DNA from: Rhodospirillales bacterium
Lineage (GTDB): Bacteria; Pseudomonadota; Alphaproteobacteria; TMED109
Direction of reading: 5' to 3'
Assembly: GCA_028824295.1 (NCBI GenBank)
Contig: JAPPED010000027.1
Coordinates: 1-64,000 of the forward strand
Length of the DNA: 64,000 nt
Positions 1 through 64,000 of the stretch are shown here, piece after piece. The translations under genes and the position numbers were made by a program. The notes beneath the pieces were generated by a model. The model worked only from the letters and a program-made list of their open reading frames with translations. It had not been told where the DNA came from and did not search any database. The stretch's first letter is position 1, and the number at the start of each line of letters is the position of its first letter.

Positions 1-2152
1 CCCCCTCGCGCCCGTCGAAGCGCGTGAGCGCCCCACCGCCCCACAGCGCGCCGAATCCGCTCTCCGCTCCGCCGGCCGAGAGCGAGAACGAGGAGCCCGT
101 CAGAAGCTCGCGCTCCGTCCCCGCGCGCGTCTCGAAGCCGAGCGCGTCCTCCTGCGCGCCCCTTAGCCACGCGGCAAGCGTGCCGGGCCCGGCGTCTGCG
201 TCGGCCGGCGAAGACTCCTCGCCCCAGGCCGCCGCCTCGCCGCCGACCCGTTGGCCGGCGAGGTTCACCTCCGCGCCGGGCGCCCGCGCCGCCCCCATCC
301 GGCCCTCCACCGCATCGATCACCTGGTCGGCAACCGTGCGCCCAAAGCGCGCGAGCCACCCAGCCGGTATCGGGTCGTCGTTGACGATGGTGCCCGTCGC
401 CTCCCCCCGGTTGATGGTGATGGTCCTCGACGCGTCGTCGCACAGTTCCGCGTCGCTGATCCTGACCCTCACCGTCTCCCCGCCGTCGTCGATCGAGTCG
501 TCGAGGATGCGGACGAATTCGGTCCACTCGGTGACCTCGGGCGGCTGCCACAGCGTCGACCTCGGACGCTGCAAGTAGTCGACCCCCTCGCTCGCCGTGC
601 CGGTGCCGAGGGTCTCGAAGTCGTAGCAGACATACTCGTCCAGCGACCGCGAGAGCTTGATGGTGAAGTGCAGCCAGCCGCCTCCCTCACTCCCCCACGC
701 GTTCTCGATCCGCATGTTCACGTCCGGCAACGGGGTCCTGCTGCTCGCGGGCGCGTCGATCGTCCCCGTCGCCTGCCCCGTGGTGATCGACAGCGGGCCG
801 AACTCGGCCCCCCGGGGTGTGATCACCCGCGCATTGGTGATCTCGACGTTCACCGTCTCGCCGGCGTCGGCGGCGGCATCCTCCATCAGCGCAACCGAAC
901 CCGGTCGCACCGTTTCCCCTGCCGAGAAGACGATCCGGTAGCTCGCCTCCTGGTAGTCGGCGTTCGCGGTGGCGGTGCCGCCCGAAACGGTCCGGAAGTC
1001 GACCGCGATGGTCGCGCTCACCGCCTTCGACAGGCTGACGTCGAAGGCGAGGTTGGCGGAATCCTCGGTGCCGCTGGTGTCGGCGATCGAGAGGCTCGGC
1101 AGGCTGCCGAGGTCGGGCGGCTCCGTGTCGGTGCTCAGGGTCAGCGCAGGCGAGCCGTCGAGCTGGCCCCCGCCCCCGGTGCACAGGGCGCCCTGCTCGC
1201 TGCAGGGCCGGTCGCCGCGCAAGGTGACGGTAACGGGCTCCGTCTCGTCGACCGGCGCCACCGTCATGCGCCAGTGATTGCTGTAGAGATTGCCCCCTGC
1301 GCGCTCCTTGTGGATGCGCTTCGCCTTGACCATGTGCCCGTTGGTCACGCTGAAGGCATGATCGCGCATCTCCCGGTGAGGGATGCTCACGCCTTCGGAC
1401 AGCCTGAGGTCGAACCGGTATCGCAGGGCGCCGTTGGCGAAGAGAGCTTCGGCGGAGTCCAGCGCCGGGATGAGGGGGGGTACCCAGTTGCTGCCCCTGA
1501 CGTTCATCATGATGGCCGCGGTAACTAAAGTTCCATTGAGCCTGAAGGCATTTTCGATAAGCCATCCTGCGGCCCCCGTCTCGGCATCGCTGTTCGTCAC
1601 TCCTATTTGGAAATCGTGCGTGTGGTTGCCGACGCCAACGATATTCACCAGGTATCCGGTATTCGGAAGCAATCTGGTATTTGAAGGTGCCGTGAAATCG
1701 TTCACGGCTCCTTCGTTCAGCGGGGACGGAGTGCTTAGCGTAGCCACCAGATCGCCCAGATTGTTGGTCTCGCTGCTGTCGAACCTGTGAACCGAAACCG
1801 TCATGGTTTCAGTGCTCGAAGAATTGTCCTCGTGGATGTGGATTCCGACGGAGCTCAGATCGTAGCCCGTCGTATTGCCACCGGTCGTAAATCGCTGCGC
1901 TATTCTGCCGGATGCAGAGTTTCCTGCGTTTATAGCGTTGTCGCGACCTTCACCTGCGTTGCTGACAAGCGTCGTTTGGGCCTGTGCGGCGGTGGCCGCG
2001 GCGAACAGCAGGGCCAGGGTGGCGGGCAGCGCGAGCACGAGGCCGGCGCCGGGGGGCGCGGCCCCGAAACCAAACGTCCTGAGTGCCGCCGCGACCGGGG
2101 ATGCCCGCGGCCGGACGCCGTCTTTGCGGAGACCTGACCGGAACACGCTCAC
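1..2152 (-). CDS. Calx-beta domain autotransporter, 3' end cut by window edge
   Basis: The minus strand stays open from about 2152 to base 2, giving 717 visible residues with no stop. A hydrophobic segment rich in Ala and Leu ends at AQAQTTLVSN around residue 60 and looks like a signal peptide. A choice-of-anchor-R-like beta domain follows (about 60-200). Two Calx-beta domains lie at about 340-465 and 475-590, with motifs such as VDFRTVSGGTATANADY. The linker GWLARFGRTVADQVIDAVE (about 597-615) and a barrel start containing ALWGGGALTRFDG are typical of autotransporter C-termini. The product is probably an outer-membrane-anchored surface protein. I chose GTG at 2152 because AAGGAAGG lies 6 nt upstream; GTG at 2146 is the alternative, and no in-frame ATG precedes the signal segment. 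The barrel continues beyond the window. Family assignment is from motifs; ligand and role are unknown. Confidence 0.85.
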   Translation of the reverse strand, partial: MSVFRSGLRKDGVRPRASPVAAALRTFGFGAAPPGAGLVLALPATLALLFAAATAAQAQTTLVSNAGEGRDNAINAGNSASGRIAQRFTTGGNTTGYDLSSVGIHIHEDNSSSTETMTVSVHRFDSSETNNLGDLVATLSTPSPLNEGAVNDFTAPSNTRLLPNTGYLVNIVGVGNHTHDFQIGVTNSDAETGAAGWLIENAFRLNGTLVTAAIMMNVRGSNWVPPLIPALDSAEALFANGALRYRFDLRLSEGVSIPHREMRDHAFSVTNGHMVKAKRIHKERAGGNLYSNHWRMTVAPVDETEPVTVTLRGDRPCSEQGALCTGGGGQLDGSPALTLSTDTEPPDLGSLPSLSIADTSGTEDSANLAFDVSLSKAVSATIAVDFRTVSGGTATANADYQEASYRIVFSAGETVRPGSVALMEDAAADAGETVNVEITNARVITPRGAEFGPLSITTGQATGTIDAPASSRTPLPDVNMRIENAWGSEGGGWLHFTIKLSRSLDEYVCYDFETLGTGTASEGVDYLQRPRSTLWQPPEVTEWTEFVRILDDSIDDGGETVRVRISDAELCDDASRTITINRGEATGTIVNDDPIPAGWLARFGRTVADQVIDAVEGRMGAARAPGAEVNLAGQRVGGEAAAWGEESSPADADAGPGTLAAWLRGAQEDALGFETRAGTERELLTGSSFSLSAGGAESGFGALWGGGALTRFDGREG

Positions 2153-2249
2153 TGCTCGCCTTCCTTGCGCCCGATGGCCGACGATGTCGGGCGCAACTTC
2201 TTGTCGCGGTTTCTCGCAGTCCTGAGCTTGCACCTTCGCCAGCGGCTGC

Positions 2250-2469
2250 CGCCGTCGAGCGCGACGCCCTCGTAGAGGCCCTGTGCGACCGACATGGTGT
2301 TGCGCACACCGAAGCCGAGCCGGCGCGAGGCCTCTTGCTGCAGGGTCGCCGTGGTGAAGGGCAGGACGGGATCGCGCCGGACCGCGTCCCGTTCGACCGA
2401 GGCGACGCGGAAGACGCCTGCGCAGGTGCGCTCCGCGACTCTTTCCGCCGCTGCCGCGCTCAGGCTCAT
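2250..2469 (-). pseudogene. DNA topoisomerase I (topA) internal fragment
   Basis: About 73 codons read as an internal piece of bacterial topoisomerase I. The diagnostic stretch is PFTTATLQQEASRRLGFG followed by NTMSVAQGLYEG, which in intact TopA lies shortly before the conserved TYMRTD motif. Here the similarity ends before that motif and the frame runs into unrelated sequence. On the upstream side the homology also fades into low-complexity Ala/Arg codons. The catalytic tyrosine region is not nearby, so this is a non-functional scrap rather than a small gene. It sits just upstream of the Calx-beta gene on the same strand and probably marks a rearrangement boundary. TopA identity is confident; the exact ends are not. 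Confidence 0.7.
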
Positions 2470-2940
2470 CGCCGCCGCCGCGGAGAAGGGGCGGCCCGGG
2501 GCTGCCGTCGGTGAAGCGCGCGCCGGTCCATGTCCCGCCCGGCCGCCGTGGCGGCCGTGTTGCCGAGTCCAAGACCCAATCCCTTAAGGGCTCGGGGGCG
2601 CAATTGGAAATGCCGATGCGGTGAATCTGCATGCCTGCCGAGCCATGCCGGCGGGGCGGGGCGCCGCCGCTTCGAGTGCCGCATTCGGAAGCGTCCCGGC
2701 GCCCCCGTCCGCCAGAACCCCCGGTCCCATAAGGCGAAGCTATCCGCGCGATAAGAAAACGCTCTTGGACACAGCTGGCGGCTGCCTACATGTCGTGATC
2801 AGGTACCCCTGCGCAGGGGTGACGATTAGGAGGCAGGCGGACGGCAGACAGCATGGGACACCCCGGGACACAGACATGGCAGCAAGCGGCCCGCCCGCCC
2901 GGGCGGCAGCCCGGCCGTCCGGAGCCCGGAGCGCGCTGAC
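2470..2940. other. Intergenic, no gene recognised
   Basis: This stretch lies between the topA fragment and the LysR gene. Short open frames exist on both strands, but none resembles a known protein or has a convincing ribosome site. It should contain the promoter of the LysR gene, although I could not pick clear -35 and -10 boxes. Confidence 0.4.
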
Positions 2941-3861
2941 ATGTTCGAGCGGCGCAGCGACCTGGTCCGGCTCCTGGCCGTCGCCGATGCGAAGCGGATC
3001 GTCACCGCCGCCGACCGGCTCGCCATAACCCAGCCGGCGCTCAGCCGCGTCGTCGCGCGCCTAGAGCGGGAGTTCGGCGGCAGTCTGTTTGAGCGCCTCC
3101 CCGCCGGCGTGCGCCCGACCCCGCTCGGCAACCTGGTGGTCGGGCACGCACGCCGCATCCTGCGCGAGATCGGGGACGGCGAGGAGGCAGTGGCGACGGC
3201 GCTCGCCGGACGCACCGGCCGGTTCCGCGTCACCGCCTCACCGGTGTGGATGCAGGCCGTGGTCACCCCCGCCATCCAGGCGTTCCACGCCGCCTTCCCC
3301 GAGGTCGAGCTGAAGCTCTGCACCGCCGCCTGGCGCGAGGGCGTACGGCTGCTCGACGACGGAAGGTGCGACCTGCATTGCGGCGGGATCGACACCGGCG
3401 AGGCCCTGCCGCCGCACCTCCGGCGCGAGCGCTTCCTGGACGTGACCGGGGGCATCGTCGCGGCAATCGGCCATCCGCTCCATGCCACCGGGCCGGAGCC
3501 CGGCGATCTCGACAGCTGGCCCTGGATCGATTTCGACGGACCGGCCGGGGCCGATTCCGGCCGGCCGGCCCTGGCAGTGATCCTCGACGAGCTGCGCCAA
3601 CTCACCGGCGGGCCGGGGCGTGCCGTCCTCCGCGCGGGCTCGGCCGGCCTGACGCTGCTCGCCGCCGGCCCGTGGCTCGCCTGGCTGCCCCTCGACCTGC
3701 TCGAACGGCTGCCCGGAACGCCACTCCGCGCGCTGCCAATCGCCTTCGGCCGGCGCCGCTACCGGGCCGGCTTCGTGGCCCGCCGCTCGGCCGAGGACCT
3801 GGAGCCGTTCCGCGCCCTCGAACAGGCGGTGCGCGACGCCGCGCTCGGGCGAAGCTCCTGA
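2941..3861 (+). CDS. LysR-family transcriptional regulator
   Basis: The 306-residue product has the standard LysR layout. An N-terminal winged helix-turn-helix at about residues 20-65 contains AADRLAITQPALSRVVARLE and FERLPAGVRPTPLG. The effector-binding domain starts near residue 95 with FRVTASPVWMQAVVTPAI. The length matches the family norm of about 300. It is a cytoplasmic DNA-binding regulator whose inducer cannot be read from sequence. LysR regulators often control a divergent neighbour, but here the minus-strand side carries only a topA fragment and a surface-protein gene about 800 bp away, so its target is unclear. Downstream it converges with cueR. Confidence 0.92.
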   Translation: MFERRSDLVRLLAVADAKRIVTAADRLAITQPALSRVVARLEREFGGSLFERLPAGVRPTPLGNLVVGHARRILREIGDGEEAVATALAGRTGRFRVTASPVWMQAVVTPAIQAFHAAFPEVELKLCTAAWREGVRLLDDGRCDLHCGGIDTGEALPPHLRRERFLDVTGGIVAAIGHPLHATGPEPGDLDSWPWIDFDGPAGADSGRPALAVILDELRQLTGGPGRAVLRAGSAGLTLLAAGPWLAWLPLDLLERLPGTPLRALPIAFGRRRYRAGFVARRSAEDLEPFRALEQAVRDAALGRSS

Positions 3862-3947
3862 CCGTCCGAATTAAGCGTGGCTCGACCTCGACGATCCGCC
3901 GCGTCAGGGGACGGAGGCGGCCGATTGTGGGTCGGCGGGTTTGAGCA

Positions 3948-4385
3948 CTAAGGCTGCTTTCCGGCGGTCTCCGACGCCCGCCCGAGGGCGCCGACAGGCC
4001 GGTCGCCCAGCCCGTCGATGATCGGGCAGTCCGGCCTGTCGTCGCCCTTGCAGGCATCGACCAGGTGGGCGAGCTCGTCGTGCAGTGACTGCAATTCGCG
4101 CTGCTTCTTCGCGATCTCCTCCAGCCGCCTGGTCGCGATGCGCTTCACGTCAGCGCTCGACCGCCGCTGGTCCTCGTAGAGGCTCAGCAGTTCCCGGCAC
4201 TCGTCGATCGAGAAGCCGAACTCCCGCGCCCGGCGCACGAACACGAGCTTCCGCACGGCGCTCTCGTCGTAGGTCCTGTATCCCGTCTCCGAGCGGGACG
4301 GCGCCGATACCAGCCCGATGTCCGCATAGTAGCGGACCGTCTTCACCGGCAGGCCGGCTGCGTTCGAGGCGGCGGAAATATTCAC
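3948..4385 (-). CDS. cueR: Cu(I)-responsive MerR-family regulator CueR
   Basis: This 145-residue MerR-family protein has an N-terminal winged helix with VKTVRYYADIGL and a long dimerisation helix (about 75-108). The C-terminal metal-binding loop contains ACKGDDRPDC. The two cysteines fall at residues 112 and 120, the same spacing and position as the Cu(I) ligands of E. coli CueR. It lacks the extra cysteine pattern of mercury-type MerR. It should activate a promoter with an overlong spacer when Cu(I), Ag(I) or Au(I) binds. A matching promoter lies immediately upstream, facing the DUF4396 gene. The copper assignment is established for the family; its use here is inferred. Confidence 0.92.
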   Translation of the reverse strand: MNISAASNAAGLPVKTVRYYADIGLVSAPSRSETGYRTYDESAVRKLVFVRRAREFGFSIDECRELLSLYEDQRRSSADVKRIATRRLEEIAKKQRELQSLHDELAHLVDACKGDDRPDCPIIDGLGDRPVGALGRASETAGKQP

Positions 4386-4396
4386 CGGCGGCCCCC

Positions 4397-4427
4397 TTGA
4401 CCTTCCGGTTACTGGAGACCCTATGTT
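4397..4427 (+). promoter_or_regulatory. CueR-type promoter with 19-bp spacer
   Basis: A -35 box TTGACC (4397-4402) and a -10 box TATGTT (4422-4427) are separated by 19 bp, the overlong spacing of MerR-family promoters. Between them an imperfect dyad begins ACCTTCC and ends GGAGACC, resembling CueR operators. It points at the DUF4396 gene and lies 12 bp upstream of the cueR start, so it may serve both directions. Confidence 0.7.
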
Positions 4428-4458
4428 CCGAACAGGGACGGATCAAGAGGGTGTCCGC

Positions 4459-4905
4459 ATGACCGCCATCGCCGCGAGAGGGGCCATCGACTGGCGCAGC
4501 CGGCACACCTGGCGCCTGGCCTCGAAGAACACCGCTTGGTGCCTGCTCGGCTGCGTCATCGGCGATTTCGGCACCATCGCCTTTTTCCAGTTCACCGGCA
4601 TCCCCTGGCCGACGCTGGCGATCATGACCCTCGCCATCGTGAACGGGCTGCTGACCTCGATCGCGCTGGAGACCGTGATCCTGGTCCGCCAGATGGAATT
4701 GCGGACCGCCTGCCGGACCGCGATTGGAATGTCCTTCATCTCGATGATCGCCATGGAGGCGATGATGAACGGGGTCGACTGGATGCTGACTGGCGGGGCC
4801 AAGCTCACGTGGTGGGTCGTACCGATCATGCTAGCGGCGGGCTTCGTCACGCCGCTGCCCTACAACTACTGGCGCCTGAAGGCGCTCGGGCGGGCATGTC
4901 ACTGA
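4459..4905 (+). CDS. DUF4396 integral membrane protein
   Basis: The 148-residue product has about four hydrophobic segments and the family signature WRLASKNTAWCLLGCVIGDF near its start. I recognise the DUF4396 family, often seen beside copper oxidase or copper-export genes; no biochemical function is established to my knowledge. Start choice: an ATG at 4423 lies inside the -10 box of the CueR-type promoter, so it would precede the expected transcript start. The ATG at 4459 is preceded by AGAGGG and is preferred. It is the first gene under CueR control. Conserved cysteines and methionines in the membrane part would suit copper handling, but that is inference. Confidence 0.82.
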   Translation: MTAIAARGAIDWRSRHTWRLASKNTAWCLLGCVIGDFGTIAFFQFTGIPWPTLAIMTLAIVNGLLTSIALETVILVRQMELRTACRTAIGMSFISMIAMEAMMNGVDWMLTGGAKLTWWVVPIMLAAGFVTPLPYNYWRLKALGRACH

Positions 4906-4923
4906 AGCGGGCCGCGATCCCGT

Positions 4924-5398
4924 CCTGTCCCGCCGCTGGTCCACGTCATCTACGAACCCGGCGCCGATCGATGCGCCGATCCGGCCCCTGCCGACGGCGC
5001 GGGCTCCCGAGCCAGACCGAACCCGGGCGGTCCGCCTCACCCTCGTCATGCAGGGCGGCGCCATGGGCGGGCGACACATCGGCAGCGACTTGTGGGCCTT
5101 CAACGCCCGCTCGGGTTTGTCCGAAGCGCCGTGGCATCGCTTCGCCCGCGGCGAGACGGCCCTGATCATGCTGCGCACCGACACCGTGTTCCCGCACGGC
5201 ATCCACCTGCACGGCCACGATTTCCACGAGGTCTGGGACGACGGCGTCCTCGGTCACTGCCGGGACGCCACCCCGGTCGACCGGCGGGCGAGCCGCGACA
5301 TCCCTTGCGTGTCCGACAATCCCGGCAAATGGCTTCTGCATTGCCACACACTCGGCCACCAAGCATCCGGCATGAAGACTTGGGTGGAGGTGGCATGA
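4924..5398 (+). pseudogene. Multicopper oxidase, C-terminal remnant
   Basis: Only the last cupredoxin domain of a multicopper oxidase survives. It keeps the copper-ligand motifs HGIHLHGHDF and LLHCHTLGHQASGM, including the Cys of the type 1 site. Intact enzymes of this class have about 450-600 residues; here about 115-150 remain. Upstream of the first ATG (5048) the frame still reads as oxidase sequence (RAVRLTLVMQGGAMGG), and a piece resembling LVHVIYEPGADR near 4938-4973 lies in another frame. Both truncation and a frameshift are therefore likely. Two of the three cupredoxin domains and half of the trinuclear-site ligands are gone, so oxidase activity is not expected. Its stop overlaps the cytochrome c start by 4 nt. 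Confidence 0.75.
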
Positions 5399-5829
5399 TG
5401 CGCGCCCTGCTGCCGGTCGTCCTGCTCTGGCCCGCGCTGGCCCTCGCCGACCACGAACTCGACGACCGCGACATCCACAACGGGCAGATTCTGTACAGGG
5501 AGCACTGCGCCTCCTGTCACGGCGTCCGGCTCGAAGGGCAGCCGAACTGGCGGCGGCCGGGCGAGGACGGGCTCCTGCCGGCCCCGCCCCACGACGAAAC
5601 CGGCCATACTTGGCATCACGACAACCGGCTTCTGTTCGACTACACCAAACTCGGCGGCGCGGGCCTCATGGAGGCCAGGGGCATCGCCGGGTTCGAGAGC
5701 GGCATGCCGGGTCTCGGCGACGTCATGAGCGACGACGAGATCTGGGACGTCCTGGCGTACATCCGCTCGACCTGGCCCGAGCGCATCCGGGATATCCAAG
5801 CCAAGAGAAACCCGGAACACGGACGATGA
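5395..5829 (+). CDS. Exported monoheme c-type cytochrome
   Basis: The 144-residue product has a signal peptide (residues 1-18, MMRALLPVVLLWPALALA). A single heme-binding motif CASCH lies at residues 38-42, and a distal methionine candidate is in ESGMPGLGDVM. It should be a periplasmic electron carrier. The start ATG at 5395 overlaps the stop of the oxidase remnant; a second ATG at 5398 is equally possible. In intact loci of this type the cytochrome would accept or donate electrons near the multicopper oxidase, and CueR would induce both. Here the partner enzyme is broken, so the cytochrome may now be expressed without its redox partner. It is the last gene before the insertion-sequence region. 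Confidence 0.85.
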   Translation: MMRALLPVVLLWPALALADHELDDRDIHNGQILYREHCASCHGVRLEGQPNWRRPGEDGLLPAPPHDETGHTWHHDNRLLFDYTKLGGAGLMEARGIAGFESGMPGLGDVMSDDEIWDVLAYIRSTWPERIRDIQAKRNPEHGR

Positions 5830-6107
5830 CCAGATCTCGTCCTTCACGGCCCGGCGGATCGCCATCCGCGCGATAAGCGGAACCGGGGTTGAACCATCCG
5901 ACGCCTCCCTCCGGTACTAGCAATTGGGGGCAGCATCGACCACACCGACGAAGCTCGCGCCGAAGGCCGGAACCGCTGCCGGCGGCCCTATCCCGAAGCG
6001 CCGCCTGTTCATGCACTACGGCATGCCGGTCCGCCGCGTCGTCCCTGCGAGGGTTGCTCGGGAGGATCCTCGCCCGCAAATGACTCCGTTTGGCAAGCCA
6101 CGACAAC

Positions 6108-6133
6108 CGCAGAGCCCGAACGCAGAGCCCGAA
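6108..6133 (+). repeat. Tandem 13-bp duplication
   Basis: CGCAGAGCCCGAA occurs twice without a gap (6108-6120 and 6121-6133). It lies in non-coding DNA downstream of the transposase remnant and may be a slippage product or an insertion scar. Confidence 0.6.
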
Positions 6134-6245
6134 ACCGTGATGAGTGCGCAAACTGGGGACGGCCGCAGAAGCGCCCGGAACCCGGGCATCGCGTTCCGGA
6201 GGCGCGCCTCCCGCGAACTTCCGGAAGCCTGCTCAGCCGCCGTCG

Positions 6246-7454
6246 TCACCTCCCCCGAGCTCCGGCATGAGGCCTCCAGGGATCGGGCGTGCCGCGGCCG
6301 CGCTGTGGTGCCCGCCGGACACAGCGGATACCGCAGAGGACGATATGCGCTACCACCGCATCTGCCACGAGCTTCAGTCGGTCGTGATCGCCGGGCCTGC
6401 GCCGCTTCGGCCAGAGATGCTCCGCCTCGCACAGCGCCATGTGCACCGTGAACGTCAGGTCGCCCCGGGAGACTGGGATGTCGTGATCGGCCGGCATTGA
6501 GTTCGTCGCCCGGCAGCCAGCAGCGCGCGTACTTGCGGTAGGGCTCGGCCACGTCGAAGTCGCCAGACCTCACGGCATCGACCGCGACCTCGAACGGGTC
6601 GACGCGCTCATCGAGATTGACGTGCAGCCCCAGGATGAACCGACTGCCCGAGTTGACGGAGCAGTAACCGCTCAGGTCGACGTTGCGCCGGTCGAGACGG
6701 CTGGTCCAGTTCAGCGTGTAGTCCTGCCTGTCCGTCTCCAGGACGAGGTCCTTCGGGAACCGCAGGGTCTCGTCGATCAGCGCCCGGTCCACGGCGCCTG
6801 AGTAAGCGCGGCAGCGCGAATAGATGAAGTCGACAATGGGGTAGTACGCCTTCATGGACTTCAGCCGCACACCGCGTCCGGTGCCGCGCACCGGAGACTT
6901 GTTGGCGATCCGGCTCAACACATCTGCCGCCAGGGTCTGGTGCTCCGCATGTAGGCGGACCGGAAGCGATACAAGGACCTTCCTCCCACACGCCTTGCAC
7001 TGAAAGTACTGGCGGTCGCCCGAGGCCGGGCGACCGCGCCTGATGTAGGCCTCGGGGTGCAGGGCGATGGAGCGGCCGTGGTTCCTGCATGCTGGATTCC
7101 GGCAACTCACGGTCTCCTCCAGTCGCCACAGCCCGCCGGTGTCCGCGAACCGCTCGATCTCGGCGACAATGCAGGCGTTTGACTTTAGCTGCGGGCTCTC
7201 ATTGCACGCCTTGTAGCGGATGGAGGGCACCGTACCCTTGATGATGGTGCTGGCCAGCTTGTACGCGGGGTCCCTGCCTGCCGAGGGGCCGGTTTCGCGT
7301 GTCGGGTGCGCGCCGGCACGCGGAAGCTCCTGCAACTGGGCGCCCGGCAATGGTTGACCTGGATGATTCGTTCGTTTCCGAACAGATCCACGGATGCCGC
7401 CAGAGGCACGCGCGGGTGCTTCTTCTTGGGTGATGTGGTCTTGGCTCAGGGCAA
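6246..7454 (-). pseudogene. Zinc-ribbon insertion-sequence transposase, frameshifted (copy A)
   Basis: A transposase-like coding region is split over at least three frames. The N-terminal piece (to about 7275) reads PLAASVDLFGNERIIQVNHC, with a Cys-pair start. The middle part (about 7275-6500) carries a zinc-ribbon pattern (CRNPACRNHGR, then FQCKACGRK) and a catalytic-looking region with ETDRQDYTLNW. The end (about 6497-6246) continues in yet another frame with VSRGDLTFTVHMALCEAEHL. Against copy B at 10014, the expected start codon here is TTG (7454) and codon 3 is a TGA stop. Several independent lesions show an old, dead copy. I recognise it as an insertion-sequence protein but cannot assign the IS family. 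Flanking DNA from 5830 to 6246 holds no recognisable gene. Confidence 0.7.
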
Positions 7455-7648
7455 TTCGTCTCGCTCCCGGTACTGACCGTTCAGGGAAGGGATTCGGGAT
7501 GCAGGAAGTTTACTATGCTCTTATCTTTTTCTTTAAATGTTCTCTTGTTATGGAATATTATGCCAGGTTGGAAAACACCTTAAGTAACGGAATGGGATGG
7601 AGAAATTGACCTTTACGCACCAAAATGGGAAACGCCTAGCCCTCCGCC
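7340..7648 (-). repeat. IS 5' end repeat, copy A
   Basis: This interval closely resembles 9903-10208. Both contain GGTTGACCTG near the inner side, a common ACGGATGCCGCCAG block, a low-GC middle, and the same outer end AACGCCTAGCCCTCCGCC, after which the two sequences diverge. The shared outer end probably marks the IS terminus. The part from about 7454 down to 7340 codes for the transposase N-terminus. Confidence 0.7.
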
Positions 7649-7934
7649 GCCGCCCTAGCCGTACCGGATATCGGCACTATTCCGCCCCGGTACCGATATT
7701 AGATACTGTCTATAAGGGTATCGAAGGCCGGAGGAACCACGCCAAGATTCGGGAGTTTGCGCCTTTTTTCATTGGACGATCCAAAGACAAAATAGACGCT
7801 CCTAAAGTTGAGTGAAGCTTCGGTGCACCAGCTTTGCTAATGCAGATCTTTTCCCGTGATTTGAACAGATTATGCATATAACAAACAAGCATTAACTCGC
7901 TGAAATCCGCGCTCGGGGCGGAGGATGTGCCGTC
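7480..7934. other. AT-rich non-coding island
   Basis: G+C drops sharply compared with the rest of the window, with runs such as CTTTTTTCATTGG and TATGCATATAACAAACAAGC. The first part (to 7648) is the IS upstream region; the remainder is of unknown origin. A 72-codon frame (7597-7815) starts MEKLTFTHQNGKRLALR and its beginning is shared with copy B, but it has no recognisable function and is probably not a gene. Confidence 0.5.
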
Positions 7935-8084
7935 ATGCCCGGAGCCGACAACCCCAGAGCCCCGCTGGAGGCCTCAGTCACTCTCTTGAGGAAAACCAAG
8001 ACCATCCAGGTCAATCCGTGTCGCAACCCCAACTGCAAGCACTACGGCGTTCCCGCCCGGACCCGGACCGTCTGGAACGCATGA
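7935..8084 (+). pseudogene. IS transposase N-terminal fragment (copy D, opposite strand)
   Basis: A 49-codon frame encodes TKTIQVNPCRNPNCKHYGVPARTRT, cut by a stop after VWNA. It matches the N-terminal start of the transposases in copies A and B (IIQVNHC plus GVPARTR-like text) and keeps the paired cysteines better than they do. It lies on the opposite strand from copy A, 286 bp from the outer end of that copy. Everything after the first 49 residues is missing, so it is a fragment. The downstream bases lead directly to the 3' end of the dipeptidase-like gene. Confidence 0.65.
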
Positions 8085-8152
8085 CCGCGGCGAAGGAGCG
8101 CTTCAGCGCGGCGTGACGCGGTCACGGCGGAGCGCATGTCCGCCGCCGCAGC

Positions 8153-9139
8153 CTACTTCCCCCAGACATCGCCCAGGAAGCGCAGCCAGTTCTCGCCGAG
8201 GACCTTGCGAATCCGGGTCTCGCTCCAGCCGCGGCGAACCATCGCGGCGGTCAGGTTACGGAACTCGCTGATGGTGGCGAGCCCCTTCGGCTGGTGCGGG
8301 ACCCGAGGCGTTCCCGGCATCAGCAGCCGCCCGTGACCCTTGTCGTGGCTAAGCCACTCGAAGAACGCGACATCCTGGTCCTGCGTGAAGTCGGTGCCGA
8401 TACCCACCGCGTCCTCGCCGGCCACATCGATCACGTACTCGAACACCTCGACGCACTGGTCCACCGTGGTCTCGTCGCCCCAGGGGAGGAACGGCGTGTA
8501 GGTCGCGACCCCGACGAAGCCGCCCCGCTCCACCACCGCCCGCATCTCGGCATCGGTCTTGTTGCGCGGGTGTTCCATGACTCCGCTGGGGCAGCAGTGG
8601 GTGTAGGCGACGGGCTTCGCCGAGTGGCTCACCGCGTCCGCGCTCGTCTTCGGACCCACGTGGGAGAGGTCGACGAGCACCCCGCACCGGTTCATCTCGT
8701 CGATCACGTCGCGACCGAAGTCTGACAGCCCCCCGTCGTGCGACTCCCAGCACCCGCTTCCCACGAGGTTCTGCGTGTTGTAGGTGAGCTGCATCACTCG
8801 CACCCCGAGGTCACGGAACACCTCGACGAACTCGGCCTTGTCCTCAAGCGCCGAGGTGTTCTGCCAGCCGAGGATGATGCCGGTGCGCCCCTCCCGCTTC
8901 GCGCGCCGGATGTCGTCGGTGCCGTGCACCTGCAGGAGCAGGTCGTCGTGCTCGCCAAACCATCGCTTCCACCGCGCGACGTTCTCCATCGTAACCCGGA
9001 ACCCTTCCCAGACCGAGCAGGTGCAGTTCGCAGCGGTCACCCCGCCCGCGCGCATCTCCTCGAACACGGAGCGGCTCCACCTGGAAATGATCAGTCCGTC
9101 GACCAGAATCGCGCCATCGTGAAGGTCAACCGGGTTCAT
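8153..9139 (-). CDS. Membrane-dipeptidase (M19) family protein, atypical metal site
   Basis: The 328-residue product follows the M19 renal-dipeptidase fold. It keeps the second-half signatures LVDLSHVGPKTS, AYTHCCPSGV, EHPRNKTD and GIGTDFTQD, which carry two His ligands, an Arg and an Asp. The N-terminal position that should read His-x-Asp instead reads DGLIISRW, and the bridging Glu region reads GIILGWQNTS. Two of the usual zinc-ligand sites are therefore absent, and the reaction may not be dipeptide hydrolysis. ATG 9139 is preferred because GGAGATGTCGGA lies just upstream; an ATG at 9223 would add an unrelated N-terminus. No signal peptide is evident. It is flanked by IS and GMC remnants and has no operon partner. 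Confidence 0.8.
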   Translation of the reverse strand: MNPVDLHDGAILVDGLIISRWSRSVFEEMRAGGVTAANCTCSVWEGFRVTMENVARWKRWFGEHDDLLLQVHGTDDIRRAKREGRTGIILGWQNTSALEDKAEFVEVFRDLGVRVMQLTYNTQNLVGSGCWESHDGGLSDFGRDVIDEMNRCGVLVDLSHVGPKTSADAVSHSAKPVAYTHCCPSGVMEHPRNKTDAEMRAVVERGGFVGVATYTPFLPWGDETTVDQCVEVFEYVIDVAGEDAVGIGTDFTQDQDVAFFEWLSHDKGHGRLLMPGTPRVPHQPKGLATISEFRNLTAAMVRRGWSETRIRKVLGENWLRFLGDVWGK

Positions 9140-9407
9140 TCCGACATCTCCATTCGCGTCGCTCGACAGGCGGCGAAGGTAACATGCAGCTCCGGACGCC
9201 TCCGTCGACGGAGACATTGACACGTGTCATGCGGCTGTCTTGCGCCGTTCCGCGTCATCAGGCCCGGCGAGTCGGAAGCCGATTCCTCATATTGACGACG
9301 GACCAATTCACGGGGCCAGATCACGGGACAGGCCGGGCCGGACAAGCTAGGAAGGGACGCATGGATCCGCGAATACGTGGCCGACCCGGCGCCAGCGGGG
9401 CGGCGTC

Positions 9408-9917
9408 ATGACGGCGCCTGCGCGCTACGACTACATCGTCGTCGGTGCCGGATCGGCGGGGGCGGTGCTGGCCGCGCGGCTGAGCGAGGTGCCGCGCAAC
9501 CGCGTGCTGCTGCTCGAAGCTGGCCGGGCCCGCCATCCCCTGTCGCGCCTGCCGGTGAGCTTTGGGTTGTTCATCGACCATCCAGGCGTCAACTGGCGTT
9601 ACGTTTCCGACCCCGAGCCCGGAACGGCGAACCGCACGATCCCCGTGCCTCGCGGCAAGCTTCTTGGTGGTTCCTCGTCGATCAACGGCCTCGTCTACGT
9701 ACGCGGCCAGCCGCTCGACTACGACACATGGTCGCAGTTCGGCAACCGCGGCTGGGGCTGGGCCGACGTGGCGCCGGTCTTCGAGCGCATGGAGGACTAT
9801 CGCGGCGGTGGCAAGGGGCGCGGCTCCGGCGGGCCGCTTGGCGTCTCCGAGGTGCCCGACCGCAACCCGCTCTACGATGCCTGGTTCGCCGCTGCCGGGG
9901 CGCTCGGCAATGGTTGA
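9408..9917 (+). pseudogene. GMC oxidoreductase, N-terminal half cut by IS remnant
   Basis: The 169 codons give the FAD-binding start of a GMC (choline/alcohol dehydrogenase type) flavoenzyme. They include the Rossmann motif YIVVGAGSAGAVLAARLSE (about residues 9-27) and the GMC signature PRGKLLGGSSSINGLVYVRG (about 84-103). Intact enzymes have about 530 residues and end with a His/Asn active-site domain, all missing here. Homology stops at about 9903, where the IS-like repeat begins with GGCAATGGTTGACCTG and supplies an accidental stop. The flavoenzyme was therefore truncated by insertion plus deletion. The surviving piece lacks the catalytic domain and should be inactive. Confidence 0.85.
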
Positions 9918-10208
9918 CCTGAATGATTCGTTCGGTTCCGGACAGGTCCACGGATGCCGCCAGGGGCACGCGCGGGTACTTCTTCTTGGGTGATGCGGCC
10001 TTGGTTCTGGGCAAATCGTCGCTTTCCGTGTACTAACCGTTTAGGGAAGTAAATCGGGACGCGAGAACCCCGTATTGTTCTTATATATTCTGATAATGTT
10101 CCTGCATTGCGGGATTTTGTGCCAGGATGGAAACAGCCTTAAGTAGCGGAATGGAATGAAGAGCTTGACCTTTACGGATCAAAATAGAAAACGCCTAGCC
10201 CTCCGCCA
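9903..10208 (-). repeat. IS 5' end repeat, copy B
   Basis: This is the second copy of the element at 7340-7648, with roughly three quarters of bases matching by eye. It retains an intact transposase start (ATG at 10014; SPKKKYPRVPLAASVDLSG, then ERIIQVNHC), but coding breaks off after about 37 codons at the junction with the GMC gene. The outer end is again AACGCCTAGCCCTCCGCC. Truncated genes on both sides (GMC to the left, higA to the right) suggest that insertion here was followed by deletion of the element body and neighbouring sequence. Confidence 0.7.
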
Positions 10209-10239
10209 ACTTTTGTTCATAGCGCCCCCCGTCGTACTG

Positions 10240-10392
10240 CTACCCGACCTGATTGCTGCGCCGGCTACGCACGATGTCGCTAATGCGGTTCTGCGGAATG
10301 CCGAGTGCCCTCGATAAGCTGTTGGCGCTGAGCTCATACGGCTCCATGAAGTCCTCGCGGAAAGTTACACCCGTGCGTATGGGCCCGATCAT
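10240..10392 (-). pseudogene. HigA-type antitoxin, C-terminally truncated
   Basis: The 50-residue product begins MIGPIRTGVTFREDFMEPYE and continues LSANSLSRALGIPQNRISDI. This is the helix-turn-helix start of the HigA/VapI antitoxin family, whose members have about 95-105 residues. The second half, with the remaining helices, is missing; the frame ends shortly before the outer edge of IS copy B. Its ATG overlaps the TGA of the preceding higB remnant by 4 nt, the expected toxin-first, antitoxin-second order. DNA binding is doubtful with half the domain lost. Confidence 0.75.
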
Positions 10393-10596
10393 CGGTGATA
10401 GTTGGCTACCTCTACGTTGGTGTGACCGTCGTTCCAGTCGAGGAGTCTTGCCCCGGGGGGTGTTTCGCAGGCCATCCAGTGTGGCGGCCGTGTGAAGAAC
10501 ATTGAGCCCACGTTTGGCTTGGGCCTGAACTCTCTGGAAACGACGCACCCGCCGGTCAAGCCAATCTGCATCCTCGTCCGCGAACGACGGTATCGC
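10389..10596 (-). pseudogene. HigB-type toxin, internally deleted and frameshifted
   Basis: The first part reads IPSFADEDADWLDRRVRRFQ and NVLHTAATLDGLRNTP in one frame, matching the start and middle of RelE/HigB toxins. The last part reads LDWNDGHTNVEVANYHR in another frame, matching their C-terminus (usually FxWxDGxAxDVEIxDYH). The core segment between them, normally about 25 residues with the basic catalytic positions, is absent. The frame changes near 10470. No clear start codon remains. The stop overlaps the higA ATG, so the ancestral operon is still visible. Loss of the core means no mRNA-cleaving activity is expected. Confidence 0.7.
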
Positions 10597-10835
10597 CTTG
10601 GCGGATCTGCAATTCGGTGTTCGTATATTTCGAGGCTGCTCGGCCGGTCGGCTGAGTGCTGCTTCCCTCGGCAGTTCCCGGCCCGACGACACGGGTCGGG
10701 AGCCGCTGTGAGACAATGTTGATGATCGGCGCGTTTTGGCAGCCGCCTAAAGGGAATGCCGGGCGATGGGACCCCATCGGTCGGGGTGGTGGCTCCGCTC
10801 GCCTGTCGGTCGCTGACGACAACACCTAGACTCCG

Positions 10836-13253
10836 ATGGTCATGCCCGCCCCGCCTTCCCACGCGTCCATCGTCATCGTCGGTGGCGGCATCATCGGCCT
10901 GAGCCTCGCCTACCACCTGGCGCGACGGGGCCGTGAAGGCGTGGTACTTCTGGAGCGCCGGCAATTCACGTGCGGCACCACCTGGCACGCCGCTGGCCTC
11001 GTGCGCTCTGCCGCTCCGTACCCTGCGCTCGCCGCGATTCTTGCCGATTCGGCGCGCCTCTACGCCGAACTGGAGTCCGAGACCGGCCAAGCGACCGGAT
11101 TCCGCCAGACCGGCTCGATCTACACCGCCAGCAACGCGGAACGCTGGGCCGAGTTGCAACGCGCGGCCGCAAGCGCGCGTGCCCTGGGAGCCGAAGTGGA
11201 GCTTTGCACGCCGGATGACCTCAAGTGTGTCTGGCCGCTCCTCCGTGTGGACGATCTGATTGGTGGGAGTTTCTTTGCTGGCGATGGCCAGACCAATCCC
11301 GCCGACACTGCTGCCGCCCTCGCCAAGGGCGCTCGGCAGGCCGGCGCGCAACTGCTGGAAAACGTGACGGTCACCGGGATTCGCACGGCTGACGGCCGCG
11401 TCACCGGCATCGAGACGGAGGCCGGCGCGATCGCGACGGACTGCGTCGCCAACTGTGCCGGCATGTGGGCACGCCAGATCGGACTCATGGCCGGCACCGC
11501 CGTGCCGCTGCACGCGGCTGAACACTTCTATGTCGTGACGGAACCGAAGCCGGATATTGTGCCCGGTCTCCCGGTCATGCGTGACCAGGACGGCTCCATC
11601 TATTTCAAGGAGGACGCCGGCAAACTGCTGATCGGGGCCTTCGAGCCGGTCGCCAAGCCATGGGGCATGGATGGCATTCCGGACGATTTCTGTTTCGACC
11701 AGCTGCCCGACGACTGGGACCATTTCGAGCCGATGCTGGAAGCGGCACTGCACCGTATTCCGGCGCTCCACGACATCGGCATCCGCACGTTCTTCAACGG
11801 GCCGGAGAGCTTCACGCCCGATCAGGCGTTTCATCTTGGCCCCGCCGGCAACGTCGAGGGCTTTTGGATCGCCGCCGGCTTCAATTCGATCGGAATCCAA
11901 GCGGCAGGGGGCGTTGGCCAACGGCTCGCTGAATGGATCGAGGAAGGCGTGCCTCCCTGCGACCTCTCGGCCTTCGACCCGCGCCGCATGCAGCCGTTCC
12001 AGAACGCCAAGTCCTACCTGAAGACCCGCGTCAGTGAGGCGCTCGGGCTGCTCTATGCCATGCACTGGCCCTACCGTCAGTTCGAGACCGCGCGTGACCA
12101 GCGACAATCTCCCGTGCACGAGGTGCTGGCTCAGGCCGGCGCGTGTTTCGGCGAGGTCGCCGGCTGGGAACGCGCCAATTGGTTTGCGTCGCCCGGTCAA
12201 GAACCGGCCTACGTCTACAGCTACGGTCGCCAGAACTGGTTCGGGGCAAGCGCCGCCGAACATCGTCGCGTCCGCGAAGCCACCGGCGTCTTCGACCTCA
12301 CGTCCTTCGGCAAGTTTCTCGTGGAAGGTCCGGATGCCGAGGCGCTGCTTCAATGGGTTTCCGCGAATGACGTGGGCGGCCCGCCCGGCAGCGTCATCTA
12401 CACGCAATGGCTGAATGCCGCTGCCGGCATCGAGGCGGACCTCACGGTCACCCGCCTGACCGACACGCGGTACTTGGTCGTGTCCGCGGCCGCCACGGCG
12501 GCACGCGATCTCGCCCGGCTGCGCGCGGAGGCGCGAGACCGGCGCGTGGAAATCATCGACGCGACCGAATCCTGGGCGGTGTTTGCCGTGATGGGGCCCG
12601 GGTCGCGCGCGCTGCTGCAGCCGCTGACGTCGGCCGATCTTGCGGGTCCGGCGTTTCCCTTTGCCGCTTCGCGGAAGATCGAATTGGCAGGGGTGCCCGT
12701 CCGCGCATCGCGAATCAGCTACGTCGGCGAACTTGGCTGGGAACTCTACGTGCCATGGAATGAAGCCGAGCGCGTATTCGCGGCGCTACGGGAGGTCGGT
12801 GCGACGCAAGCGGGCATGCATGCGCTCGACAGCCTGCGCATCGAGAAGGCTTACCGTCACTGGGGTCACGACATCGCTCCGTCCGACACTCCGCTCGAGG
12901 CCGGCCTCGGATTTGCGGTGAAGCCCGATGCGAAAGAGTTCCTCGGACGCGACGCTTACCTCCGCGCCCGGGACGCCCGTCCCACCCGGAGAATGATGCA
13001 GTTTCGGTTGCGGGATCCGGAGCCCCTGTTGTTTGGCCACGAGCCGATCCTCGCGGATGGCCGGACGGCGGGCACGCTCACCTCCGGAAGCTACGGGCAC
13101 ACGCTGGGCGGCGCCGTGGGCTTGGGCTACGTCCCCGCAGAGATGCTCGACGCCACGGACTTCGCCATCAACGTCGCTGGCACGATCGTCCTCGCGGACG
13201 CCTCCCTCCGCCCCCTGTACGATCCGGCCGGCACCAGAATGCGCGATACCTGA
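10836..13253 (+). CDS. FAD-dependent dimethylglycine/sarcosine dehydrogenase-like protein
   Basis: The 805-residue product has the architecture of mitochondrial-type dimethylglycine dehydrogenase. It starts with an FAD-binding Rossmann motif (IVIVGGGIIGLSLAYHLA, about 12-29). The segment TTWHAAG carries His51, the usual covalent FAD attachment site. A substrate domain follows to about 400, and a GcvT-like folate-binding half occupies about 430-800 (for example YVGELGWELYVPW). The expected reaction is oxidative N-demethylation of a methylated glycine, passing the one-carbon unit to tetrahydrofolate. It would act in the cytoplasm in glycine betaine or sarcosine breakdown. ATG 10836 and ATG 10842 are both possible starts. 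No operon partner is adjacent, and the exact substrate is not decided by sequence. Confidence 0.88.
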   Translation: MVMPAPPSHASIVIVGGGIIGLSLAYHLARRGREGVVLLERRQFTCGTTWHAAGLVRSAAPYPALAAILADSARLYAELESETGQATGFRQTGSIYTASNAERWAELQRAAASARALGAEVELCTPDDLKCVWPLLRVDDLIGGSFFAGDGQTNPADTAAALAKGARQAGAQLLENVTVTGIRTADGRVTGIETEAGAIATDCVANCAGMWARQIGLMAGTAVPLHAAEHFYVVTEPKPDIVPGLPVMRDQDGSIYFKEDAGKLLIGAFEPVAKPWGMDGIPDDFCFDQLPDDWDHFEPMLEAALHRIPALHDIGIRTFFNGPESFTPDQAFHLGPAGNVEGFWIAAGFNSIGIQAAGGVGQRLAEWIEEGVPPCDLSAFDPRRMQPFQNAKSYLKTRVSEALGLLYAMHWPYRQFETARDQRQSPVHEVLAQAGACFGEVAGWERANWFASPGQEPAYVYSYGRQNWFGASAAEHRRVREATGVFDLTSFGKFLVEGPDAEALLQWVSANDVGGPPGSVIYTQWLNAAAGIEADLTVTRLTDTRYLVVSAAATAARDLARLRAEARDRRVEIIDATESWAVFAVMGPGSRALLQPLTSADLAGPAFPFAASRKIELAGVPVRASRISYVGELGWELYVPWNEAERVFAALREVGATQAGMHALDSLRIEKAYRHWGHDIAPSDTPLEAGLGFAVKPDAKEFLGRDAYLRARDARPTRRMMQFRLRDPEPLLFGHEPILADGRTAGTLTSGSYGHTLGGAVGLGYVPAEMLDATDFAINVAGTIVLADASLRPLYDPAGTRMRDT

Positions 13254-13636
13254 CCCACCGCTCCCCTGCTTGGAAGGGGGCAGGTATCTGATGACGTGCC
13301 GCCGCGGGCGGGCCGTGACTCGTGCGACATTCAGGAGCGCGGAACCGGATTCCGGCCAGGTAACGGGACCACGCCTGGCACTTCAACCATGACACCATGC
13401 GCAACCTCACGTCCCGGATCGTCGACCGTCCCGTCCTACATGTGGAGCAGTCCGAGGGGCAGGTCACCTTCTCCCTGGGCGCACTGAGAGCCGGTGAGAT
13501 CCCATGGCGTCAGACAGTGTTTCGGGATGTCGAACACCTGCAATTCCAACGAGTTGCAGTGATCCCGGTTCGTCGATTGCAGCGATTGTGAGCGTCCCCT
13601 ATGGTCGTCGCGAGCCGGTCGGGAGCGAAACTGAAC
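13254..13636. other. Intergenic, no gene recognised
   Basis: The 383 bp between the dehydrogenase and the cupin gene contain only short unconvincing frames. A weak inverted repeat (CCTGC and GCAGG around 13267-13286) just after the dehydrogenase stop could help termination. I see no RNA gene. Confidence 0.35.
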
Positions 13637-13906
13637 ATGAACATTGCGGCCTTGAAGGAAAAGCTTGCTGCTGACGGATTCCGGGAGATCGACGTCCTGG
13701 AATGGGAAGCGGACAGGTTCAACGAGACGCACAGTCATCCATACACGGCACGCGCATACATATTGTCCGGCACGCTTACGGTGGACTGTGGCACCGAAGC
13801 CACGACTTGCGGAAAAGGCGACGAGTTCACCCTCGAGCCCAATATCCCGCATACGGAACGCGCTGGTCCGGAGGGCGTGAAATTCGTATTCGGCATTAAG
13901 CGCTAG
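13637..13906 (+). CDS. Small cupin-fold protein
   Basis: The 89-residue product is a single-domain cupin. Motif 1 is seen as ETHSHPYTARAYILSGTLTV, with two His and a Glu suited to metal binding. Motif 2 is GDEFTLEPNIPHTERAGPEG, with a further His. It is about the size of the smallest cupins that bind Fe, Mn or Zn or act as small-molecule sensors. I prefer ATG 13637 (MNIAALKEKLAADGF), with GGGAG about 11 nt upstream; ATG 13601 would add 12 residues with no known counterpart. It stands alone between a catabolic dehydrogenase and a convergent malate/lactate-type dehydrogenase, so no pathway can be assigned. Confidence 0.8.
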   Translation: MNIAALKEKLAADGFREIDVLEWEADRFNETHSHPYTARAYILSGTLTVDCGTEATTCGKGDEFTLEPNIPHTERAGPEGVKFVFGIKR

Positions 13907-14093
13907 TCATTGGAGCCGCCCGGCAGGCGGGCACGAACCGGGGAACTGTTCTGACTGGCCCCGATGGATCGGTCCAGTCGACCGGGGCTAATCGGCGTTC
14001 CGCGATCAGAATTCCGGATCAGCACCAGTCGACGCCCGGTCCACGAAGTCCATCCAACCCTCGCCGCGGAGGGTCTCGTTCGCCGGGAAACGC

Positions 14094-15194
14094 TCAGCGT
14101 GGGGTCGCTGGCGGACGCCCGGCCCCGCGCAGGAGATCCGGGACGCCGAGTTGCAACGCGGCCGCCCGGAGGTCATGCAGGGTGGTGTCGTTCAGTGGAA
14201 TGCCGGCGTCCCGGTAGCTGGCGGCCGTCCGCGCCTCGAGGCCGCCAGGCGCGAACAGCGCCTCGATGCCCTCGGCGCGGCGCGACGTCAGGATTTGCTT
14301 GACAACCAGGTCCATACGGGACTTGAACCTGCCGACATCTTCGAAGAACGCGACGTTGATCGCTAGGTAGAACTGTCCATCGGCACCGGCAATGGCGCCA
14401 TCCACCATGTTGCCCGATTCGGTCCCGTAGCCTGCACCTGAGAGCAGGCTCGACAGGATGCCCATGCATACGGCGAGCCCGAGGCCCTTGAAGGCGCCAA
14501 TCGGCTGGATCAAGCCTTCAAGGGCAGCTGCGGGATCGGTGGTTGGCCGGCCCTCCCGGTCGAAGGCCCAGTCACCGGGGATGGGTTGACCTTTCTGCTG
14601 GTGGACCCTGATCTTGCCGTGAGCGGTCGCACCCAGCGCAATGTCGAGCACGACGGGTCCTTCCCCGCCCGATGGGATGCCGATGCCAATCGGATTGAGC
14701 CCAATGATCTTGTCGGTCCCACCCCAGGGAGCCATGGTGGGCAGGGCATTGGTCGTGGCGAAGCCGATCATGTCCTGATCAATGGCCATGCGGACATAGA
14801 AGTCCATGGTCCCGGCGTGGTTGCTTCCGCCCACGGCTGCGGCGGCCACCCCGGACGTGCGGGCGCACTCGATCGCCTGGCGCATCGCGAAGGCACCGCC
14901 GATCTGGCCCATGCTGTTGTCGCCATCCACGACGATGGCGCTGCCCGCCTGCCTGATGATCCGCGGCCGGCCCCGTGGGTTCACGCCGTCCCGGGTCAAC
15001 TTCCGAACGTAATCCGGCACGCGCAGCACGCCGTGGGAGTGGATGCCCCGCAGGTCCGCCTGTACCAGGGAAGCCGCCAGCAACGCGGCGTCGTGCTCGG
15101 ACATGCCGCAGGCGACGAAGATCGCCGCAGTCTGTTCCGCCAGGAGTCCATCGGCGATGCGCCGCTCACCTTCGGTGCCGGGGTATCGCGCCAT
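14094..15194 (-). CDS. Malate/L-lactate dehydrogenase family oxidoreductase (Ldh2 type)
   Basis: The 366-residue product belongs to the Ldh_2 NAD(P)-dependent oxidoreductase family, which includes malate, ureidoglycolate and delta-1-piperideine-2-carboxylate enzymes. Visible signatures are DLRGIHSHGVLRVPDY (about 48-63, with the conserved His and Arg), GGSNHAGTMDFYVRMA, and NPIGIGIPSGGEGPVVLDIA. The length fits the family at about 330-370. The start at 15194 (MARYPGTEGERRIADGLL) follows a GGGAG ribosome site. The enzyme would reduce a 2-oxo acid or related imine in the cytoplasm; substrate specificity cannot be read. No adjacent transporter or partner enzyme suggests a pathway. Confidence 0.88.
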   Translation of the reverse strand: MARYPGTEGERRIADGLLAEQTAAIFVACGMSEHDAALLAASLVQADLRGIHSHGVLRVPDYVRKLTRDGVNPRGRPRIIRQAGSAIVVDGDNSMGQIGGAFAMRQAIECARTSGVAAAAVGGSNHAGTMDFYVRMAIDQDMIGFATTNALPTMAPWGGTDKIIGLNPIGIGIPSGGEGPVVLDIALGATAHGKIRVHQQKGQPIPGDWAFDREGRPTTDPAAALEGLIQPIGAFKGLGLAVCMGILSSLLSGAGYGTESGNMVDGAIAGADGQFYLAINVAFFEDVGRFKSRMDLVVKQILTSRRAEGIEALFAPGGLEARTAASYRDAGIPLNDTTLHDLRAAALQLGVPDLLRGAGRPPATPR

Positions 15195-15780
15195 CGCGTT
15201 CTCCCGCCAATTCAGCAATACGGCGAGAATACCGCCGCCACTACTGACGACATTCCGCCGGTCGCCGAGCGTCGGCACCATGGCTGGCGGGATGGCTGCG
15301 TCGCCCTCGGCTCTGCCGCCAGACACCCTCCCCAACGCCGAACCCGGCTGACGGCAGCCTGGAGGCCTGGGGTTTCGGCAACACGGGATCCCAACGGCCG
15401 CTGGCCGACGATTTCCCCACTGGCGTTGCTCCCCGGGGTCGGCACGCGGATTCGCTTCACCCTGATCGCGGGTGGCGTATCCTCCCCGCTTGCTGGCGGC
15501 GGCCTGCTGTAGCGAAACGGGCGCGTTCGGGCCATGCCGGCCTGGCCGCGTTGGGAAATACGCTCGGAGCAATGCGTCGCGGCCTTGGAGGAAGCAGGCG
15601 CAGGCAATGCACGTGTCGACAGGAACGTCTTGCAGTGGCAGCACGCGCACCGCGGAGGTGCACCGGGTGCCGCCGGAGTTCGGCGAGTTTGGCGGTCGAC
15701 AGCCGAGCTCCTGCGCCCGCGGGAAGATATTGAACCCGACCGTTGCAGGCGGTTTCGGGCTCGTTCAGGTTGGCGACTGA
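15195..15780. other. Divergent intergenic region, no gene recognised
   Basis: This 586-bp region separates the minus-strand dehydrogenase from the plus-strand hypothetical gene, so it should hold promoters in both directions. I found no convincing boxes, no known protein fragment and no RNA gene. Open frames on both strands look like composition artefacts. Confidence 0.35.
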
Positions 15781-16875
15781 ATGCCCATCCGACTGACCTA
15801 TGGCTCGCGGCAACAATTCCGTTGCCGCCATCACGACATAACAGTACTCGGTCGGGTTCTGAATGCTGCCTTCCCCGTCGAGGCGGCCGAGTTCGCTCTC
15901 AACGCCGGCTCTCCGCGCAACCTCTACGTCGAGCAGGAGGCCGACCGGAACATTGACTGGCTACACGGATACAAGCCGTCTCCGGCGGAGCTGCGCTGCC
16001 GGGACCAGGGAGAGTTCTGCATTGAAGTACCCTCCACGGACAGTGACTTGGCAACCGGCGAGAACGGACTCGCCATCACGGTTAGGGACGGCGCCGGGAC
16101 ACTCCACACATCGGAGATGACATTCACATGGTCGCCCGACCCCGTGCCCATGCCGCTGGACCTGCGGGATCTGACGCCCTTTCGGTCAGTCCAAGAGATT
16201 GGCCAGGTCATCAACGGTGCATTCGATCTGGATCCCGAGGCAAATTTGATCCGTTCCCGAGGGCCGGTGGCACCGGATGCCCTGCTGCTGCTGGGCTCCC
16301 AGCACAGTAACCAAGAGGCGACCTACCGGGTCCGCTTCACAGAAACCGCAGGCGCCAAATGGCTGGGATTATCCGATTTCTTTGCCGGGCTCACGGAGGG
16401 TGAGCCGCAACGAGGCATCAAGGTGGGCTGGTGCAGCGCGGGTATGGCGGCCCTTAGTCCGACGGACGGCGGCCGTTCGTTTTTGGCTTGGGGCGACCAT
16501 TCGGGTGATCCACGAGAATGGGCCGTCGCCACCGATCCGGCAGCGCCGGTCGCGGTTGAGCGGGATTCTGCCTACCGGGTACGCCACCAGTCTTGTCATC
16601 ACGGTGGCATCGGCCGAGTTCGCTATCGGATCTGGCCGGAAGGAAGCCCAGAGCCTGACGACTGGCTGTGCGTGGAAGAAGACCGACACGTCCCGCCAGA
16701 ACTACCACGCAACCAGCAGGGCGCATTCGGATTATTTCAACACATGGGTCACCCCATCGAGTGGTCGGACATCCTCGTTCGGGCGCATGACCCCGCCCCC
16801 GGCGACCTGCCCGGTGCTAACCCGACCATCGCCCGGTTGCCGTTCCTGCGACGGGAGCGGCCCGGTGCTTTTTGA
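15781..16875 (+). CDS. Hypothetical protein, possible beta-sandwich fold
   Basis: I do not recognise this 364-residue protein. It lacks a signal peptide and membrane segments. The first 130 residues include AITVRDGAGTLHTSEMTFTW, which reads like an immunoglobulin-type beta domain. The second part (about 150-350) has beta-rich text such as ATYRVRFTE, GIKVGWCSAGMAALSP, SFLAWGDHSGDP and YRVRHQSCHHGGIGRVRYRI, reminiscent of LamG or glucanase-like jelly rolls. Codon use looks normal for the window and the frame is long and clean, so it is likely a real gene. The start has only a weak ribosome site. It lies next to IS-like repeat copy C. A glycan-binding role is speculation. Confidence 0.6.
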   Translation: MPIRLTYGSRQQFRCRHHDITVLGRVLNAAFPVEAAEFALNAGSPRNLYVEQEADRNIDWLHGYKPSPAELRCRDQGEFCIEVPSTDSDLATGENGLAITVRDGAGTLHTSEMTFTWSPDPVPMPLDLRDLTPFRSVQEIGQVINGAFDLDPEANLIRSRGPVAPDALLLLGSQHSNQEATYRVRFTETAGAKWLGLSDFFAGLTEGEPQRGIKVGWCSAGMAALSPTDGGRSFLAWGDHSGDPREWAVATDPAAPVAVERDSAYRVRHQSCHHGGIGRVRYRIWPEGSPEPDDWLCVEEDRHVPPELPRNQQGAFGLFQHMGHPIEWSDILVRAHDPAPGDLPGANPTIARLPFLRRERPGAF

Positions 16876-16949
16876 AGTATGGGCCCGCTTTCTGGCTTTC
16901 GGACTATCCGACACTCGAAGATAATCCGACAGTCCGAAGGGGCATGCCA

Positions 16950-17145
16950 GTGGTCGCGCTGGCCAAATCGGCACGCAGGCTCGGTGTCTGCCGAGGGGCC
17001 GGGCTTCCCTGGGCGGTGCGTGTCGGAACGCTGACGTCGGCACTGCCGAGTGCCAGACAGTGGTTGACCTGATTGCTTCGTTCGGTTCCCAACGGATCTA
17101 CGGATGCCAGCAGGGGCACGCGCGGAATTTCTTCATGGTTGGAAG
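16950..17145 (-). repeat. IS 5' end repeat, copy C (partial)
   Basis: This is a third, more degraded relative of the elements at 7340 and 9903. Shared blocks include CTGCCGAGGGGCCGG, GTGGTTGACCTGATTGCTTCGTT-like text, and CGGATGCCAGCAGGGGCACG. On the minus strand it still reads PLLASVDPLGTERSNQVNHC, the transposase N-terminus. The upstream AT-rich part and the outer IS end found in copies A and B are missing. The other bases in 16876-17248 hold nothing else I recognise, apart from the promoter region expected for the epoxide hydrolase gene. Confidence 0.65.
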
Positions 17146-17248
17146 AAGCGAAGCACAGGTCCAGTGATACGGTGTCATCGGGGCACGGTGGTCCGGGAGC
17201 GACAGATCCACGCCGGAATCAGATGGAGTACGTTGAGGTGAAAACGAC

Positions 17249-18412
17249 ATGACCGTCGACCTCGCACCGTTCCGTGTCGATGTGCCGCAGGATGCGATCG
17301 CAGATCTACGCAAACGCTTGAGTCGCACGCGTTGGCCCGACCAAATCGACGGGTACGGATGGCAGCAGGGCGCGGAGCTCCATGCCGTTCAACGCTACGC
17401 GTCCTACTGGGCGAACGGGTACGACTGGCGGGCAGCGGAAGCTGATCTCAACCGGCTTTCCCACTTCACCGCACATGTGGCCGGGTTGCGACTGCATTTC
17501 GTGCACGAGCGTTCGCCCCATGCACGTGCCGTTCCACTCCTCATCCTGCACGGATGGCCGGGTTCATTCTTCGAGTTCCACAAGCTCATCGAGATGCTGA
17601 CCCGCCCGGAACTGCACGGAGGCGATCCCGCAGACGCCTTTCACGTCATTGCCCCGTCTCTTCCGGGTTTCGCGTTCTCGGAACGACCGCACGAGCCTGG
17701 GATGCACCCGAGTGCGATCGCCGAAATCATGCACACGCTGATGCACGATGTGCTCAGCTACAAGCGCTACGCCGCGCAGGGCGGCGACTGGGGTGCGCTC
17801 GTCGCTTCAGGGATAGCGTTGCGGTATCCCAAGTCGGTCGTGGGGTTGCACCTGAACATGCAGGGCTACCGGGCGAAGACCGGTGGCGATGCCCGGCCCC
17901 TCGACGACGAGGAGAAGAAGTGGCTGGGCGATGCGCGCGCGATGTTTGCCGAGGACATGGCCTACTTCGCGATCCAGGGCACGCGCCCGACGTCGCTCGG
18001 CTACGGCTTGCACGATTCACCGGCCGGGCTCCTCGGCTGGTTCCTGGAAAAGTTCACCGCCTGGACCGATTGCGACGGGGTGCTAGAGAACGCGGTCACA
18101 CGCGACGAGTTCCTGACGAACCTGATGCTCTATTGGGCGACGGGAAGCATCGCCTCCGCCGCGCGCATTTACTACGAGCACTTGCACACCGGCGACCGCG
18201 CGATACTCCCGGCTGGCCAACGGGTCGAGGTCCCGACTGCCATGGCGGTATTTCCCCGGGAGCTTCTGATCGGACCGCGCCAGTGGGTGGATCGGGCGTA
18301 CAACATCGTCCGCTGGACGGAGATGCCGAGGGGCGGGCACTTTGCGGCGCTCGAGCAGCCGGAGCTTCTCGCCGCGGACATCCGGGCATTCTTCAGTGGC
18401 CGGTTCTCGTAG
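17249..18412 (+). CDS. Epoxide hydrolase, alpha/beta-hydrolase fold
   Basis: The 387-residue product matches microsomal-type epoxide hydrolases. The N-terminal EHN lid domain (about 1-110) contains FRVDVPQDAIADLRKRL. The oxyanion motif HGWPGS lies at 101-106. The nucleophile Asp180 sits in AAQGGDWGALVASG and the catalytic His364 in RGGHFAALEQPE. The enzyme opens an epoxide through an ester intermediate and releases a diol. The bacterial members are mostly cytoplasmic; no signal peptide is present. The length matches family members (about 380-400). It follows IS repeat copy C, so it may have its own promoter within about 100 bp. The natural substrate is unknown. Confidence 0.92.
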   Translation: MTVDLAPFRVDVPQDAIADLRKRLSRTRWPDQIDGYGWQQGAELHAVQRYASYWANGYDWRAAEADLNRLSHFTAHVAGLRLHFVHERSPHARAVPLLILHGWPGSFFEFHKLIEMLTRPELHGGDPADAFHVIAPSLPGFAFSERPHEPGMHPSAIAEIMHTLMHDVLSYKRYAAQGGDWGALVASGIALRYPKSVVGLHLNMQGYRAKTGGDARPLDDEEKKWLGDARAMFAEDMAYFAIQGTRPTSLGYGLHDSPAGLLGWFLEKFTAWTDCDGVLENAVTRDEFLTNLMLYWATGSIASAARIYYEHLHTGDRAILPAGQRVEVPTAMAVFPRELLIGPRQWVDRAYNIVRWTEMPRGGHFAALEQPELLAADIRAFFSGRFS

Positions 18413-18670
18413 GCTCCTTCCGGAATTGGCGCCGCCCGTCCCTGACGGGACACTTCACCCGCGTAGGGCGTGACACGGATCTTGGAAGTGAGTTTGGGTG
18501 AGGGGGCGGCGGCTCCAAGCTGTCCGTCGCCCGCAGACGCTGTTGGCGGACATTGAAGGAATATCGTCAACACTTGGAAATCGATTCGCGCTGGCGGGTG
18601 GCAGTCCATTGTGGCGAGGCAAGCGCGCGCCTAGGATTTCGCCGCTGTTGACGGTTGCGGGTGACCCGCC

Positions 18671-19840
18671 ATGAACCAGATTTCGCCTCCAGGGACGGCA
18701 CCGACCAGGGCCGAGCACGCCAAGCGCACGACGACCTATCTTCGCGCCGGGGAGGAACGCGCCCGCGGGCTTGCCAATCGCGGACCGATCCGGTTCGGCG
18801 CCGACGGCAGCCTGCATCCCGACATCCTGAAGGCTTACTGGAAGCACGGTTTCTACGTGTTCCGAAGCGTGGTGGGCGAAGCGGAGCTGGAGGAGCTTCG
18901 ACGCGACGCTGACATGATGATCGAGCGCGCGCCCATGCGTCCGGGCGCCGATCTCGACAGGCACGGCCGCCCGGCCCTCGGGCGGGACTATGCCCGCGAG
19001 CCCTACACGCTGGTGAAGCCGCTCTCCGACCCCTGGGGCGGCACGGACCAGCTCAACGGCCGGCATCCGCACCAAATGGTCCAGCCGCAGCCCGACGCCG
19101 ATGCGCCGGAATATGTGGTCTTCCTGATGTACGGCATGTGCCAGGCGATGCCGTCGGCGCTCCGGGTGTATGGCCATCCGCACCTCTTGACCGTGGCGGA
19201 AGCGATCAACGGGACGGACTTCGTCCCCTACAACGACGCGATCTTCGTCAAGCAAGCAGGCGTCGGCGGCTCCGTCGCATGGCACCAGGACGGCGTCACC
19301 CACTGGGAATCGTCCGATTGGGACGAGGGCATCCACGGCTTCAACTTCCAACTGCAGCTGTATCCGACGACGCCCGCCAATTGCCTCTGGGTCGTGCCAG
19401 GCACCCACAAGCAAGGACGGATCAACATCAGGCGGCGGGTCGCGGAGAACGGCGGCGATGAAAAACTGCCGGACGCCGTGCCGCTCGTCTGCGAGCCCGG
19501 CGACGTCACGATCGTCAATCGTCAAATGTTGCACGGCTCTTTCGCGAACAGCTCGCCCGACAAGCGCATCTCGATCACCATGGGCTTCCACCGCCGCCGG
19601 TCGGTTCTGGGCCAGCGGGGCAAGCTCAAGATGGGTGCCGATCAGGTCTACGACGAGCAGCGCATCTTCGACCGCTCAGCCGTGATCCAGGTCGCCATCG
19701 ACGCGCGGCGGCAGCGCTTTCCCGAAGAAACGCCTTTCCGCTACCGCCCCTTTGCGGGGCAGGAGGACCGGTTCCGCTACAACGACGAGACCTACGAGCG
19801 GGTCCTCCGGGACTACAACACGAAGGACCTGGCGATCTGA
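18671..19840 (+). CDS. Phytanoyl-CoA dioxygenase (PhyH) family protein
   Basis: This 389-residue protein is a 2-oxoglutarate/Fe(II)-dependent oxygenase of the PhyH family. The iron ligands are visible as His205 and Asp207 in SVAWHQDGVTHW and His288 in VNRQMLHGSFANSS; Arg299 (DKRISITMGF) should bind 2-oxoglutarate. The length is somewhat above the usual 270-320 because of an extended N-terminus (1-55). It should act in the cytoplasm on a hydrophobic or quaternary-ammonium substrate; PhyH relatives hydroxylate phytanoyl-CoA, ectoine and many natural products. The gene is followed by a long non-coding gap and has no operon partner. Substrate is undetermined. Confidence 0.9.
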   Translation: MNQISPPGTAPTRAEHAKRTTTYLRAGEERARGLANRGPIRFGADGSLHPDILKAYWKHGFYVFRSVVGEAELEELRRDADMMIERAPMRPGADLDRHGRPALGRDYAREPYTLVKPLSDPWGGTDQLNGRHPHQMVQPQPDADAPEYVVFLMYGMCQAMPSALRVYGHPHLLTVAEAINGTDFVPYNDAIFVKQAGVGGSVAWHQDGVTHWESSDWDEGIHGFNFQLQLYPTTPANCLWVVPGTHKQGRINIRRRVAENGGDEKLPDAVPLVCEPGDVTIVNRQMLHGSFANSSPDKRISITMGFHRRRSVLGQRGKLKMGADQVYDEQRIFDRSAVIQVAIDARRQRFPEETPFRYRPFAGQEDRFRYNDETYERVLRDYNTKDLAI

Positions 19841-20499
19841 CGCCCGCGCGCGGAAGCGCGGACAAGCAGGCACGAGCATCGCCGCAATGTGCGACTTCCT
19901 CTGTCGTGGCGCCCAGGGAACCCCATGAAGGCGAGCAATCGAACGCGCACGGGCTCGCAGGGCCAGTTGTGTCGATGCATCAGCCCGCAAGTTGGGCTTG
20001 AGCACCAAGCCTATCTGGCTTAGGGAACCGCAAGCGATTGGAACTAAGTCTGTCTGCCAACGCATGGAGGCCCCGTTGCTGCCCGCCGACGCAACCATAC
20101 GGCGAGCGCCGTGACGTCGTCAGTCTCGTGCCCCGGGGTTTCGGTTTCAGAACTTCCGGTGAGATTTCGCGCCGTAGCTGCAGTCAACCGCCTTGGTTCC
20201 GCCGGCATGGGCCCCGCGATCGTCTTAGCGAGAGCGCATGTGGTGCACACCGCGTCGATGATTTCGCCCAACCGCTGAACCCCAATTGACGGAGCACCGG
20301 CGCTGCAGTTCTTCGAAGCCTGCACCACGTTCTTCGACGAAGCGAGCTCTGCCGCCCGCTCTCGAGTATGAACCACGGCAAGCGCAATAAGGCCTCACCC
20401 GAGCTGGTCGAATAGACTTGGCTTGAGGTCGCTGCTCGCTGACATGCGACTGGCCCACATGACAATCCGCACACCCACGAGCGAATTGGTGAACCCACG
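19841..20499. other. Intergenic, no gene recognised
   Basis: These 659 bp precede the TonB receptor gene and must contain its promoter. No recognised gene, Fur-box-like palindrome or riboswitch is evident to me. A 110-codon minus frame (20044-20376) is open but unlike anything known. Confidence 0.35.
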
Positions 20500-22977
20500 A
20501 TGAGACAAATTCTCGCAGCGCTTGCCGCAACCGCAACGCTCGCGGCGGGGCACGTGAATGCCGACACGCTGGCCCCCGCCCCGCAGATCATCGCCGAGTA
20601 CGACCGCAGCTTCATCGAGCGCTTCGGCGCCCAGACGTTTGGCGAGATGCTCGACACGGGCATCATCCGCTATTTCTTCACCGGCGGGCGCGACCTGCTC
20701 ATCCTGGTCAACGGGCGGCCCTACGCAACGACCGCGGCCAGCCTAGACACCCTCCCGCTCTCGGCGGTCGAGCGCATCGAGGTGCTGCGGGCCGAGAGCC
20801 TGGGGATACACGGCGGCCATGCCGCGGTACGTGGCGCATTCAACCTCGTGCTGCGGAACGATCTGGACGGCTTCGACGTGCGCGCCGTCACCCGGATGCC
20901 GAGTCGCGACGGCGGCGCCGCGCGCCAGGGCGGCGTCGTATGGGGAGGCGCGATCGGTGATGGCGGACACTTGACCGTCGGCGTCGACATCCTCGACCGC
21001 CAGGAGATTGCCGGCAGGACCCGCGAGCACAGCCGCTCCGAGTGGACGGAGGGCGGAAGCTTCGCGGACGCGAAGAACGTGAGCATCGGCGGCAACACCG
21101 TCTACATCTACAACCGAAACACAGAGGAACTGAGATCCATCTCGCTCGGCATGTGCGACCAGGCGCTTGGCTACACCGGCCCGCTCAGCAACCCTTCGGG
21201 GATTGAATCGGGTGACAAGGGCTGCGGGTTTGCCTACGGCAATCTTTGGTGGGACAGCCCGAGCTACGACCAGAGGAACGCGATCCTGAACCTCAACCAC
21301 CCGATTGGAGAGCGTGCCGAGCTCCACGCGGACGCCAACGTCACGCACGGACGCGGGGCGTTCCGTTACGCACCATCGATCGATGTTTTCTCCGTCGCCC
21401 CAAGCGAGAAACTGCTCGACGCGATCAATGAATCGGCACGCCAGGCCGACCCGGCGTTCGAGGCGACGAGCGAGAACATTTTCTCGGTCGGGCACCGTTT
21501 CATCGGCCACGGCAACCGAGATTGGAATTGGGACACCAAGGCGTACGACGCCTCGGCGAGCATCAGGGGCCGGCTCACCGAAAGCCTCGGTTACGACGCC
21601 CGCGTCGAAGCCTCCAAGTACGACGGCTCGCTGTCGGGCGACACCTTCGTGGACGCCGAAACCATCAGGCACGAGATCGCGGCCGGAAGATACGACCTGA
21701 CGAATCCGCTGTCGGTGAAACCGGACCACCTGGAAGCGATCGAGAGGAGCAGCCTGCGCGAGGAGGAGGACACGGGCTCGAGGTATCTGGGCGCGCGTCT
21801 CGCGCTCAAGGGCGCTGGGCCGAGCGTCGGCGGGCGCACCGCGGCATGGACCGCGGGGGTCGAACTTGGCAGCGCGGAAGCGCACCGACTGCTGGCGTTC
21901 CGGGCTAGCGATGGCCGGACCCGCGACGTGAACGGGGTGCTCGGGTCGGGCGGCACCAGCTACGCCGGCGAGCGCGATGCGGCGGCAGCCTTCGCCGAGG
22001 TGTCCCTGCCGCTCGCCGACGCCGTGGACGTGAGAGCCGCAGCACGGGCCGACGAGTTGGATGACGTCGGCGGGCTGCGCGCGTGGCGCCTCGGAGCCGA
22101 GTACCGCCCGAGCGACATCATCACACTGCGCGGCTCGTGGAGCGCTGGCGAGGGGGCACCCTCCATGTACCACCTGCACAGCACCGCGGCGCAGGACCAC
22201 CCCTATGTCCGTTGCATTCCGGAGAGCGGGCCGCCGCCGCGCACGTGCGACACGGCGAACTACCGGCAGGTGACGCGCCGCACGACCGGCAACCCCGAAC
22301 TCAAGCCGTCGGGATCGGAGAGGCACTCCATTGGCGCGGAAGCCCGAAAAGGTCCGTTCTACCTCGTCGTCGACTGGTACCGACTCACGGCTTCGGATCT
22401 GGCTGGGCAACACGATGCGACTTGGGCAATGCTGAATCGCCCCGAATGCCCGCCGGGCGGCGGCAGCAACTGCATCGAGCGCGCAGCCGGAGACATCTCC
22501 ATCCACGACAGTTTCGCCAACATCGTCAGTAACGAGATTTCGGGAATCAACACCCGGTTCGGGGCGGGCACAGAAACCGGCTGGGGCTTCATCGCCGTGC
22601 GCGGGTTCTGGCGTTACGTCACCGACAGCGAGGAGCACATCGCCGGCGAAGAGCAGCGGTTACCGCTCCCGCGCAATGCGGTGCGTATCGTGACCTCGGC
22701 TGGACGCGGAGGACTTACGGTTTCCTGGGCCTTGAACTACCGCGACGAGATTGAGAGTCAGTTGGGCGACGGACAGTTCAGTTCCTGGACTGGCCACGAT
22801 GTGACGCTCGACTGGAAGAAGCCGCTGGGGCTCGAAAACATGCGGCTAACCACAGGTGTGTACAACGTCACCGACACGAAGCTCTCTACGAACACCGCGC
22901 ATCCCTCCGCGACCGACGGGCCGCGTGCGGCCGGCTGGGGACGCACCTTCTTTGCAACCCTCAACACGCGCTTCTGA
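20500..22977 (+). CDS. TonB-dependent outer-membrane receptor
   Basis: The 825-residue product has a signal peptide ending near ATLAAGHVNA (residue 21). A plug domain (about 25-130) includes RDLLILVNGRPYA, LPLSAVERIEVLRAESLGIH and GAFNLVLRNDLDG. A 22-strand barrel fills the rest and ends in the terminal aromatic FFATLNTRF expected for BAM recognition. Four cysteines in two pairs (MCDQ with GCGF, and CIPE with TCDT) suggest disulfide-closed extracellular loops. It transports a ligand across the outer membrane with TonB energy; the substrate is unknown and no siderophore genes are adjacent. The plug lacks an obvious TonB box, which may be degenerate. It is an orphan receptor without a visible regulator. 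Confidence 0.9.
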   Translation: MRQILAALAATATLAAGHVNADTLAPAPQIIAEYDRSFIERFGAQTFGEMLDTGIIRYFFTGGRDLLILVNGRPYATTAASLDTLPLSAVERIEVLRAESLGIHGGHAAVRGAFNLVLRNDLDGFDVRAVTRMPSRDGGAARQGGVVWGGAIGDGGHLTVGVDILDRQEIAGRTREHSRSEWTEGGSFADAKNVSIGGNTVYIYNRNTEELRSISLGMCDQALGYTGPLSNPSGIESGDKGCGFAYGNLWWDSPSYDQRNAILNLNHPIGERAELHADANVTHGRGAFRYAPSIDVFSVAPSEKLLDAINESARQADPAFEATSENIFSVGHRFIGHGNRDWNWDTKAYDASASIRGRLTESLGYDARVEASKYDGSLSGDTFVDAETIRHEIAAGRYDLTNPLSVKPDHLEAIERSSLREEEDTGSRYLGARLALKGAGPSVGGRTAAWTAGVELGSAEAHRLLAFRASDGRTRDVNGVLGSGGTSYAGERDAAAAFAEVSLPLADAVDVRAAARADELDDVGGLRAWRLGAEYRPSDIITLRGSWSAGEGAPSMYHLHSTAAQDHPYVRCIPESGPPPRTCDTANYRQVTRRTTGNPELKPSGSERHSIGAEARKGPFYLVVDWYRLTASDLAGQHDATWAMLNRPECPPGGGSNCIERAAGDISIHDSFANIVSNEISGINTRFGAGTETGWGFIAVRGFWRYVTDSEEHIAGEEQRLPLPRNAVRIVTSAGRGGLTVSWALNYRDEIESQLGDGQFSSWTGHDVTLDWKKPLGLENMRLTTGVYNVTDTKLSTNTAHPSATDGPRAAGWGRTFFATLNTRF

Positions 22978-23603
22978 GGTCGTGCACGAAGGACAAATGC
23001 ATCGCGTGTATCGACCAAGCGTCGAGTGCACACACTGCCGCCATGCGGGGCCGTGTCGTGTCGCTGCCGGAGACATGGGCGTTGAATGGGGTCGGGCCGG
23101 ACTTCCGGATCGTCAATCACTGCCTCGGCGAGATTGACCACCAACTGCTTCGTCCCGGGCATGCGCTCGCGATGAACCTGACCCAAGTGTCCGGTCCCGG
23201 TTGAGCGCCTGCGCGTTGACGGTCTCTAGGTCGGACGCCGCGGGGGGCACCGCGAACGCGAATCTTGTTGTCAATCAACCGCTGTTTGCATTGGAACCGA
23301 CCGCATTGCCGCTTGCCACTTCCGGATGTGACGTGGCGTCGCGTTGATCCGCAACGGGCGGTTGTGCCGCTGGCCAAGGGCTTGGACGCGTTGTTGTCCA
23401 GCGCGGCCCCTGGGGCGGGCTTCGGCGCGACGAGGCGGCAATGACGCTGGAAACCGACGCCTTCCTGGACGATTCTGGAGACCGCACGCTGCCGACAATC
23501 ATTGCGGCGCGGTCCCAGCCGGCGCGACCGCCGGAACGACAGTTGGCCCTGCGCGGTCCGGCACCGCAACCGGAAACGCGTCCCTACGGGCCGGGAACCA
23601 GCC
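22978..23603. other. Intergenic, no gene recognised
   Basis: The 626 bp between the TonB receptor and the amidase gene contain no protein I recognise. Short frames on the minus strand are of low complexity. The region should include the amidase promoter. Confidence 0.35.
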
Positions 23604-25013
23604 ATGAGCAACGACCAACTCTCCTACCTCTCGGCAACTGAAGCCGCCGCTCTCGTCCGCGACGGCTCGCTGTCGCCGGTCGAACTCGTGATGAACGCGC
23701 TCGAGCGCATCGAGGAGGTCAACCCGACGCTCAACTGCTTCTGCTTCACGTATCCGTCGGATGCCATCGAGCAGGCGCGCGCGGCGGAACGAGCGCTCGC
23801 GGCGGGCGATCAGGTGGGCCCGTTGCACGGGGTGCCCATCGCCATCAAGGACCTCACTCCCACCAAGGGCAAGACGACCACCTTCGGCTCCCACGCCTAC
23901 AGGGACTGGGTGCCCGATTTCGACGCGCTGGTCGTGCAGAATCTGTGTGCGGCCGGTGCCATCATGGTGGGCAAGACAACGACGCCCGAGTTCGCATTCT
24001 CCAGCCTTACCGACAGCCCGCTGTGGGGGATCACCCGCAACCCGTGGAACCCGGACCACACGCCGGGCGGGTCGTCGGGCGGCTCTGCCGCCGCCGTGGT
24101 GGCGGGCTGCGTGCCGCTTGCGGAAGGCTCGGACGCCGGCGGCTCGGTGCGGATCCCCGCCTCGCACAGCGGCTGCGTGGGAATGAAGCCGAGCTCGGGC
24201 CGGATCCCCTTCGAGTTCCTGCCGACCCAGTTCGACTACATGTGCTGCCACGGCCCCCTCTCACGCACCGTGGCGGACGCAGCGCTGTTCCTGAAGCTGT
24301 GCCAGGGGCCGGATGAGCGCGACCTCAACTCGCTCGCGCCGGCGCTGGCAATTGACGTGCCGCCGCCGAGCGACGTGCGCGGCCTGCGACTCGCGCTCTC
24401 GACCGACCTCGGCTACTACCGGGTCGACCCGGACGTAGCGGCAAACACCCGCGCCGCCGCCGCCGCCCTCGCGCAGGCGGGCGCAGAGGTTGAGCCCGTC
24501 GAGCTCGGCTGGAGCAGGGCTTTCAACGACGCGTGGCTGGCCTACTGGAGTGTGTTCCAGGCCACGCATTTCGGCCAGCACCTAGAGCGCTGGCAGGACC
24601 TGATGCACCCCTCCGTAGTCGCGGCAATGGAGGAGGCCCGGGCGATGAGCGCGGTCGAACTCATGAAGACGGAGACGATCTACACCGATGCCTGGAACGC
24701 GCTGCGGCCGATCCTCGAGCGCTGTGACGCGCTGCTCTGCCCGACGGAATCAATCCCGGCGCCCCCAGTCGACTACGACGAGCTCGGCTCCATGGGTGAC
24801 ACCGACGACGGCCGGCACATGGGCATGGACATGACCATGCAGTTCAACGCGCTCAAGCTGCCTGCGCTCTCCGTTCCCTCAGGCTTCTCGTCTCAGGGGC
24901 TGCCCACGGGCCTGCAGATCGTCGGCCGCCGCTTCGACGATGTGACGGTGCTCCGCATCGGCGCCGCGCTGGAGGAGGCCTGCCCCTGGCGCCAGCACCG
25001 ACCGAGCCTGTGA
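23604..25013 (+). CDS. Amidase signature family enzyme
   Basis: The 469-residue product has the Ser-cisSer-Lys triad of the amidase signature family: Lys82 in GVPIAIKDL, the cis-Ser in DHTPGGSSGGSAAAVVAG (about 157), and nucleophile Ser181 in EGSDAGGSVRIPASHSG. The length matches the family (about 450-500). It hydrolyses a carboxamide to an acid and ammonia; GatA-type tRNA amidotransferase is unlikely because gatB and gatC are not adjacent. The start at 23604 (MSNDQLSYLS) fits family N-termini; the frame is open farther upstream but with unrelated residues. It is cytoplasmic and stands alone. Confidence 0.9.
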   Translation: MSNDQLSYLSATEAAALVRDGSLSPVELVMNALERIEEVNPTLNCFCFTYPSDAIEQARAAERALAAGDQVGPLHGVPIAIKDLTPTKGKTTTFGSHAYRDWVPDFDALVVQNLCAAGAIMVGKTTTPEFAFSSLTDSPLWGITRNPWNPDHTPGGSSGGSAAAVVAGCVPLAEGSDAGGSVRIPASHSGCVGMKPSSGRIPFEFLPTQFDYMCCHGPLSRTVADAALFLKLCQGPDERDLNSLAPALAIDVPPPSDVRGLRLALSTDLGYYRVDPDVAANTRAAAAALAQAGAEVEPVELGWSRAFNDAWLAYWSVFQATHFGQHLERWQDLMHPSVVAAMEEARAMSAVELMKTETIYTDAWNALRPILERCDALLCPTESIPAPPVDYDELGSMGDTDDGRHMGMDMTMQFNALKLPALSVPSGFSSQGLPTGLQIVGRRFDDVTVLRIGAALEEACPWRQHRPSL

Positions 25014-25219
25014 CGGACGACCCGCATGGGACCAATCCGAGAACGGGCGTGTGCAGGGAACCGAACACCATCCGTGCCACGGGAGCACTGGGAAATCTGG
25101 CCAGACATCTTGGCAACGCGAGCCAAGCCTGCAAGATGTTAGGCCAGTCGCGTGCGCCCAAGTGATTCGGTGCTGCTGTCGCAATCCTGCCCAACTGCCA
25201 TCACGGTGAACCCGATCGA

Positions 25220-26368
25220 ATGACGAACGGAACTGAAACCCTCATCCGGCTCCTGAGCACCGTCGGCCTCGGATCGTGGGTGGTGCAAGTGTTCGTGGTG
25301 GTCCTTGCGACTGCCCTGCTCGCGTTCGCCTCGAGCCGCCTGGTGGCACGGTTGCATCCAACGCTCAAGCGCACTCCCAGCGTGTGGGATGAGAGCCTCG
25401 TCGAAGCGATCGGCCCGCCCTTGCGCGTGTTCCTCTGGGTCGCAGGCATCGCGTTCGCGATCGAAATCATCCAGAACGAGGTCGGGGCCACCATTTTCGA
25501 AGCAGTCGACCCGATCCGGGACGTGGGCCTCATCGCCGCGGTCGCATGGTTCCCGGTACGGTTCATTCGTATCGCTGAAGTCAATTTCATTGCAGATCGG
25601 GAAGTCAAGGGCGAAGAGGTCGACCGGGCCACCCTCGATGCAATCGTCAAGTTGCTCCGGCTCTCCGTGATGATCACCGCCTTCCTGGTGGCTTTGCAGA
25701 CCCTCGGGTTCAGCATCTCCGGCGTGCTTGCCTTCGGCGGCATCGGCGGAATCGCGGTTGGTTTCGCGGCAAAGGACCTGCTCGCGAACTTCTTCGGCGG
25801 GCTGATGATCTACCTTGACCGTCCCTTCGCGATCGGAGACTGGATTCGCTCGCCTGACCGCCAGATCGAAGGCACCGTGGAACGGATTGGATGGCGCCTG
25901 ACGGTGATCCGTGGTTTCGACACCCGGCCGCTGTACATCCCCAATAGCGCGTTCGCCAACATCGCAGTGGAAAATCCCTCCCGCATGCGGAACCGCCGCA
26001 TCTACGAAACCATCGGCATCCGCTATGACGATGTCACAAGGATGGGAGCCATCGTGGCCGACGTCGAGGCAATGCTGCGCACGCACGCCGATATCGACGC
26101 CGACAAGTTCCTGATGGTCAACTTCGACGCCTTCGCCCCGTCCTCGCTCGACTTCTTCATCTATTGCTACACGCGCACGACCGACTGGGCGCAGTACCAT
26201 CAAGTAAAGCAGGACGTGTTGCTGCGCATCGCCGAGGTCATCGCCCGCCACGGCGCGGAAATCGCGTTCCCGACGTCCACCGTGCACCTTGCCGGGGACA
26301 CCCTTCAGGCAGGCGAGAGTGCGGCGGGCTCCCGCAGCCGGGAAGAGCCACCCCCCGACGCTGGCTGA
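25220..26368 (+). CDS. MscS-family mechanosensitive channel
   Basis: The 382-residue product has about four or five membrane helices in the first 190 residues, followed by the MscS pore-lining helix and beta domain. The core reads LAFGGIGGIAVGFAAKDLLA (TM3) and FFGGLMIYLDRPFAIGDWI. Next come EGTVERIGWRLTVIRGFDT and YIPNSAFANIAVENPSR, classic MscS vestibule motifs. It opens under membrane tension to release solutes during osmotic downshock. The extra N-terminal helices make it closer to YnaI or plant MSL types than to minimal MscS. The charged Pro-rich tail after about 365 is variable in the family. It lies alone between the amidase and the NDUFA9-like gene. Confidence 0.93.
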   Translation: MTNGTETLIRLLSTVGLGSWVVQVFVVVLATALLAFASSRLVARLHPTLKRTPSVWDESLVEAIGPPLRVFLWVAGIAFAIEIIQNEVGATIFEAVDPIRDVGLIAAVAWFPVRFIRIAEVNFIADREVKGEEVDRATLDAIVKLLRLSVMITAFLVALQTLGFSISGVLAFGGIGGIAVGFAAKDLLANFFGGLMIYLDRPFAIGDWIRSPDRQIEGTVERIGWRLTVIRGFDTRPLYIPNSAFANIAVENPSRMRNRRIYETIGIRYDDVTRMGAIVADVEAMLRTHADIDADKFLMVNFDAFAPSSLDFFIYCYTRTTDWAQYHQVKQDVLLRIAEVIARHGAEIAFPTSTVHLAGDTLQAGESAAGSRSREEPPPDAG

Positions 26369-26871
26369 TGCGCCGGTTGCTCTAGTTGAACGCCATTGAC
26401 CGCGTTCTGCAATCCGTTCAGCACGCTCCACGATCGGTCCGTCCCCCTCCTTGCCCGGAAACAAGGAGACCCCTGGATTCGTTCGCCACAGCACCCAGCC
26501 TGTCGGGGAGAATCACCGCGATCGGTTTCGCGACGCTCGCCGCCTGCTGACCGCCTGGCATGGGTTCTGCCGAAGGCATCTGACAGAACGCGAATTCCCT
26601 CGCGTCGAGCATGAGACCGCCGCCGTGGCCGCGTGGGGGTGTTTCTTCACAATCGATACGAGGTTGGCCTTTGGCCGTTCGACATCGTTTTCTTTGTGCC
26701 GGCCACGGTGGGAAGGCCTCCAGGTCACCGAGAGCTCTGTTGGGAGCTATATGTTGGACTATGATTCTCGTGCACCAGCCCTGTTCGCCGACTTGCAAAT
26801 AAGCTCAAGATCCAGAACAGCCAGCCCTCCGCCATCACGGGCATTAGCCATCTGTGGCCCAGTTGCGACCA
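26369..26871. other. Intergenic, no gene recognised
   Basis: No recognised gene lies in these 503 bp. Frames on both strands are open for up to 143 codons, but they lack family motifs and have no convincing ribosome sites. Base composition is mixed and slightly lower in G+C from 26640 to 26820. Confidence 0.35.
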
Positions 26872-27816
26872 ATGACTGATTCGGCACCAATCGTCACGAT
26901 TTTCGGCGCGGCCGGGTTCGTCGGGCGCGCGGTGGTCCGATGCTTTGCCAGAGCCGGTTGGCGGGTGCGGGCTGGCACCCGCAGACCTCAGCAAGCCAAA
27001 TTCCTCCGGACACTCGGCGAGTTGGGCCAAGTCGTGCCTGTCACCGCCGATGTGCGTCTGCCCTCGACCCTGCTGCCAGTGGTCCAAGGCTCCCGAGCGG
27101 TCGTAAATCTCGCAGGAATCCTCGCGCCAACAGGGAAGCAGACCTTTGCAGCCGTGCATGTCGACGGCGCTGCGAATGCCGCCAACGCGGCCGCCGCCGC
27201 AGGCGCAACGAGCTTCGTCCACGTTTCCGCCATCGGCGCAGACCCTTCCGCGCGATCGGACTACGCGCGAACCAAGGGATTGGCGGAACTGCGAGCGCTG
27301 GAACGCTTCGCCGCCACTTCGGTGTTGAGGCCCGGCATCGTGTTCGGTCCCGAGGATCAATTCTTCAACCGGTTTGCAGCGGTCATGCGAATTGCGCCGG
27401 CAATGCCGGTACCTGGCGGAGGTCTTGTCCGATTGCAGCCGGTTTACGTAAACGATGTTGCGGAAGCCATATTCCGAGCTGCGACGATGGCCGAGGCGGC
27501 CGGCCAGACCTATGAGCTGGGTGGGCCAAGTGCGCGTTCACTGATCGACATCCTTCGATGGATTCGTGAACAGGTGAGCCGCCACTGTGCACTGGTTCCG
27601 ATCCCGTTCGCCCTGCTTTGGCCACCGGCCCTGCTGATGGAATGCCTGCCGAGCCCGCCATTGACCCGAGACCAGCTCCGCCTGCTCGCCAGAGACAACG
27701 TTGTGTCCGACGGCGCGGGCACGCTCTCGGACCTCGGCATAGAACCGACCGCGTACGAGGGTATTGCCCCGGCGTATCTCGAGCGTTTCCGACCGGGGGG
27801 CAAGTCGGCGGGCTGA
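26872..27816 (+). CDS. NAD(P)-binding SDR-like protein of the NDUFA9/complex I-associated type
   Basis: The 314-residue product begins with an extended-SDR Rossmann motif, VTIFGAAGFVGRAVVRCF, at about residues 8-25. It carries YARTK (Tyr and Lys of the SDR pair) and the family text VLRPGIVFGPEDQFFNRFA. This pattern matches the alphaproteobacterial homologues of complex I subunit NDUFA9, often annotated as complex I NADH-dehydrogenase-associated proteins. It binds a nucleotide and may help assembly or stability of respiratory complex I; catalysis is unproven. ATG 26872 is preferred, giving MTDSAPIVTIFG; a GTG at 26854 would add six residues. It is in no visible operon. Confidence 0.85.
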   Translation: MTDSAPIVTIFGAAGFVGRAVVRCFARAGWRVRAGTRRPQQAKFLRTLGELGQVVPVTADVRLPSTLLPVVQGSRAVVNLAGILAPTGKQTFAAVHVDGAANAANAAAAAGATSFVHVSAIGADPSARSDYARTKGLAELRALERFAATSVLRPGIVFGPEDQFFNRFAAVMRIAPAMPVPGGGLVRLQPVYVNDVAEAIFRAATMAEAAGQTYELGGPSARSLIDILRWIREQVSRHCALVPIPFALLWPPALLMECLPSPPLTRDQLRLLARDNVVSDGAGTLSDLGIEPTAYEGIAPAYLERFRPGGKSAG

Positions 27817-28007
27817 CGGCACGTCACATCTCGATGGGCCTGAAGGGGCTATTGCGCGGCGGCTGAGCGCTGCAAGAAAATGCGCCCAAGGGCGCGGTTT
27901 CCGGCCGCCCGTGTATGCGAGATCCGACTTGTCGGCCTGGCCGCACGAAGCTGCAAACGACTAAAGTGAAGCCGACCGCCGGCGTCGGATCCGGACGGGA
28001 GTTCTCC

Positions 28008-28694
28008 GTGTGCAACCTCTACGCCAATACGATGCCGCAGGAGGCGATGCGGCGTCTCTTTGAGGCCATCGATCGACTGGGCAACCTGCCATCGCTTACG
28101 GCTATCTTTCCGGACGCCGACGTACCCATCGTGCGCTTGGGGCAAGGCGGTCGCCGCGAACTGGTCTCGGCACGATGGGGATGGACACGGACCGCCCGCA
28201 GCTGGGTCACCAACGCCAGGAACCTGGAGCGGAGTTGGCGAGTCATCCAGAACGTGGAGCAGCGGTGCCTGGTTCCGGCCACCGCCTTCGCCGAGTACCA
28301 CCCCACTGCGACCATCCCGGGCGCCCACGGTAGACCGATCAAGGCTGCCGCGTGGTTTCGCCTGACCGGTCCGACCGAGCGACCTCCGTTCGCGTTCCCC
28401 GGATTCTGGCGTCCATGGGACTGGAAGACTGACGGTATGCGCCGCACGAGCGATCGGGACCTCGCGGCAGACGGCGAGGCAACCCGCGCGATGGTGTTCC
28501 TGACCTGCCCGCCTAACGGAGTCGTTCGACCCATTCACCCGAAGGCGATGCCGGTCGTGCTCCATACCGAGGAACAATTCGAGACATGGCTTACTGGCGA
28601 CGCGGTCAGTGCCGCAAACCTCCAGCGCCCGTTGCCAAATGCGATGCTGGAGATCGCCTTCATCGGCGCGAAGGCCGATGAGATCAGCCCATAA
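28008..28694 (+). CDS. SOS response-associated peptidase (SRAP/YedK family)
   Basis: The 228-residue product is a SRAP-domain protein that crosslinks to abasic sites in single-stranded DNA. The catalytic Cys must be residue 2, exposed after Met removal. That places the start at the GTG at 28008, giving MCNLYANT. Upstream in-frame codons exist from 27915 but would bury the cysteine. Asn69 (NARNLE), Glu96 (FAEYHP) and His177 (IHPKAMPVVL) complete the active site. A GGGAG site lies about 8 nt upstream. The protein shields abasic DNA by a thiazolidine link to Cys2. It is cytoplasmic and stands alone. The variant FAEY replaces the more common FYEW around the Glu. Confidence 0.9.
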   Translation: MCNLYANTMPQEAMRRLFEAIDRLGNLPSLTAIFPDADVPIVRLGQGGRRELVSARWGWTRTARSWVTNARNLERSWRVIQNVEQRCLVPATAFAEYHPTATIPGAHGRPIKAAAWFRLTGPTERPPFAFPGFWRPWDWKTDGMRRTSDRDLAADGEATRAMVFLTCPPNGVVRPIHPKAMPVVLHTEEQFETWLTGDAVSAANLQRPLPNAMLEIAFIGAKADEISP

Positions 28695-29111
28695 GCTCGC
28701 AACGCCGAGGAACGGCAGACAGCGATTGTGCCATATCGTGCAGTTCTGTGCCTAACCCAGCGTGCCGAAGCCTGTCACCTCGGCACAAGCGCGGCGCAAG
28801 CTCCGGTAATGCACCGGCCCCGGCCAAGATCAAGCTACGTCGGCCGCCTAAAGACTGTTGCCGCCCGCGCGTCATCAGGAACGACAGAAGCTACTGCTAG
28901 CGCAGAATGTTTGCGGAGCGCGTGAAACGCATCCGCGCGTGATGAAGGCCGGCCACTGGTGTCCCGGAACGCTTGCCAGCACGTTTTGACACAATCATGC
29001 ACGAAAGGCACGAGTGACGGCTCGCTGCGCGATTCCACGAAGCGTCGATGCATGGGACAAACTGCGGCCGGCCGGTGCAACCGGCGTGCAGCCGAAGCCG
29101 TCCGGTCGCGC
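28695..29111. other. Convergent intergenic region, no gene recognised
   Basis: This 417-bp gap separates the plus-strand SRAP gene and the minus-strand dapD gene, which converge on it. It should contain two terminators, but I see no strong hairpin with a T-run and no recognised gene. Confidence 0.35.
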
Positions 29112-29954
29112 TCAATCACGGAGAAGTTCGTTGACCGAGGTCTTTGCCCTGGTCTGGGCGTCGACCCGCTTCACGATGACAGCGCAGGCGAGTGCGGGAC
29201 CGGGCCTGCCGTCCGGGAGGGACGCGCCGGGCAGGGTGCCGGGCACTACCACGGCGCCCGCCGGGATCCTTCCACGGACGAATTCACCGGTGGCGCGGTC
29301 GACGACCTTGGTCGACTGCCCGACGAATACGCCCATCGACAGCACCGCCCCTTCCTCGACAATCACGCCTTCAGCAACCTCCGAGCGGGCGCCGATGAAG
29401 CAATTGTCCTCGATGATGACCGGCTTTGCCTGGACGGGTTCCAGCACGCCGCCGATCCCCACGCCGCCCGAGATGTGGCAGTTTCGCCCGATCTGGGCGC
29501 AGCTCCCGACGGTGGCCCAGGTATCGATCATCGTCCCGGCGCCCACGTACGCTCCGACGTTCACGAAACACGGCATCAGGACCGCGGCGGGCGACACGTA
29601 AGCGGAATGACGGACCACACTGCCCGGTACCGCGCGAAAACCGGCTTCCTGGAAACGCTCCTCCGTCCACCCGGCGAACTTGGATTCAACCTTGTCCCAC
29701 CATTGCGCGCCGCCGGCCGCACCGGAAATGGTCGACATCGGCGACAGCCGGAAGGACAGCAGCACGGCTTTCTTTGCCCACTCGTTGACCTTCCATGCAC
29801 CGGCGCGTTTTTCGGCCACCCGCAGTTCGCCGGCGTCGAGCCTGGCCAGCACTTCGGTCACGGCCTCACGCAGCGGCCCCTGCGTGCTGGCGTCGATCCG
29901 ATCGCGAATCTCCCAGCCCGACTCGATGGTTGCTTCCAGCGTGGTAGTGGTCAT
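29112..29954 (-). CDS. dapD: 2,3,4,5-tetrahydropyridine-2,6-dicarboxylate N-succinyltransferase
   Basis: The 280-residue product is DapD, which transfers succinate from succinyl-CoA to tetrahydrodipicolinate in lysine and diaminopimelate synthesis. The left-handed beta-helix is visible as hexapeptide repeats: [40 protein letters not shown] and [20 protein letters not shown]. The length matches the family (about 275-285). The start at ATG 29954 overlaps the stop of the upstream HAD gene (ATGA), with GGGGAG just before it. It is the last gene of the rpmH cluster. In relatives dapE often follows, but here the neighbour is convergent. Confidence 0.95.
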
Positions 29955-30643
29955 GTGTGAACTCCCCAATCCTGCTCGGCGACCGTCCGCGCCAGGAACC
30001 CGACGAGATCATCCACGACGAAATCGAAATCGCGTTCGGTCAGGCCGTCCATCAAGTGTTTCGGCATATCCCCTCGAATCCAGGCGGTGCGCATCCCGAG
30101 GTCGGACGCCGGGCGCAGATTCCTCGGAATGTCCTCGAACATCACCGCCTGTTCCGGCGTCACCGCGTGCATTTGGATCAGGCGCCGATACGCCTCCGGC
30201 GCAGGCTTGGCCTGAAATTCCGCATCCCGGATCGAAAAGATCGCGTCGATCTGCGCCCTGCAGTCAAGTCGGTCCAGTACCCGCTCCGCATGCTCGGTCG
30301 GTGAGTTGGTGAAGACCATCCGACGCCCAGGCAGCACGGCCAGGGCAGCGGCAAGGTCGGGCGATGGTGCGATGGCGGAAAGGTCAAGGTCGTACACGTG
30401 GTCGAAGTAGTCCTGGACGTTCACCCCGTGGTGACGGATCAAGCCGACCAGTGTCAGGCCGTAGTCGCGAAAGTACCGGCGTTGCAGCGTCTGGGCCTCA
30501 TCATCATCGGAGATCGCCAGCCGGTCCTTAAGAAAGCGCCGCATCCGCAGGCCGCTCTGGCGGGTGATCCCGGCCTCGGCCGGATACAGCGTATTGTCGA
30601 GATCGAAAATCCAGTACCGCGTGTCTGCGAGCAGCACGCTCAC
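29951..30643 (-). CDS. HAD-family pyrimidine 5'-nucleotidase-like phosphatase
   Basis: The 230-residue product is a haloacid-dehalogenase phosphatase. Motif I is [12 protein letters not shown] with both aspartates, motif II is [15 protein letters not shown], the motif III lysine is in [14 protein letters not shown], and motif IV is [11 protein letters not shown]. It resembles the SDT1/PHM8 type that dephosphorylates pyrimidine nucleotides; substrate is inferred. The frame is open farther upstream, but GTG 30643 overlaps the argB stop by 4 nt (GTGA) and gives the proper N-terminus, so it is preferred. Its stop overlaps the dapD start by 4 nt. A gene of this type sits between argB and dapD in many alphaproteobacteria. 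Confidence 0.9.
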
Positions 30644-31560
30644 TGGTCGGCGGCCCGGACCATGGTTCCGCCTCCCGCCTTCGTGAATACCTCGACCAGC
30701 AGCGTGTGCGCCGTTGTACCATCCAGAATCGTCGCGGCGCCGACGCCCGCCTGCACCGCTTTCATGCACATGCGAACTTTCGGGATCATGCCCCCGGTGA
30801 CAATGCCGTTATCGATCAGTCGCTGCGCCTCGGCAGCGGTGATGGCCGGCAACAGGTTTCCGTCCACGCCACGCACGCCGGGGACATCCGTCAGGACGTA
30901 GAGCCGGGCCGCCTGGACGGCAATGGCAATCTCGCCCGCGACGGTGTCCGCATTGATGTTGAACGTCTCGCCGTCCCGAGACCCCCCGACCGGGGCAATG
31001 ACCGGGACCACGTCCGACTGACTGAAGAGATCGAGGATCGAGCCGTCCACCTCGACCGGACGACCGACAAAGCCGTAGTCGAGCACGCGCTCGATGGTCG
31101 ATTCCGGGTCACGCTCAGCCTTGCGGCTCAGCGGTTCAGCATGAAACAAACCGGCATCCTTGCCCGACAAACCCACCGCCCGTCCGCCGGCCTGATTGAT
31201 ATCCGACACGATCTGCTTGTTGATCCGGCCCGACAGCACCATCTCGACGACCTCGGCCGTCTGACGGTCGGTCACCCGAAGACCGTCGACGAACGTGGAC
31301 TTGATCTTCAGCCGCTCGAGCATGGCGCCGATCTGCGGGCCGCCCCCATGCACCACCACCGGATGAATGCCGACCTGCTTCAGGAGCACGATGTCGCGGG
31401 CAAAGGCGGACTGGAGGACCGGATCCCCCATCGCGGCCCCGCCGTACTTGATGACGAATGTGTGGCCGGCGTGCCGCTGGGCGTACGGCAGCGCCTCCGC
31501 CAGCGTAGCGGCAACCTGACGTACGTCGTCGGTGGTGGCGGGCGATGAGACCTCAGACAT
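30640..31560 (-). CDS. argB: Acetylglutamate kinase
   Basis: The 306-residue ArgB phosphorylates N-acetylglutamate in the second step of arginine synthesis. Signatures include FVIKYGGAAMGDP near residue 35, VVVHGGGPQIGAMLERL, EMVLSGRINKQIVSDIN, FNINADTVAGEIA, and TGGMIPKVRMCMKAV. The extended N-terminus is common in arginine-sensitive enzymes and may mean feedback control, which is inference. It lies 9 nt downstream of engB and overlaps the HAD phosphatase gene by 4 nt, so these genes should be cotranscribed. Confidence 0.96.
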   Translation of the reverse strand: MSEVSSPATTDDVRQVAATLAEALPYAQRHAGHTFVIKYGGAAMGDPVLQSAFARDIVLLKQVGIHPVVVHGGGPQIGAMLERLKIKSTFVDGLRVTDRQTAEVVEMVLSGRINKQIVSDINQAGGRAVGLSGKDAGLFHAEPLSRKAERDPESTIERVLDYGFVGRPVEVDGSILDLFSQSDVVPVIAPVGGSRDGETFNINADTVAGEIAIAVQAARLYVLTDVPGVRGVDGNLLPAITAAEAQRLIDNGIVTGGMIPKVRMCMKAVQAGVGAATILDGTTAHTLLVEVFTKAGGGTMVRAADQ

Positions 31561-31569
31561 GCGCGCACC

Positions 31570-32178
31570 CTATTCGGTAACGGCCAAGTCTGCGAGAACC
31601 GACCGCACCGCGTCGATCCCGACACCCGATGTCGCAGACGTGACAAGAAGCTGTGGAATCGCCGCCGGATGCGTGGCGACCCGGGCCTCGGTCTCGCGCT
31701 GACGCGTTGCGAGCTCGGGTTCCTTGAGCTCGTCAACCTTGGTCAGGACCACCTGGTAGGCCACGGCCGCCCCGTCAAGCTCTCGCATCACTTCCTCGTC
31801 GCGGGTGCCCAACCCCCGTCTAGAATCCACCAGCAAGAACATGCGCCGCAGGTTCGCCCGCCCGCGCAGGTAATCCCGCGCCAACCGCGTCCACTTCCGT
31901 ACCTTGGACCGTGACACGCGTGCATAGCCGTAGCCCGGAAGATCCACCAGCATCAGCACGTCTCCCAGAGCGTAAAAATGGAGCAGCTGGGTACGGCCGG
32001 GGACGGAACTGGTCCGCGCCAGCTGGCGCCGGCCGAGGACCGCGTTGAGCAGGGTCGACTTGCCCACGTTGGACCGCCCCCCGAAGCAGACCTCGGGTGC
32101 GCCCATCGGCGGCAGGCCCGAAAGATCCGCCACCGCGGCATGGTGCCGCGCCGTCATCCGCCAGAGCTCACCGGCCAT
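31570..32178 (-). CDS. engB: Ribosome biogenesis GTPase EngB (YihA/YsxC)
   Basis: The 202-residue product has the single GTPase domain of EngB. G1 is FGGRSNVGKSTLLNAV, G2 lies in SSVPGRTQ, G3 is DLPGYGYARV, G4 is TKVD and G5 includes TSATSG. It assists assembly of the large ribosomal subunit. The length matches family members (about 195-215). ATG 32178 gives MAGELWRMTARHH. It starts 9 nt after the yidC stop and ends 9 nt before the argB start, in the same order as in other alphaproteobacteria. Confidence 0.95.
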   Translation of the reverse strand: MAGELWRMTARHHAAVADLSGLPPMGAPEVCFGGRSNVGKSTLLNAVLGRRQLARTSSVPGRTQLLHFYALGDVLMLVDLPGYGYARVSRSKVRKWTRLARDYLRGRANLRRMFLLVDSRRGLGTRDEEVMRELDGAAVAYQVVLTKVDELKEPELATRQRETEARVATHPAAIPQLLVTSATSGVGIDAVRSVLADLAVTE

Positions 32179-32186
32179 GCAACGGA

Positions 32187-33890
32187 TCAGGTCTGGGCAT
32201 CCATGCGACGCATGATGACCCACTGCTGGGCAATCGAGAGAAGATTGTTCCAGGCCCAGTAGAGGACGAGGCCGGCCGGAAACGGCGCGAAGATGAAGAC
32301 GAAGACGAACGGCAGCGCCATCATGATCCTTGCCTGCATCGGATCCGGCGGTGTCGGGTTGAGCTTCTGCTGCAGGTACATGGTGGCCCCCATGATCAGC
32401 GGCAGCGCTCCCACCATGAGGAAGCCGGGCGGCGTGAACGGCAGGATCCCAAACAGGTTGAAGATCGTCGTCGGATCCTGCGCGGAAAGATCGCGGATCC
32501 AGAGATAGAACGGCTCGTGCCGTGTCTCCAGGGTGACGAAGAGCACCTTGTAGAGGGCGAAGAAGATCGGAATCTGCAGCAGGATCGGCAGGCACCCCGA
32601 CAGCGGGTTCGCCTTCTCCCGCCGGTAGAGCTCCATGACCTCCTGCTGCATCTTCTGCTTGTCGTCCTTGTACCGGTCGCGAAGCTCCATCATCTTCGGC
32701 TGGACCTTCTTCATCCTGCTCATGGCCTTGTAGCTGCGGTTGGCCAGCGGGAAGAGTGCGATTCGCACGCAGACCGTCAGCGCCAGGATCGCGAGACCGA
32801 CGTTGCCGAGCAGGCCAGAGAACCAGTGGAGCACGTAGAAGAGCGGCTTGGTAATCGGGTAGAACCAGCCAAAATCGACCGCCCGATCGAACAGCGGGAT
32901 CTCGAGCGCATCCCGGTACCCATCGAGAAGATCGACCTCCTTTGCTCCGGCGAAGAAGTGGGTCGCGTAAGTGGCGGTCCCGCCGCCCGGTACCGCCATG
33001 GCCGGCCCGAGGAAATCCACCTGATAGCGCTCGCCGTCGTCGGGGCGGTCCGATGCCGAGAAGCGCGCCCGCACGTTGCTGGTCCGGTCGGGCATCAGCG
33101 CCGTCAGCCAGTACTTGTCGGTGATGCCGATCCATCCGCCGGTGCTCTCGAATACCTCCGGCGCTTCCCCGAGCAGGTCGTCGTAGTCGAACTCCTCCAG
33201 CGTCTCGTTGAAGACGCCGAGAGGTCCCTCATGGAGGATGTAGAAGCCGACCAGATCGGGCAGCTCCTCCCGCCGAACGAAACCGAACGGGTGGAGCGCG
33301 AGTTCCTCCGCCGTGGGGTTGGCCACCGAGAGCGTCACCCTGAACAGATAGTTCTCGTCCAGCTCCAAGGTCTGTCGGAACTCCACCCCGACTTCATTGG
33401 TCCAGCGAAATGTGACCGGTTCGCCGGCATCCAGACGCTTGCCGTCCTCCGCCACCCATATCGAAGCGGAATCCGGCACCCCCACGTCACCGCCGGCGGC
33501 GTTGACCCAGCCGAACTCCGCGAAGTACGGCATCGGTCCGCCGGCGGGCGAGAGCAGCACGATCTCATCGCTGCCCCCCACTTCCTGCATGTAGCCGAGC
33601 AGCGTCAGGTCATCCAGGCGAAGGCCCTGCAGCGCGATCGATCCGGAAACGCGCCCGCGGTCTCGGCCCGGGTTGATCGGGAAGCGAGCGGATTCCGCGA
33701 GCACCTCGGACCGGGCGGCGGGAACCGAGAGCATGGGCACCGGCACGGCGTCGGGCGCCGGGCGCCCGTCCTCGTCGGTCGCGGATGGCGGGGGTGGTGG
33801 CGGCGGTTCAGTGGGAAACAGCGCCTGGAACACGAACAGGACGGCGATCGACAGGACGATCGCGAGCAGCAGGTTCTTCTGGTCGGTCAT
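32187..33890 (-). CDS. yidC: Membrane protein insertase YidC
   Basis: The 567-residue product has the Gram-negative YidC layout. TM1 ([20 protein letters not shown]) comes first. A large periplasmic domain spans about 50-340. The conserved five-helix core follows, with [40 protein letters not shown] and [13 protein letters not shown]. It inserts and folds inner-membrane proteins with or without Sec. A proline-rich linker (PPPPPPP) sits after TM1. The start at 33890 overlaps the yidD stop by 4 nt; the frame is open upstream but encodes no family residues. Confidence 0.96.
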
Positions 33891-34135
33891 GACCGGCCGG
33901 ACTCGGTCTCGGGGACCGGATCGAAGCCGCCGTCGGCCCAGGGATGGCAACGAAGGATGCGCCGCACGGCCAGGACGGATCCGCGGACGGCGCCATGACG
34001 GCGCAATGCCTCAAGCGCGTAGCCCGAACAGGTCGGCGCGTAGCGACAGGAGGGCGCAAGTACCGGGGACACGAAGAGCCGATACGCCCCAATCAGCACA
34101 CAGAGCGCCCGGACCGGAACACTCGCTTTGGTCAC
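33887..34135 (-). CDS. yidD: Membrane protein insertion efficiency factor YidD
   Basis: This 82-residue protein is YidD, a small membrane-associated helper found between rnpA and yidC in most bacteria. The core signatures [20 protein letters not shown] and [17 protein letters not shown] are intact, with all three conserved cysteines. Its ATG overlaps the rnpA stop and its stop overlaps the yidC start, each by 4 nt, so translation is likely coupled across the three genes. Confidence 0.95.
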
Positions 34136-34488
34136 GATCGGTTCCTTCCCCTGGCGTGCACCCGCTCAAGCACGTGTATCAGGTCCTCGCGAAGCTCGTC
34201 CCATGGACGGTCACCGGTCTCCCGACGCGCGATGAGGACATAGTCGCGGCCAGGAACTGCGAACTGCGGAAGCATCAGGTCTGCCAGTGCCACCAAGCGG
34301 CGCCGTGCGCGGTTCCGCTTTACCGCGTTCCCCACCTTGCGACTCGCCGTGAACCCGACACGCACCACGGAGCCCAGACCGTTCGGTGCGCTCTGCAGCA
34401 CCATGCCCGGCGCCACGCTGCTTCGGCCACGGCGACGCAGTCGCTGGAAATCCTTCCGATACCGAAGCCTCGGAAGCGGGCGCGCCAC
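34132..34488 (-). CDS. rnpA: Ribonuclease P protein component
   Basis: The 118-residue RnpA binds the catalytic RNase P RNA and helps process tRNA 5' ends. The basic core [20 protein letters not shown] contains the RNR motif. The N-terminal part [15 protein letters not shown] is typical. It follows rpmH after 4 nt and overlaps yidD by 4 nt. The RNA subunit gene is not in this window. Confidence 0.95.
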
Positions 34489-34492
34489 CCGG

Positions 34493-34627
34493 TCAGGCGG
34501 TCAGTTTCTTGCGGCCCCTGGCACGTCGGTTGGCAAGCACCCGGCGGCCAGCCTTGGTGGCCATGCGGGCGCGAAACCCGTGCCGTCTCTTGCGGACCAG
34601 CCGACTCGGTTGATACGTGCGTTTCAT
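34493..34627 (-). CDS. rpmH: Ribosomal protein L34
   Basis: The 44-residue product [20 protein letters not shown] continues with [20 protein letters not shown] and is a clear bL34. The start at 34627 is fixed by the invariant MKRTYQPS; a longer open frame upstream is not coding. It is the first gene of the minus-strand cluster and lies 69 nt downstream of a good promoter. Confidence 0.97.
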
Positions 34628-34695
34628 GAACTGTCTCCGGAGCTTCACCCGAGCCCGATCCGCCGTGGCACAACCGCATCTAGGGCGACGCAAGC

Positions 34696-34725
34696 CGTAT
34701 AGAACGGCGCTCCCGTTCGAGTCAA
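34696..34725 (-). promoter_or_regulatory. Sigma-70-type promoter of the rpmH cluster
   Basis: On the minus strand, TTGACT (34720-34725) and TATACG (34696-34701) are separated by 18 bp. They resemble vegetative -35 and -10 boxes and lie about 70 bp upstream of rpmH. The site should drive at least rpmH-rnpA-yidD-yidC and probably the genes through dapD. Confidence 0.6.
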
Positions 34726-34816
34726 ACAGCCCGGCCTGAACGATCTCCCGCGAACAATAGCCGATCAGCCGCGATGCCGCCGATCGGTGCCAGGCGCACC
34801 TCAGGACCGGCCGTCG

Positions 34817-37800
34817 TCACGGCCGAAACTGCAGGGGGCGTGGAGCCAGCCGATCGGGATGCGACAGCACGCGCCACACTGTCTCCAGCCACTCGCAAAC
34901 CAGCCACCGCGTATCCCGCGGATCGATCATCTCCTCGATCTGGAATTTCGACAGCGGCCCCACTGGACCGCGCACGCTCTCGATCCGGGCCATCAGCTCG
35001 TCACGGAACGCAACGGGATCCGCGGCTTCGGCCAGCTGGCGCTTGTAGGCCGCTTCGATCCCGCCCTCCGGGGGAATGCCGCCGACATCCGCCGCAGGCC
35101 AGGTCACACGCACGCACGGACGGACATTCGGCGTCGCATAGTTGTTGCCGGCAACGCCGAAGCTGCGCCGCATGATCACCGTGAACACCGGTACCGTGAC
35201 TTGCGCGAACGCCACCATCCACTCGCCGCCGCGTCGGATGGCCCCCTTGATCTCGTGCTCGAGACCGACGGCAAACCCGGGATTGTCCACCAGGTTCAGG
35301 ACCGGCAGGTGGAAGAGATCACAGAGGTCCAGATGGCGCCGCAGCTTGCTGCACCCGTCGGCCGTGAGCGCCCCGCCGTTGGCATGCTGGCTGTCCGAGC
35401 CGATCACCCCCATCGGATAGCCGTTGAAGCGCACGAAGCCGGTGACTTGGTCGGTTCCCCACAGCGGACCGATCTCAAAGAACGAACCCTTGTCAGCCAG
35501 CAATCCGATTGCATGCCGCAGATCGAATGTCGCCGTGCGCTTGCGGGGCACGATCGTGAAGAGTTCCTCCTCGCGGCGGTCGGGCGGGTCGCCAGGATCG
35601 GGGGCCTGGACCGGCGGCGCTTCGTACACGCTGGGCGGCAGGTAGGAGAGAAACCGTCGCGTCAGCGCCGCCGCTTCCTCCTCGGTCTCCGCCAGATTGT
35701 CGACGGAACCGTTGCGGCAATGGATGTGCCAGCCGCCCAGATCCTCCTTGGTGATGTCGTAGCCCATGGCGTGCCGCACGACCGGCGGTCCAGCGACGAA
35801 CAATTGGGCGGTGTCTCGCGCCATCACGGAGAAATGGCCGAGCACAGCCTTCGCCGCGCCGATTCCCACCACACTGCCCAGCAGCATGTTGACCACAGGC
35901 ACCGTCGCCAGCTGCTCCGTGTACATCGAGCTCCCGAGGTGGGCAGGCAGGTAGGAACCGCCCTCGCCCGCCACCCTCGGCTGGCCGGCCTGGATGGCGC
36001 CGCTGCTCTCCTTCGCGCTGCGTTCGCCGTGCCGCTGTTGCGCCGGCACCATGGCGGCGACGCTGCCGCCGCCGGAAGATCCGTCCAGCAGGCGAACCGA
36101 CGGCACCCGCATCTCGAGTGCCAGTTTGTCGAGGTGATGGCTCTTGGCGGCGATGGCGCCGTCAGCATGACCGCCACGCGAGGTGAAGTCGTCGGCACAC
36201 ACCACGGCCGAGCGGCCCTCGATCTTGCCCCACCCGCCCACGTGGCTGGCAGGCGTGAAGGCCGCGACGGAGCCGTCGTCGCCGTACGACGCGAAACCGG
36301 CCACGCTCCCGATCTCCCGGAACGTGCCGTCGTCCAGGAGCAGATCGATCCGCTCGCGGCAGGTGAGCTTGCCCCGCGCCCGTTGCCGCAAGACCCCGGG
36401 ATCCTCCGATCCCGGAGCCAGCCGGCGCAGCGCCAGGTCCCTCATCGCATCCACCTCGCGAAGCTGCGGCCCCCACGTATCGGCATCGTCGCCGCCGGAC
36501 GAGACCGGGGCGGCATCGCCGGACGGCCTGATGACGGCGACGACCTCCCCGGAATCGACGCTGTCACCCGGCTGCAGCGGCTGCACCGCGACAACGATCC
36601 CGGCGCACGGAGCGCTCACCTGCGATTCCATCTTCATGGCGCTGACGATCAGGAGGGCCTCTCCGGCCGCCACCTGGGCACCTTCCTGGGCCCGCAGTTC
36701 GGTGACCGAGCCGGCCATCGAGCACATGACGGGCTGCTGGCCGGGCTCGATACCCAGGGGCGACGCTGCAGGTATCGGCCCGGAGGCTCGGCCATCGGCC
36801 ATCGACAGGCCGGCCAGGGTCGCCTGCTGCCGCAGCAGGTCCAGGAGCCCGCCGCTCGCAGCCGAAGTCGGGGCAAGCAGTGCCGGCGTTTCCTCGAGCA
36901 GCGTCGTCCGGGCATCACCGGCGCGCACTGCCGGGTGGGCGAGAATCGCCTGCAGCTGCGCCAGATTGGTGGCCACGCCGCCGACATGAAACTCGTCGAG
37001 CGCCCGGCGAGTCCGGTCGACGGCGGACTGGAACGATGCTGCCTGGTCGCCCCCCGGCGACCGGCGGCCGGCCGCGCCGATGACCTTGGCCAGCAGCGGG
37101 TCGAACTGCGGGGGCGGCGCATAGCCCAGGTAGCCGCACGCGTCGACCCGGACGCCCGGCCCGGCCGGTTCCTTGTAGGCGTTGATGGCGCCGGTCCCCC
37201 TGGCCACGATGCGAGCCTGTACCGCGTGGCCGCGCGGCGGCCCAACTGCGGCCTGGCCGTCGAGGCCGAGCGATGCGAGGGACGCGCCCCCGGCGATCTC
37301 GAACTGGGCCTCCACCAGGTCCACGCCGGTGATCTGTTCCGTGACCGTGTGCTCCACCTGGAGGCGCGGATTGCACTCGATGAAGTAGTGGCGGCCGGTC
37401 TCGGGAGATACGAGGAACTCGACCGTGCCGGCATTCACGAATTCCGCCGCCCGGGCGAGCGTGACCGCGTCGGCGAACAGCCGGTCCCGCACCGCCTCGT
37501 CCAACCCCGGAGCCGGAGCGCATTCCACGACCTTCTGGTTGCGCAGCTGGACCGAACAGTCGCGCTCGTGCAGGTGGACCACCGAGCCATGGGAATCGGC
37601 GAGGATCTGCACCTCGATGTGGCGCGGCCGCTCGACGAGCTTCTCAAGGAACAGCGTGCCGTCACCGAAGGCGGCGGCCGCCTCACTCCGGCAGCGCTCG
37701 AATGCCTCGGCCATGTGCTCGGGCGCCTGCACGGCGCGCATGCCGCGCCCGCCCCCTCCCAGCGCGGCCTTCAGCACCACCGGATAGCCCAGGTCGGCCG

Positions 37801-38254
37801 CCAGCGACCGCGCTTCGTCCGCTGAGGCGGCCTCGGTGCTGGCTCCCGGCACGACGGGGATGCCGAGCGAATCGGCGAGGGCCCGCGCACGGATCTTGTC
37901 TCCAAACAACGCCAGCGCGGCCGGGGGCGGCCCGACAAAGGCCAGGCCTTCGCCGGCACAGGCGCGGGCGAAGGGCTCGTTTTCCGCCAGAAACCCGTAG
38001 CCCGGGTGGACGCAGTCGCAACCGGTTTCGCGGGCGATCTGCACGATCGCACCGGCATCCAGATACGCGCGCACCGGATCGGCCGCGTCGCTCCGGATCT
38101 CCCTGGCCTCCGACACCATGCGGGTGTGCAGCGACAGCGCGTCAGCCGGTGCGTAGATCCCGACGGTCTCGATTCCCAGCGTCGACGCCGCCTTGGCGAT
38201 GCGAATGGCAATCTCGCCACGGTTGCTCACGAGCACCCGCTTGAACTGACTCAT
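34817..38254 (-). CDS. Single-chain biotin-dependent acyl-CoA carboxylase (BC-BCCP-CT)
   Basis: This 1145-residue protein unites all three parts of a biotin carboxylase system. The biotin carboxylase domain (about 1-450) starts FKRVLVSNRGEIAIRIA and has LKAALGGGGRGMR, HLHERDCSVQLRNQKVVE and ECNPRLQVEHTVTE. The carrier domain (about 495-575) has VSAMKMESQVSAP, with biotinyl Lys541. The carboxyltransferase domain (about 610-1130) contains YGDDGSVAAFTPASHVGGWG and RSFGVAGNNYATPN. The reaction is ATP-dependent carboxylation of an acyl-CoA, such as acetyl-, propionyl- or a branched acyl-CoA. Most bacteria use two or three separate subunits. ATG 38254 is preferred over an upstream in-frame start at 38308. 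It lies upstream of rpmH on the same strand but 190 bp away, so it is probably a separate unit. Confidence 0.92.
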   Translation of the reverse strand: MSQFKRVLVSNRGEIAIRIAKAASTLGIETVGIYAPADALSLHTRMVSEAREIRSDAADPVRAYLDAGAIVQIARETGCDCVHPGYGFLAENEPFARACAGEGLAFVGPPPAALALFGDKIRARALADSLGIPVVPGASTEAASADEARSLAADLGYPVVLKAALGGGGRGMRAVQAPEHMAEAFERCRSEAAAAFGDGTLFLEKLVERPRHIEVQILADSHGSVVHLHERDCSVQLRNQKVVECAPAPGLDEAVRDRLFADAVTLARAAEFVNAGTVEFLVSPETGRHYFIECNPRLQVEHTVTEQITGVDLVEAQFEIAGGASLASLGLDGQAAVGPPRGHAVQARIVARGTGAINAYKEPAGPGVRVDACGYLGYAPPPQFDPLLAKVIGAAGRRSPGGDQAASFQSAVDRTRRALDEFHVGGVATNLAQLQAILAHPAVRAGDARTTLLEETPALLAPTSAASGGLLDLLRQQATLAGLSMADGRASGPIPAASPLGIEPGQQPVMCSMAGSVTELRAQEGAQVAAGEALLIVSAMKMESQVSAPCAGIVVAVQPLQPGDSVDSGEVVAVIRPSGDAAPVSSGGDDADTWGPQLREVDAMRDLALRRLAPGSEDPGVLRQRARGKLTCRERIDLLLDDGTFREIGSVAGFASYGDDGSVAAFTPASHVGGWGKIEGRSAVVCADDFTSRGGHADGAIAAKSHHLDKLALEMRVPSVRLLDGSSGGGSVAAMVPAQQRHGERSAKESSGAIQAGQPRVAGEGGSYLPAHLGSSMYTEQLATVPVVNMLLGSVVGIGAAKAVLGHFSVMARDTAQLFVAGPPVVRHAMGYDITKEDLGGWHIHCRNGSVDNLAETEEEAAALTRRFLSYLPPSVYEAPPVQAPDPGDPPDRREEELFTIVPRKRTATFDLRHAIGLLADKGSFFEIGPLWGTDQVTGFVRFNGYPMGVIGSDSQHANGGALTADGCSKLRRHLDLCDLFHLPVLNLVDNPGFAVGLEHEIKGAIRRGGEWMVAFAQVTVPVFTVIMRRSFGVAGNNYATPNVRPCVRVTWPAADVGGIPPEGGIEAAYKRQLAEAADPVAFRDELMARIESVRGPVGPLSKFQIEEMIDPRDTRWLVCEWLETVWRVLSHPDRLAPRPLQFRP

Positions 38255-38522
38255 TGCGAACTCGCTGCATCGGGCAGCGTCCTTGACCTCGACCGGGCGT
38301 GCCACCATGTCATTGCCAAGAAACGACGTACACGGTCAGTTCAGGCAGAATGGGTGCACGCGCGAAGGTTAACGTAGACGAGATCGTCCGCTCGCCAGGC
38401 TCGTTCCACAACAGCACTTCCCGGCGCCGGCCGAGAACGTGCGCGGTCGATCGAACCCGTCCCGTTTGATAGCCTGCGTGCCGCCTTCCGTTCATCGCCC
38501 TGATCCCACACGCCGCCCCCGC

Positions 38523-39383
38523 ATGCCGGTTCCTTCCGTTCTCCGTGCCGCCGCGGCGGCGCTGCTGGTGCTAAGCGCACTGCCGGTATCAGCCGGGTCC
38601 GCCCTTGCGGCGCCCAAGGCCGATGCCTGGCCCCGCTGGGAAGCGCACGTGGCCGGGTCTGAACGGGTCGTGAACCACGACCCGTGGGACGCGATCCTTG
38701 CCGAGGTCGTGCGCCTGGGTAACGACGGCGTTGCCCGCGTGGACTACCCGGCATTGACCGGGGACGCCCTGCGCAGCCGGCTGGACGGCTACATCGCCCA
38801 GCTCGCCAGCTTCCCGGTTTCCGAGCTGGACCGCGCCGAGCAGCAGGCATACTGGATCAATCTCTACAACGCCCTCACGCTGCAGGTCATGCGCGATCAC
38901 TACCCGGTCGACAGCATCCTGGATGTCGACATCTCGCCGGGCCTGTTTTCCAACGGGCCCTGGGGTGCCGAGCTGATCGTGGTCGAGGACGAAGTCGTGA
39001 CCCTGGACGACATCGAGCACCGGATCCTGCGGCCGCTGTGGGGGGACCCCCGAATTCACTATGCCGTCAACTGCGCGTCGATCGGCTGCCCGAATCTGCA
39101 GGGCCGAGCCTGGCGCGCCGCGACGCTCGACGCCGACCTCGAGGCCGCCGCCACGGCCTTCGTGAACCATGACAGGGGGTTCACCGTCGACGACGGCGAC
39201 CTCGTGGTGTCCAGCATCTACGACTGGTTCATCGCCGATTTCGGCGGCAACGAAGAGAGCGTGCTCCGGCACCTCGCCCAGTACGCCAGTCCGGACCGGG
39301 AGGCCATCCTGCAGTCCGCCAGGCGAATCAGCGACCATCGGTACAACTGGGCGCTGAACGACCTGGCCGGCGCCTCGCCGTGA
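38523..39383 (+). CDS. Exported DUF547 protein
   Basis: The 286-residue product has a signal peptide (about 1-31, with AAAAALLVLSALPVSAGSAL). It then shows the DUF547 core: QQAYWINLYNALTLQVMRDH, PWGAELIVVEDEVVTLDDIE, HRILRPLWGDPRIHYAVNCA and SIGCPNLQGRAW. DUF547 proteins are widespread and their function is not established. The start at 38523 (MPVPSVLRAAAA) gives a clean signal peptide. It is the first gene of a ten-ORF operon, and its stop overlaps the next start by 4 nt. In other genomes DUF547 often neighbours VTT-type membrane proteins, and that pairing is kept here. Confidence 0.88.
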   Translation: MPVPSVLRAAAAALLVLSALPVSAGSALAAPKADAWPRWEAHVAGSERVVNHDPWDAILAEVVRLGNDGVARVDYPALTGDALRSRLDGYIAQLASFPVSELDRAEQQAYWINLYNALTLQVMRDHYPVDSILDVDISPGLFSNGPWGAELIVVEDEVVTLDDIEHRILRPLWGDPRIHYAVNCASIGCPNLQGRAWRAATLDADLEAAATAFVNHDRGFTVDDGDLVVSSIYDWFIADFGGNEESVLRHLAQYASPDREAILQSARRISDHRYNWALNDLAGASP

Positions 39384-40120
39384 GCGGCGATCCAACCGTT
39401 CGCCGGGCGGGCATCAGGCGCTGGCTTCCGCTGGCGGCCATCGTCGCGCTCATCGTCGCGGCCTTCGCTTCCGGCGCCCATGAGTACGTGACGCTGACGG
39501 CACTGCGCGAGAACCGCGAGTGGCTCGAGGCACAGGTGGCGGCGAGTCTCGGGCTCGCCGCGGCGACGTTCATCGTCCTGTACGCGGCCGCCACGGCCGC
39601 CTCGCTGCCGACCGGCACGGTGCTGACGCTCACGGGCGGCTTCCTGTTCGGGCCGTGGATCGGTGCCCTCCTGACCGTGACCGGCGCCACGATCGGCGCG
39701 ATCGGGATCTTCCTGGCCGCCAGCACGGCGCTGGGCGGCGCCCTGAAGGCGCGGCTCGAGAAGTCGGGTGGCGCGCTGGCGGCGATGGAGAAAGGGTTTC
39801 GGGAAGATGCCCTGTTCTATCTCTTGTTCCTCCGACTGACCCCGATCTTCCCGTTCTTCGTCGTCAATCTGGCGCCCGCGTTTCTCGGCGTGCGCCTGCC
39901 GCTCTACGCCTGGACCACGTTTGTCGGCATCTTTCCCGGCACCCTGGTGTACACATTCATCGGGGCCGGACTTGGCAAGGCCCTGGAAGGGACGGCGGAG
40001 CCGTCGCTGGAAAACCTGGTGTCGACGGAAATTCTACTCGGGCTCGGCGGCCTCGGCGCCATGTCGCTGCTGGCCGTGGTCGTCCGTCGGGTCATGCGCC
40101 GGCGCTCCGGTGGGGCGTGA
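39380..40120 (+). CDS. TVP38/TMEM64 (VTT-domain) membrane protein
   Basis: The 246-residue product has about six hydrophobic segments and the VTT/DedA-like core. It includes SLPTGTVLTLTGGFLFGPWI, a re-entrant-type stretch, and FLRLTPIFPFFVVNLAPAFL followed by TFVGIFPGTLVYTFIGAGLG. Members of this superfamily are thought to scramble or transport lipids or keep membrane homeostasis. The start is GTG 39380 inside the DUF547 stop. The C-terminus ends in a basic Arg cluster. In the operon it precedes an ABC exporter, so a membrane or lipid task for the unit is plausible but unproven. Confidence 0.9.
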   Translation: MSGDPTVRRAGIRRWLPLAAIVALIVAAFASGAHEYVTLTALRENREWLEAQVAASLGLAAATFIVLYAAATAASLPTGTVLTLTGGFLFGPWIGALLTVTGATIGAIGIFLAASTALGGALKARLEKSGGALAAMEKGFREDALFYLLFLRLTPIFPFFVVNLAPAFLGVRLPLYAWTTFVGIFPGTLVYTFIGAGLGKALEGTAEPSLENLVSTEILLGLGGLGAMSLLAVVVRRVMRRRSGGA

Positions 40121-40884
40121 CGTCCGGGCCAGCGGCGGTCGAAGCCCGGAACCTCAGCAAGGAGTTTGACGGGCGCACGGTCGTTGACCGGATTTCGTTC
40201 GCCGTCCCGCGCGGCACCACCTTTGGCCTGCTCGGCGCCAACGGCGCCGGCAAGACCACGACGATCCTCATGCTCCTCGGGCTACTGCGTCCGGACCGCG
40301 GCGAAGCGCGGGTACTGGGCCACGACATGGAGCACGACCGCTTCCGGGCGCTCCAGCGCGCCAACTTCTCGTCGCCCTACGTCAGCCTGCCGCACCGGCT
40401 GACGGCCAGGCAGAACCTGACCGTGTACGGCCGGCTCTACGGCGTCGCCGACGTCCGCCGCCGCATCGAACACATCGCGCGGGAGCTCCGGATCGAGGAT
40501 CTGCTCGATCGCCCGGTCGGCCAGATGAGCGCCGGCCAGAAGACGCGGGTCGGGATCGGCAAGGTCCTGCTGAACAATCCGGAGGTGCTGTTCCTCGACG
40601 AGCCGACTGCCTCGCTCTCGCCCGAATCGGCAACCTGGCTCCGGTCATTTCTCGGCCGCTACCGTGACAGCACCAGGGCCACGATCGTCCTCGCCTCGCA
40701 CAACATGCCGGAAGTGGAGGCGATGTGCGACAGCGTCGCATTCCTCCAGCAGGGTCGTCTGCTGGAGCAGGGGGCGCCGCGCGAGCTGATTCGCCGACAC
40801 GGCAAACAGACCCTCGAGCAGGTCTTCCTCGAGGTCGCGGAAGCGGCCAGTGACCAGCAGCGCGGCTCGGGAGTTGACGCGTGA
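40117..40884 (+). CDS. ABC-2 type exporter, ATP-binding subunit
   Basis: This 255-residue ATPase has Walker A GANGAGKTTTILMLLG, signature MSAGQKTRVGIGKVLL, Walker B EVLFLDEPTASLSP and the H-loop ASHNMPEVEAM. MSAGQ is a variant of the usual LSGGQ. The start is GTG 40117, overlapping the VTT stop; it gives the N-terminus VEARNLSKEFDGRTVVDR in the right place. Together with the next gene it forms an ABC-2 exporter. Substrate is unknown. Confidence 0.92.
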   Translation: MTSGPAAVEARNLSKEFDGRTVVDRISFAVPRGTTFGLLGANGAGKTTTILMLLGLLRPDRGEARVLGHDMEHDRFRALQRANFSSPYVSLPHRLTARQNLTVYGRLYGVADVRRRIEHIARELRIEDLLDRPVGQMSAGQKTRVGIGKVLLNNPEVLFLDEPTASLSPESATWLRSFLGRYRDSTRATIVLASHNMPEVEAMCDSVAFLQQGRLLEQGAPRELIRRHGKQTLEQVFLEVAEAASDQQRGSGVDA

Positions 40885-41678
40885 AGGCCTCCCTCGGACG
40901 CATCGGCGCCATGATGACCCGGTACACCTACCTCTACCTGGTCTCGCCGATCCGCATTCTCGAGCTCGTCTACTGGCCGACGTTCAACATGCTGATCTGG
41001 GGGTTCATGCAGGAGTACCTGAACTCCGCAACGCATCCGGCGGTGTTCGCCGCCAGCTACCTGGTCGCGGCGGTCCTGCTATGGGACGTGCTGTTCCGCA
41101 GCCAGTTGGGCCTGACGCTGGGCTTCGTGGAGGAAATGTGGGCGCGCAATCTCGGCCACCTCGCGGTCAGCCCGCTGCGTCCCCTCGAGTTCGTCGGAGC
41201 CCTGATCGCCACCAGCCTGGTTCGAACGCTCGTCGGGGTCGGCGGCGCCGGGTTCCTGGCCACGCTGTTCTTCGGTTTCAATGCCCTCGAGCTCGGTGTT
41301 GGTCTGGCCCTGTTCTTTCTCAACCTGGTCATCATGGGGTGGGGCGTGGGACTGGTGGTCTGCGCCATCCTGCTCCGCTACGGCCTGGCGGCGGAAGCGC
41401 TCGCCTGGGGAGCACTGTTCGTGCTGCAGCCGCTGTGCGGGGTCTTCTATCCCGTGAGCATCCTGCCCGACTGGCTGGAGCCGATCGCGCGGGCCCTGCC
41501 GGCAACCCACGTCTTCGAAGGCATGCGGACCGTCGTCCAGGACGGCCGGCTGGACACCGGCCTCCTCGCGCAGGCATTCCTGCTCAACATCCCGTACGCT
41601 CTCGCCGGACTTGCTGCCTTCCTCGGGTCCTATGCTGTGGCCCGCCGCCGGGGCCTTCTCATGAGCACGGGTGAATGA
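40881..41678 (+). CDS. ABC-2 type exporter, permease subunit
   Basis: The 265-residue product has six predicted helices and the ABC-2 pattern, with a C-terminal motif QPLCGVFYPVSILPDWLEPI and ARALPATHVFEGMR. It is the membrane partner of the preceding ATPase. The start is GTG 40881, overlapping its stop, and its own stop overlaps the phosphatase gene. ABC-2 exporters move lipids, polysaccharides or drugs. Some, such as NosFY, support copper-enzyme maturation, and the copper chaperones downstream make that last possibility attractive. This is inference. Confidence 0.92.
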   Translation: MKASLGRIGAMMTRYTYLYLVSPIRILELVYWPTFNMLIWGFMQEYLNSATHPAVFAASYLVAAVLLWDVLFRSQLGLTLGFVEEMWARNLGHLAVSPLRPLEFVGALIATSLVRTLVGVGGAGFLATLFFGFNALELGVGLALFFLNLVIMGWGVGLVVCAILLRYGLAAEALAWGALFVLQPLCGVFYPVSILPDWLEPIARALPATHVFEGMRTVVQDGRLDTGLLAQAFLLNIPYALAGLAAFLGSYAVARRRGLLMSTGE

Positions 41679-42319
41679 CCGAGACCACGACCTTCTGGTG
41701 GGTGCGCCATGCTCCCGTAACCGGTTTCGACGGCCGCCGGTACGGGGCGCTCGACGTCGACTGCGACGTCTCCGACACCGCCGCGTTCCAGGCCCTCGCC
41801 GGCCTGCTCCCGGCTCGCGGCGTCCTCGTCACCAGTGCGCTGCGCAGAGCGAAGCGAACCGCCTCGGCGTTGGAGGACGCAGGCTTTCGGGCCGTCGAGC
41901 GGCTTGAGGATGCCGCTCTCGGGGAACAGAGCTTCGGCGACTGGCAGGGCCAGCCCACCGATGCCGTCGCCCGCGCGGCAGCGGCCGCCGGCGCCGCTCA
42001 CCACCACTGGATCGTGGATCCCGAGTTCACGCCGCCGGGCGGCGAGAGCTTCCGGGCGCTCGAAGCGCGCGTGATGCACGCGGTGCGCGGACTGCTCGCC
42101 CGCTACCGCGGCCAGTCCTTGGTGGTGGTATCCCACGGCGGCCCGATCCGCGCTGCCTGCATGCACGGCGAGGGCTGGAGCCTTGAGCGGGCGCTCGCCC
42201 TGACCATCCGCAATCTCTCGGTAACCCGGATCGACGGCCTACGAGAAGCAAATGACCGAGCAGTCTGGCAGGTCCGCTGGACCGGCCGGCTCGGGACGGA
42301 CCATGGCCAAGTCGCCTGA
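41675..42319 (+). CDS. Histidine phosphatase family protein
   Basis: The 214-residue product belongs to the branch-1 histidine phosphatases. It starts with the catalytic motif WVRHAPVTGFDGRRYGALD (RHA in place of RHG) and has the second His in SLVVVSHGGPIRAACM. The pattern SALRRAKRTASAL carries the conserved Arg. Its length and motifs resemble CobC-like alpha-ribazole phosphatases, yet no cobalamin genes are adjacent. It overlaps the permease gene by 4 nt and the SCO1 gene by 17 nt. The substrate is unknown. Confidence 0.88.
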   Translation: MTETTTFWWVRHAPVTGFDGRRYGALDVDCDVSDTAAFQALAGLLPARGVLVTSALRRAKRTASALEDAGFRAVERLEDAALGEQSFGDWQGQPTDAVARAAAAAGAAHHHWIVDPEFTPPGGESFRALEARVMHAVRGLLARYRGQSLVVVSHGGPIRAACMHGEGWSLERALALTIRNLSVTRIDGLREANDRAVWQVRWTGRLGTDHGQVA

Positions 42320-42947
42320 CACCCGACAGAGCCTGTCGATGCGGCGCCGCACCGCCGTGGCGGCCCTCGTCGGGACCCTGGGCGTGCTTGGAGCTGCCGC
42401 AGCCCTGCTGCTGGCCGATCGCGACCGACACGCGCCCGATCGAACGGCAACATCGGGAACTGCCGCCATCGGCGGGTCGTTTGCCCTGACTGCCGCCGAC
42501 GGGAGCACGGTGACCGACCGGGACTTTCTTGGCCGTCCATTCCTGATCTTCTTCGGCTTCGCCACGTGCCCCGACGTGTGTCCGACGACACTGGCCACGG
42601 TTGGAACGGCGCTCGAGGCGCTGGCGGAGGACGAACAGATCGACGCGCTGTTCGTGACCCTCGATCCCGAACGCGACACGCCGGAAACTGCTCAGCACTA
42701 TGCGGAAGCCTTTCATCCAGGCATCACCGGGCTCGGCGGCACGCAGGCACAGATCGACACCGCGACCAGCGCGTACCGCGTCTACGCGGCTCGGGTCCCG
42801 CTGGAGGACTCCGCACTGGGTTACACGATTGACCATTCAGCGTTCGTCTACCTGATGGGCGCCGACGGCACCTACCGCCAGCACTTCTCGCCGGTTTCCG
42901 CCGCGTCCGAGATCACGCAGGCCGTACGAGCGGAGCTGGAATCGTGA
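42303..42947 (+). CDS. SCO1/SenC copper-delivery protein
   Basis: The 214-residue product has an N-terminal membrane anchor (about residues 16-38) and a thioredoxin-like domain. The copper site is FFGFATCPDVCPTTLATVG, with the CxxxC pair, plus the distal His in TIDHSAFVYLMG. These are the SCO1 ligands used to metallate the CuA centre of cytochrome c oxidase. I chose ATG 42303 because it gives a short N-region before the anchor; ATG 42252 is possible and would overlap the phosphatase gene more. The domain faces the periplasm. It lies two ORFs upstream of a PCuAC chaperone, a common partner. Confidence 0.92.
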   Translation: MAKSPDTRQSLSMRRRTAVAALVGTLGVLGAAAALLLADRDRHAPDRTATSGTAAIGGSFALTAADGSTVTDRDFLGRPFLIFFGFATCPDVCPTTLATVGTALEALAEDEQIDALFVTLDPERDTPETAQHYAEAFHPGITGLGGTQAQIDTATSAYRVYAARVPLEDSALGYTIDHSAFVYLMGADGTYRQHFSPVSAASEITQAVRAELES

Positions 42948-43081
42948 TCGCCCCGGTCCGCGTGCTGCCCGACTGGCGCGCGGTCGCCGGCCCGCAGGTC
43001 CAGTGCCGCCCCGGAAGCGGATCGCATTCGGCCGCCGGGAAGCAAGCCGCATGGCTCACGCCGGACCCCGATCCGTCATGA
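42944..43081 (+). CDS. Candidate 45-residue overlapping ORF
   Basis: Between SCO1 and PCuAC a GTG at 42944 overlaps the SCO1 stop (GTGA). The frame then stays open for 45 codons and ends at TGA 43079-43081, overlapping the PCuAC ATG at 43078 (ATGA). This continues the 4-nt overlap pattern of the whole operon. The product begins MIAPVRVLPDWRAVAGPQVQ and ends WLTPDPDPS. It has one Cys, one His and no membrane segment, and I recognise no family. The gap it fills is the only non-coding stretch in the operon. Either it encodes a real small protein or it is a coupling leader. Confidence rests on overlap geometry only. Confidence 0.4.
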   Translation: MIAPVRVLPDWRAVAGPQVQCRPGSGSHSAAGKQAAWLTPDPDPS

Positions 43082-43650
43082 CCAGGCCTTCGTGGCGACA
43101 GCTGTTGCCGGTGGGACTGGCCATCGTCGCCGCGGCAGGGGCTGCCCGGGCGCAGAACGCCGCGCCGGACGGGCTGTCTCATCCCACCGTGTACGAAGCG
43201 CAGTCGTTCGGGATATACCTCCGGGACTTCTGGGTCCGCTTGCCCGTTGCCGGGGCCCGCACCACGGCAGCCTACTTCATCCTCGAAAACCGCTCGGATT
43301 CCGCCATCCGGCTTGCCGGCGTCGCGTCACCGGTGGCCGGGGCCACGGAACTCCACGAGGTCATCGCCGACGCCGACGGGGTGATGCGGATGCGCCCGCT
43401 CACCACCGGCATCCCCGTGCCGCCGGGTGGCACGGAAGAACTCAGGCCGGGCGGACGACATGTCATGCTGATCGGGCTCCGCGATGTCCTCACCCCCGAT
43501 TCGGTCGTGCCGTTATCGCTGCGGTTTGCCGACGGACTGACCGTCGACGTGAAGGCGGCGGTCCTGCCGCCCGAGGGTCGCGCCACGCCAGAGGAACGGG
43601 GCGGCACCCGCCAGCACCACGACGCAACCCACGAGGAGCACCAGGAATGA
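43078..43650 (+). CDS. Periplasmic copper chaperone PCu(A)C
   Basis: The 190-residue product has a signal peptide (about 1-25, ending AARAQNA) and the PCuAC copper-binding set: His in ATELHEVIADADGVMRMRPL, two Met in the same stretch, and the His-x-Met pair in PGGRHVMLIGLRD. The His-rich tail (HHDATHEEHQE) could bind additional metal. It delivers Cu(I) to SCO1 or directly to the CuA site of cytochrome oxidase in the periplasm. The start at 43078 (MTRPSWRQLLPVG) is supported by the signal peptide and by overlap with the small ORF. Its stop overlaps the next gene by 4 nt. Confidence 0.92.
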   Translation: MTRPSWRQLLPVGLAIVAAAGAARAQNAAPDGLSHPTVYEAQSFGIYLRDFWVRLPVAGARTTAAYFILENRSDSAIRLAGVASPVAGATELHEVIADADGVMRMRPLTTGIPVPPGGTEELRPGGRHVMLIGLRDVLTPDSVVPLSLRFADGLTVDVKAAVLPPEGRATPEERGGTRQHHDATHEEHQE

Positions 43651-44504
43651 AGGCTACTGCGTCCGCAAGGGACGATGCGCCCGACCACATCAAGCCGGCC
43701 GCCCCGTTGCCGCCGGCTGACCCGGAAACTGGACGCATCACGCGGGCGCGGGGCGGTCGGGTCTTCCTGATCGGAATCGACCGCCCCACCAAGCTGAACG
43801 GTTTTACGCCGGAAATGTGCCGGGAGCTCGCGCACGCCTACACGGAGTTCGAGAACGACTCCGAGGCACGCTGCGCGCTGTTGTTTTCGCACGGCCCGCA
43901 CCTGACCGCGGGTCTTGACCTGCCGCGCATGCAGAAGGTGATCCGTGAGCCGCGTGCGTTCTCGCCCGAAGGCTGCGTCGACCCGTTCGATTTTCTCGAT
44001 CCCCGCCGTACCAAGCCGGTGGTCACGGCGATGGAGGGATACACGTTCACGATCGGACTTGAACTCATGCTTGCCGGCGACATCGGCGTCGCCGCCGCCG
44101 ATTGCCGCTTCTCGCAACTCGAGGTCAAGCGGGGCATCATGGCCACGGGCGGTGCCACGCTCCGCATGGTCCAGCGAGCAGGCTGGGGCAACGCGATGCT
44201 GTTCCTGCTCACCGGCTGCGAGTTCGACGCCGAAACCGCGCTTCGGTGCGGCCTGGTACAGGAGGTCACGCCGCCGGGCCGGGCCTACGCGCGAGCGCGG
44301 ACGATCGCGGAAGCGATTGCGGATGCGGCACCGCTTGCAGTCGAGGCGACGCGCGCCAATGCCCGCAAGGCCCTGCATGAAGGTTGGGATCAGGCGATCG
44401 CGGATCTCCGGCCACAACAGCACACGCTTCTCCAATCCAGTGATGCCGCCGAAGGTGTCCGATCCTTCCAGGAAAAACGTCCAGCGAGGTTTACCGGCTC
44501 ATGA
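43647..44504 (+). CDS. Enoyl-CoA hydratase/isomerase family protein
   Basis: The 285-residue product has the crotonase fold. The pattern FLIGIDRPTKLNGFTPEMCR is at about 40, and the oxyanion region is TKPVVTAMEGYTFTIGLELM. In place of the usual Glu pair it has DIGVAAADCRFSQLEVKRGI. It may hydrate or isomerise an acyl-CoA. The N-terminal 30 residues (KATASARDDAPDHIKPAAPL) are an extension not seen in standard enzymes. The start is ATG 43647, overlapping the PCuAC stop. Its stop overlaps the SDR gene. The link between copper delivery and CoA chemistry may be only co-transcription. Confidence 0.87.
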   Translation: MKATASARDDAPDHIKPAAPLPPADPETGRITRARGGRVFLIGIDRPTKLNGFTPEMCRELAHAYTEFENDSEARCALLFSHGPHLTAGLDLPRMQKVIREPRAFSPEGCVDPFDFLDPRRTKPVVTAMEGYTFTIGLELMLAGDIGVAAADCRFSQLEVKRGIMATGGATLRMVQRAGWGNAMLFLLTGCEFDAETALRCGLVQEVTPPGRAYARARTIAEAIADAAPLAVEATRANARKALHEGWDQAIADLRPQQHTLLQSSDAAEGVRSFQEKRPARFTGS

Positions 44505-45277
44505 CCAGTTCTCTCTTCAATCTTGACGGCAAGGTCGCCGTCGTCACGGGATCCAGCCGGGGCATCGGCCGGGCCATCGCCGAGCGCCTCGCCGAAGCGG
44601 GTGCATCCGTGGTGGTGTCGTCACGCAAGCCCGAAGCCTGCGAACCGGTCGCGGCCGCCATTCGGGAGGCGGGCGGAACGGCGCACGTCCAGGTCTGCAA
44701 CATCTCGGACCGCAGCCAGTGCCAGGCACTGATTCAGTCCGCTCACGACACCTACGGCGGCCTCGACATCCTGGTCTGCAACGCCGCGTCGAATCCGTAC
44801 TACGGGCCGCTGCTGGATATCCCGGACGCGGCCTACGAAAAGATCATGGGGAACAACGTCCGCTCCAACCTTTGGCTGGCCCAGGCCGCGATGCCGGGAA
44901 TGGCCGAGTCCGGCGGCGGCTCCGTGATCGTGATCTCGTCGATCGCCGGATTGCAGGGGGTGAACAACCTCGGCGCCTACGCGATCTCCAAATCAGCGGA
45001 CCTCGGCCTGATCCGCAGCCTCGCCATGGAAGGCGGCCCGAACAACATTCGGGTCAACGCGCTGTGTCCGGGCATCATCAAGACCGACTTTGCCCGCGCG
45101 CTCTGGGAGAATCCCGACATCCTGCGGGACGTGGAATCGACGGCGCCGCTGGGCCGGATCGGGGTGCCCGACGAGGTTGCCGGGGTCGCGGTGATGCTGG
45201 CGGCACCGGCCGGCGCCTTCATCACGGGCCAGCACATTGCCATGGACGGCGGGGTCACGATGGCGGGACGCGGCTGA
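44501..45277 (+). CDS. Short-chain dehydrogenase/reductase (SDR)
   Basis: The 258-residue product is a classical SDR. The cofactor motif is VTGSSRGIGRAIAERLAEAG (about 16-35), the active site includes Ser in VIVISSIAG and Tyr/Lys in YAISKS, and the C-terminus ends GQHIAMDGGVTMAG. The text ALCPGIIKTDFARALWENPD is typical of the family. It would oxidise or reduce a hydroxy compound with NAD(P). It is the last gene of the overlapping operon; 111 bp later the DUF4143 gene converges from the other strand. Substrate is unknown. Confidence 0.92.
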   Translation: MTSSLFNLDGKVAVVTGSSRGIGRAIAERLAEAGASVVVSSRKPEACEPVAAAIREAGGTAHVQVCNISDRSQCQALIQSAHDTYGGLDILVCNAASNPYYGPLLDIPDAAYEKIMGNNVRSNLWLAQAAMPGMAESGGGSVIVISSIAGLQGVNNLGAYAISKSADLGLIRSLAMEGGPNNIRVNALCPGIIKTDFARALWENPDILRDVESTAPLGRIGVPDEVAGVAVMLAAPAGAFITGQHIAMDGGVTMAGRG

Positions 45278-45388
45278 GCGCCGGTCAGCTTCCTACCCTG
45301 GTCCGGCGCGCCGTTACCCGTCGCCAATCTGCATGCGCCGGTGGCGGGACGGCGGCCAGGAACGACGCACCGCGGAACACGATCCACC

Positions 45389-46561
45389 TTACGGTTGATC
45401 GCGAAGTTCCGCGGCCATTGCTCGGACACTGAGTGCTTCCAGTGCCTCGGATAGGGGATAGCGGTCGTCGCCGGCGTGAACGACAAAGGCCCGCTCGGCG
45501 CGGACATCTGCGCAGGCTTGGTAGAAACCGCGGCGGATCCTGGCTGCCGGCGAGCGTTTGACCTCGATCGCCCAGCGGCTGCCGTCGGCGTGCTCGATCA
45601 CGAGGTCGATCTCCGCTCCGGCACTGGTTCGGTAGAAGAACGGTGTGGCGCGTGGAGGGAGCGTGGACACCAGGGTCTCGATGACGTGGCCTTCCCAACT
45701 CGCTCCGATGACCGGGTGACCGGCGAGTTGGTCGAGCGACGTGATGCCGAGCAAGGCATGCAACAAACCACTGTCTCGCACATAAACCTTTGGTGATTTC
45801 GCCAGGCGTTTGCCGACGTTCGCTCGAAGCGGCAGTAACCGGCGGACCAGCAGGAGATCCGTCAGAAGGTCGATGTAGCGGTTCACCGACTGCGTGCTTA
45901 TTTCAAGGGCCCGGCCGAGAGCCGAGGCGTTCAGCATGGTTCCCTGTCGGTGTGCAAGCATGGTCCATAGCCGCTCAAGGGTGGTGGCCGGGACCCGCGG
46001 GCCAAACAAGGCGACGTCACGCTCAAGGTACGTCCGGATAAAGTCCCACCGCAGCGCCATGCTGTGCTGGTCGCTCTCCGCTAGGTAGCTGTCAGGAAAG
46101 CCACCACGCAGCCACAACCGTTCACGTGATGACTGCGCGTCGACCACTTCCAGGGCAGAGAGCGGCACCATGTCAACGTACGCGATGCGCCCGGCCAGGG
46201 TTTCGCCCGATTGACGCAGCATGTCGATCGAAGCCGACCCCAGGATCAGGAAACACCCCTTGCCCTTTCCCCGCCGGCGTCCGCTATCGATGACACCCCG
46301 AAGCGTCTCGAAGAGCCCCGGCATCCGATGGATTTCGTCAAGAATGACGAGCCGATCCTCGACGTGGCTGAAATACAGCTTTGGTTCGGCCAGCCGACCG
46401 CGATCATCGCGGTCTTCCAAGTCGAGGTAGATCGCGTTGCGCGACTGCCCAATCTCGAGTGCCAGCGTCGTCTTCCCGACCTGTCTGGGTCCAATCAGGG
46501 CCACCGCCGCCTGACGATCGAGAGCGGCTTCCACTGCAGTCTGAACGATTCTGGGAATCAC
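45389..46561 (-). CDS. DUF4143 AAA-family ATPase
   Basis: The 390-residue product has an N-terminal AAA domain with Walker A LIGPRQVGKTTLAL, Walker B RLVILDEIHRMPG and sensor FLILGSASIDML. A winged-helix segment is followed by a C-terminal DUF4143 region with a PD-(D/E)xK-like motif (GAEIDLVIEH plus WAIEVKRSP). These proteins are common, occur singly, and are often spread by transfer; a role in DNA maintenance or stress is proposed but not established. It starts at ATG 46561 with no partner on its strand. No antitoxin-like gene is adjacent. Confidence 0.92.
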   Translation of the reverse strand: MIPRIVQTAVEAALDRQAAVALIGPRQVGKTTLALEIGQSRNAIYLDLEDRDDRGRLAEPKLYFSHVEDRLVILDEIHRMPGLFETLRGVIDSGRRRGKGKGCFLILGSASIDMLRQSGETLAGRIAYVDMVPLSALEVVDAQSSRERLWLRGGFPDSYLAESDQHSMALRWDFIRTYLERDVALFGPRVPATTLERLWTMLAHRQGTMLNASALGRALEISTQSVNRYIDLLTDLLLVRRLLPLRANVGKRLAKSPKVYVRDSGLLHALLGITSLDQLAGHPVIGASWEGHVIETLVSTLPPRATPFFYRTSAGAEIDLVIEHADGSRWAIEVKRSPAARIRRGFYQACADVRAERAFVVHAGDDRYPLSEALEALSVRAMAAELRDQP

Positions 46562-47118
46562 CCTTGCAATTTATCCACGTTATGGAATATTTACAAGGTA
46601 GCTGTCCGTGCATTGGCGGGTGTCCCGTGCCCGCCGTGGGAGTATTCGCTGTTCCTGCCGACCGTGCCGGCCGGTCTCAAGGCCGGTAAGCTGGTGCTTG
46701 CGCGGCGTCCTCAGCAGATCGGGCGTTCAATTCTTGCATTCGTGTGAGTTTGAGCACCAGTTTTTTCGTTGGGGCAGGTAGACGAGGTGCCGGTCAAACC
46801 GCATTCGCGTGCGTCCGCGAGGCGTCTCAGCCGAACCGTCAGCCCGTGTAGGACTTGTCCAAGTCAGTGCAGCACCAATTTGACTCCCGCGGATACTGGA
46901 TTGCATTCCGGAGAGGTGAGCACGATTTTTTCTTAGCGGATCCTGGATTGGCTGGCTTCCTTGGGGGGGATCGGGAGATCGTGGATACCCATGGACCAAG
47001 GCTGATCACCGGAGTCGGTCCGCCAGGCGCGCAAGGGTTGCTCATCTGCGGTGCGCATGGCGGCCCGCTTGTGTGGTGCCGACGGGCCGGTCTTTCACCC
47101 GCCGGCACCGGCGGAACC
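46562..47118. other. Intergenic, no gene recognised
   Basis: This 557-bp gap lies upstream of the DUF4143 gene and downstream of the thiolase gene, both on the minus strand. It should hold the DUF4143 promoter and a thiolase terminator. Local runs of T (46758-46763 and 46925-46931) stand out from the GC-rich background, but I see no clear hairpin or gene. Confidence 0.35.
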
Positions 47119-48303
47119 TCAGCAGACCTCGAACAGTCCTGCGGCTCCCATGCCGCCGCCGATGCACATGGTGCACACCACGTGTTTCGCACCGCGGCGA
47201 CGGCCCTCGATCAAGGCGTGCCCGACCAGCCTTGAACCGGACATGCCGTAGGGGTGCCCGATCGAGATCGCCCCGCCGTCGACGTTGTACTTCTCGGGAT
47301 CAATCCCGAGTTCCTCGCGGCAGTACAGCGCCTGTACGGCAAAGGCTTCGTTGAGCTCCCAGAGGTCGATGTCGTCGATGCTGAGACCGTGTCGCTGAAG
47401 CAGGCGGGGAACCGCCCGGACCGGCCCGATTCCCATCTCGTCCGGTTCGAGGCCGGACACTGCAAGTCCCCGGAAAATGCCGAGCGGCTCGACACCCCGT
47501 TTCTCCGCTTCTGCAGAGTCCATGACCACGCACGCCGACGCGCCGTCCGACAGCTGGCTGGCGTTGCCGGCGGTGATGCACTTGTCCGGTCCCATCACCG
47601 GGTCGAGCCCGGCCAGGCCCTCGGCCGTGGTGGACGGGCGGTTGCCTTCGTCGCGCTCAAGGGTCACCGCAACTTCCGAGATCTCCCCGGTCTCCCTGTC
47701 CTGGACCAGCTTGACCGAAGGAAGCGGGACGATCTCGTCATCGAGACGACCCGCCTGCTGCGCGGCCGCCGTCCGCATCTGCGACGACAGCGCGTACTCG
47801 TCCTGGCTCTCGCGGCTGACGCCGTAGCGGTCAGCCACGACCTCCGCCGTCTGGATCATGCTGAAATACAGTTCGGGCTTGTGCTCGTTGATCCAGGTGT
47901 CCTGCGCCCGAAAGTCGTTGGCGTGCTCGTTCTGCACCAAGCTGATCGATTCGAGCCCGCCCGCGACCATGATGGGGACGCGGTCGACCAGCACCCGCTG
48001 CGCCGCCATCGCGATGGCCTGCATCCCGGACGAGCAGAACCGGTTGACCGTGGCTCCCGCCACCTCCACCGGAAGACCGCCGCGGATGGCGCACTGTCGA
48101 GCGATATTGCCGCCGGTCGCTCCTTCGGGCATGGCGCAGCCCATGAGGACATCCTCGACCTCACCGGGCTCCACGCCGGCGCGATCCACCGAGTGGCGGA
48201 TGGCGTGCCCGCCGAGCTCGGCCCCGTGCGTGTTGTTGAAGGCGCCCCGGTAGGCCTTGCCGATCGGGGTGCGCGCCGTCGAGGCGATAACAGCTTCAGG
48301 CAT
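47119..48303 (-). CDS. Acetyl-CoA acetyltransferase (thiolase)
   Basis: The 394-residue thiolase has the nucleophile Cys in [20 protein letters not shown] (about residue 89). The catalytic His is in [11 protein letters not shown], and the C-terminal motif [20 protein letters not shown] holds the second Cys. The motif [19 protein letters not shown] is also intact. It cleaves 3-ketoacyl-CoA or condenses two acetyl-CoA. It lies 35 bp downstream of the FadJ-like gene on the same strand, so the two form a beta-oxidation unit. Confidence 0.95.
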
Positions 48304-48338
48304 GAAAAGATTCTCCTTCGGGGGCGGAAACCGTCCGC

Positions 48339-50438
48339 CTAGTTCGCGTCCTTGAATGATCCGCCGTCGCGCGCCAGGCGCTCGAGCAGCGGCGATTCCG
48401 GCCAGAGTGCCGGTTCGTCCTTGCGGAATTCGGCGATCGAGCTGGCGATCGAGGCCAGTCCCTGGCGTTCCGCGTGGTACATCGGACCGCCGCGCCAGGC
48501 GGGGTAGCCGTAACCGTTCACGTAGATCACGTCGATGTCGGAGGCACGCTGCGCGAAACCCTCTTCGAGGATTCGCGACCCCTCATTGACCAGCGCGCCG
48601 TGCAGGCGGGCCAGCACTTCCTCGTCATCGAACGTCCGACGGTTCACCTTCTGCTCGCGGCTTACCCGGAGGATGATCTCCTCGACCTCGGGGTCCGGGC
48701 TGCCTCTGCGGCTGCCCTCCTCGTACAGGTACCACCCCTTGCCGACTTTCTGGCCGTACCTTCCCTGCTCACACAGGGCATCGGCGACGGCGCCGGTGTA
48801 GCCACCGCCTTTGTACAAGCCCTCGGCGATGTGGCGTTTACGGATGTACCAGCCGACGTCATTTCCGGCGAGGTCGCTCACGGCCAGCGGCCCCATCGCC
48901 CAGCCGAACGCATAGGCCGCCCGGTCCACCTGCTCGGGGAGGGCGCCGCGTTCGACCAGGAACTGGGCCTGCCGGATGTACTCGTGAAACATCCGGTTGC
49001 CCACGAACCCGTCGCAGTTGCCGACCAGCACGCCCACCTTCCGGATGGTGCGTGCCAGAGCCATGGCGCTCGCGATGACCTCGGCCGACGTCTTGGAGCC
49101 GCGGACGATCTCCAGCAGCCGCATGACGTTGGCCGGGCTGAAGAAATGGGTCCCGATCACCTCTTCAGGCCGCCGGGTGGTAGCCGCAATCGCATCGATG
49201 TCGAGCGTCGAGGTGTTGCTCGCGAGAATCGCCCCTTCCCGCATCACCTTGTCAAGCGCCGTGAAGACCTTCTGCTTGACCGGCATGTCCTCGAACACCG
49301 CCTCGATCACGATGTCGGCTTCGGCGAGCGCGTCCATGTCGCTGACGCCCTGAATCAATTCCATGCGTGCGTCGAGCGCCGCCTGCGGCATCCGGCCCCG
49401 GTCCACGGCTCGCTGGTAGTTGCCGCGCACGACACCGAGCCCGCGCTCAAGCGATGCCTGGTCCGTATCCATGATGCAAACCGGGATCCCGACGTTCGCG
49501 AAGTTCATGGCAATTCCGCCGCCCATGGTGCCTGCGCCGATGACCGCGGCACTCTTGATGGGCCGGGTGGCAGTCGTCTTGGGGACGTCATCAATCTTGT
49601 TGGCGGCACGCTCGGAGAAAAACGCGTGGATAAGCGCCGGGGACTCCTCGGAATCGTGGCACTCCACGAACAGGCGCCGTTCGTTGGTAATCCCCTCGTC
49701 GAACGGCAGGGTGACCGATCCCCGCACGGCTTCGACACAGCGAAGCGGCCCTTCTCGCCCGCGGGCGACCCGGGCCAGTTTTTCCTTGGCCTTGTCGAAG
49801 ATCGCTTCGTCGACGCCCTGCACCCTTTCGTCACGCTCGCGAGTCGCTCCTGCCGTTGCCTGGCCGTCGAGCACCCGTTCCGCGTAGGCGATTGCCGCCG
49901 CGACGTGATCGCCCTCGGCGATCTCGTCGACGAGGCCGAGCTCCAGTGCCAGCGGTGCCGGAATGGGGTCTCCCGACGTGATCATCTCCAGCGCCCGCTC
50001 GACGCCGATCAAACGCGGGAGCCGTTGCGTACCGCCCGCCCCGGGCAGCAGGCCGAGCTTCACTTCCGGCAGCCCGAGGCGCGTCTTGGGATGCGCGACA
50101 CGAGCCTGGCATCCCATGGCGACCTCCAGGCCGCCGCCGAGCGGGGTCCCGTGTACCGCAGCAATCGTGGGTTTTTCGGATGACTCGTAGCCGTCGATGA
50201 CCTTCCCGAGGCCGGGTTCCCGCATGGGCTTGCCGAACTCGTTGATGTCGGCACCCGCCATGAACGTGCGACCGCCGCCCGTGAGAACGATGGCTTCGAC
50301 CGCGGGGTCGGCCATCGATTCGTTGAAGCAGCGAAGCATGCCTTCGCGCACGGGTTGCGCGAGCGCGTTGACGGGGGGATTGTTGACGGTGATCACGCTG
50401 ACGCGTCCCCGCCGCTCCCAAGTTACCGGACTGGCCAT
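48339..50438 (-). CDS. Bifunctional enoyl-CoA hydratase/3-hydroxyacyl-CoA dehydrogenase
   Basis: The 699-residue product has a crotonase domain at the N-terminus ([20 protein letters not shown] and [16 protein letters not shown], plus [20 protein letters not shown]). An NAD-binding dehydrogenase domain starts near 290 with [20 protein letters not shown], and a duplicated C-terminal domain has [20 protein letters not shown]. This is the FadJ/MFP layout that carries out two consecutive steps of fatty-acid beta-oxidation. With the thiolase 35 bp downstream it covers three steps. Acyl-CoA dehydrogenase is not nearby. ATG 50438 is the start; 101 bp upstream a secreted protein gene diverges. Confidence 0.95.
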
Positions 50439-50539
50439 TGAAAATCCTCTCCCCCTCGAACAGCGGGATTACAGTCTGCGAACCATAGGGCGAGGCGGCA
50501 GTATAATCGTCCGAAGTCGAAATACAGGCGGCTCCAACC

Positions 50540-51019
50540 ATGCAGTTTCTTGTGTTTGCGGTGCTGGTTGCCGCGATTGCGGCGCCCGCGGCAGCGGAAG
50601 GACCGTTCGGCCTTCCAGCCGGATATAGCTGGGGGGACGCACCGGAACCGGGTGCCGTGGCTGCGGTGGCCGAGCGGCAGGGAGCCGAGGTCAGAATCCT
50701 TCTTGATCTCGACACCGCCCCGCTCTCCGATGCACGCTCGTTCACAGCCGTGTACTGCGACGGGCACGGCCTCCAGCAGATCCGCACGGCGACCACCCGT
50801 TACCACCGCGGCGACGTGCTGCGGCGCTTTCGCCGGCTTCTCGCGATCCTGGAAAACGAGTTCGGACCGCCGAGTCACGGTCGGCCGGAGGTCGGAACCG
50901 CCTACTGGGAGCAAGACGTCGCGCTGGAGACGTGGCCGGTGTCCAAGACCAAGTTCATGGTGGTGCTGATCCGGAACGGCCCCGCCGTCGGGCAATGTGC
51001 AGCCGAGGATTCCGTCTGA
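50540..51019 (+). CDS. Secreted hypothetical protein
   Basis: I do not recognise this 159-residue protein. A signal peptide is evident (MQFLVFAVLVAAIAAPAAAE, cleaved about residue 19). The mature part contains FTAVYCDGHGLQQIRTATT and a second Cys near the C-terminus (PAVGQCAAED), which could form a disulfide in the periplasm. The length, normal codon use and clean signal peptide suggest a real gene. It diverges from the beta-oxidation genes and precedes tRNA-Arg. Function is unknown. Confidence 0.7.
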   Translation: MQFLVFAVLVAAIAAPAAAEGPFGLPAGYSWGDAPEPGAVAAVAERQGAEVRILLDLDTAPLSDARSFTAVYCDGHGLQQIRTATTRYHRGDVLRRFRRLLAILENEFGPPSHGRPEVGTAYWEQDVALETWPVSKTKFMVVLIRNGPAVGQCAAEDSV

Positions 51020-51089
51020 TCCGGCCGGTAGCGTGAGCGCCGGCCACCGGCAAGCCGTAGCCTTTTTGCCGGCTATGCTGCCGGGGATC

Positions 51090-51166
<77 letters not shown>

Positions 51167-51236
51167 TCCTATCTAGCTGATTCTAAATACACAGTTGGAT
51201 CACTCGCACGTATCTGGGGGACCTTATCGGCGAGGC

Positions 51237-51269
51237 TGGCAAACTATTGGCAAACAAATGGCAGAGAAT
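51237..51269 (+). repeat. Three tandem 11-bp repeats after tRNA-Arg
   Basis: TGGCAAACTAT, TGGCAAACAAA and TGGCAGAGAAT follow one another without gaps. Short direct repeats with this spacing near a tRNA 3' end look like arm-type binding sites of a tyrosine integrase. No integrase gene is present in the window, so this may be the remnant of an attachment site. Confidence 0.5.
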
Positions 51270-51503
51270 TTCCGACCACGATCGGCGACGTGGGCGGCAG
51301 CGGTGTGTGTTCGGTCGGTCGTCGGGTGGAAATCACGGTGGATGAAGATCAGCACCCTGAACGAGCCAGGTTGGTCCACACCGTCGTGGCCACGAGCGCC
51401 GAACGCGCGACCGCCCCAGCGGGATCGGTCCCCGTCACCGTCATCACCGTCTCGAAACTGGCGGGCAGCGCCTGCGTGACCCGGCGCAGCTTGCACACCG
51501 GCC

Positions 51504-51635
51504 GGATCTGGAGAACCGCACCGTCAGCGTCGTCCCGTTCACCGTCGCGCCGGTGGCCACGGGCAGCGTCGTGTCCGCCGGCCTAGCGTTGGTCGCCGCC
51601 TGCCCGGTGAAGTCCGCCACCGCGTTGGGGTCCAT
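51504..51635 (-). pseudogene. Fragment of a SwmB/Ig-like repeat surface protein
   Basis: The frame reads FTGQAATNARPADTTLPVAT and then GATVNGTTLTVRFS, matching the start of SwmB-like beta repeats (ATVNGTTLTV is the hallmark). Such repeats occur in large secreted proteins, often together with Calx-beta domains like the one at the left end of the window. The repeat is cut after about 44 codons and continues into unrelated sequence. It is therefore a relic of a former large surface protein gene. Confidence 0.55.
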
Positions 51636-51911
51636 GCACTGCGTCTCCTGAAGTCGCCCGTGACGAGTTGACAGGATGCGTGAGGCCCCGAACCGTCAAA
51701 TTCCCTCACGATCAACGCGTAAGGTGTTCCGATGAGGCGGGTTGCGTGCATGCCTGTGCCGGCGATTTTCTCGCTGCATGCTCGTCTTCGCTCATGGAAC
51801 CGCAGGTAAGCCTGCAACCCGTGATGCCCGGCTCTCCTCCCGCAGGCGCATTGCCAACAGTTACCCTCGCGACGGTCCCGGGCAATACGCAGATCGGCTC
51901 CGGACCCGCCG

Positions 51912-54137
51912 CTACCGCCTGAGATCGAAACGGTCCAGGGTCATCACCTTGGCCCACGCCGCAACGAAGTCTTCCAGGAATGCTTCCTGTCCGTCGTCGG
52001 CCGCGTAGTGCTCAGCGACCGCACGCAGCTCGGAGTTGGAGCCGAAGATCAGATCGACCGGGGTCGCCGTCCACCTGAGCTCGCCGGTCGTGCGGTCACG
52101 ACCCTCGTATACCCCTTCGGCGGCCGACTCGGACCACTGCGTGGACACGTCGACCAGATTGACGAAGAAGTCGTTGCTCAGTGTCCCGGGACGATCCGTG
52201 AGCACGCCGTGCGGCGAGCTTCCGGCGTTGCAGTCCATCGCGCGCATGCCACCGACGAGCACCATCATCTCCGGGATCGTCAGGTTCAGGAAAGCTGCCT
52301 TCTCCACCAGCATGTCGACCGGCGAACGGGAGTTGCCGTCGGCGAAATAATTGCGAAATCCGTCCGCCTTCGGCTCGAGCAGGGCGAAGGAGGCGACGTC
52401 GGTCTGCTGCAGAGATGCGTCCATGCGCCCCGGCGCAAAGGGTACCGCCACCTCGAACCCGGCTTCTGCGGCGGCATGCTCGATGGCGGCCGCCCCGCCC
52501 AGGACGATCAGATCGGCGAGGGAAACCCGTTTGTTGCCCGATTGCGCCGTGTTGAATTCACGCCGGACGGTTTCGAGGGTCTGCAGCACGCGGGCCAGTT
52601 CTGCCGGATCGTTGGCAGCCCACCCGCTTTGCGGTGCGAGACGGATTCGCGCGCCGTTGGCACCGCCGCGCATGTCGGTCCCGCGGAACGTAGACGCCGA
52701 GGCCCAGGCGGCCCGGGTCAGTTCGGCACCCGACAACCCGGAAGCGAGAATCGCGGCCTTCAATGCGGCCGCGTCCTGTGCGTCGATCAGGACGTGATCC
52801 ACTGCCGGGATGGGGTCCTGCCACACGAACTCCTCGCCCGGCACGTCGTTGCCCAGATAGCGTGAGGTCGGACCCAGGTCGCGATGTGTCAACTTGAACC
52901 AGGCGCGGGCGAAGGCGTCCGAGAACTCGTCTGGATGTTCGAGCCAGCGCGACGTGATCTCCCGATAGGCCGGGTCCTCCTTCAGCGAAAGGTCGGTGGT
53001 GAGCATCATGGGCGCGTGCCGCGCGGCGGGATCGTGGGCATCCGGCACCCAGTCCGATGCCGCCCCGTCGGCGGGCTCCCACTGGACGACGCCGGCCGGG
53101 CTTCGCGTCTGTACCCAGTCGAAGGCGTACAGGTTCTCCAGGAAGTTGTGGGTCCAGGCGGCAGGACTGTGTGTCCACGCGCCCTCAAGGCCACTGGTGA
53201 TCGTGTCAGCGCCATGGCCGTCGCCGAAACTGCTCCGCCAACCGAAACCCTGCGCCTCGATGACGTCTCCCTCCGGTTCGGCACCGACGTAACGGGACGG
53301 GTCCGCCGCACCGTGCGCCTTGCCAAAGGTGTGCCCGCCGGCAATCAGCGCGGCCGTCTCCTCGTCATTCATCGCCATGCGGCCGAACGCCTCGCGGATG
53401 GCGTGCGCGGCCGCCAGCGGGTCCGGGTTGCCGCCCGGGCCCACGGGATTCACGTAGATCAGGCCCATCTGGGTGGCACCGAAGGGAGGATCGAGCTCCC
53501 CGTCTGCGTTGCGGCGATCGGCCGCGAGCCACTCGCCCTCCGGGCCCCAGTTCACGTCCTCCGGTTGCCAGGCGTCGATGCGCCCCCCCGCAAAGCCCAG
53601 GGTCTCGAAGCCCATCGACTCCATGGCCACCGTGCCAGCGAGGATCATCAGGTCGGCCCAGGAGATCTTGCGGCCGTACCTCTTCTTGATCGGCCAGAGC
53701 AGCCGGTGCGCCTTGTCCAGGTTGGCGTTGTCGGGCCAGCTGTTGAGCGGTGCCAAACGCTGCAGCCCGCCGTCCGCCCCACCTCGCCCGTCAATGGTTC
53801 GATAGGTGCCCGCGCTGTGCCAGGCCATGCGAATGAAGAACGGGCCGTAGTGACCGAAGTCCGCCGGCCACCAGTCCTGGGATGTCGTCATCAATGCTTC
53901 GAGGTCGGCCTTCACCGCATTCAGGTCCAGGCTTTCGAACGCCTCGGCATAGTCGAAGTCCCTGCCCAGCGGACTCGATGCCCGGGAGTCCTGGCGCAGT
54001 GGATCGAGGTTCAGCCGGTTCGGCCACCAGTACTCGTTGTCCGGTGCACCGCCTTGGGCAACTGCGAGACTGGCCGGCAGGCCTATCAATACCCCGATTG
54101 TCAGCAAGGCCGTGATAGATATCATTCGCTTCTGCAC
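51912..54137 (-). CDS. katG: Catalase-peroxidase KatG with export signal
   Basis: The product is a complete bifunctional catalase-peroxidase. The distal heme pocket is [20 protein letters not shown], with Trp and His. The Tyr of the Met-Tyr-Trp adduct is in [13 protein letters not shown], the Met in [20 protein letters not shown], and the proximal His in [11 protein letters not shown]. Unusually, an N-terminal signal peptide ([20 protein letters not shown], then VAQGG) precedes the enzyme, so it should be periplasmic, like KatP. I prefer GTG 54137: GGAG lies 9 nt upstream and it gives a Lys-Arg start before the hydrophobic segment. ATG 54152 and ATG 54167 are alternatives. It diverges from vapC with only 70 bp between. 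Confidence 0.93.
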
Positions 54138-54207
54138 GGTGACCGGCTCCATCAATAGTGGCGTCATCCCCGACGTAGCTTAGGCGCTGTCTGTCTGCTT
54201 GCAATTG

Positions 54208-54636
54208 ATGCGCCTCGTGCTCGATGCGAGCGTGACGGTCAAGTGGCTGGTTGTTGAGGAGGATGCGGACGTTGCGCGGGAACTGGCGACGAGCGGCCAA
54301 GACCTGCATGCGCCGCGCCAGATGGCTGCCGAGATCGCCAATGCTCTGTGGCGCAAGGCGCAGTCGGGCGAGATCGAACGTCGGGCCGCGGACATCTTGA
54401 TGACCAACGTATCGGATATGCCCGTGCACTGGGGCGTTGACGAACTCTTCGCCGACGACGCTATGCGTCTGGCACTGGCCCTCGACTACCCGGTTTACGA
54501 CTACGTGTATCTTGCGCTCGCGCACCGGATCGGCGCGACTGTGGTAACGGCGGACCGACGCTTCGCGGCGGCCGTTGCCTTGACCGAGCACGGCGAATCC
54601 GTCCTGGTGCTGGCCGACTACGCTGCAGCGCAGTGA
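54208..54636 (+). CDS. PIN-domain ribonuclease of the VapC type
   Basis: The 142-residue product has the PIN signature: Asp in RLVLDASVTVKWLVVEED, Glu in MAAEIANALWRKAQ, Asp in YPVYDYVYLALAHRIG and Asp in TVVTADRRFAAA. It should be an Mg-dependent RNase acting on specific RNAs, as VapC toxins do. The start at ATG 54208 gives MRLVLDAS; earlier codons are TTG. No antitoxin gene precedes it: the upstream 70 bp are non-coding and then the divergent katG begins. Nor does a VapB-like frame follow. It is either an orphan or a relic whose antitoxin was lost. Confidence 0.85.
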   Translation: MRLVLDASVTVKWLVVEEDADVARELATSGQDLHAPRQMAAEIANALWRKAQSGEIERRAADILMTNVSDMPVHWGVDELFADDAMRLALALDYPVYDYVYLALAHRIGATVVTADRRFAAAVALTEHGESVLVLADYAAAQ

Positions 54637-54803
54637 CAGGATTTCTTTCGTCATGCCCCTGTCCCGGCATGCCGGCCCTAGCGGTAGCCGTAGGTGACAA
54701 GTATATGATTTGGTGTAGGAAATGTCCTTGCCAAACCATTTGTTCGTTGCCGGCAGGTTCAAACCGGCCGTCCAAAATCACGGATACCGGGAAGGCGGAG
54801 GCG

Positions 54804-55118
54804 ATGCAGGAAGGCAGGGACCGCCGCGGGCAGGGGCGCACGGCGACCGCGAACGACAACGGCGGGCCGGAGGCACGGTTCGGGGACGCGGTACTGCGCC
54901 TCGCGCGGCTGCTCTGCACGTCCCTCCACGCGTCTTGCAACGCCGAGCTCGAAGAGACCTTCGACCTCTGCATCGCCAGCGCAGTGCGCGGCTGCATCCA
55001 CCAGCGCCAGACGTTCGGCATCTGCTCGTACGACGAGCGCGTCGCCTTCCAGTGCAACTGGACCGGCGTCGTTCGCCAGGGCCTCGCTGGTGAATCTCAT
55101 CAGGCTCGCGCACGCTGA
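54804..55118 (+). CDS. Hypothetical protein, uncertain
   Basis: The 104-residue frame starts MQEGRDRRGQGRTATANDNG and continues EARFGDAVLRLARLL, text that recalls small proteins found beside integrase genes on mobile elements. The rest (LHASCNAELEETFDLCIASA) is unfamiliar and Cys-rich. A GGCGGAGG stretch precedes the ATG closely. I am not sure it is expressed. The remaining bases of 54637-55240 hold nothing else I recognise. Confidence 0.35.
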   Translation: MQEGRDRRGQGRTATANDNGGPEARFGDAVLRLARLLCTSLHASCNAELEETFDLCIASAVRGCIHQRQTFGICSYDERVAFQCNWTGVVRQGLAGESHQARAR

Positions 55119-55240
55119 AACGCGGGTGGCACCCGGACCCGGACCGGGGTGATCCAGCGTGAGCGGGGTGGGGGTTCCGCTCTGCTAGCATGAAGTGCGC
55201 TTGGCCGTTCAGCAACGGCCGGCGCATGGAGGATTCGGCG

Positions 55241-57880
55241 GTGGCATTCGCTTTCGTTGAACGGCCTGATCGCGCGCGCGCAATCGGGGGGACTGGAATT
55301 CTCCGGTTCGTCGCGGTCTGCCTTGTCGCGCTGGCCATCGTCGGTCCCGAGACCCACCCCTCCCTGGCGCAAGCCCGGGAGGCCTGTCCGCCGCCGGCCG
55401 GCCTGCCTCCCCTTGCCGACCCGCCCGTGACAGCGCAGCAGGTCGAAGACGGCACCGGCAGCCTGAGGGATTTCGCGCTGGCCGCCAGGGAGCGTTCGAG
55501 GGAGCACGCCCGGCGAGCCACGACCGTGGAGCAAGGGGTCTATATCGCGTGTGTCGTGCGGCAGGAGGATGGGCCCTGGCGCTCCGGCTCCACCTACATC
55601 GTGAGCCTGACGCCCGACGGCAGGGTGTTCATTCATGCGAAGGACATGTCGCTGTCGGGCAGGTTGCTCGACCCGTTGATCTACCTGGAGATTCTTTCTT
55701 CCCTCGGCGTCCCCCCGGCCGAACTGGCCAACCTGGCGTCGCCCGATCCCGCTGCCCGCGACCGCGCTTTCGCCGCCGTGTTCGCCACGTTGCTGCAGGA
55801 GCCGGATGCCCCGTTTGACGCCACCGTCCCCGTTGCAGGACTCCGGCCGGGCATTCCCCGCGCGTTCGGTTACGCCAGCGTCTATGTCTCGCCGGAGTTC
55901 CGGTCGCCGATCGTGCTGCTCGCCGGATTCGATATCGACGCGTCGCACTTGACGGAGGAAGTGCTCGACTACGGAGATCCGACCATCACCGCCAGGGACG
56001 TCGTGGATCGTGAGACCCTGAAAGCCTTTGTCACGCAAGCGGGGAACTACTTCCTGGAGATCCAGGGAACCGGTGATCCGGTCGCGGCCTCAAGGGTCAG
56101 GACGGCCCTCAGGGATCCGAACGGGCCCTGGCGGCACGGCTCCGTGTATCTCTACGTCCTGGATACGGTCAGCAACATCATCACGTTTCACGGCGCGTTC
56201 CCGGACGATTGGGAGTATCGGCCGCTGGTGCCGACCGTCCGGGACGCGGTGACCGGCGAGTTCATCCTGCCGCAGGTCATCGCGGCGGCAAAGAGCAGCC
56301 CGGAAGGCGGGTTCGTGGAGTACTACTTCGACGACCCCACCGACGACACCGACAGCGCCGACATCCCCAAGGTCGGCTACGCCCGCGAGTTTGCCGGTCA
56401 ACTCCGTCGGCCGGACGGACACGTCGTCCCGATCCGGTTCATCGTCGGCTCGGGCATCTACCTGAGTGACCCCAACGTCGCCGCGGCGCGGCAGGACGCA
56501 GTCGTCGAGTCCATCCTGCCGCAGGTCATGCGCGCCATGACCGCGGGCACGGTCGACGCCGTCTCGGACCGCATCCAGCAGGCGACTTCCGGCGCCGCCG
56601 CGGCCACGGGGTTCAATGTCGGCGGCGCGGCGACGCTTCCCGATGCCCTGCGGACGCACGGACAGGCGCTGGGGAACGGCGCGTTCGACCCAGGCCACCT
56701 TCTCGCCGGCTCGTCCTTCAACCTGCCGCTCAATGCCGCGGATACTGGCACGACGAGCCCGATCGGAGACCTGACGCTCTGGGGGCGCGGCGACTACCGC
56801 AACATTTCCGGCGGCAACCCGCAGACCGTGGATTACCACGGCGACGTGGTGAGTGCCAGCCTCGGTGTGGATACCAGCCTGGGCACGAACCTGCTGGCGG
56901 GGATGGCCGTGTCCTGGGCACAGAGTGCCGTGGATTACACGGACTCGAACGCGGTGACCGGCGACATTACGACTACCCTGGCGAGCTTCCACCCGTACCT
57001 GGGCTGGCAGGCGCCGGGTGGCATGAACGTATGGGCCGTGGCCGGCACGGGCTCGGGGGAGATCGAGGTCGACGATGGCGCGGGGGGGAGCCAGGCAAGC
57101 GACCTGGCGCAGTGGATGGCGGCGGCCGGTGTCACCGGATCGCTGCTGGCCAGCGATCGGCTGATCGACGGCGGCACCACGGCCTTGCGGCTTAAGGGAG
57201 AGACTGCGTTTACGTGGGCTGAGGTCGACGGGGCGGAAACCCTCCGGAGCGGCAGGTTCAGGGTCAGCCGGCACCGGCTGATGCTCGAAGGGACCCATGT
57301 CCAGGCGCTCGCCTCGGGGGCCACGCTTTCGCCGTCGATCGAGGTCGGCGTGCGGACCGACGGCGGTGACGGTGAGACCGGCACCCGGATCGAGGCCGGG
57401 GGCGGCGTGCGTTATGCCGACGAGGCGACCGGGCTGACGCTCGAGGCCCGGGCCCGGACGCTGCTGGCGCCCGGCGGCGACTATGGTGAGTGGGGCGCGA
57501 GCGGGCTCGTGCGCGTCGATCCGGGCGCGGCCGGCGTGGGGCTGGCGCTCAGCGTGCGGCCGGCGTGGGGACGGACGGACGGCGGCGTGCAGCGGTTGTG
57601 GGAGACGGGTCTTGCCGGAAGTGCACCTGCAGCCGACCAAGCGGGCGGACGCACGCACGCGGAGATCGCCTACGGTCTCGCCGCGCCGCGCGATCTCGGG
57701 ATCGTGACGCCCTATGCAGGGGTCGGCCTCGCTGATACGGGCACGCGATCATGGCGCATGGGCGCACAGTGGCAGGTTGCGCCCGCCGCGCGCGTGAGCC
57801 TCGAGGGCACCCGGCGGGAGGCGGCCATGGATGAGGGGTCCGAGCACCGCCTCATGCTGCACGGTGCCTTGCGGTGGTGA
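55241..57880 (+). CDS. Autotransporter with Cache-like passenger domains
   Basis: The 879-residue product has a signal peptide (FVAVCLVALAIVGPE, to about 45). Two segments look like paired Cache sensor domains: GVYIACVVRQEDGPWRSGST at about 99-118, and NYFLEIQGTGDPV through DPNGPWRHGSVYLYVLD at about 260-310. After a short helical linker (VSDRIQQATSGAAAA), an autotransporter barrel begins at about 505 with GDLTLWGRGDYRNISGG. It ends in the aromatic LMLHGALRW expected for BAM insertion. There is no inner-membrane helix, kinase or methyl-accepting part. GTG 55241 is preferred because GGAGG lies 8 nt upstream; ATG 55190 and 55226 lack such a site. Cache domains bind small ligands in receptor periplasmic parts, so this arrangement would place one on the cell surface. 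Function is inferred. Confidence 0.85.
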   Translation: MAFAFVERPDRARAIGGTGILRFVAVCLVALAIVGPETHPSLAQAREACPPPAGLPPLADPPVTAQQVEDGTGSLRDFALAARERSREHARRATTVEQGVYIACVVRQEDGPWRSGSTYIVSLTPDGRVFIHAKDMSLSGRLLDPLIYLEILSSLGVPPAELANLASPDPAARDRAFAAVFATLLQEPDAPFDATVPVAGLRPGIPRAFGYASVYVSPEFRSPIVLLAGFDIDASHLTEEVLDYGDPTITARDVVDRETLKAFVTQAGNYFLEIQGTGDPVAASRVRTALRDPNGPWRHGSVYLYVLDTVSNIITFHGAFPDDWEYRPLVPTVRDAVTGEFILPQVIAAAKSSPEGGFVEYYFDDPTDDTDSADIPKVGYAREFAGQLRRPDGHVVPIRFIVGSGIYLSDPNVAAARQDAVVESILPQVMRAMTAGTVDAVSDRIQQATSGAAAATGFNVGGAATLPDALRTHGQALGNGAFDPGHLLAGSSFNLPLNAADTGTTSPIGDLTLWGRGDYRNISGGNPQTVDYHGDVVSASLGVDTSLGTNLLAGMAVSWAQSAVDYTDSNAVTGDITTTLASFHPYLGWQAPGGMNVWAVAGTGSGEIEVDDGAGGSQASDLAQWMAAAGVTGSLLASDRLIDGGTTALRLKGETAFTWAEVDGAETLRSGRFRVSRHRLMLEGTHVQALASGATLSPSIEVGVRTDGGDGETGTRIEAGGGVRYADEATGLTLEARARTLLAPGGDYGEWGASGLVRVDPGAAGVGLALSVRPAWGRTDGGVQRLWETGLAGSAPAADQAGGRTHAEIAYGLAAPRDLGIVTPYAGVGLADTGTRSWRMGAQWQVAPAARVSLEGTRREAAMDEGSEHRLMLHGALRW

Positions 57881-57992
57881 CGAAGCCCGGGCGGCGCGCC
57901 CAGCGCCGTTTCCATGGCTGCATGCCTCTCGCCGGTCCAAGCTGAACAGTCTCTCCAGCCACTAAGGACTCCGGGTTCGAGATCGGATTCAT

Positions 57993-58202
57993 CACGCCGG
58001 CACCGAGTTCGTGTTCCTGCCGCTCTACAGCCCCAACTACAACCTGATGGATCTCGTTTCCTCCAGGCTCAAGGCCCTGCTTCGATAGGCCGCAGAGTGC
58101 ACCTTCAATGGCCCCCGGGATACCGTCAAACGCATCCTTGACACCGTCTCACCTACCGAATTCCGCAACTACTTCGAGGCTGCCCGATATGGTCGAGGTT
58201 GA
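57993..58202 (+). pseudogene. IS630-family transposase C-terminal remnant
   Basis: The frame reads EFVFLPLYSPNYNLMDLVSS and RLKALLR, then a TAG stop, then SPTEFRNYFEAARYG. This is the end of IS630-type DDE transposases (LPPYSPDFNPIEQ-like and AFSPEECRNYF-like texts). The catalytic Glu position (Pro-Ile-Glu) has become Met-Asp. An in-frame stop and missing N-terminus show that it is dead. Confidence 0.75.
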
Positions 58203-58916
58203 TCGGAATACGCTCCGGCATGGATTGCTCCTTTCGACCGCAAAAATGTCCGAAAAACCAATCCGCCCCTTCTTGACGCCACTGCAATTCTCTCCAGCAG
58301 GCGGTGAGCAATGCGATTGGACCAAAGACATCGCACAGAATTGCTCTCACAGACCTTTAAGACGAACGGGAGATGTGACGAAGCCACACCGGGGTGCCGG
58401 AAGTACCTAGTGCGAGAGGCCTATCAAAGCGCTGAGACATAGCCGGATTGGATCCTCCTCGACCGGCCCCCCCCTACAGAGGACCTGACGTCGGTTCTGG
58501 AGGCTGGATATCTGCGCGGCGTCAATCTCTGGCATTTGGCGACCGCTCTCTACATCTCCCCACAACCCGGCGCCCTCTCGGTTGCAACACTGGATGTGCG
58601 ACAGGCTTCCGTGGCTGCGGTGCTCGGGTCTCGCGTAATGGGAGAACCCCAAGACACGTGACGGTCTGTGTTGCGCTTTCAGCTACCCGCGCAACACGGT
58701 ACCGGGCCGGGGAAGGGCCAAAAAACGCGCTGACTTCTCGCGCCTTCGTCATGGGCCCGCGCTCCGCACCCGCAGCCAGGCGAGTTTCGAATGCATGGCG
58801 CGTGGCCAGCTGTCGAGAGACGCCCTCAAGCTTGTGGCGGCTGTTCGCATGGGTTCCTTCGACCGCATAGCCGACCCTCGCGAGACCCACAGGGCCGGAA
58901 TCTCGTTCAGCGGGCC
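58203..58916. other. Intergenic, no gene recognised
   Basis: After the IS630 remnant, 714 bp precede the stop of the minus-strand histidine kinase gene. I see no recognisable protein, tRNA or strong terminator. G+C is lower from about 58150 to 58420, consistent with leftover mobile DNA. Confidence 0.35.
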
Positions 58917-60335
58917 TCAGCCCCCGTCGGCCTCGGGCAGCACGACCGTCACCCGGAGCCCGCCGTCCACAATGTTCTCCAGCTGGATGTCGCCGCCGTG
59001 GGCGCGGACGATGCTCCGCGCAATGGCGAGGCCCAGCCCGGTTCCTCCCGTGTCGCGGCTCCGCGATTCCTCCAACCGGACGAAGGGCTCGAATACGCGT
59101 TCCTGCTCGCCTTCCGGGATGCCCGGCCCGGTGTCCTCGATGACGACCGCCACGCACTCGCCTTCCACGCGGACGACCCGCGCAGTAGCCGAACCGCCGT
59201 GAATAGCCGCATTTTCCAGTAGGTTCCTGAGCGCGCGACGGAGCGCCGTCGGTCGGGCCCCTACCACGATCCGCTCCGACGCCTCGGCCGAAACGGCATG
59301 GCCAAGGTCCGCGAGGTCGGCCACCACGCTGTCGACCAGCGCCAGCAGGTCCACCCTTTCCGTCCGTTCCCGCCGCAGGTCCGCCCGGACGAATGCCAGC
59401 ATCTCCTCCGTCATCCGCTGCATCTCGTCGAGCGCTCCGATCATCTTCCGGCGTGTCTCCGCGTCGTCGACCAGCTCGGCGTGCAGGCGCAGGCTCGTGA
59501 TCGGTGTGCGGAGGTCGTGCGAGACCGCCGCCAGCATGGCCATCCGGTCGCGGACATACCGGTCGAGCCGTTCGCGCATGAGGTTGAAGGCCCGGATCGT
59601 CGCCCGGACGTCCGACGGGCCGGCCTCGCGCAGGGATTCCACGTCCTCGCCCCGCCCGAGCTGGCTCGCCGCAACCGCCAGGTGCCGCATGGGCCGCGCG
59701 ATCCGGCGCCCCATGACGACCGCGACGCCGGCGGTACCGAGGGCCGAGAGGATGAATGACATCAGGAACGTCACGCCCCAAGGCGCGCCCGGCGGCGGCG
59801 CCACGGCGATGTTGAGCCACCGCCCGTCCGACAGCGCCACTGACGCCGCAAACCACCGGAGCCGCCAGGATGCGTGCCGGTCAGCATGATCATGACCGTG
59901 GAACCGGTCGTCGTCATCGTCGTCCAGGTGGTCATCGTGATGATCATGGTCCCCGTCGTCGTCGAAGCGCGCCCACACCGGCCCAACCCTGACCTGCCCG
60001 CGATCGACGCCAAGCGCGGCGGCCAGTTCGCGGGCAATGGCGGCGGCCGGTCCGCCGGCGCTCGCGGTGCGGACGAGCGGCTCGCCGGTCAGCGAGAACT
60101 GCGTCCGGCGCGTGCTGGCAGCCGTGACGACGGTGCCGTGCAGCGCGGCCGGCGTGTCCGTGAGCAACTGCGCCACGCTCGCCGTCCGGGTGATGACATT
60201 GTCGCGATGCGCATGGCGCACAGCCTCGACGCGTTCCCAGGCGAAGAGCGCGACAGCGACACCTTGCGCCACGACGAGAGTCAGGAGGAGCAGCAACGTG
60301 AGCTGGCCCGCAAGGCTGCGCGGTACCAGCCTCAT
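58917..60335 (-). CDS. Sensor histidine kinase with Asp/His-rich sensor patch
   Basis: The 472-residue kinase has TM1 (about 10-32), a periplasmic sensor, TM2 (about 187-208) and HAMP. The phosphoacceptor His273 is in MLAAVSHDLRTPITSLRLH. The ATPase domain includes NLLENAAIHGG, DTGPGIPEGE and GGTGLGLAIARSIV. The periplasmic loop contains a run of Asp and His at about residues 125-154 (FDDDGDHDHHDDHLDDDDDD and more), which looks like a metal-binding site. Start ATG 60335 overlaps the regulator stop by 4 nt. It probably senses a cation and phosphorylates the neighbouring regulator. The EF-hand gene beyond the regulator is the obvious candidate target. Confidence 0.93.
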   Translation of the reverse strand: MRLVPRSLAGQLTLLLLLTLVVAQGVAVALFAWERVEAVRHAHRDNVITRTASVAQLLTDTPAALHGTVVTAASTRRTQFSLTGEPLVRTASAGGPAAAIARELAAALGVDRGQVRVGPVWARFDDDGDHDHHDDHLDDDDDDRFHGHDHADRHASWRLRWFAASVALSDGRWLNIAVAPPPGAPWGVTFLMSFILSALGTAGVAVVMGRRIARPMRHLAVAASQLGRGEDVESLREAGPSDVRATIRAFNLMRERLDRYVRDRMAMLAAVSHDLRTPITSLRLHAELVDDAETRRKMIGALDEMQRMTEEMLAFVRADLRRERTERVDLLALVDSVVADLADLGHAVSAEASERIVVGARPTALRRALRNLLENAAIHGGSATARVVRVEGECVAVVIEDTGPGIPEGEQERVFEPFVRLEESRSRDTGGTGLGLAIARSIVRAHGGDIQLENIVDGGLRVTVVLPEADGG

Positions 60336-61051
60336 GCGTCTTCCACCTTGCCGGCGAAGCGGTAGCCGCCGCCCCATACGGTCATGATGAGCTTGGGATC
60401 TTTCGGGTCGCGCTCGATCTTCTTCCGCAGGCGGCTCACCTGGTTGTCGACCGCGCGCTCGAACGGCACGGACCGCCGGCCCTGGGTCAGGTCGAGCAGC
60501 TGATCGCGGGAGAGAACCATCCCGGGGCGCTCCAGCAACGCCACGAGCAGGCGGAACTCACCCGTCGAGAGGGGGGTCACAACACCCTCTTCGTCGACCA
60601 GTTGGCGCCGCCCGGTGTCGAGCAACCAGCGGTCGAACCGCCGGACGCCTGCCGACCGGGGCTCGCGCCCGGGCGGCAGGCTCTGCGAGCGCCGGATCAC
60701 GGCCCTGATCCGGGCCAGCAGCTCGCGCGGGTTGAACGGCTTGGTGACGTAGTCGTCGGCGCCCACTTCGAGACCCACGATGCGGTCGGTCTCCTCGGCC
60801 ATCGCTGTCAGCAGGATGATCGGCAAGCGCGTCGTCGCGCGCAGGTGCCGGCAGAGCTGGAGACCGTCCTCGCCCGGCATCATGACGTCGAGCACCACCA
60901 GATCGATCGCCGCCGCGCCGAGCACCCGGCGCGCGGCGATGGCGCTCTCAGCGATGCTCACGCGCATTCCGTGACGCTCCAGGTACTGCGCCAGGGCCTC
61001 GCGGATCTCCCGGTGGTCGTCGACCACGAGCACATGTGGAGTGGCTTCCAT
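60332..61051 (-). CDS. OmpR/PhoB-type response regulator
   Basis: The 239-residue product has a receiver domain with the acidic pair in HVLVVDDHREIREAL, phosphoacceptor Asp55 in LVVLDVMMPGEDGL and Lys in DDYVTKPFNPRELLAR. A winged-helix DNA-binding domain follows (STGEFRLLVALLERPG and VPFERAVDNQVSRLRKKIER, then WGGGYRF). It is the partner of the kinase that follows with a 4-nt overlap. Between its start and the divergent EF-hand gene lie 174 bp with direct repeats, the likely place for its own binding site. Confidence 0.95.
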   Translation of the reverse strand: MEATPHVLVVDDHREIREALAQYLERHGMRVSIAESAIAARRVLGAAAIDLVVLDVMMPGEDGLQLCRHLRATTRLPIILLTAMAEETDRIVGLEVGADDYVTKPFNPRELLARIRAVIRRSQSLPPGREPRSAGVRRFDRWLLDTGRRQLVDEEGVVTPLSTGEFRLLVALLERPGMVLSRDQLLDLTQGRRSVPFERAVDNQVSRLRKKIERDPKDPKLIMTVWGGGYRFAGKVEDA

Positions 61052-61134
61052 CCGTCCAGCTTACGCGCCCAAGCGCCGGTCGCCGCAGGAAACCTGTAAC
61101 AAGGTGTGCCAAACCTGCTCCCCGGCCATACATC

Positions 61135-61173
61135 GCGACAAATCCGGGTGTGCGGCGACAAACTCCTGCGACA
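61135..61173 (+). promoter_or_regulatory. Direct repeats between response regulator and EF-hand gene
   Basis: GCGACAAA occurs at 61135-61142 and 61155-61162 (start-to-start 20 bp), and a shorter GCGACA at 61168-61173. OmpR/PhoB-family regulators bind direct repeats near their target promoters. This is therefore a candidate operator controlling the EF-hand gene, the regulator gene, or both. Confidence 0.4.
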
Positions 61174-61225
61174 TCCGGCCCCCACATTGCCTGCATCCTT
61201 CGATCACCGATAACGGAGAACATCG

Positions 61226-61729
61226 ATGCAGACGAAAACCAGGACCCTGATTGTCGTCGGGCTCGCCGCAGCCCTTGGCGGGGCCGCCATCGTCGGGGTC
61301 AGCCACGCCAATCACCGCGGCGGTTATGACGGTAGGCATGGACCAGGACTGGGCTTCCTCGACAAGGGAAGCCTCGCTGCTACAGCGCTGGAAGTGTTCG
61401 ATTCCGTCGACGCGGACGGCAACGGGACACTCTCACAGGCCGAGATCGATCAGGTCCGCAACGATCGCCACGCCACGCATGACGCCGATCGGGACGGCAA
61501 CCTCGAACTCGAGGAGTTTGCCGGTCTCTGGCACGAGACCACACGCCCGTTCACCGTGCGCGTCTTCCAGATGCTGGACACGAACGGCGACGCGGTCATC
61601 ACGCGCGCGGAGTACGACCGGCCGCTGGCCGGGATCGTCGCCCGCCTGGACCGCGACGGCGACGGTGGCCTCTCGCTCCGTGACGGACGGCACCACCGCC
61701 ATCACGGAGACCGGTGGGACGACGACTAG
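61226..61729 (+). CDS. Exported EF-hand calcium-binding protein
   Basis: The 167-residue product has a signal peptide (LIVVGLAAALGGAAIVGVSH, to about 28) and four EF-hand loops. These are DADGNGTLSQAE (62-73), DADRDGNLELEE (86-97), DTNGDAVITRAE (118-129) and DRDGDGGLSLRD (142-153, with Asp at the last position). The C-terminal tail is rich in His and Asp (RHHRHHGDRWDDD), resembling the patch in the nearby sensor kinase. It should bind calcium or another divalent ion in the periplasm. An AACGGAGA site lies just before ATG 61226. It diverges from the response regulator, suggesting metal-dependent control. Confidence 0.9.
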   Translation: MQTKTRTLIVVGLAAALGGAAIVGVSHANHRGGYDGRHGPGLGFLDKGSLAATALEVFDSVDADGNGTLSQAEIDQVRNDRHATHDADRDGNLELEEFAGLWHETTRPFTVRVFQMLDTNGDAVITRAEYDRPLAGIVARLDRDGDGGLSLRDGRHHRHHGDRWDDD

Positions 61730-61738
61730 ATCTCACCC

Positions 61739-61768
61739 GCCGGCCGGGGGCAGGCCCCGGCCGGCTTT
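61739..61768 (+). terminator. Strong GC hairpin terminator after the EF-hand gene
   Basis: GCCGGCCGGGG pairs perfectly with CCCCGGCCGGC (11 bp) around a 5-nt loop, GCAGG, and is followed by TTT. It lies 9 bp after the EF-hand stop. It may also end transcription from the minus-strand GNAT remnant side. Confidence 0.8.
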
Positions 61769-61811
61769 GCCCGCGCCACCGAACCGGTCGAAGGCACATC
61801 AAAGGCCGGGT

Positions 61812-62100
61812 TCAGGCCCACAGCAACCCTTTGATCTCGGACATCCACAGGGTCAGCATGAGCGGCTCGCCGTCCGAGAACGGGCGGAAGCCGAACTTCG
61901 CGTAGAACGTCGTGGCCTGTTCGTCGATGGCCTGCACGACCACAGCCCGCGCGCCGACGACACCGGCGGCGGCGAGGCAGCGTCCCGTTGCGTCAATCAG
62001 GAGGTCGGAACCAAGGCGCCGGCCTCGCCAGTCCTCGTCGACGGCGAGTTGCCCCAGCAGGATGACAAGCACCGGGTCCGGCATGCCGCGGTTGACCCGC
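61812..62100 (-). pseudogene. GNAT acetyltransferase toxin (TacT/AtaT-like), N-terminally truncated
   Basis: The surviving part reads MPDPVLVILLGQLAVDEDWR, GRRLGSDLLIDA, GARAVVVQAIDEQATTFYAK and FGFRPFSD, matching the C-terminal half of TacT/AtaT toxins, including the acetyl-CoA loop (R-G-R-R-L-G). The first 70 or so residues, with the usual FxCGxxxLDxWL start, are missing; the open frame farther upstream (to 62255) has unrelated sequence. No DUF1778-type antitoxin gene is adjacent. The toxin is probably inactive. Start codon usage cannot be decided. Confidence 0.65.
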
Positions 62101-62420
62101 CCCAGGTTCTTGCCGGCGCCACAGTTCGGGACACAGGTTTGGACCGGTGACTGCAATCCGAGAAGTCCGACCAACGTGAAACGGCAATGGTGGCCGAAAG
62201 CGGCCGCCGCATGGCGGAAACCGCTTCTAGTCCTTATGTCGCAAGTGCGAATCAAGCCGGCCTCGCCAGCTTAACGAACTGATATCATGACGCTCGGTTC
62301 AGGTAGGAGAATCGATAGCGTGTTCCCCCTTGGCCTACCCACGGCAGTTGAGCAATTCCCGGATGGCAGGCTCGAACGCTCAATTTTTCCATTCATGAAT
62401 CGTGGACAGGTCCGCGGCCG

Positions 62421-64000
62421 ATGAGAGTTTCCGCAGGCACGGCACGTGCCCGGAACGGCTGGTTCTGCCGCACCGTCGGCAGATGCAGCGTCCTCCTGCT
62501 CTTGACCGGCACCTTTCTGCCGGGAACAGCGTCCCCGCAAGATCCTGAAATGCTGGAGAACGTAGTGGTGATCGGGCAACGCGCGCCCGGTATCGATCCT
62601 CTGTCCTCTCCCACGCCGGTGGAGATTGTCGGCGGCACGGCGCTCGAGGCTTACGGCGGCGAGAGCACCGAAAGCAACCTTGCCCGGACGCTTCCGTCGT
62701 ACAATCTCAATCGCGAGCCGATTTCCGACGAGGCGAGCGTTGTCCGGCCAGCACTGCTTCGCGGGCTGCCGCCGGATTCCGTGCTGGTGCTCGTCAACGG
62801 CAAGCGCCGACACCGGTCGTCGGTCATCACGGTCTCAAGCGCCACGGCTCCCGGAAGCCACGGCCCGGACCTTGCGGCCATTCCCGGCATTGCGATCGAA
62901 CGCATCGAGGTGCTGCGCGATGCGGCGTCCGCGCAGTACGGGTCCGATGCAGTGGCCGGCGTCCTCAACTTCGTGCTGAAGCAGCGTCCCGATACGCAGA
63001 TAGCCGAGGCCCGATGGGGGCGCACATACGCGGGTGACGGGGGTCGCTGGACGCTGGCAGGCCACGCGGGGGTGCCGTTGGCCGACCAGGGGTTCGTTGC
63101 GCTGTCGCTCGAGCGGTCGCATCAGGCGCCGTCGACCCGGTCGGTGCAGCATGCCAGTGCCCGGCAGCTCGCCGCTGCGGGCAATCCGTGGATCAATGAT
63201 CCCGGTTACGGCTACATCGACCATCCGTACGCGCAGACGTGGGGAACGCCTGAGGTGCGCGGCGACTGGAAGACGATGGTGAACGCCGGCCTTCCGCTCG
63301 GCGCTTCGACAGAAATCTACGGCTTCGGCAACTGGCATCGCCGGACCGTGGAAGGCGGGTTCTTCTTCCGCAACCCGGCACGGCGAGGTGGCGTTTTCAG
63401 CCTAGGCGACGAGGTGCTGCTGGCAGACCTTTCCGCGGACCCGACCTCCGTCAGGTGTAGATCCGGACTGGAGCCCGATTCCGGGGACTGGTCGAATCAC
63501 GTCGCGGCGATCCGCCGTTACGTCGAGAACAACCCGAATTGCTACTGGATCGGCACCCAGTTTCCGGGCGGCTTTACGCCCCGGTTCGGCGGCGACGTGG
63601 AAGACGTTTCCTACCATGCCGGCGTGCGCGGCACGTTGCCGAATGACGCTCCATTGCTCTCCGGGTGGGACTGGGATCTTTCGGCCGGAATGGGCCAGCA
63701 CTCAGTCGACTTCTTCATGGAACGAACGATCAACCCGCAGCTGCTGGCCCTCGGTCGCGAGCTGCCGACCAGCTACCGGGTCGGAGGATGGAGCGAGCGC
63801 GACTGGATCGTGGAGGGCAGCGTGGTGGGCCGGCTGGACGTCGGAACTGCCTGGCCGGTGACCGTGGCGCTTGGAACGGAAGTTCGCAACGAGCGCTTCG
63901 AGGTCGTGGCGGGAGACTTCAATTCCACCTTTGTTGACACACGCCTGGGCGGGCTGCGGGAACAGGGATTCGGAATCGGCACGAACGGCTTCCCGGGCTT
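62421..64000 (+). CDS. TonB-dependent receptor, 3' end cut by window edge
   Basis: The visible 526 residues begin with a signal peptide (CSVLLLLTGTFLPGTASPQD, cleaved near 40). A TonB-box-like stretch follows (ENVVVIGQRAP). The plug (about 55-170) contains TESNLARTLPSYNLNREPIS, LLRGLPPDSVLVLVNGKRRH and IERIEVLRDAASAQYGSDAV. The barrel begins after this. It should import a ligand such as an iron chelate or a sugar. It lacks similarity in detail to the receptor at 20500, so they likely have different substrates. ATG 62421 is the only good start. The upstream intergenic region (62256-62420) holds no obvious Fur-type palindrome. Confidence 0.92.
   Translation, partial: MRVSAGTARARNGWFCRTVGRCSVLLLLTGTFLPGTASPQDPEMLENVVVIGQRAPGIDPLSSPTPVEIVGGTALEAYGGESTESNLARTLPSYNLNREPISDEASVVRPALLRGLPPDSVLVLVNGKRRHRSSVITVSSATAPGSHGPDLAAIPGIAIERIEVLRDAASAQYGSDAVAGVLNFVLKQRPDTQIAEARWGRTYAGDGGRWTLAGHAGVPLADQGFVALSLERSHQAPSTRSVQHASARQLAAAGNPWINDPGYGYIDHPYAQTWGTPEVRGDWKTMVNAGLPLGASTEIYGFGNWHRRTVEGGFFFRNPARRGGVFSLGDEVLLADLSADPTSVRCRSGLEPDSGDWSNHVAAIRRYVENNPNCYWIGTQFPGGFTPRFGGDVEDVSYHAGVRGTLPNDAPLLSGWDWDLSAGMGQHSVDFFMERTINPQLLALGRELPTSYRVGGWSERDWIVEGSVVGRLDVGTAWPVTVALGTEVRNERFEVVAGDFNSTFVDTRLGGLREQGFGIGTNGFPG

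Follow-up and report, generated by a model that had tools for sequence, protein, structure and literature searches.

A widespread branch of M19 "membrane dipeptidases" that lacks most classical metal ligands and is predicted to have a different active site

A large, widespread, and conserved branch of the proteins called "membrane dipeptidases" appears, from its aligned residues, to have an active site different from that of the classical enzymes of peptidase family M19. Public records label its genes as (membrane) dipeptidase, though their products lack most of the metal ligands. The member studied here is encoded in the window, i.e., the whole stretch of 64,000 nucleotides of Rhodospirillales bacterium DNA that was analyzed (contig JAPPED010000027.1). 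The loss of ligands is a trait of the whole branch and not an oddity of the window gene. No report of it was found in the literature searched, which fell short of most subscription journals.

The window gene and its lost metal ligands

The M19-fold coding sequence P0001 is an uninterrupted open reading frame (ORF) of 328 amino acids, from ATG to stop, at positions 8153 to 9139 on the minus strand. Its start codon, the ATG at 9139, fits the orthologues because the matches of relatives L003 to L009 begin at the same methionine, residue 1 of the window protein. No N-terminal signal sequence was apparent by eye, and the protein is probably cytoplasmic. The dN/dS ratios against L003 to L008 were 0.115–0.172, and the gene is therefore functional; against L013 (69% identical), the ratio was 0.328. 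The surroundings of the gene are disturbed, since an adjoining GMC (choline-dehydrogenase-like) oxidoreductase gene (9408-9917, 0.3 kb from the M19 gene) is cut short and corresponds to just residues 1 to 186 of the 551-residue open frame in L003, a 98% relative. The M19 gene is maintained by purifying selection despite these surroundings.

The window protein matched Pfam Peptidase_M19 with 281.7 bits against a cut-off of 26 (E 9.7e-84), and the match begins at protein residue 24 and profile position 37, i.e., past the His-x-Asp (HxD) motif. No NCBIfam match was found at E 0.001. In renal dipeptidase, we take the metal ligands to be H20, D22, E125 (bridging), H198, and H219, the last two as ligands of the second metal site, and Asp288 is presumably the classical general base. 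An alignment with dipeptidase 1 placed E125, H152, H198, H219, R230, and D288 at Q93, Y120, H160, H181, R192, and D250 of the window protein, and a multiple alignment that included L001, the canonical M19 paralogue (IDTHID) of the same genome, placed H20 and D22 at L16 and I18. Three of the five classical zinc ligands are lost (H20 to L16, D22 to I18, and E125 to Q93), and the protein reads L, I, Q, H, and H at the five places. On the minus strand, the codons of L16-I17-I18, at the place of HxD, lie at 9086..9094; those of Q93-N94, with Q93 at the place of the bridging Glu125, at 8858..8863; and those of Y120-N121, with Y120 at the place of His152, at 8777..8782. The second-site His pair, the arginine, and the base are retained as His160 (8660..8662), His181 (8597..8599), Arg192 (8564..8566), and Asp250 (8390..8392). 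The classical dizinc-type dipeptidase reaction seems unlikely for such a protein.

An earlier note on this DNA had quoted DGLIISRW at the N-terminus and GWQNTS in the region of the bridging Glu. Both are present as quoted, and with three of five ligands lost, its wording that half of the expected ligands were missing was fair. Alignment with a characterized M19 enzyme (dipeptidase 1) and with the orthologues confirmed the substitutions and their conservation across the branch. The change from His152 to Y120 was absent from the note; it is a weaker feature than the ligands, as Trp occupies this place in 9 of 24 canonical rows of the alignment described below.

Structure model and the solved relative 2i5g

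An AF2 model of the window protein was built from 56 aligned relatives (alignment A1, 56 of 79 sequences) and had a pLDDT of 97.4 and a pTM of 0.94. The closest solved structure was 2i5g, an "amidohydrolase" from P. aeruginosa whose structure dates from 2006. It matched the model at Z 55.1, with 53% identity and an rmsd of 0.9 Å over 325 residues, and we take it to be encoded by PA5396, which neighbors dgcA. Other M19 structures gave Z scores of 37.0–40.9 to the model, as for an M19 dipeptidase barrel, and everything else gave at most 17.2; a Foldseek search was also run. Renal dipeptidase/dipeptidase 1 (1ITQ, 9H0B) and Sco3058 (3ID7), of MEROPS M19, share the fold (Z ~40, rmsd 1.8; 1itq, Z 40.2), the second-site His pair, Arg230, and Asp288 with the window protein. 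However, they have E125 and H152 where it has Q and Y, and presumably also H20 and D22 where it has L and I.

By contrast, 2i5g shares both the fold and the substitutions (DGLIIAKW, GFQN, CYNTQN, SHVG, SHCLPSG, HPRNK, and GTDF), and a solved member of the ligand-poor branch therefore exists. Its motifs are those of a dgcAB-linked sister branch, whereas the window protein lies on a branch without dgcAB linkage. The loss of the dizinc center, which the earlier note had proposed, is supported by the sequence, by the branch-wide pattern, and by the AF2 model together with 2i5g. The further suggestion that the protein may be a single-metal enzyme or have a new reaction is kept here as the leading reading.

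Ligand loss across the branch

The window protein, used as the query against genome contigs, found 78 loci, and further M19 proteins were taken from 100 genomes of the phylum. The joint alignment contained 118 M19 rows; L053, L061, and L075, which are frameshifted or truncated, were excluded from the residue counts. Ligand-poor sequences of the Tyr120 type made up 89 of the 118 rows (88 with Gln-Tyr and one with His-Tyr at the E125/H152 places), a share that is not a frequency, as most rows came from the search seeded with the window protein. Canonical rows numbered 24, all with Glu at the E125 place and with His (15 rows) or Trp (9 rows) at the 152 place. Since this second place varies among canonical rows, the metal ligands are the stronger mark. 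Four rows were intermediate, with Glu kept and Tyr-Asn at the 152 place (L068, L077, L110, and L120), and one, L079, was exceptional in having Gln with His. The phylum sample is fairer in this respect: among its 41 M19 proteins, 20 were canonical, 19 were of the Gln type, and 2 were intermediates (41 of the 43 M19 genes above the cut-off were extracted, and two G066 genes on contig 3 were left out).

In the ligand-poor rows, His160, His181, Arg192, Asp250, and Asp157 were invariant (89 of 89), as was Y120; N121 and Q93 were each found in 88 rows, N94 in 76, T40 and Q117 in 82 each, and L16 in 79 of 87. The His of HxD was present in all 16 canonical rows that cover that place. The window protein belongs to this "QYN" branch, having Gln93, Tyr120, and Asn121, no HxD, and the kept residues His160, His181, Arg192, and Asp250. 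In the loop before GLS, C130 (81 of 89), E132 (84 of 89), and D135 (82 of 89) were also conserved, and in each of these columns the canonical rows most often have another residue. Both observations would suit a protein in which Cys130, Glu132, or Asp135 rebuilds the metal center, i.e., a metallohydrolase, perhaps a metallopeptidase, whose site is rearranged; we regard such a rebuilt center as distinctly unlikely.

A decaying gene or a sequencing artifact might be suspected from the cut GMC gene and from transposase-like ORFs seen nearby by eye. It is barely credible, given the low dN/dS to L003 to L008 and the presence of the same residues in scores of relatives. The pattern is not one of chance or decay, because the residues are near-invariant in 89 rows and dN/dS is low. 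On the same grounds (dN/dS of 0.115–0.172 and residues conserved across the 89 rows), a degenerate gene was ruled out.

Trees were built from 86 and from 50 of the 118 rows, the latter after near copies and the longest branches had been removed. In the careful 50-row tree, from which the ligand columns were excluded, a branch with support of 99/96 parted the canonical rows from the Tyr-Asn rows. The Gln type formed a clade apart from the intermediates in 53% of 200 bootstrap trees of these 50 rows. In the quick 86-row tree, the long-branch Gln rows L130 and L134 grouped with the intermediates, and Gln needs four changes. The intermediates L110 and L120 keep the His of HxD and have lost its Asp, a pattern that suggests, on an unrooted tree, a stepwise change of the active site. 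L079 (2944-4014) lies on the canonical side of the tree and has Gln in place of the bridging Glu and His at the 152 place. Its Gln is a separate, independent change.

Gene neighborhoods of the sister branches

A close 2i5g-type protein (at least 78% identity to L101) was carried by 8 of 150 genomes of the phylum, which come from three families and hence are not independent. The same eight genomes were exactly those with a DgcA of at least 62% identity, and none was found among the other genomes of the 150. DgcA was scored on seven first-look candidates per genome at E 1e-150, and weaker DgcA-like matches (40–51%) in other genomes were not counted as DgcA. In all eight carriers, the 2i5g-type gene lies directly upstream of dgcA; both are on one strand, and the ~580–870 bp that separate them fit DUF5943. 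Two named records have the order glyA-M19-DUF5943-dgcA-dgcB-etfA, with gbcA nearby.

The accessible part of one publication (PMC12093977) reports a pepD_hp_dgcAB_fixAB cluster in Vibrio natriegens and P. aeruginosa, in which the gene for a "predicted dipeptidase" near dgcAB is named pepD. This part reports deletions of dgcA and gbcA; it neither describes a test of pepD nor mentions the metal ligands. By gene order, pepD of V. natriegens occupies the same place as the ligand-poor M19 proteins. In the accessible portions of three papers on dgcA (PMC12093977, PMC3691474, and PMC7574528), a dipeptidase is mentioned only in the first.

The D[GNA]LQY sister branch was represented by 10 loci (L117, L119, L121 to L126, L128, and L129). 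A 576-aa family was found at 9 of the 10, a BCCT (betaine/carnitine/choline) transporter at 6, and an aldehyde dehydrogenase directly upstream at 5. These loci carry a recurring uncharacterized operon with LysR, aldehyde dehydrogenase, ligand-poor M19, BCCT transporter, 576-aa family, and DUF3726 genes, and the observation covers L135 (4536-12057), L136 (1879-9584), and L142 (3494-6990) too. Ruegeria and Pseudomonas records have the LysR-aldehyde dehydrogenase-M19-BCCT arrangement with DUF3726, and their "hypothetical" neighbors are members of the 576-aa family (40% and 52% identity, respectively). A Variovorax member of another, more distant ligand-poor branch adjoins the 576-aa family too (32%). 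One representative of this family had no match in Pfam (1e-6), NCBIfam (1e-10), or PDB sequences (E 1), and two M19 members of the sister branches had no NCBIfam match (E 1e-10). The operon probably serves to break down a quaternary-nitrogen solute that the cell imports. In the methylated-amine loci of the two sister branches, no role is assigned to the M19 protein, DUF5943, DUF3726, or the 576-aa family.

Sixteen relatives in named plasmid records were all ligand-poor (16 of 16), and the contexts of the named ligand-poor relatives vary widely. In one, the M19 gene directly follows soxBDAG; in another, it accompanies genes annotated as hydroxyacyl-CoA dehydrogenase, 3-keto-5-aminohexanoate cleavage protein, and thioesterase, a cluster that we read from these annotations as carnitine-type. 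Single settings contained DUF5943 with solA on the opposite strand; a TRAP transporter with an FAD oxidoreductase and ethanolamine ammonia-lyase; a flavin oxidoreductase with an ABC transporter; TRAP and M81 peptidase genes; an oligopeptide ABC transporter with a C39 peptidase; and tripartite tricarboxylate transporter genes. Branched-chain-type ABC transporters also stood beside M19, a haloarchaeon had an acetamidase/formamidase gene with two peptidase genes, and one setting was without annotation.

Context of the window's own branch

For the window's own branch, up to three predicted genes flanking each of 27 loci on either side were compared; proteins of more than 900 aa or with unknown letters were excluded. 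No conserved neighbors were found, and no Pfam family occurred in more than 6 of the 137 neighbor proteins at these loci. The commonest were CoA-transferase III (6) and class III aminotransferase, amidohydrolases, and luciferase-like monooxygenase (4 each). In the window itself, the neighbors differ from DUF5943-dgcA-dgcB, and no close DgcA was found in the genome among the 7 of 17 candidates that were scored. A gene of the dimethylglycine/sarcosine-dehydrogenase type (DAO + FAO_M + GCV_T) lies at 10836-13253, 1.7 kb from the M19 gene. Together with the GMC gene, it fits the theme of the sister branches, as one instance.

Putative function of the ligand-poor branch

The window protein is most likely a catabolic enzyme with at most one metal at His160/His181 and with Asp250 as the base, as judged from its residues. 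In the mechanism that we propose, the first metal site and the bridging carboxylate would have been lost in the branch, and another conserved set (Leu16, Gln93-Asn94, Tyr120-Asn121, Cys130, Glu132, and Asp135) would have taken their place. Because the first-site ligands and the bridging carboxylate are gone, His160 and His181 would bind at most one metal, or none. Asp250 would activate water or a substrate group, and Tyr120, Asn121, and Gln93-Asn94 would hold and polarize the substrate, replacing His152 and Glu125. Rather than a dipeptide, the substrate is probably a small compound with an N-methylated or quaternary nitrogen, or else a by-product formed when such a compound is demethylated or broken down. 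This substrate class is guessed from context and, for the window's own branch, is a weak extrapolation.

The linkage of the sister branches to methylated-amine catabolism loci counts for the catabolic reading. On the other side, the lack of conserved neighbors on the own branch and the absence of a close DgcA among the scored candidates of the window genome count against the proposed explanation, as do the widely varying contexts of the named relatives. Several relatives beside oligopeptide ABC transporters or peptidase genes would also fit a peptide-like substrate. Taken as a whole, the explanation, i.e., a functional catabolic enzyme on the M19 barrel with at most one metal, a rebuilt site, and a small substrate of the N-methylated or quaternary-nitrogen type, is held tentatively, with slightly less than even confidence.

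Several proteins suggest by analogy that such a fold can work or persist without a full dinuclear center. E. coli NagA is an amidohydrolase with one metal, LigI is a metal-independent lactonase of the amidohydrolase superfamily, and human DPEP3 has Tyr for His and is inactive, although each of the three loses another set of residues. As in LigI, no metal may be needed at all, and His160, His181, Arg192, and Asp250 would then act in direct acid-base catalysis; the reaction could be hydrolysis, isomerization, or elimination. Two His and one Gln make a poor metal site, and the four residues, found in 89 of 89 rows, must be doing something. However, the simplest explanation for a His pair placed precisely at the second-site positions is a metal. 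We consider this metal-free catalysis rather unlikely.

The old enzyme fold might also have been kept by a protein whose role is accessory or non-catalytic. PvdM, a pyoverdine maturation factor, is such an accessory protein, and its structure (3B40), aligned to the genome's canonical M19 protein L001, shows lost ligands, with R and T at HxD, L at E125, Y at H152, and Q at H198. Like the window protein, it thus combines the M19 fold with a loss of metal ligands and has Tyr at the H152 position. However, it has also lost H198, which the window protein keeps, and its sequence resembles that of the genome's canonical M19 protein (it is the best match of L001) more closely than that of the window protein. 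The kept polar active-site set (H, H, R, and D) and the new conserved residues are unlike a dead site, and parts of the ligand-poor branch occur in catabolic operons. An accessory role is therefore improbable.

Returning to the catabolic reading, it can be extended to the branch at large. A branch of "membrane dipeptidases" so large that it takes in about half of the M19 proteins of the phylum sample may have given up the dinuclear center and become a new metal-poor or metal-free enzyme class. Such enzymes would contribute an undescribed step to the catabolism of quaternary-nitrogen solutes such as betaine, dimethylglycine, and carnitine, for example by hydrolyzing a by-product that is N-acylated or derived from formaldehyde. 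We regard this extension as doubtful on balance. With the solved 2i5g, a ligand-loss branch that has intermediates, and an operon in culturable bacteria, the question is directly testable.

Other features of the window

An ORF at 6016-7350 has a CRNPAC...CKAC finger, which by eye is typical of transposases. Just downstream of the M19 gene, on the opposite strand, a short piece with a similar CRNPNC motif that ends in a stop was seen at 7962-8083. The M19 gene may lie between mobile-element remnants. Farther off, at 3948-5829, a MerR-type regulator, a C-terminal piece of a multicopper oxidase, and a c-type cytochrome ORF were seen by eye close together, and this cluster is possibly involved in copper handling.

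Follow-up and report, generated by a model that had tools for sequence, protein, structure and literature searches.

The Gene and Its Surroundings

Within the window, by which we mean the whole stretch of 64,000 nucleotides analysed from contig JAPPED010000027.1 of a Rhodospirillales bacterium, the gene under study encodes a protein with the predicted organization of a secreted double-Cache autotransporter (Table 1). The start at 55241 taken by an earlier note on this DNA is an in-frame GTG within the longer open reading frame, in which an ATG is possible at either 55190 or 55226. A hydropathy scan of the whole protein confined the hydrophobic 19-mers to the signal peptide (residues 29–55) and found no other inner-membrane helix; this N-terminal hydrophobic stretch, followed by ...PSLAQ, qualifies on the basis of hydropathy as a Sec signal peptide, and a segment resembling ...LLVLAGVFSDARPALAQ is also present at the N-terminus of relatives from several phyla. 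No output domain was recognized in the protein by Pfam or NCBIfam, nor a protease domain by Pfam, and the earlier statement that neither an inner-membrane anchor nor a kinase or output domain is present was confirmed at this level, the signal peptide being the sole hydrophobic segment.

Table 1. Positions in the window of the gene and of the features assigned to its product.
Feature	Position	Strand	Basis
Whole gene, secreted double-Cache autotransporter, 896 aa	55190..57880	+	Open reading frame; alternative starts 55226 (ATG), 55241 (GTG)
N-terminal extension and Sec-type signal peptide, hydrophobic core at residues ~33–51, ...PSLAQ	55190..55372	+	Hydropathy scan
Cache unit 1, residues 78–261, divergent duplicate	55421..55972	+	hhalign against unit 2, column counts, AlphaFold2 model
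Cache unit 2, residues 264–427, sCache_2/dCache_2 type, ligand pocket kept	55979..56470	+	Pfam; alignment of relatives to solved carboxylate-binding Cache domains
Predicted carboxylate pocket of unit 2: Tyr320, Tyr322, His334, Tyr378, Phe380, Lys394	56147..56371	+	Comparison with PscD
Helical linker to the barrel, residues 428–520, PQVMRAMTAGTVDAVSDRI	56471..56749	+	Low-confidence model helix; conservation in barrel-bearing relatives
Autotransporter beta-barrel, residues 521–896, C-terminal Trp	56750..57877	+	PF03797 in 14 of 14 relatives

When the whole protein was submitted to Pfam, the Autotransporter family was recognized at residues 530–649 (E 9e-6, 26 bits), and the score of the window copy against PF03797, of 26–30 bits, meets what is required of a type Va barrel; the full barrel that had been described after the Cache units was in this way borne out, both here and in the barrel-bearing relatives. 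A search of the PDB with the barrel profile gave no relevant match, and the linker helix, at residues 367–406 of the AlphaFold2 model, was predicted with low confidence.

Upstream of the gene lie a catalase-peroxidase-like protein with a signal-peptide-like N-terminus (51912–54167, minus strand) and a PIN-domain protein (54199–54636, plus strand), and downstream a HAMP histidine kinase together with an OmpR-type regulator (58920–61051, minus strand), the HAMP sensor containing a His/Asp-rich stretch, DDDGDHDHHDDHLDDDDDDRFHGHDHADRH, that is suggestive of metal binding. None of these neighbours recurs near the relatives; moreover, across the loci compared we found no recurrent neighbour gene and no linked output or transporter gene, nor was any RNA element found near the gene.

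Cache Identity of the Two Passenger Units

Cache domains are regarded as input domains of membrane receptors. Two Cache-like segments had been pointed out in the passenger. The Pfam scores of the window protein itself were borderline: dCache_2 was matched at residues 301–402 of the whole protein with 23.7 bits (E 3.2e-5), and with 26.3 bits when the passenger was scanned alone, just under the gathering score of 26.5. Among the relatives, 55 of 58 matched dCache_2 (best 3e-28) and 47 of 58 matched sCache_2; it is because of those dCache_2 matches, and of the PF03797 matches in all the barrel-bearing relatives, that we consider the Cache and barrel calls as firm. The segments GPWRSGSTYI and GPWRHGSVYLY proved to be one element repeated in two tandem units, whose profiles, when compared with each other by hhalign, gave a probability of 93.5% (E 3.7e-8).

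The AlphaFold2 model obtained with the 58-row alignment had an overall mean pLDDT of 80.5, with values mostly between 82 and 98 across passenger residues 11–360 and one weak loop near residues 321–330; in that model both units consist of a long N-terminal helix and a PAS-like sheet. The absence of a Cache-like fold from the predicted structure had been set beforehand as a possible refutation, which outcome did not occur, and the presence of two Cache-like segments is upheld by the Pfam matches of the relatives, the hhalign duplication, and the PAS-like units of the model alike. Foldseek returned PAS-type and TlpA dCache matches to the model, although with TM-scores so low that this comparison adds little. 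A single-sequence AlphaFold2 model of unit 2, with a mean pLDDT of 52, was discarded. Neither the window protein nor the family profile had any match in direct sequence searches of the PDB, and solved Cache domains were reached only via two of the relatives, L058 and L017. Judged by these comparisons, unit 2 is a domain of the sCache_2/dCache_2 type and unit 1 is its divergent duplicate.

The Predicted Ligand Pocket

Relative L058 aligns directly to the chemoreceptor Cache structures 4K08, 2QHK, 4EXO, and 5G4Y, the last of these being PscD from Pseudomonas syringae. In PscD, propionate is bound through its carboxyl group by Tyr90, His103, Tyr143, and Lys156, with Trp92 and Trp145 stacked on either side of the ligand (PMC5062169). 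Via the alignment, the four bonding residues correspond to Tyr320, His334, Tyr378, and Lys394 of the window protein, and the two stacking tryptophans to the aromatics Tyr322 and Phe380; unit 2 shares with PscD and 4K08 both a like fold family and the Tyr, His, Tyr, Lys set. None of those four residues varies in any of the 58 relatives, across phyla, and the two stacking positions are aromatic in nearly all of the 58 rows. Since all four PscD-type bonding residues are present and invariant, we predict that unit 2 binds a carboxylate, an inference for which there are no binding data and which does not permit us to say which acid it might be; the conservation of the pocket may, instead, reflect folding. 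According to the column counts, unit 1 retains Tyr136 and His149, whereas the Tyr and Lys from the pocket's second half are missing. The cysteines C66 and C121 are conserved in 54–55 of the 58 relatives.

Relatives and Their Export Devices

An autotransporter barrel comes after the module in Proteobacteria, 'Delta' MAGs, and one member of the Binatia, and the Gemmatimonadota IRC1_bin_16 and SB0665_bin_8 have two or three modules before such a barrel. In Latescibacterota (some of them titled Gemmatimonadota) the module precedes a T9SS type A sorting domain, the TIGR04183 tail of those copies scoring 44.7 bits against a cut-off of 23. The copies from Chloroflexota (Dehalococcoidia) end in a JDVT-CTERM-like membrane tail, which at 18.4 bits remained under the cut-off of 27, and tails of other kinds occur in those from Acidobacteria and from two Binatota. 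SprA, the translocon of the T9SS, is encoded in all four of the tested Latescibacterota genomes with T9SS tails and also in IRC1_bin_16, and was absent from the genome of the window and from six other genomes tested. On the module tree, some branches of which are weak, at least nine switches between autotransporter and T9SS are needed, or 15 if all tail types are counted.

Four acidobacterial copies (L045, L057, L087, L089) have in common a C-terminal repeat, HFANG...SDVVLVNL..., of unknown function, which is possibly another surface-anchoring or matrix domain. Several units stand in tandem in some relatives; in a Bryobacterales MAG (L052:997-4032) the double-Cache module is followed by further tandem Cache-like units.

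These tails bear on the proposal of the earlier note that a small-molecule sensor is placed on the cell surface. That the passenger is exposed there remains an inference, one that is independently supported by the relatives in which the module is carried on a T9SS sorting domain; the term sensor, by contrast, is less well supported than that of binding module, in view of the fact that only unit 2 has an intact ligand pocket. Chemoreceptor domains of the sCache_2/dCache_2 type are periplasmic, flanked by inner-membrane helices, and coupled to a signalling domain that they drive, whereas the window protein has no inner anchor and no output and is predicted to be outside the outer membrane. In its signal peptide, passenger, helical linker, and barrel ending in an aromatic residue the protein resembles the type Va autotransporters (PF03797), but differs from the classical ones in that the passenger would be a globular, ligand-binding Cache pair, for which arrangement we found no counterpart in the literature searched; to our knowledge, no autotransporter with such a passenger has been described. 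With respect to the T9SS-sorted proteins (TIGR04183/FlgD_ig tails), a tail borne by the Latescibacterota relatives, whose genomes carry SprA, the window copy has a barrel in place of the tail and the same cargo module.

Distribution and Habitat

A scan of 84,980 species genomes yielded 50 loci, all of them in MAGs; the scan used exact peptide patterns from the window protein and so favours close relatives, with the consequence that distant ones may exist in other habitats. By the prefix of the MAG names, the loci comprise 14 RHO, 12 jk18x/p16x, nine SB06xx, five COS, three IRC, two CO36, one APA, one MPMV bin56, two Plut_88899, and one m_rhlh7. The jk18x bins are Ircinia symbionts (PMC9531527) and MPMV00000000 is from Aplysina aerophoba (PMC5649159). 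The remaining links are inferred, the sponge origin of most of the series resting on the name prefix: the RHO, COS, IRC, APA, and CO series fit by their initials the host species of PMC8163846, p16x was grouped with jk18x, and SB06xx probably stems from the I. ramosa project. With those two documented links and the inferred ones, at least 47 of the 50 loci come from sample series linked to marine sponges, and for the three loci of Plut_88899 and m_rhlh7 no sponge link was established. At this locus, three genomes from the genus of the window match jk18x, p16x, and SB0662 MAGs exactly, from which identity the source of the window is most likely an alphaproteobacterial sponge symbiont.

In surveys of genomes without habitat labels, the module was present in two of 277 genera of the window's class, in its own genome only among 398 genomes of its phylum, and in two of 400 from the Chloroflexota; strong matches numbered three of 347 in the acidobacterial phylum and 17 of 64 in the Latescibacterota. 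The family would seem, from these counts, to be rare outside the sponge-linked series, except in the Latescibacterota phylum, and a specificity for sponges is inferred. The combination is no singular occurrence, since it extends to a family with several export anchors that is apparently concentrated in sponge symbionts; nor did it emerge as a common family already described, an eventuality that had likewise been set beforehand as a refutation: the literature searched, which did not cover most subscription journals, contained no description of Cache with an autotransporter, T9SS, or PF08269 in sponges.

Proposed Horizontal Transfer, Possible Recombination, and Selection

Across some eight phyla the module is 47–77% identical, above the RpoB identity of the matching genome pairs. 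The identities to the genome of the window, for the module versus RpoB, were 77 vs. 68% for Boseongicola, 74 vs. 61% for the 'Delta' RHO1_bin_74, 71 vs. 52% for Latescibacterota, 66 vs. 60% for a gammaproteobacterium, and 57 vs. 53% for Dehalococcoidia. In the tree the window copy clusters with a Paracoccaceae MAG and the A. aerophoba bin56, and a second copy from the window's genome (L012) clusters with Boseongicola and a Nitrospira MAG; a single clade of the Pseudomonadota rows was rejected (p-AU 8e-58). The best reading of these comparisons is that the module has been shared horizontally among symbiont phyla. Mis-binning as the source of the cross-phylum pattern is unlikely in general, because several copies are on contigs of 200–530 kb and have tails fitting the export system of the respective genome; for the Nitrospira copy (L050), which stops at the edge of its contig and falls in the tree with Alphaproteobacteria, one of them from the same sample, it is possible. 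As to the route of transfer, a search of phage, plasmid, and viral records for the module gave no match.

The dN/dS values, of 0.02–0.42 in nine close pairs, indicate that the module is under purifying selection. Identity to the window protein also differs by region, L022 reaching 75% over the Cache part against 50% over the end of the barrel, a pattern suggestive of recombination between passengers and barrel ends.

Proposed Function

Our preferred reading, to which we assign a probability of roughly 0.58, is that of a surface-displayed, horizontally shared, carboxylate-binding module that aids in sponge recognition or attachment. The protein would be exported by Sec, and the C-terminal barrel would insert into the outer membrane, with the helical linker keeping the double-Cache passenger outside; the pocket of unit 2, kept from sCache_2-type receptors, would accept a small carboxylate, or else a group that bears one, while unit 1 would act as a spacer or offer a further surface for contact, and the protein has no signalling part. 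Each symbiont lineage would attach the shared module to a device of its own—a type V barrel, a T9SS sorting domain, or a membrane-anchor tail—and the sharing would most likely be due to the module's helping the bacterium to recognise some component of the sponge or to stay attached to it. The architecture, the duplicated Cache, the conserved pocket residues, the cross-phylum similarity above RpoB, and the alternative anchors are computed observations; the binding and the display are inferred from them, and the role in host recognition or attachment is a hypothesis with no experiment behind it. The more ambitious version, in which one exchanged double-Cache domain is a community-wide recognition factor for a carboxylate-bearing sponge molecule, displayed by whatever secretion system is at hand, we advance only tentatively, as a conjecture that could well fail.

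Of the three roles that had been offered for the protein—ligand scavenger, adhesin, or receptor signalling by cleavage—the data do not separate one from another, save for the evidence against the third. The main rival to host recognition or attachment is nutrient capture, by which a surface Cache would bind small carboxylates released in the sponge and concentrate them close to the cell for other transporters, without being a recognition factor. The PscD pocket accommodates only C2–C3 acids, a property that nutrient capture fits as well as host recognition does, and the pocket residues match those of acetate-, glycolate-, propionate-, and pyruvate-binding domains. Furthermore, a third autotransporter of the window's genome, located outside the window (L001, G000:C32:12273-12926), has a passenger resembling a periplasmic solute-binding protein/cyclohexadienyl dehydratase (5jos, E 3.5e-4) and may be a second binding domain of periplasmic type that is exported to the surface. 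We nonetheless hold this explanation to be unlikely: the loci compared have no linked transporter gene, a binding protein tethered outside the cell has no known way of handing its ligand over to a TonB or porin channel, and porins let small acids through unaided.

More doubtful still is a structural stalk or adhesin in which the Cache fold would be an extracellular building block, protein–protein contact would be what matters, and the pocket would be a relic. The loss of half the pocket in unit 1, the tandem units of some relatives, and the near-constant C66 and C121, as for a stable extracellular protein, are all compatible with such a role, but the invariance of the four ligand-bonding residues of unit 2 goes beyond what a relic would retain. 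That a bound ligand causes the passenger or a partner to be cleaved, and that the surface Cache in this way reports to the same or to other cells, is highly improbable, for even though transmission of ligand binding is the normal Cache role and a kinase/regulator pair lies downstream, neither a processing domain nor a linked output gene was found, the pair is not a recurrent neighbour, and an output common to the T9SS and membrane-tail forms is lacking.

In the window protein a Cache domain is used without any receptor and apparently outside the cell. That several phyla of sponge bacteria carry this one module on unrelated export devices, with a similarity above that of RpoB, argues for a strong shared selection in the sponge and suggests a shared tool for sponge life; this bears on the unresolved matter of mutual recognition between sponges and their dense microbiomes, and provides a testable candidate, with a soluble passenger, a predicted ligand class, and four residues to mutate. 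In sponge-associated Thaumarchaeota, surface Cache domains are enriched and were named as host-recognition candidates (PMC7848895); those domains are archaeal, are reported as a Pfam enrichment only, and are not established to be the present module. The transfer of other attachment genes has been reported in these sponge communities (PMC8163846), and the portions consulted of these two sources do not describe a module of the window type.

Further Copies

A second subfamily is represented in the genus by L017 (genome G001, 1054–3480), which has two canonical sCache_2 units and a barrel and is only 28% identical to the window protein; the genus would thus use more than one surface Cache protein. 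In five loci (L005, L013, L016, L050, L056) the contig stops at the conserved linker ...MRAMTASTVDAVS.RI or close to it, as though assembly had failed on paralogues whose barrel cassettes are almost identical, and copy numbers in MAGs are probably underestimated. In another genome of the genus (G003) the copy L010 contains only the first ~84 residues of the module, after which the frame is lost, as in a decayed copy.
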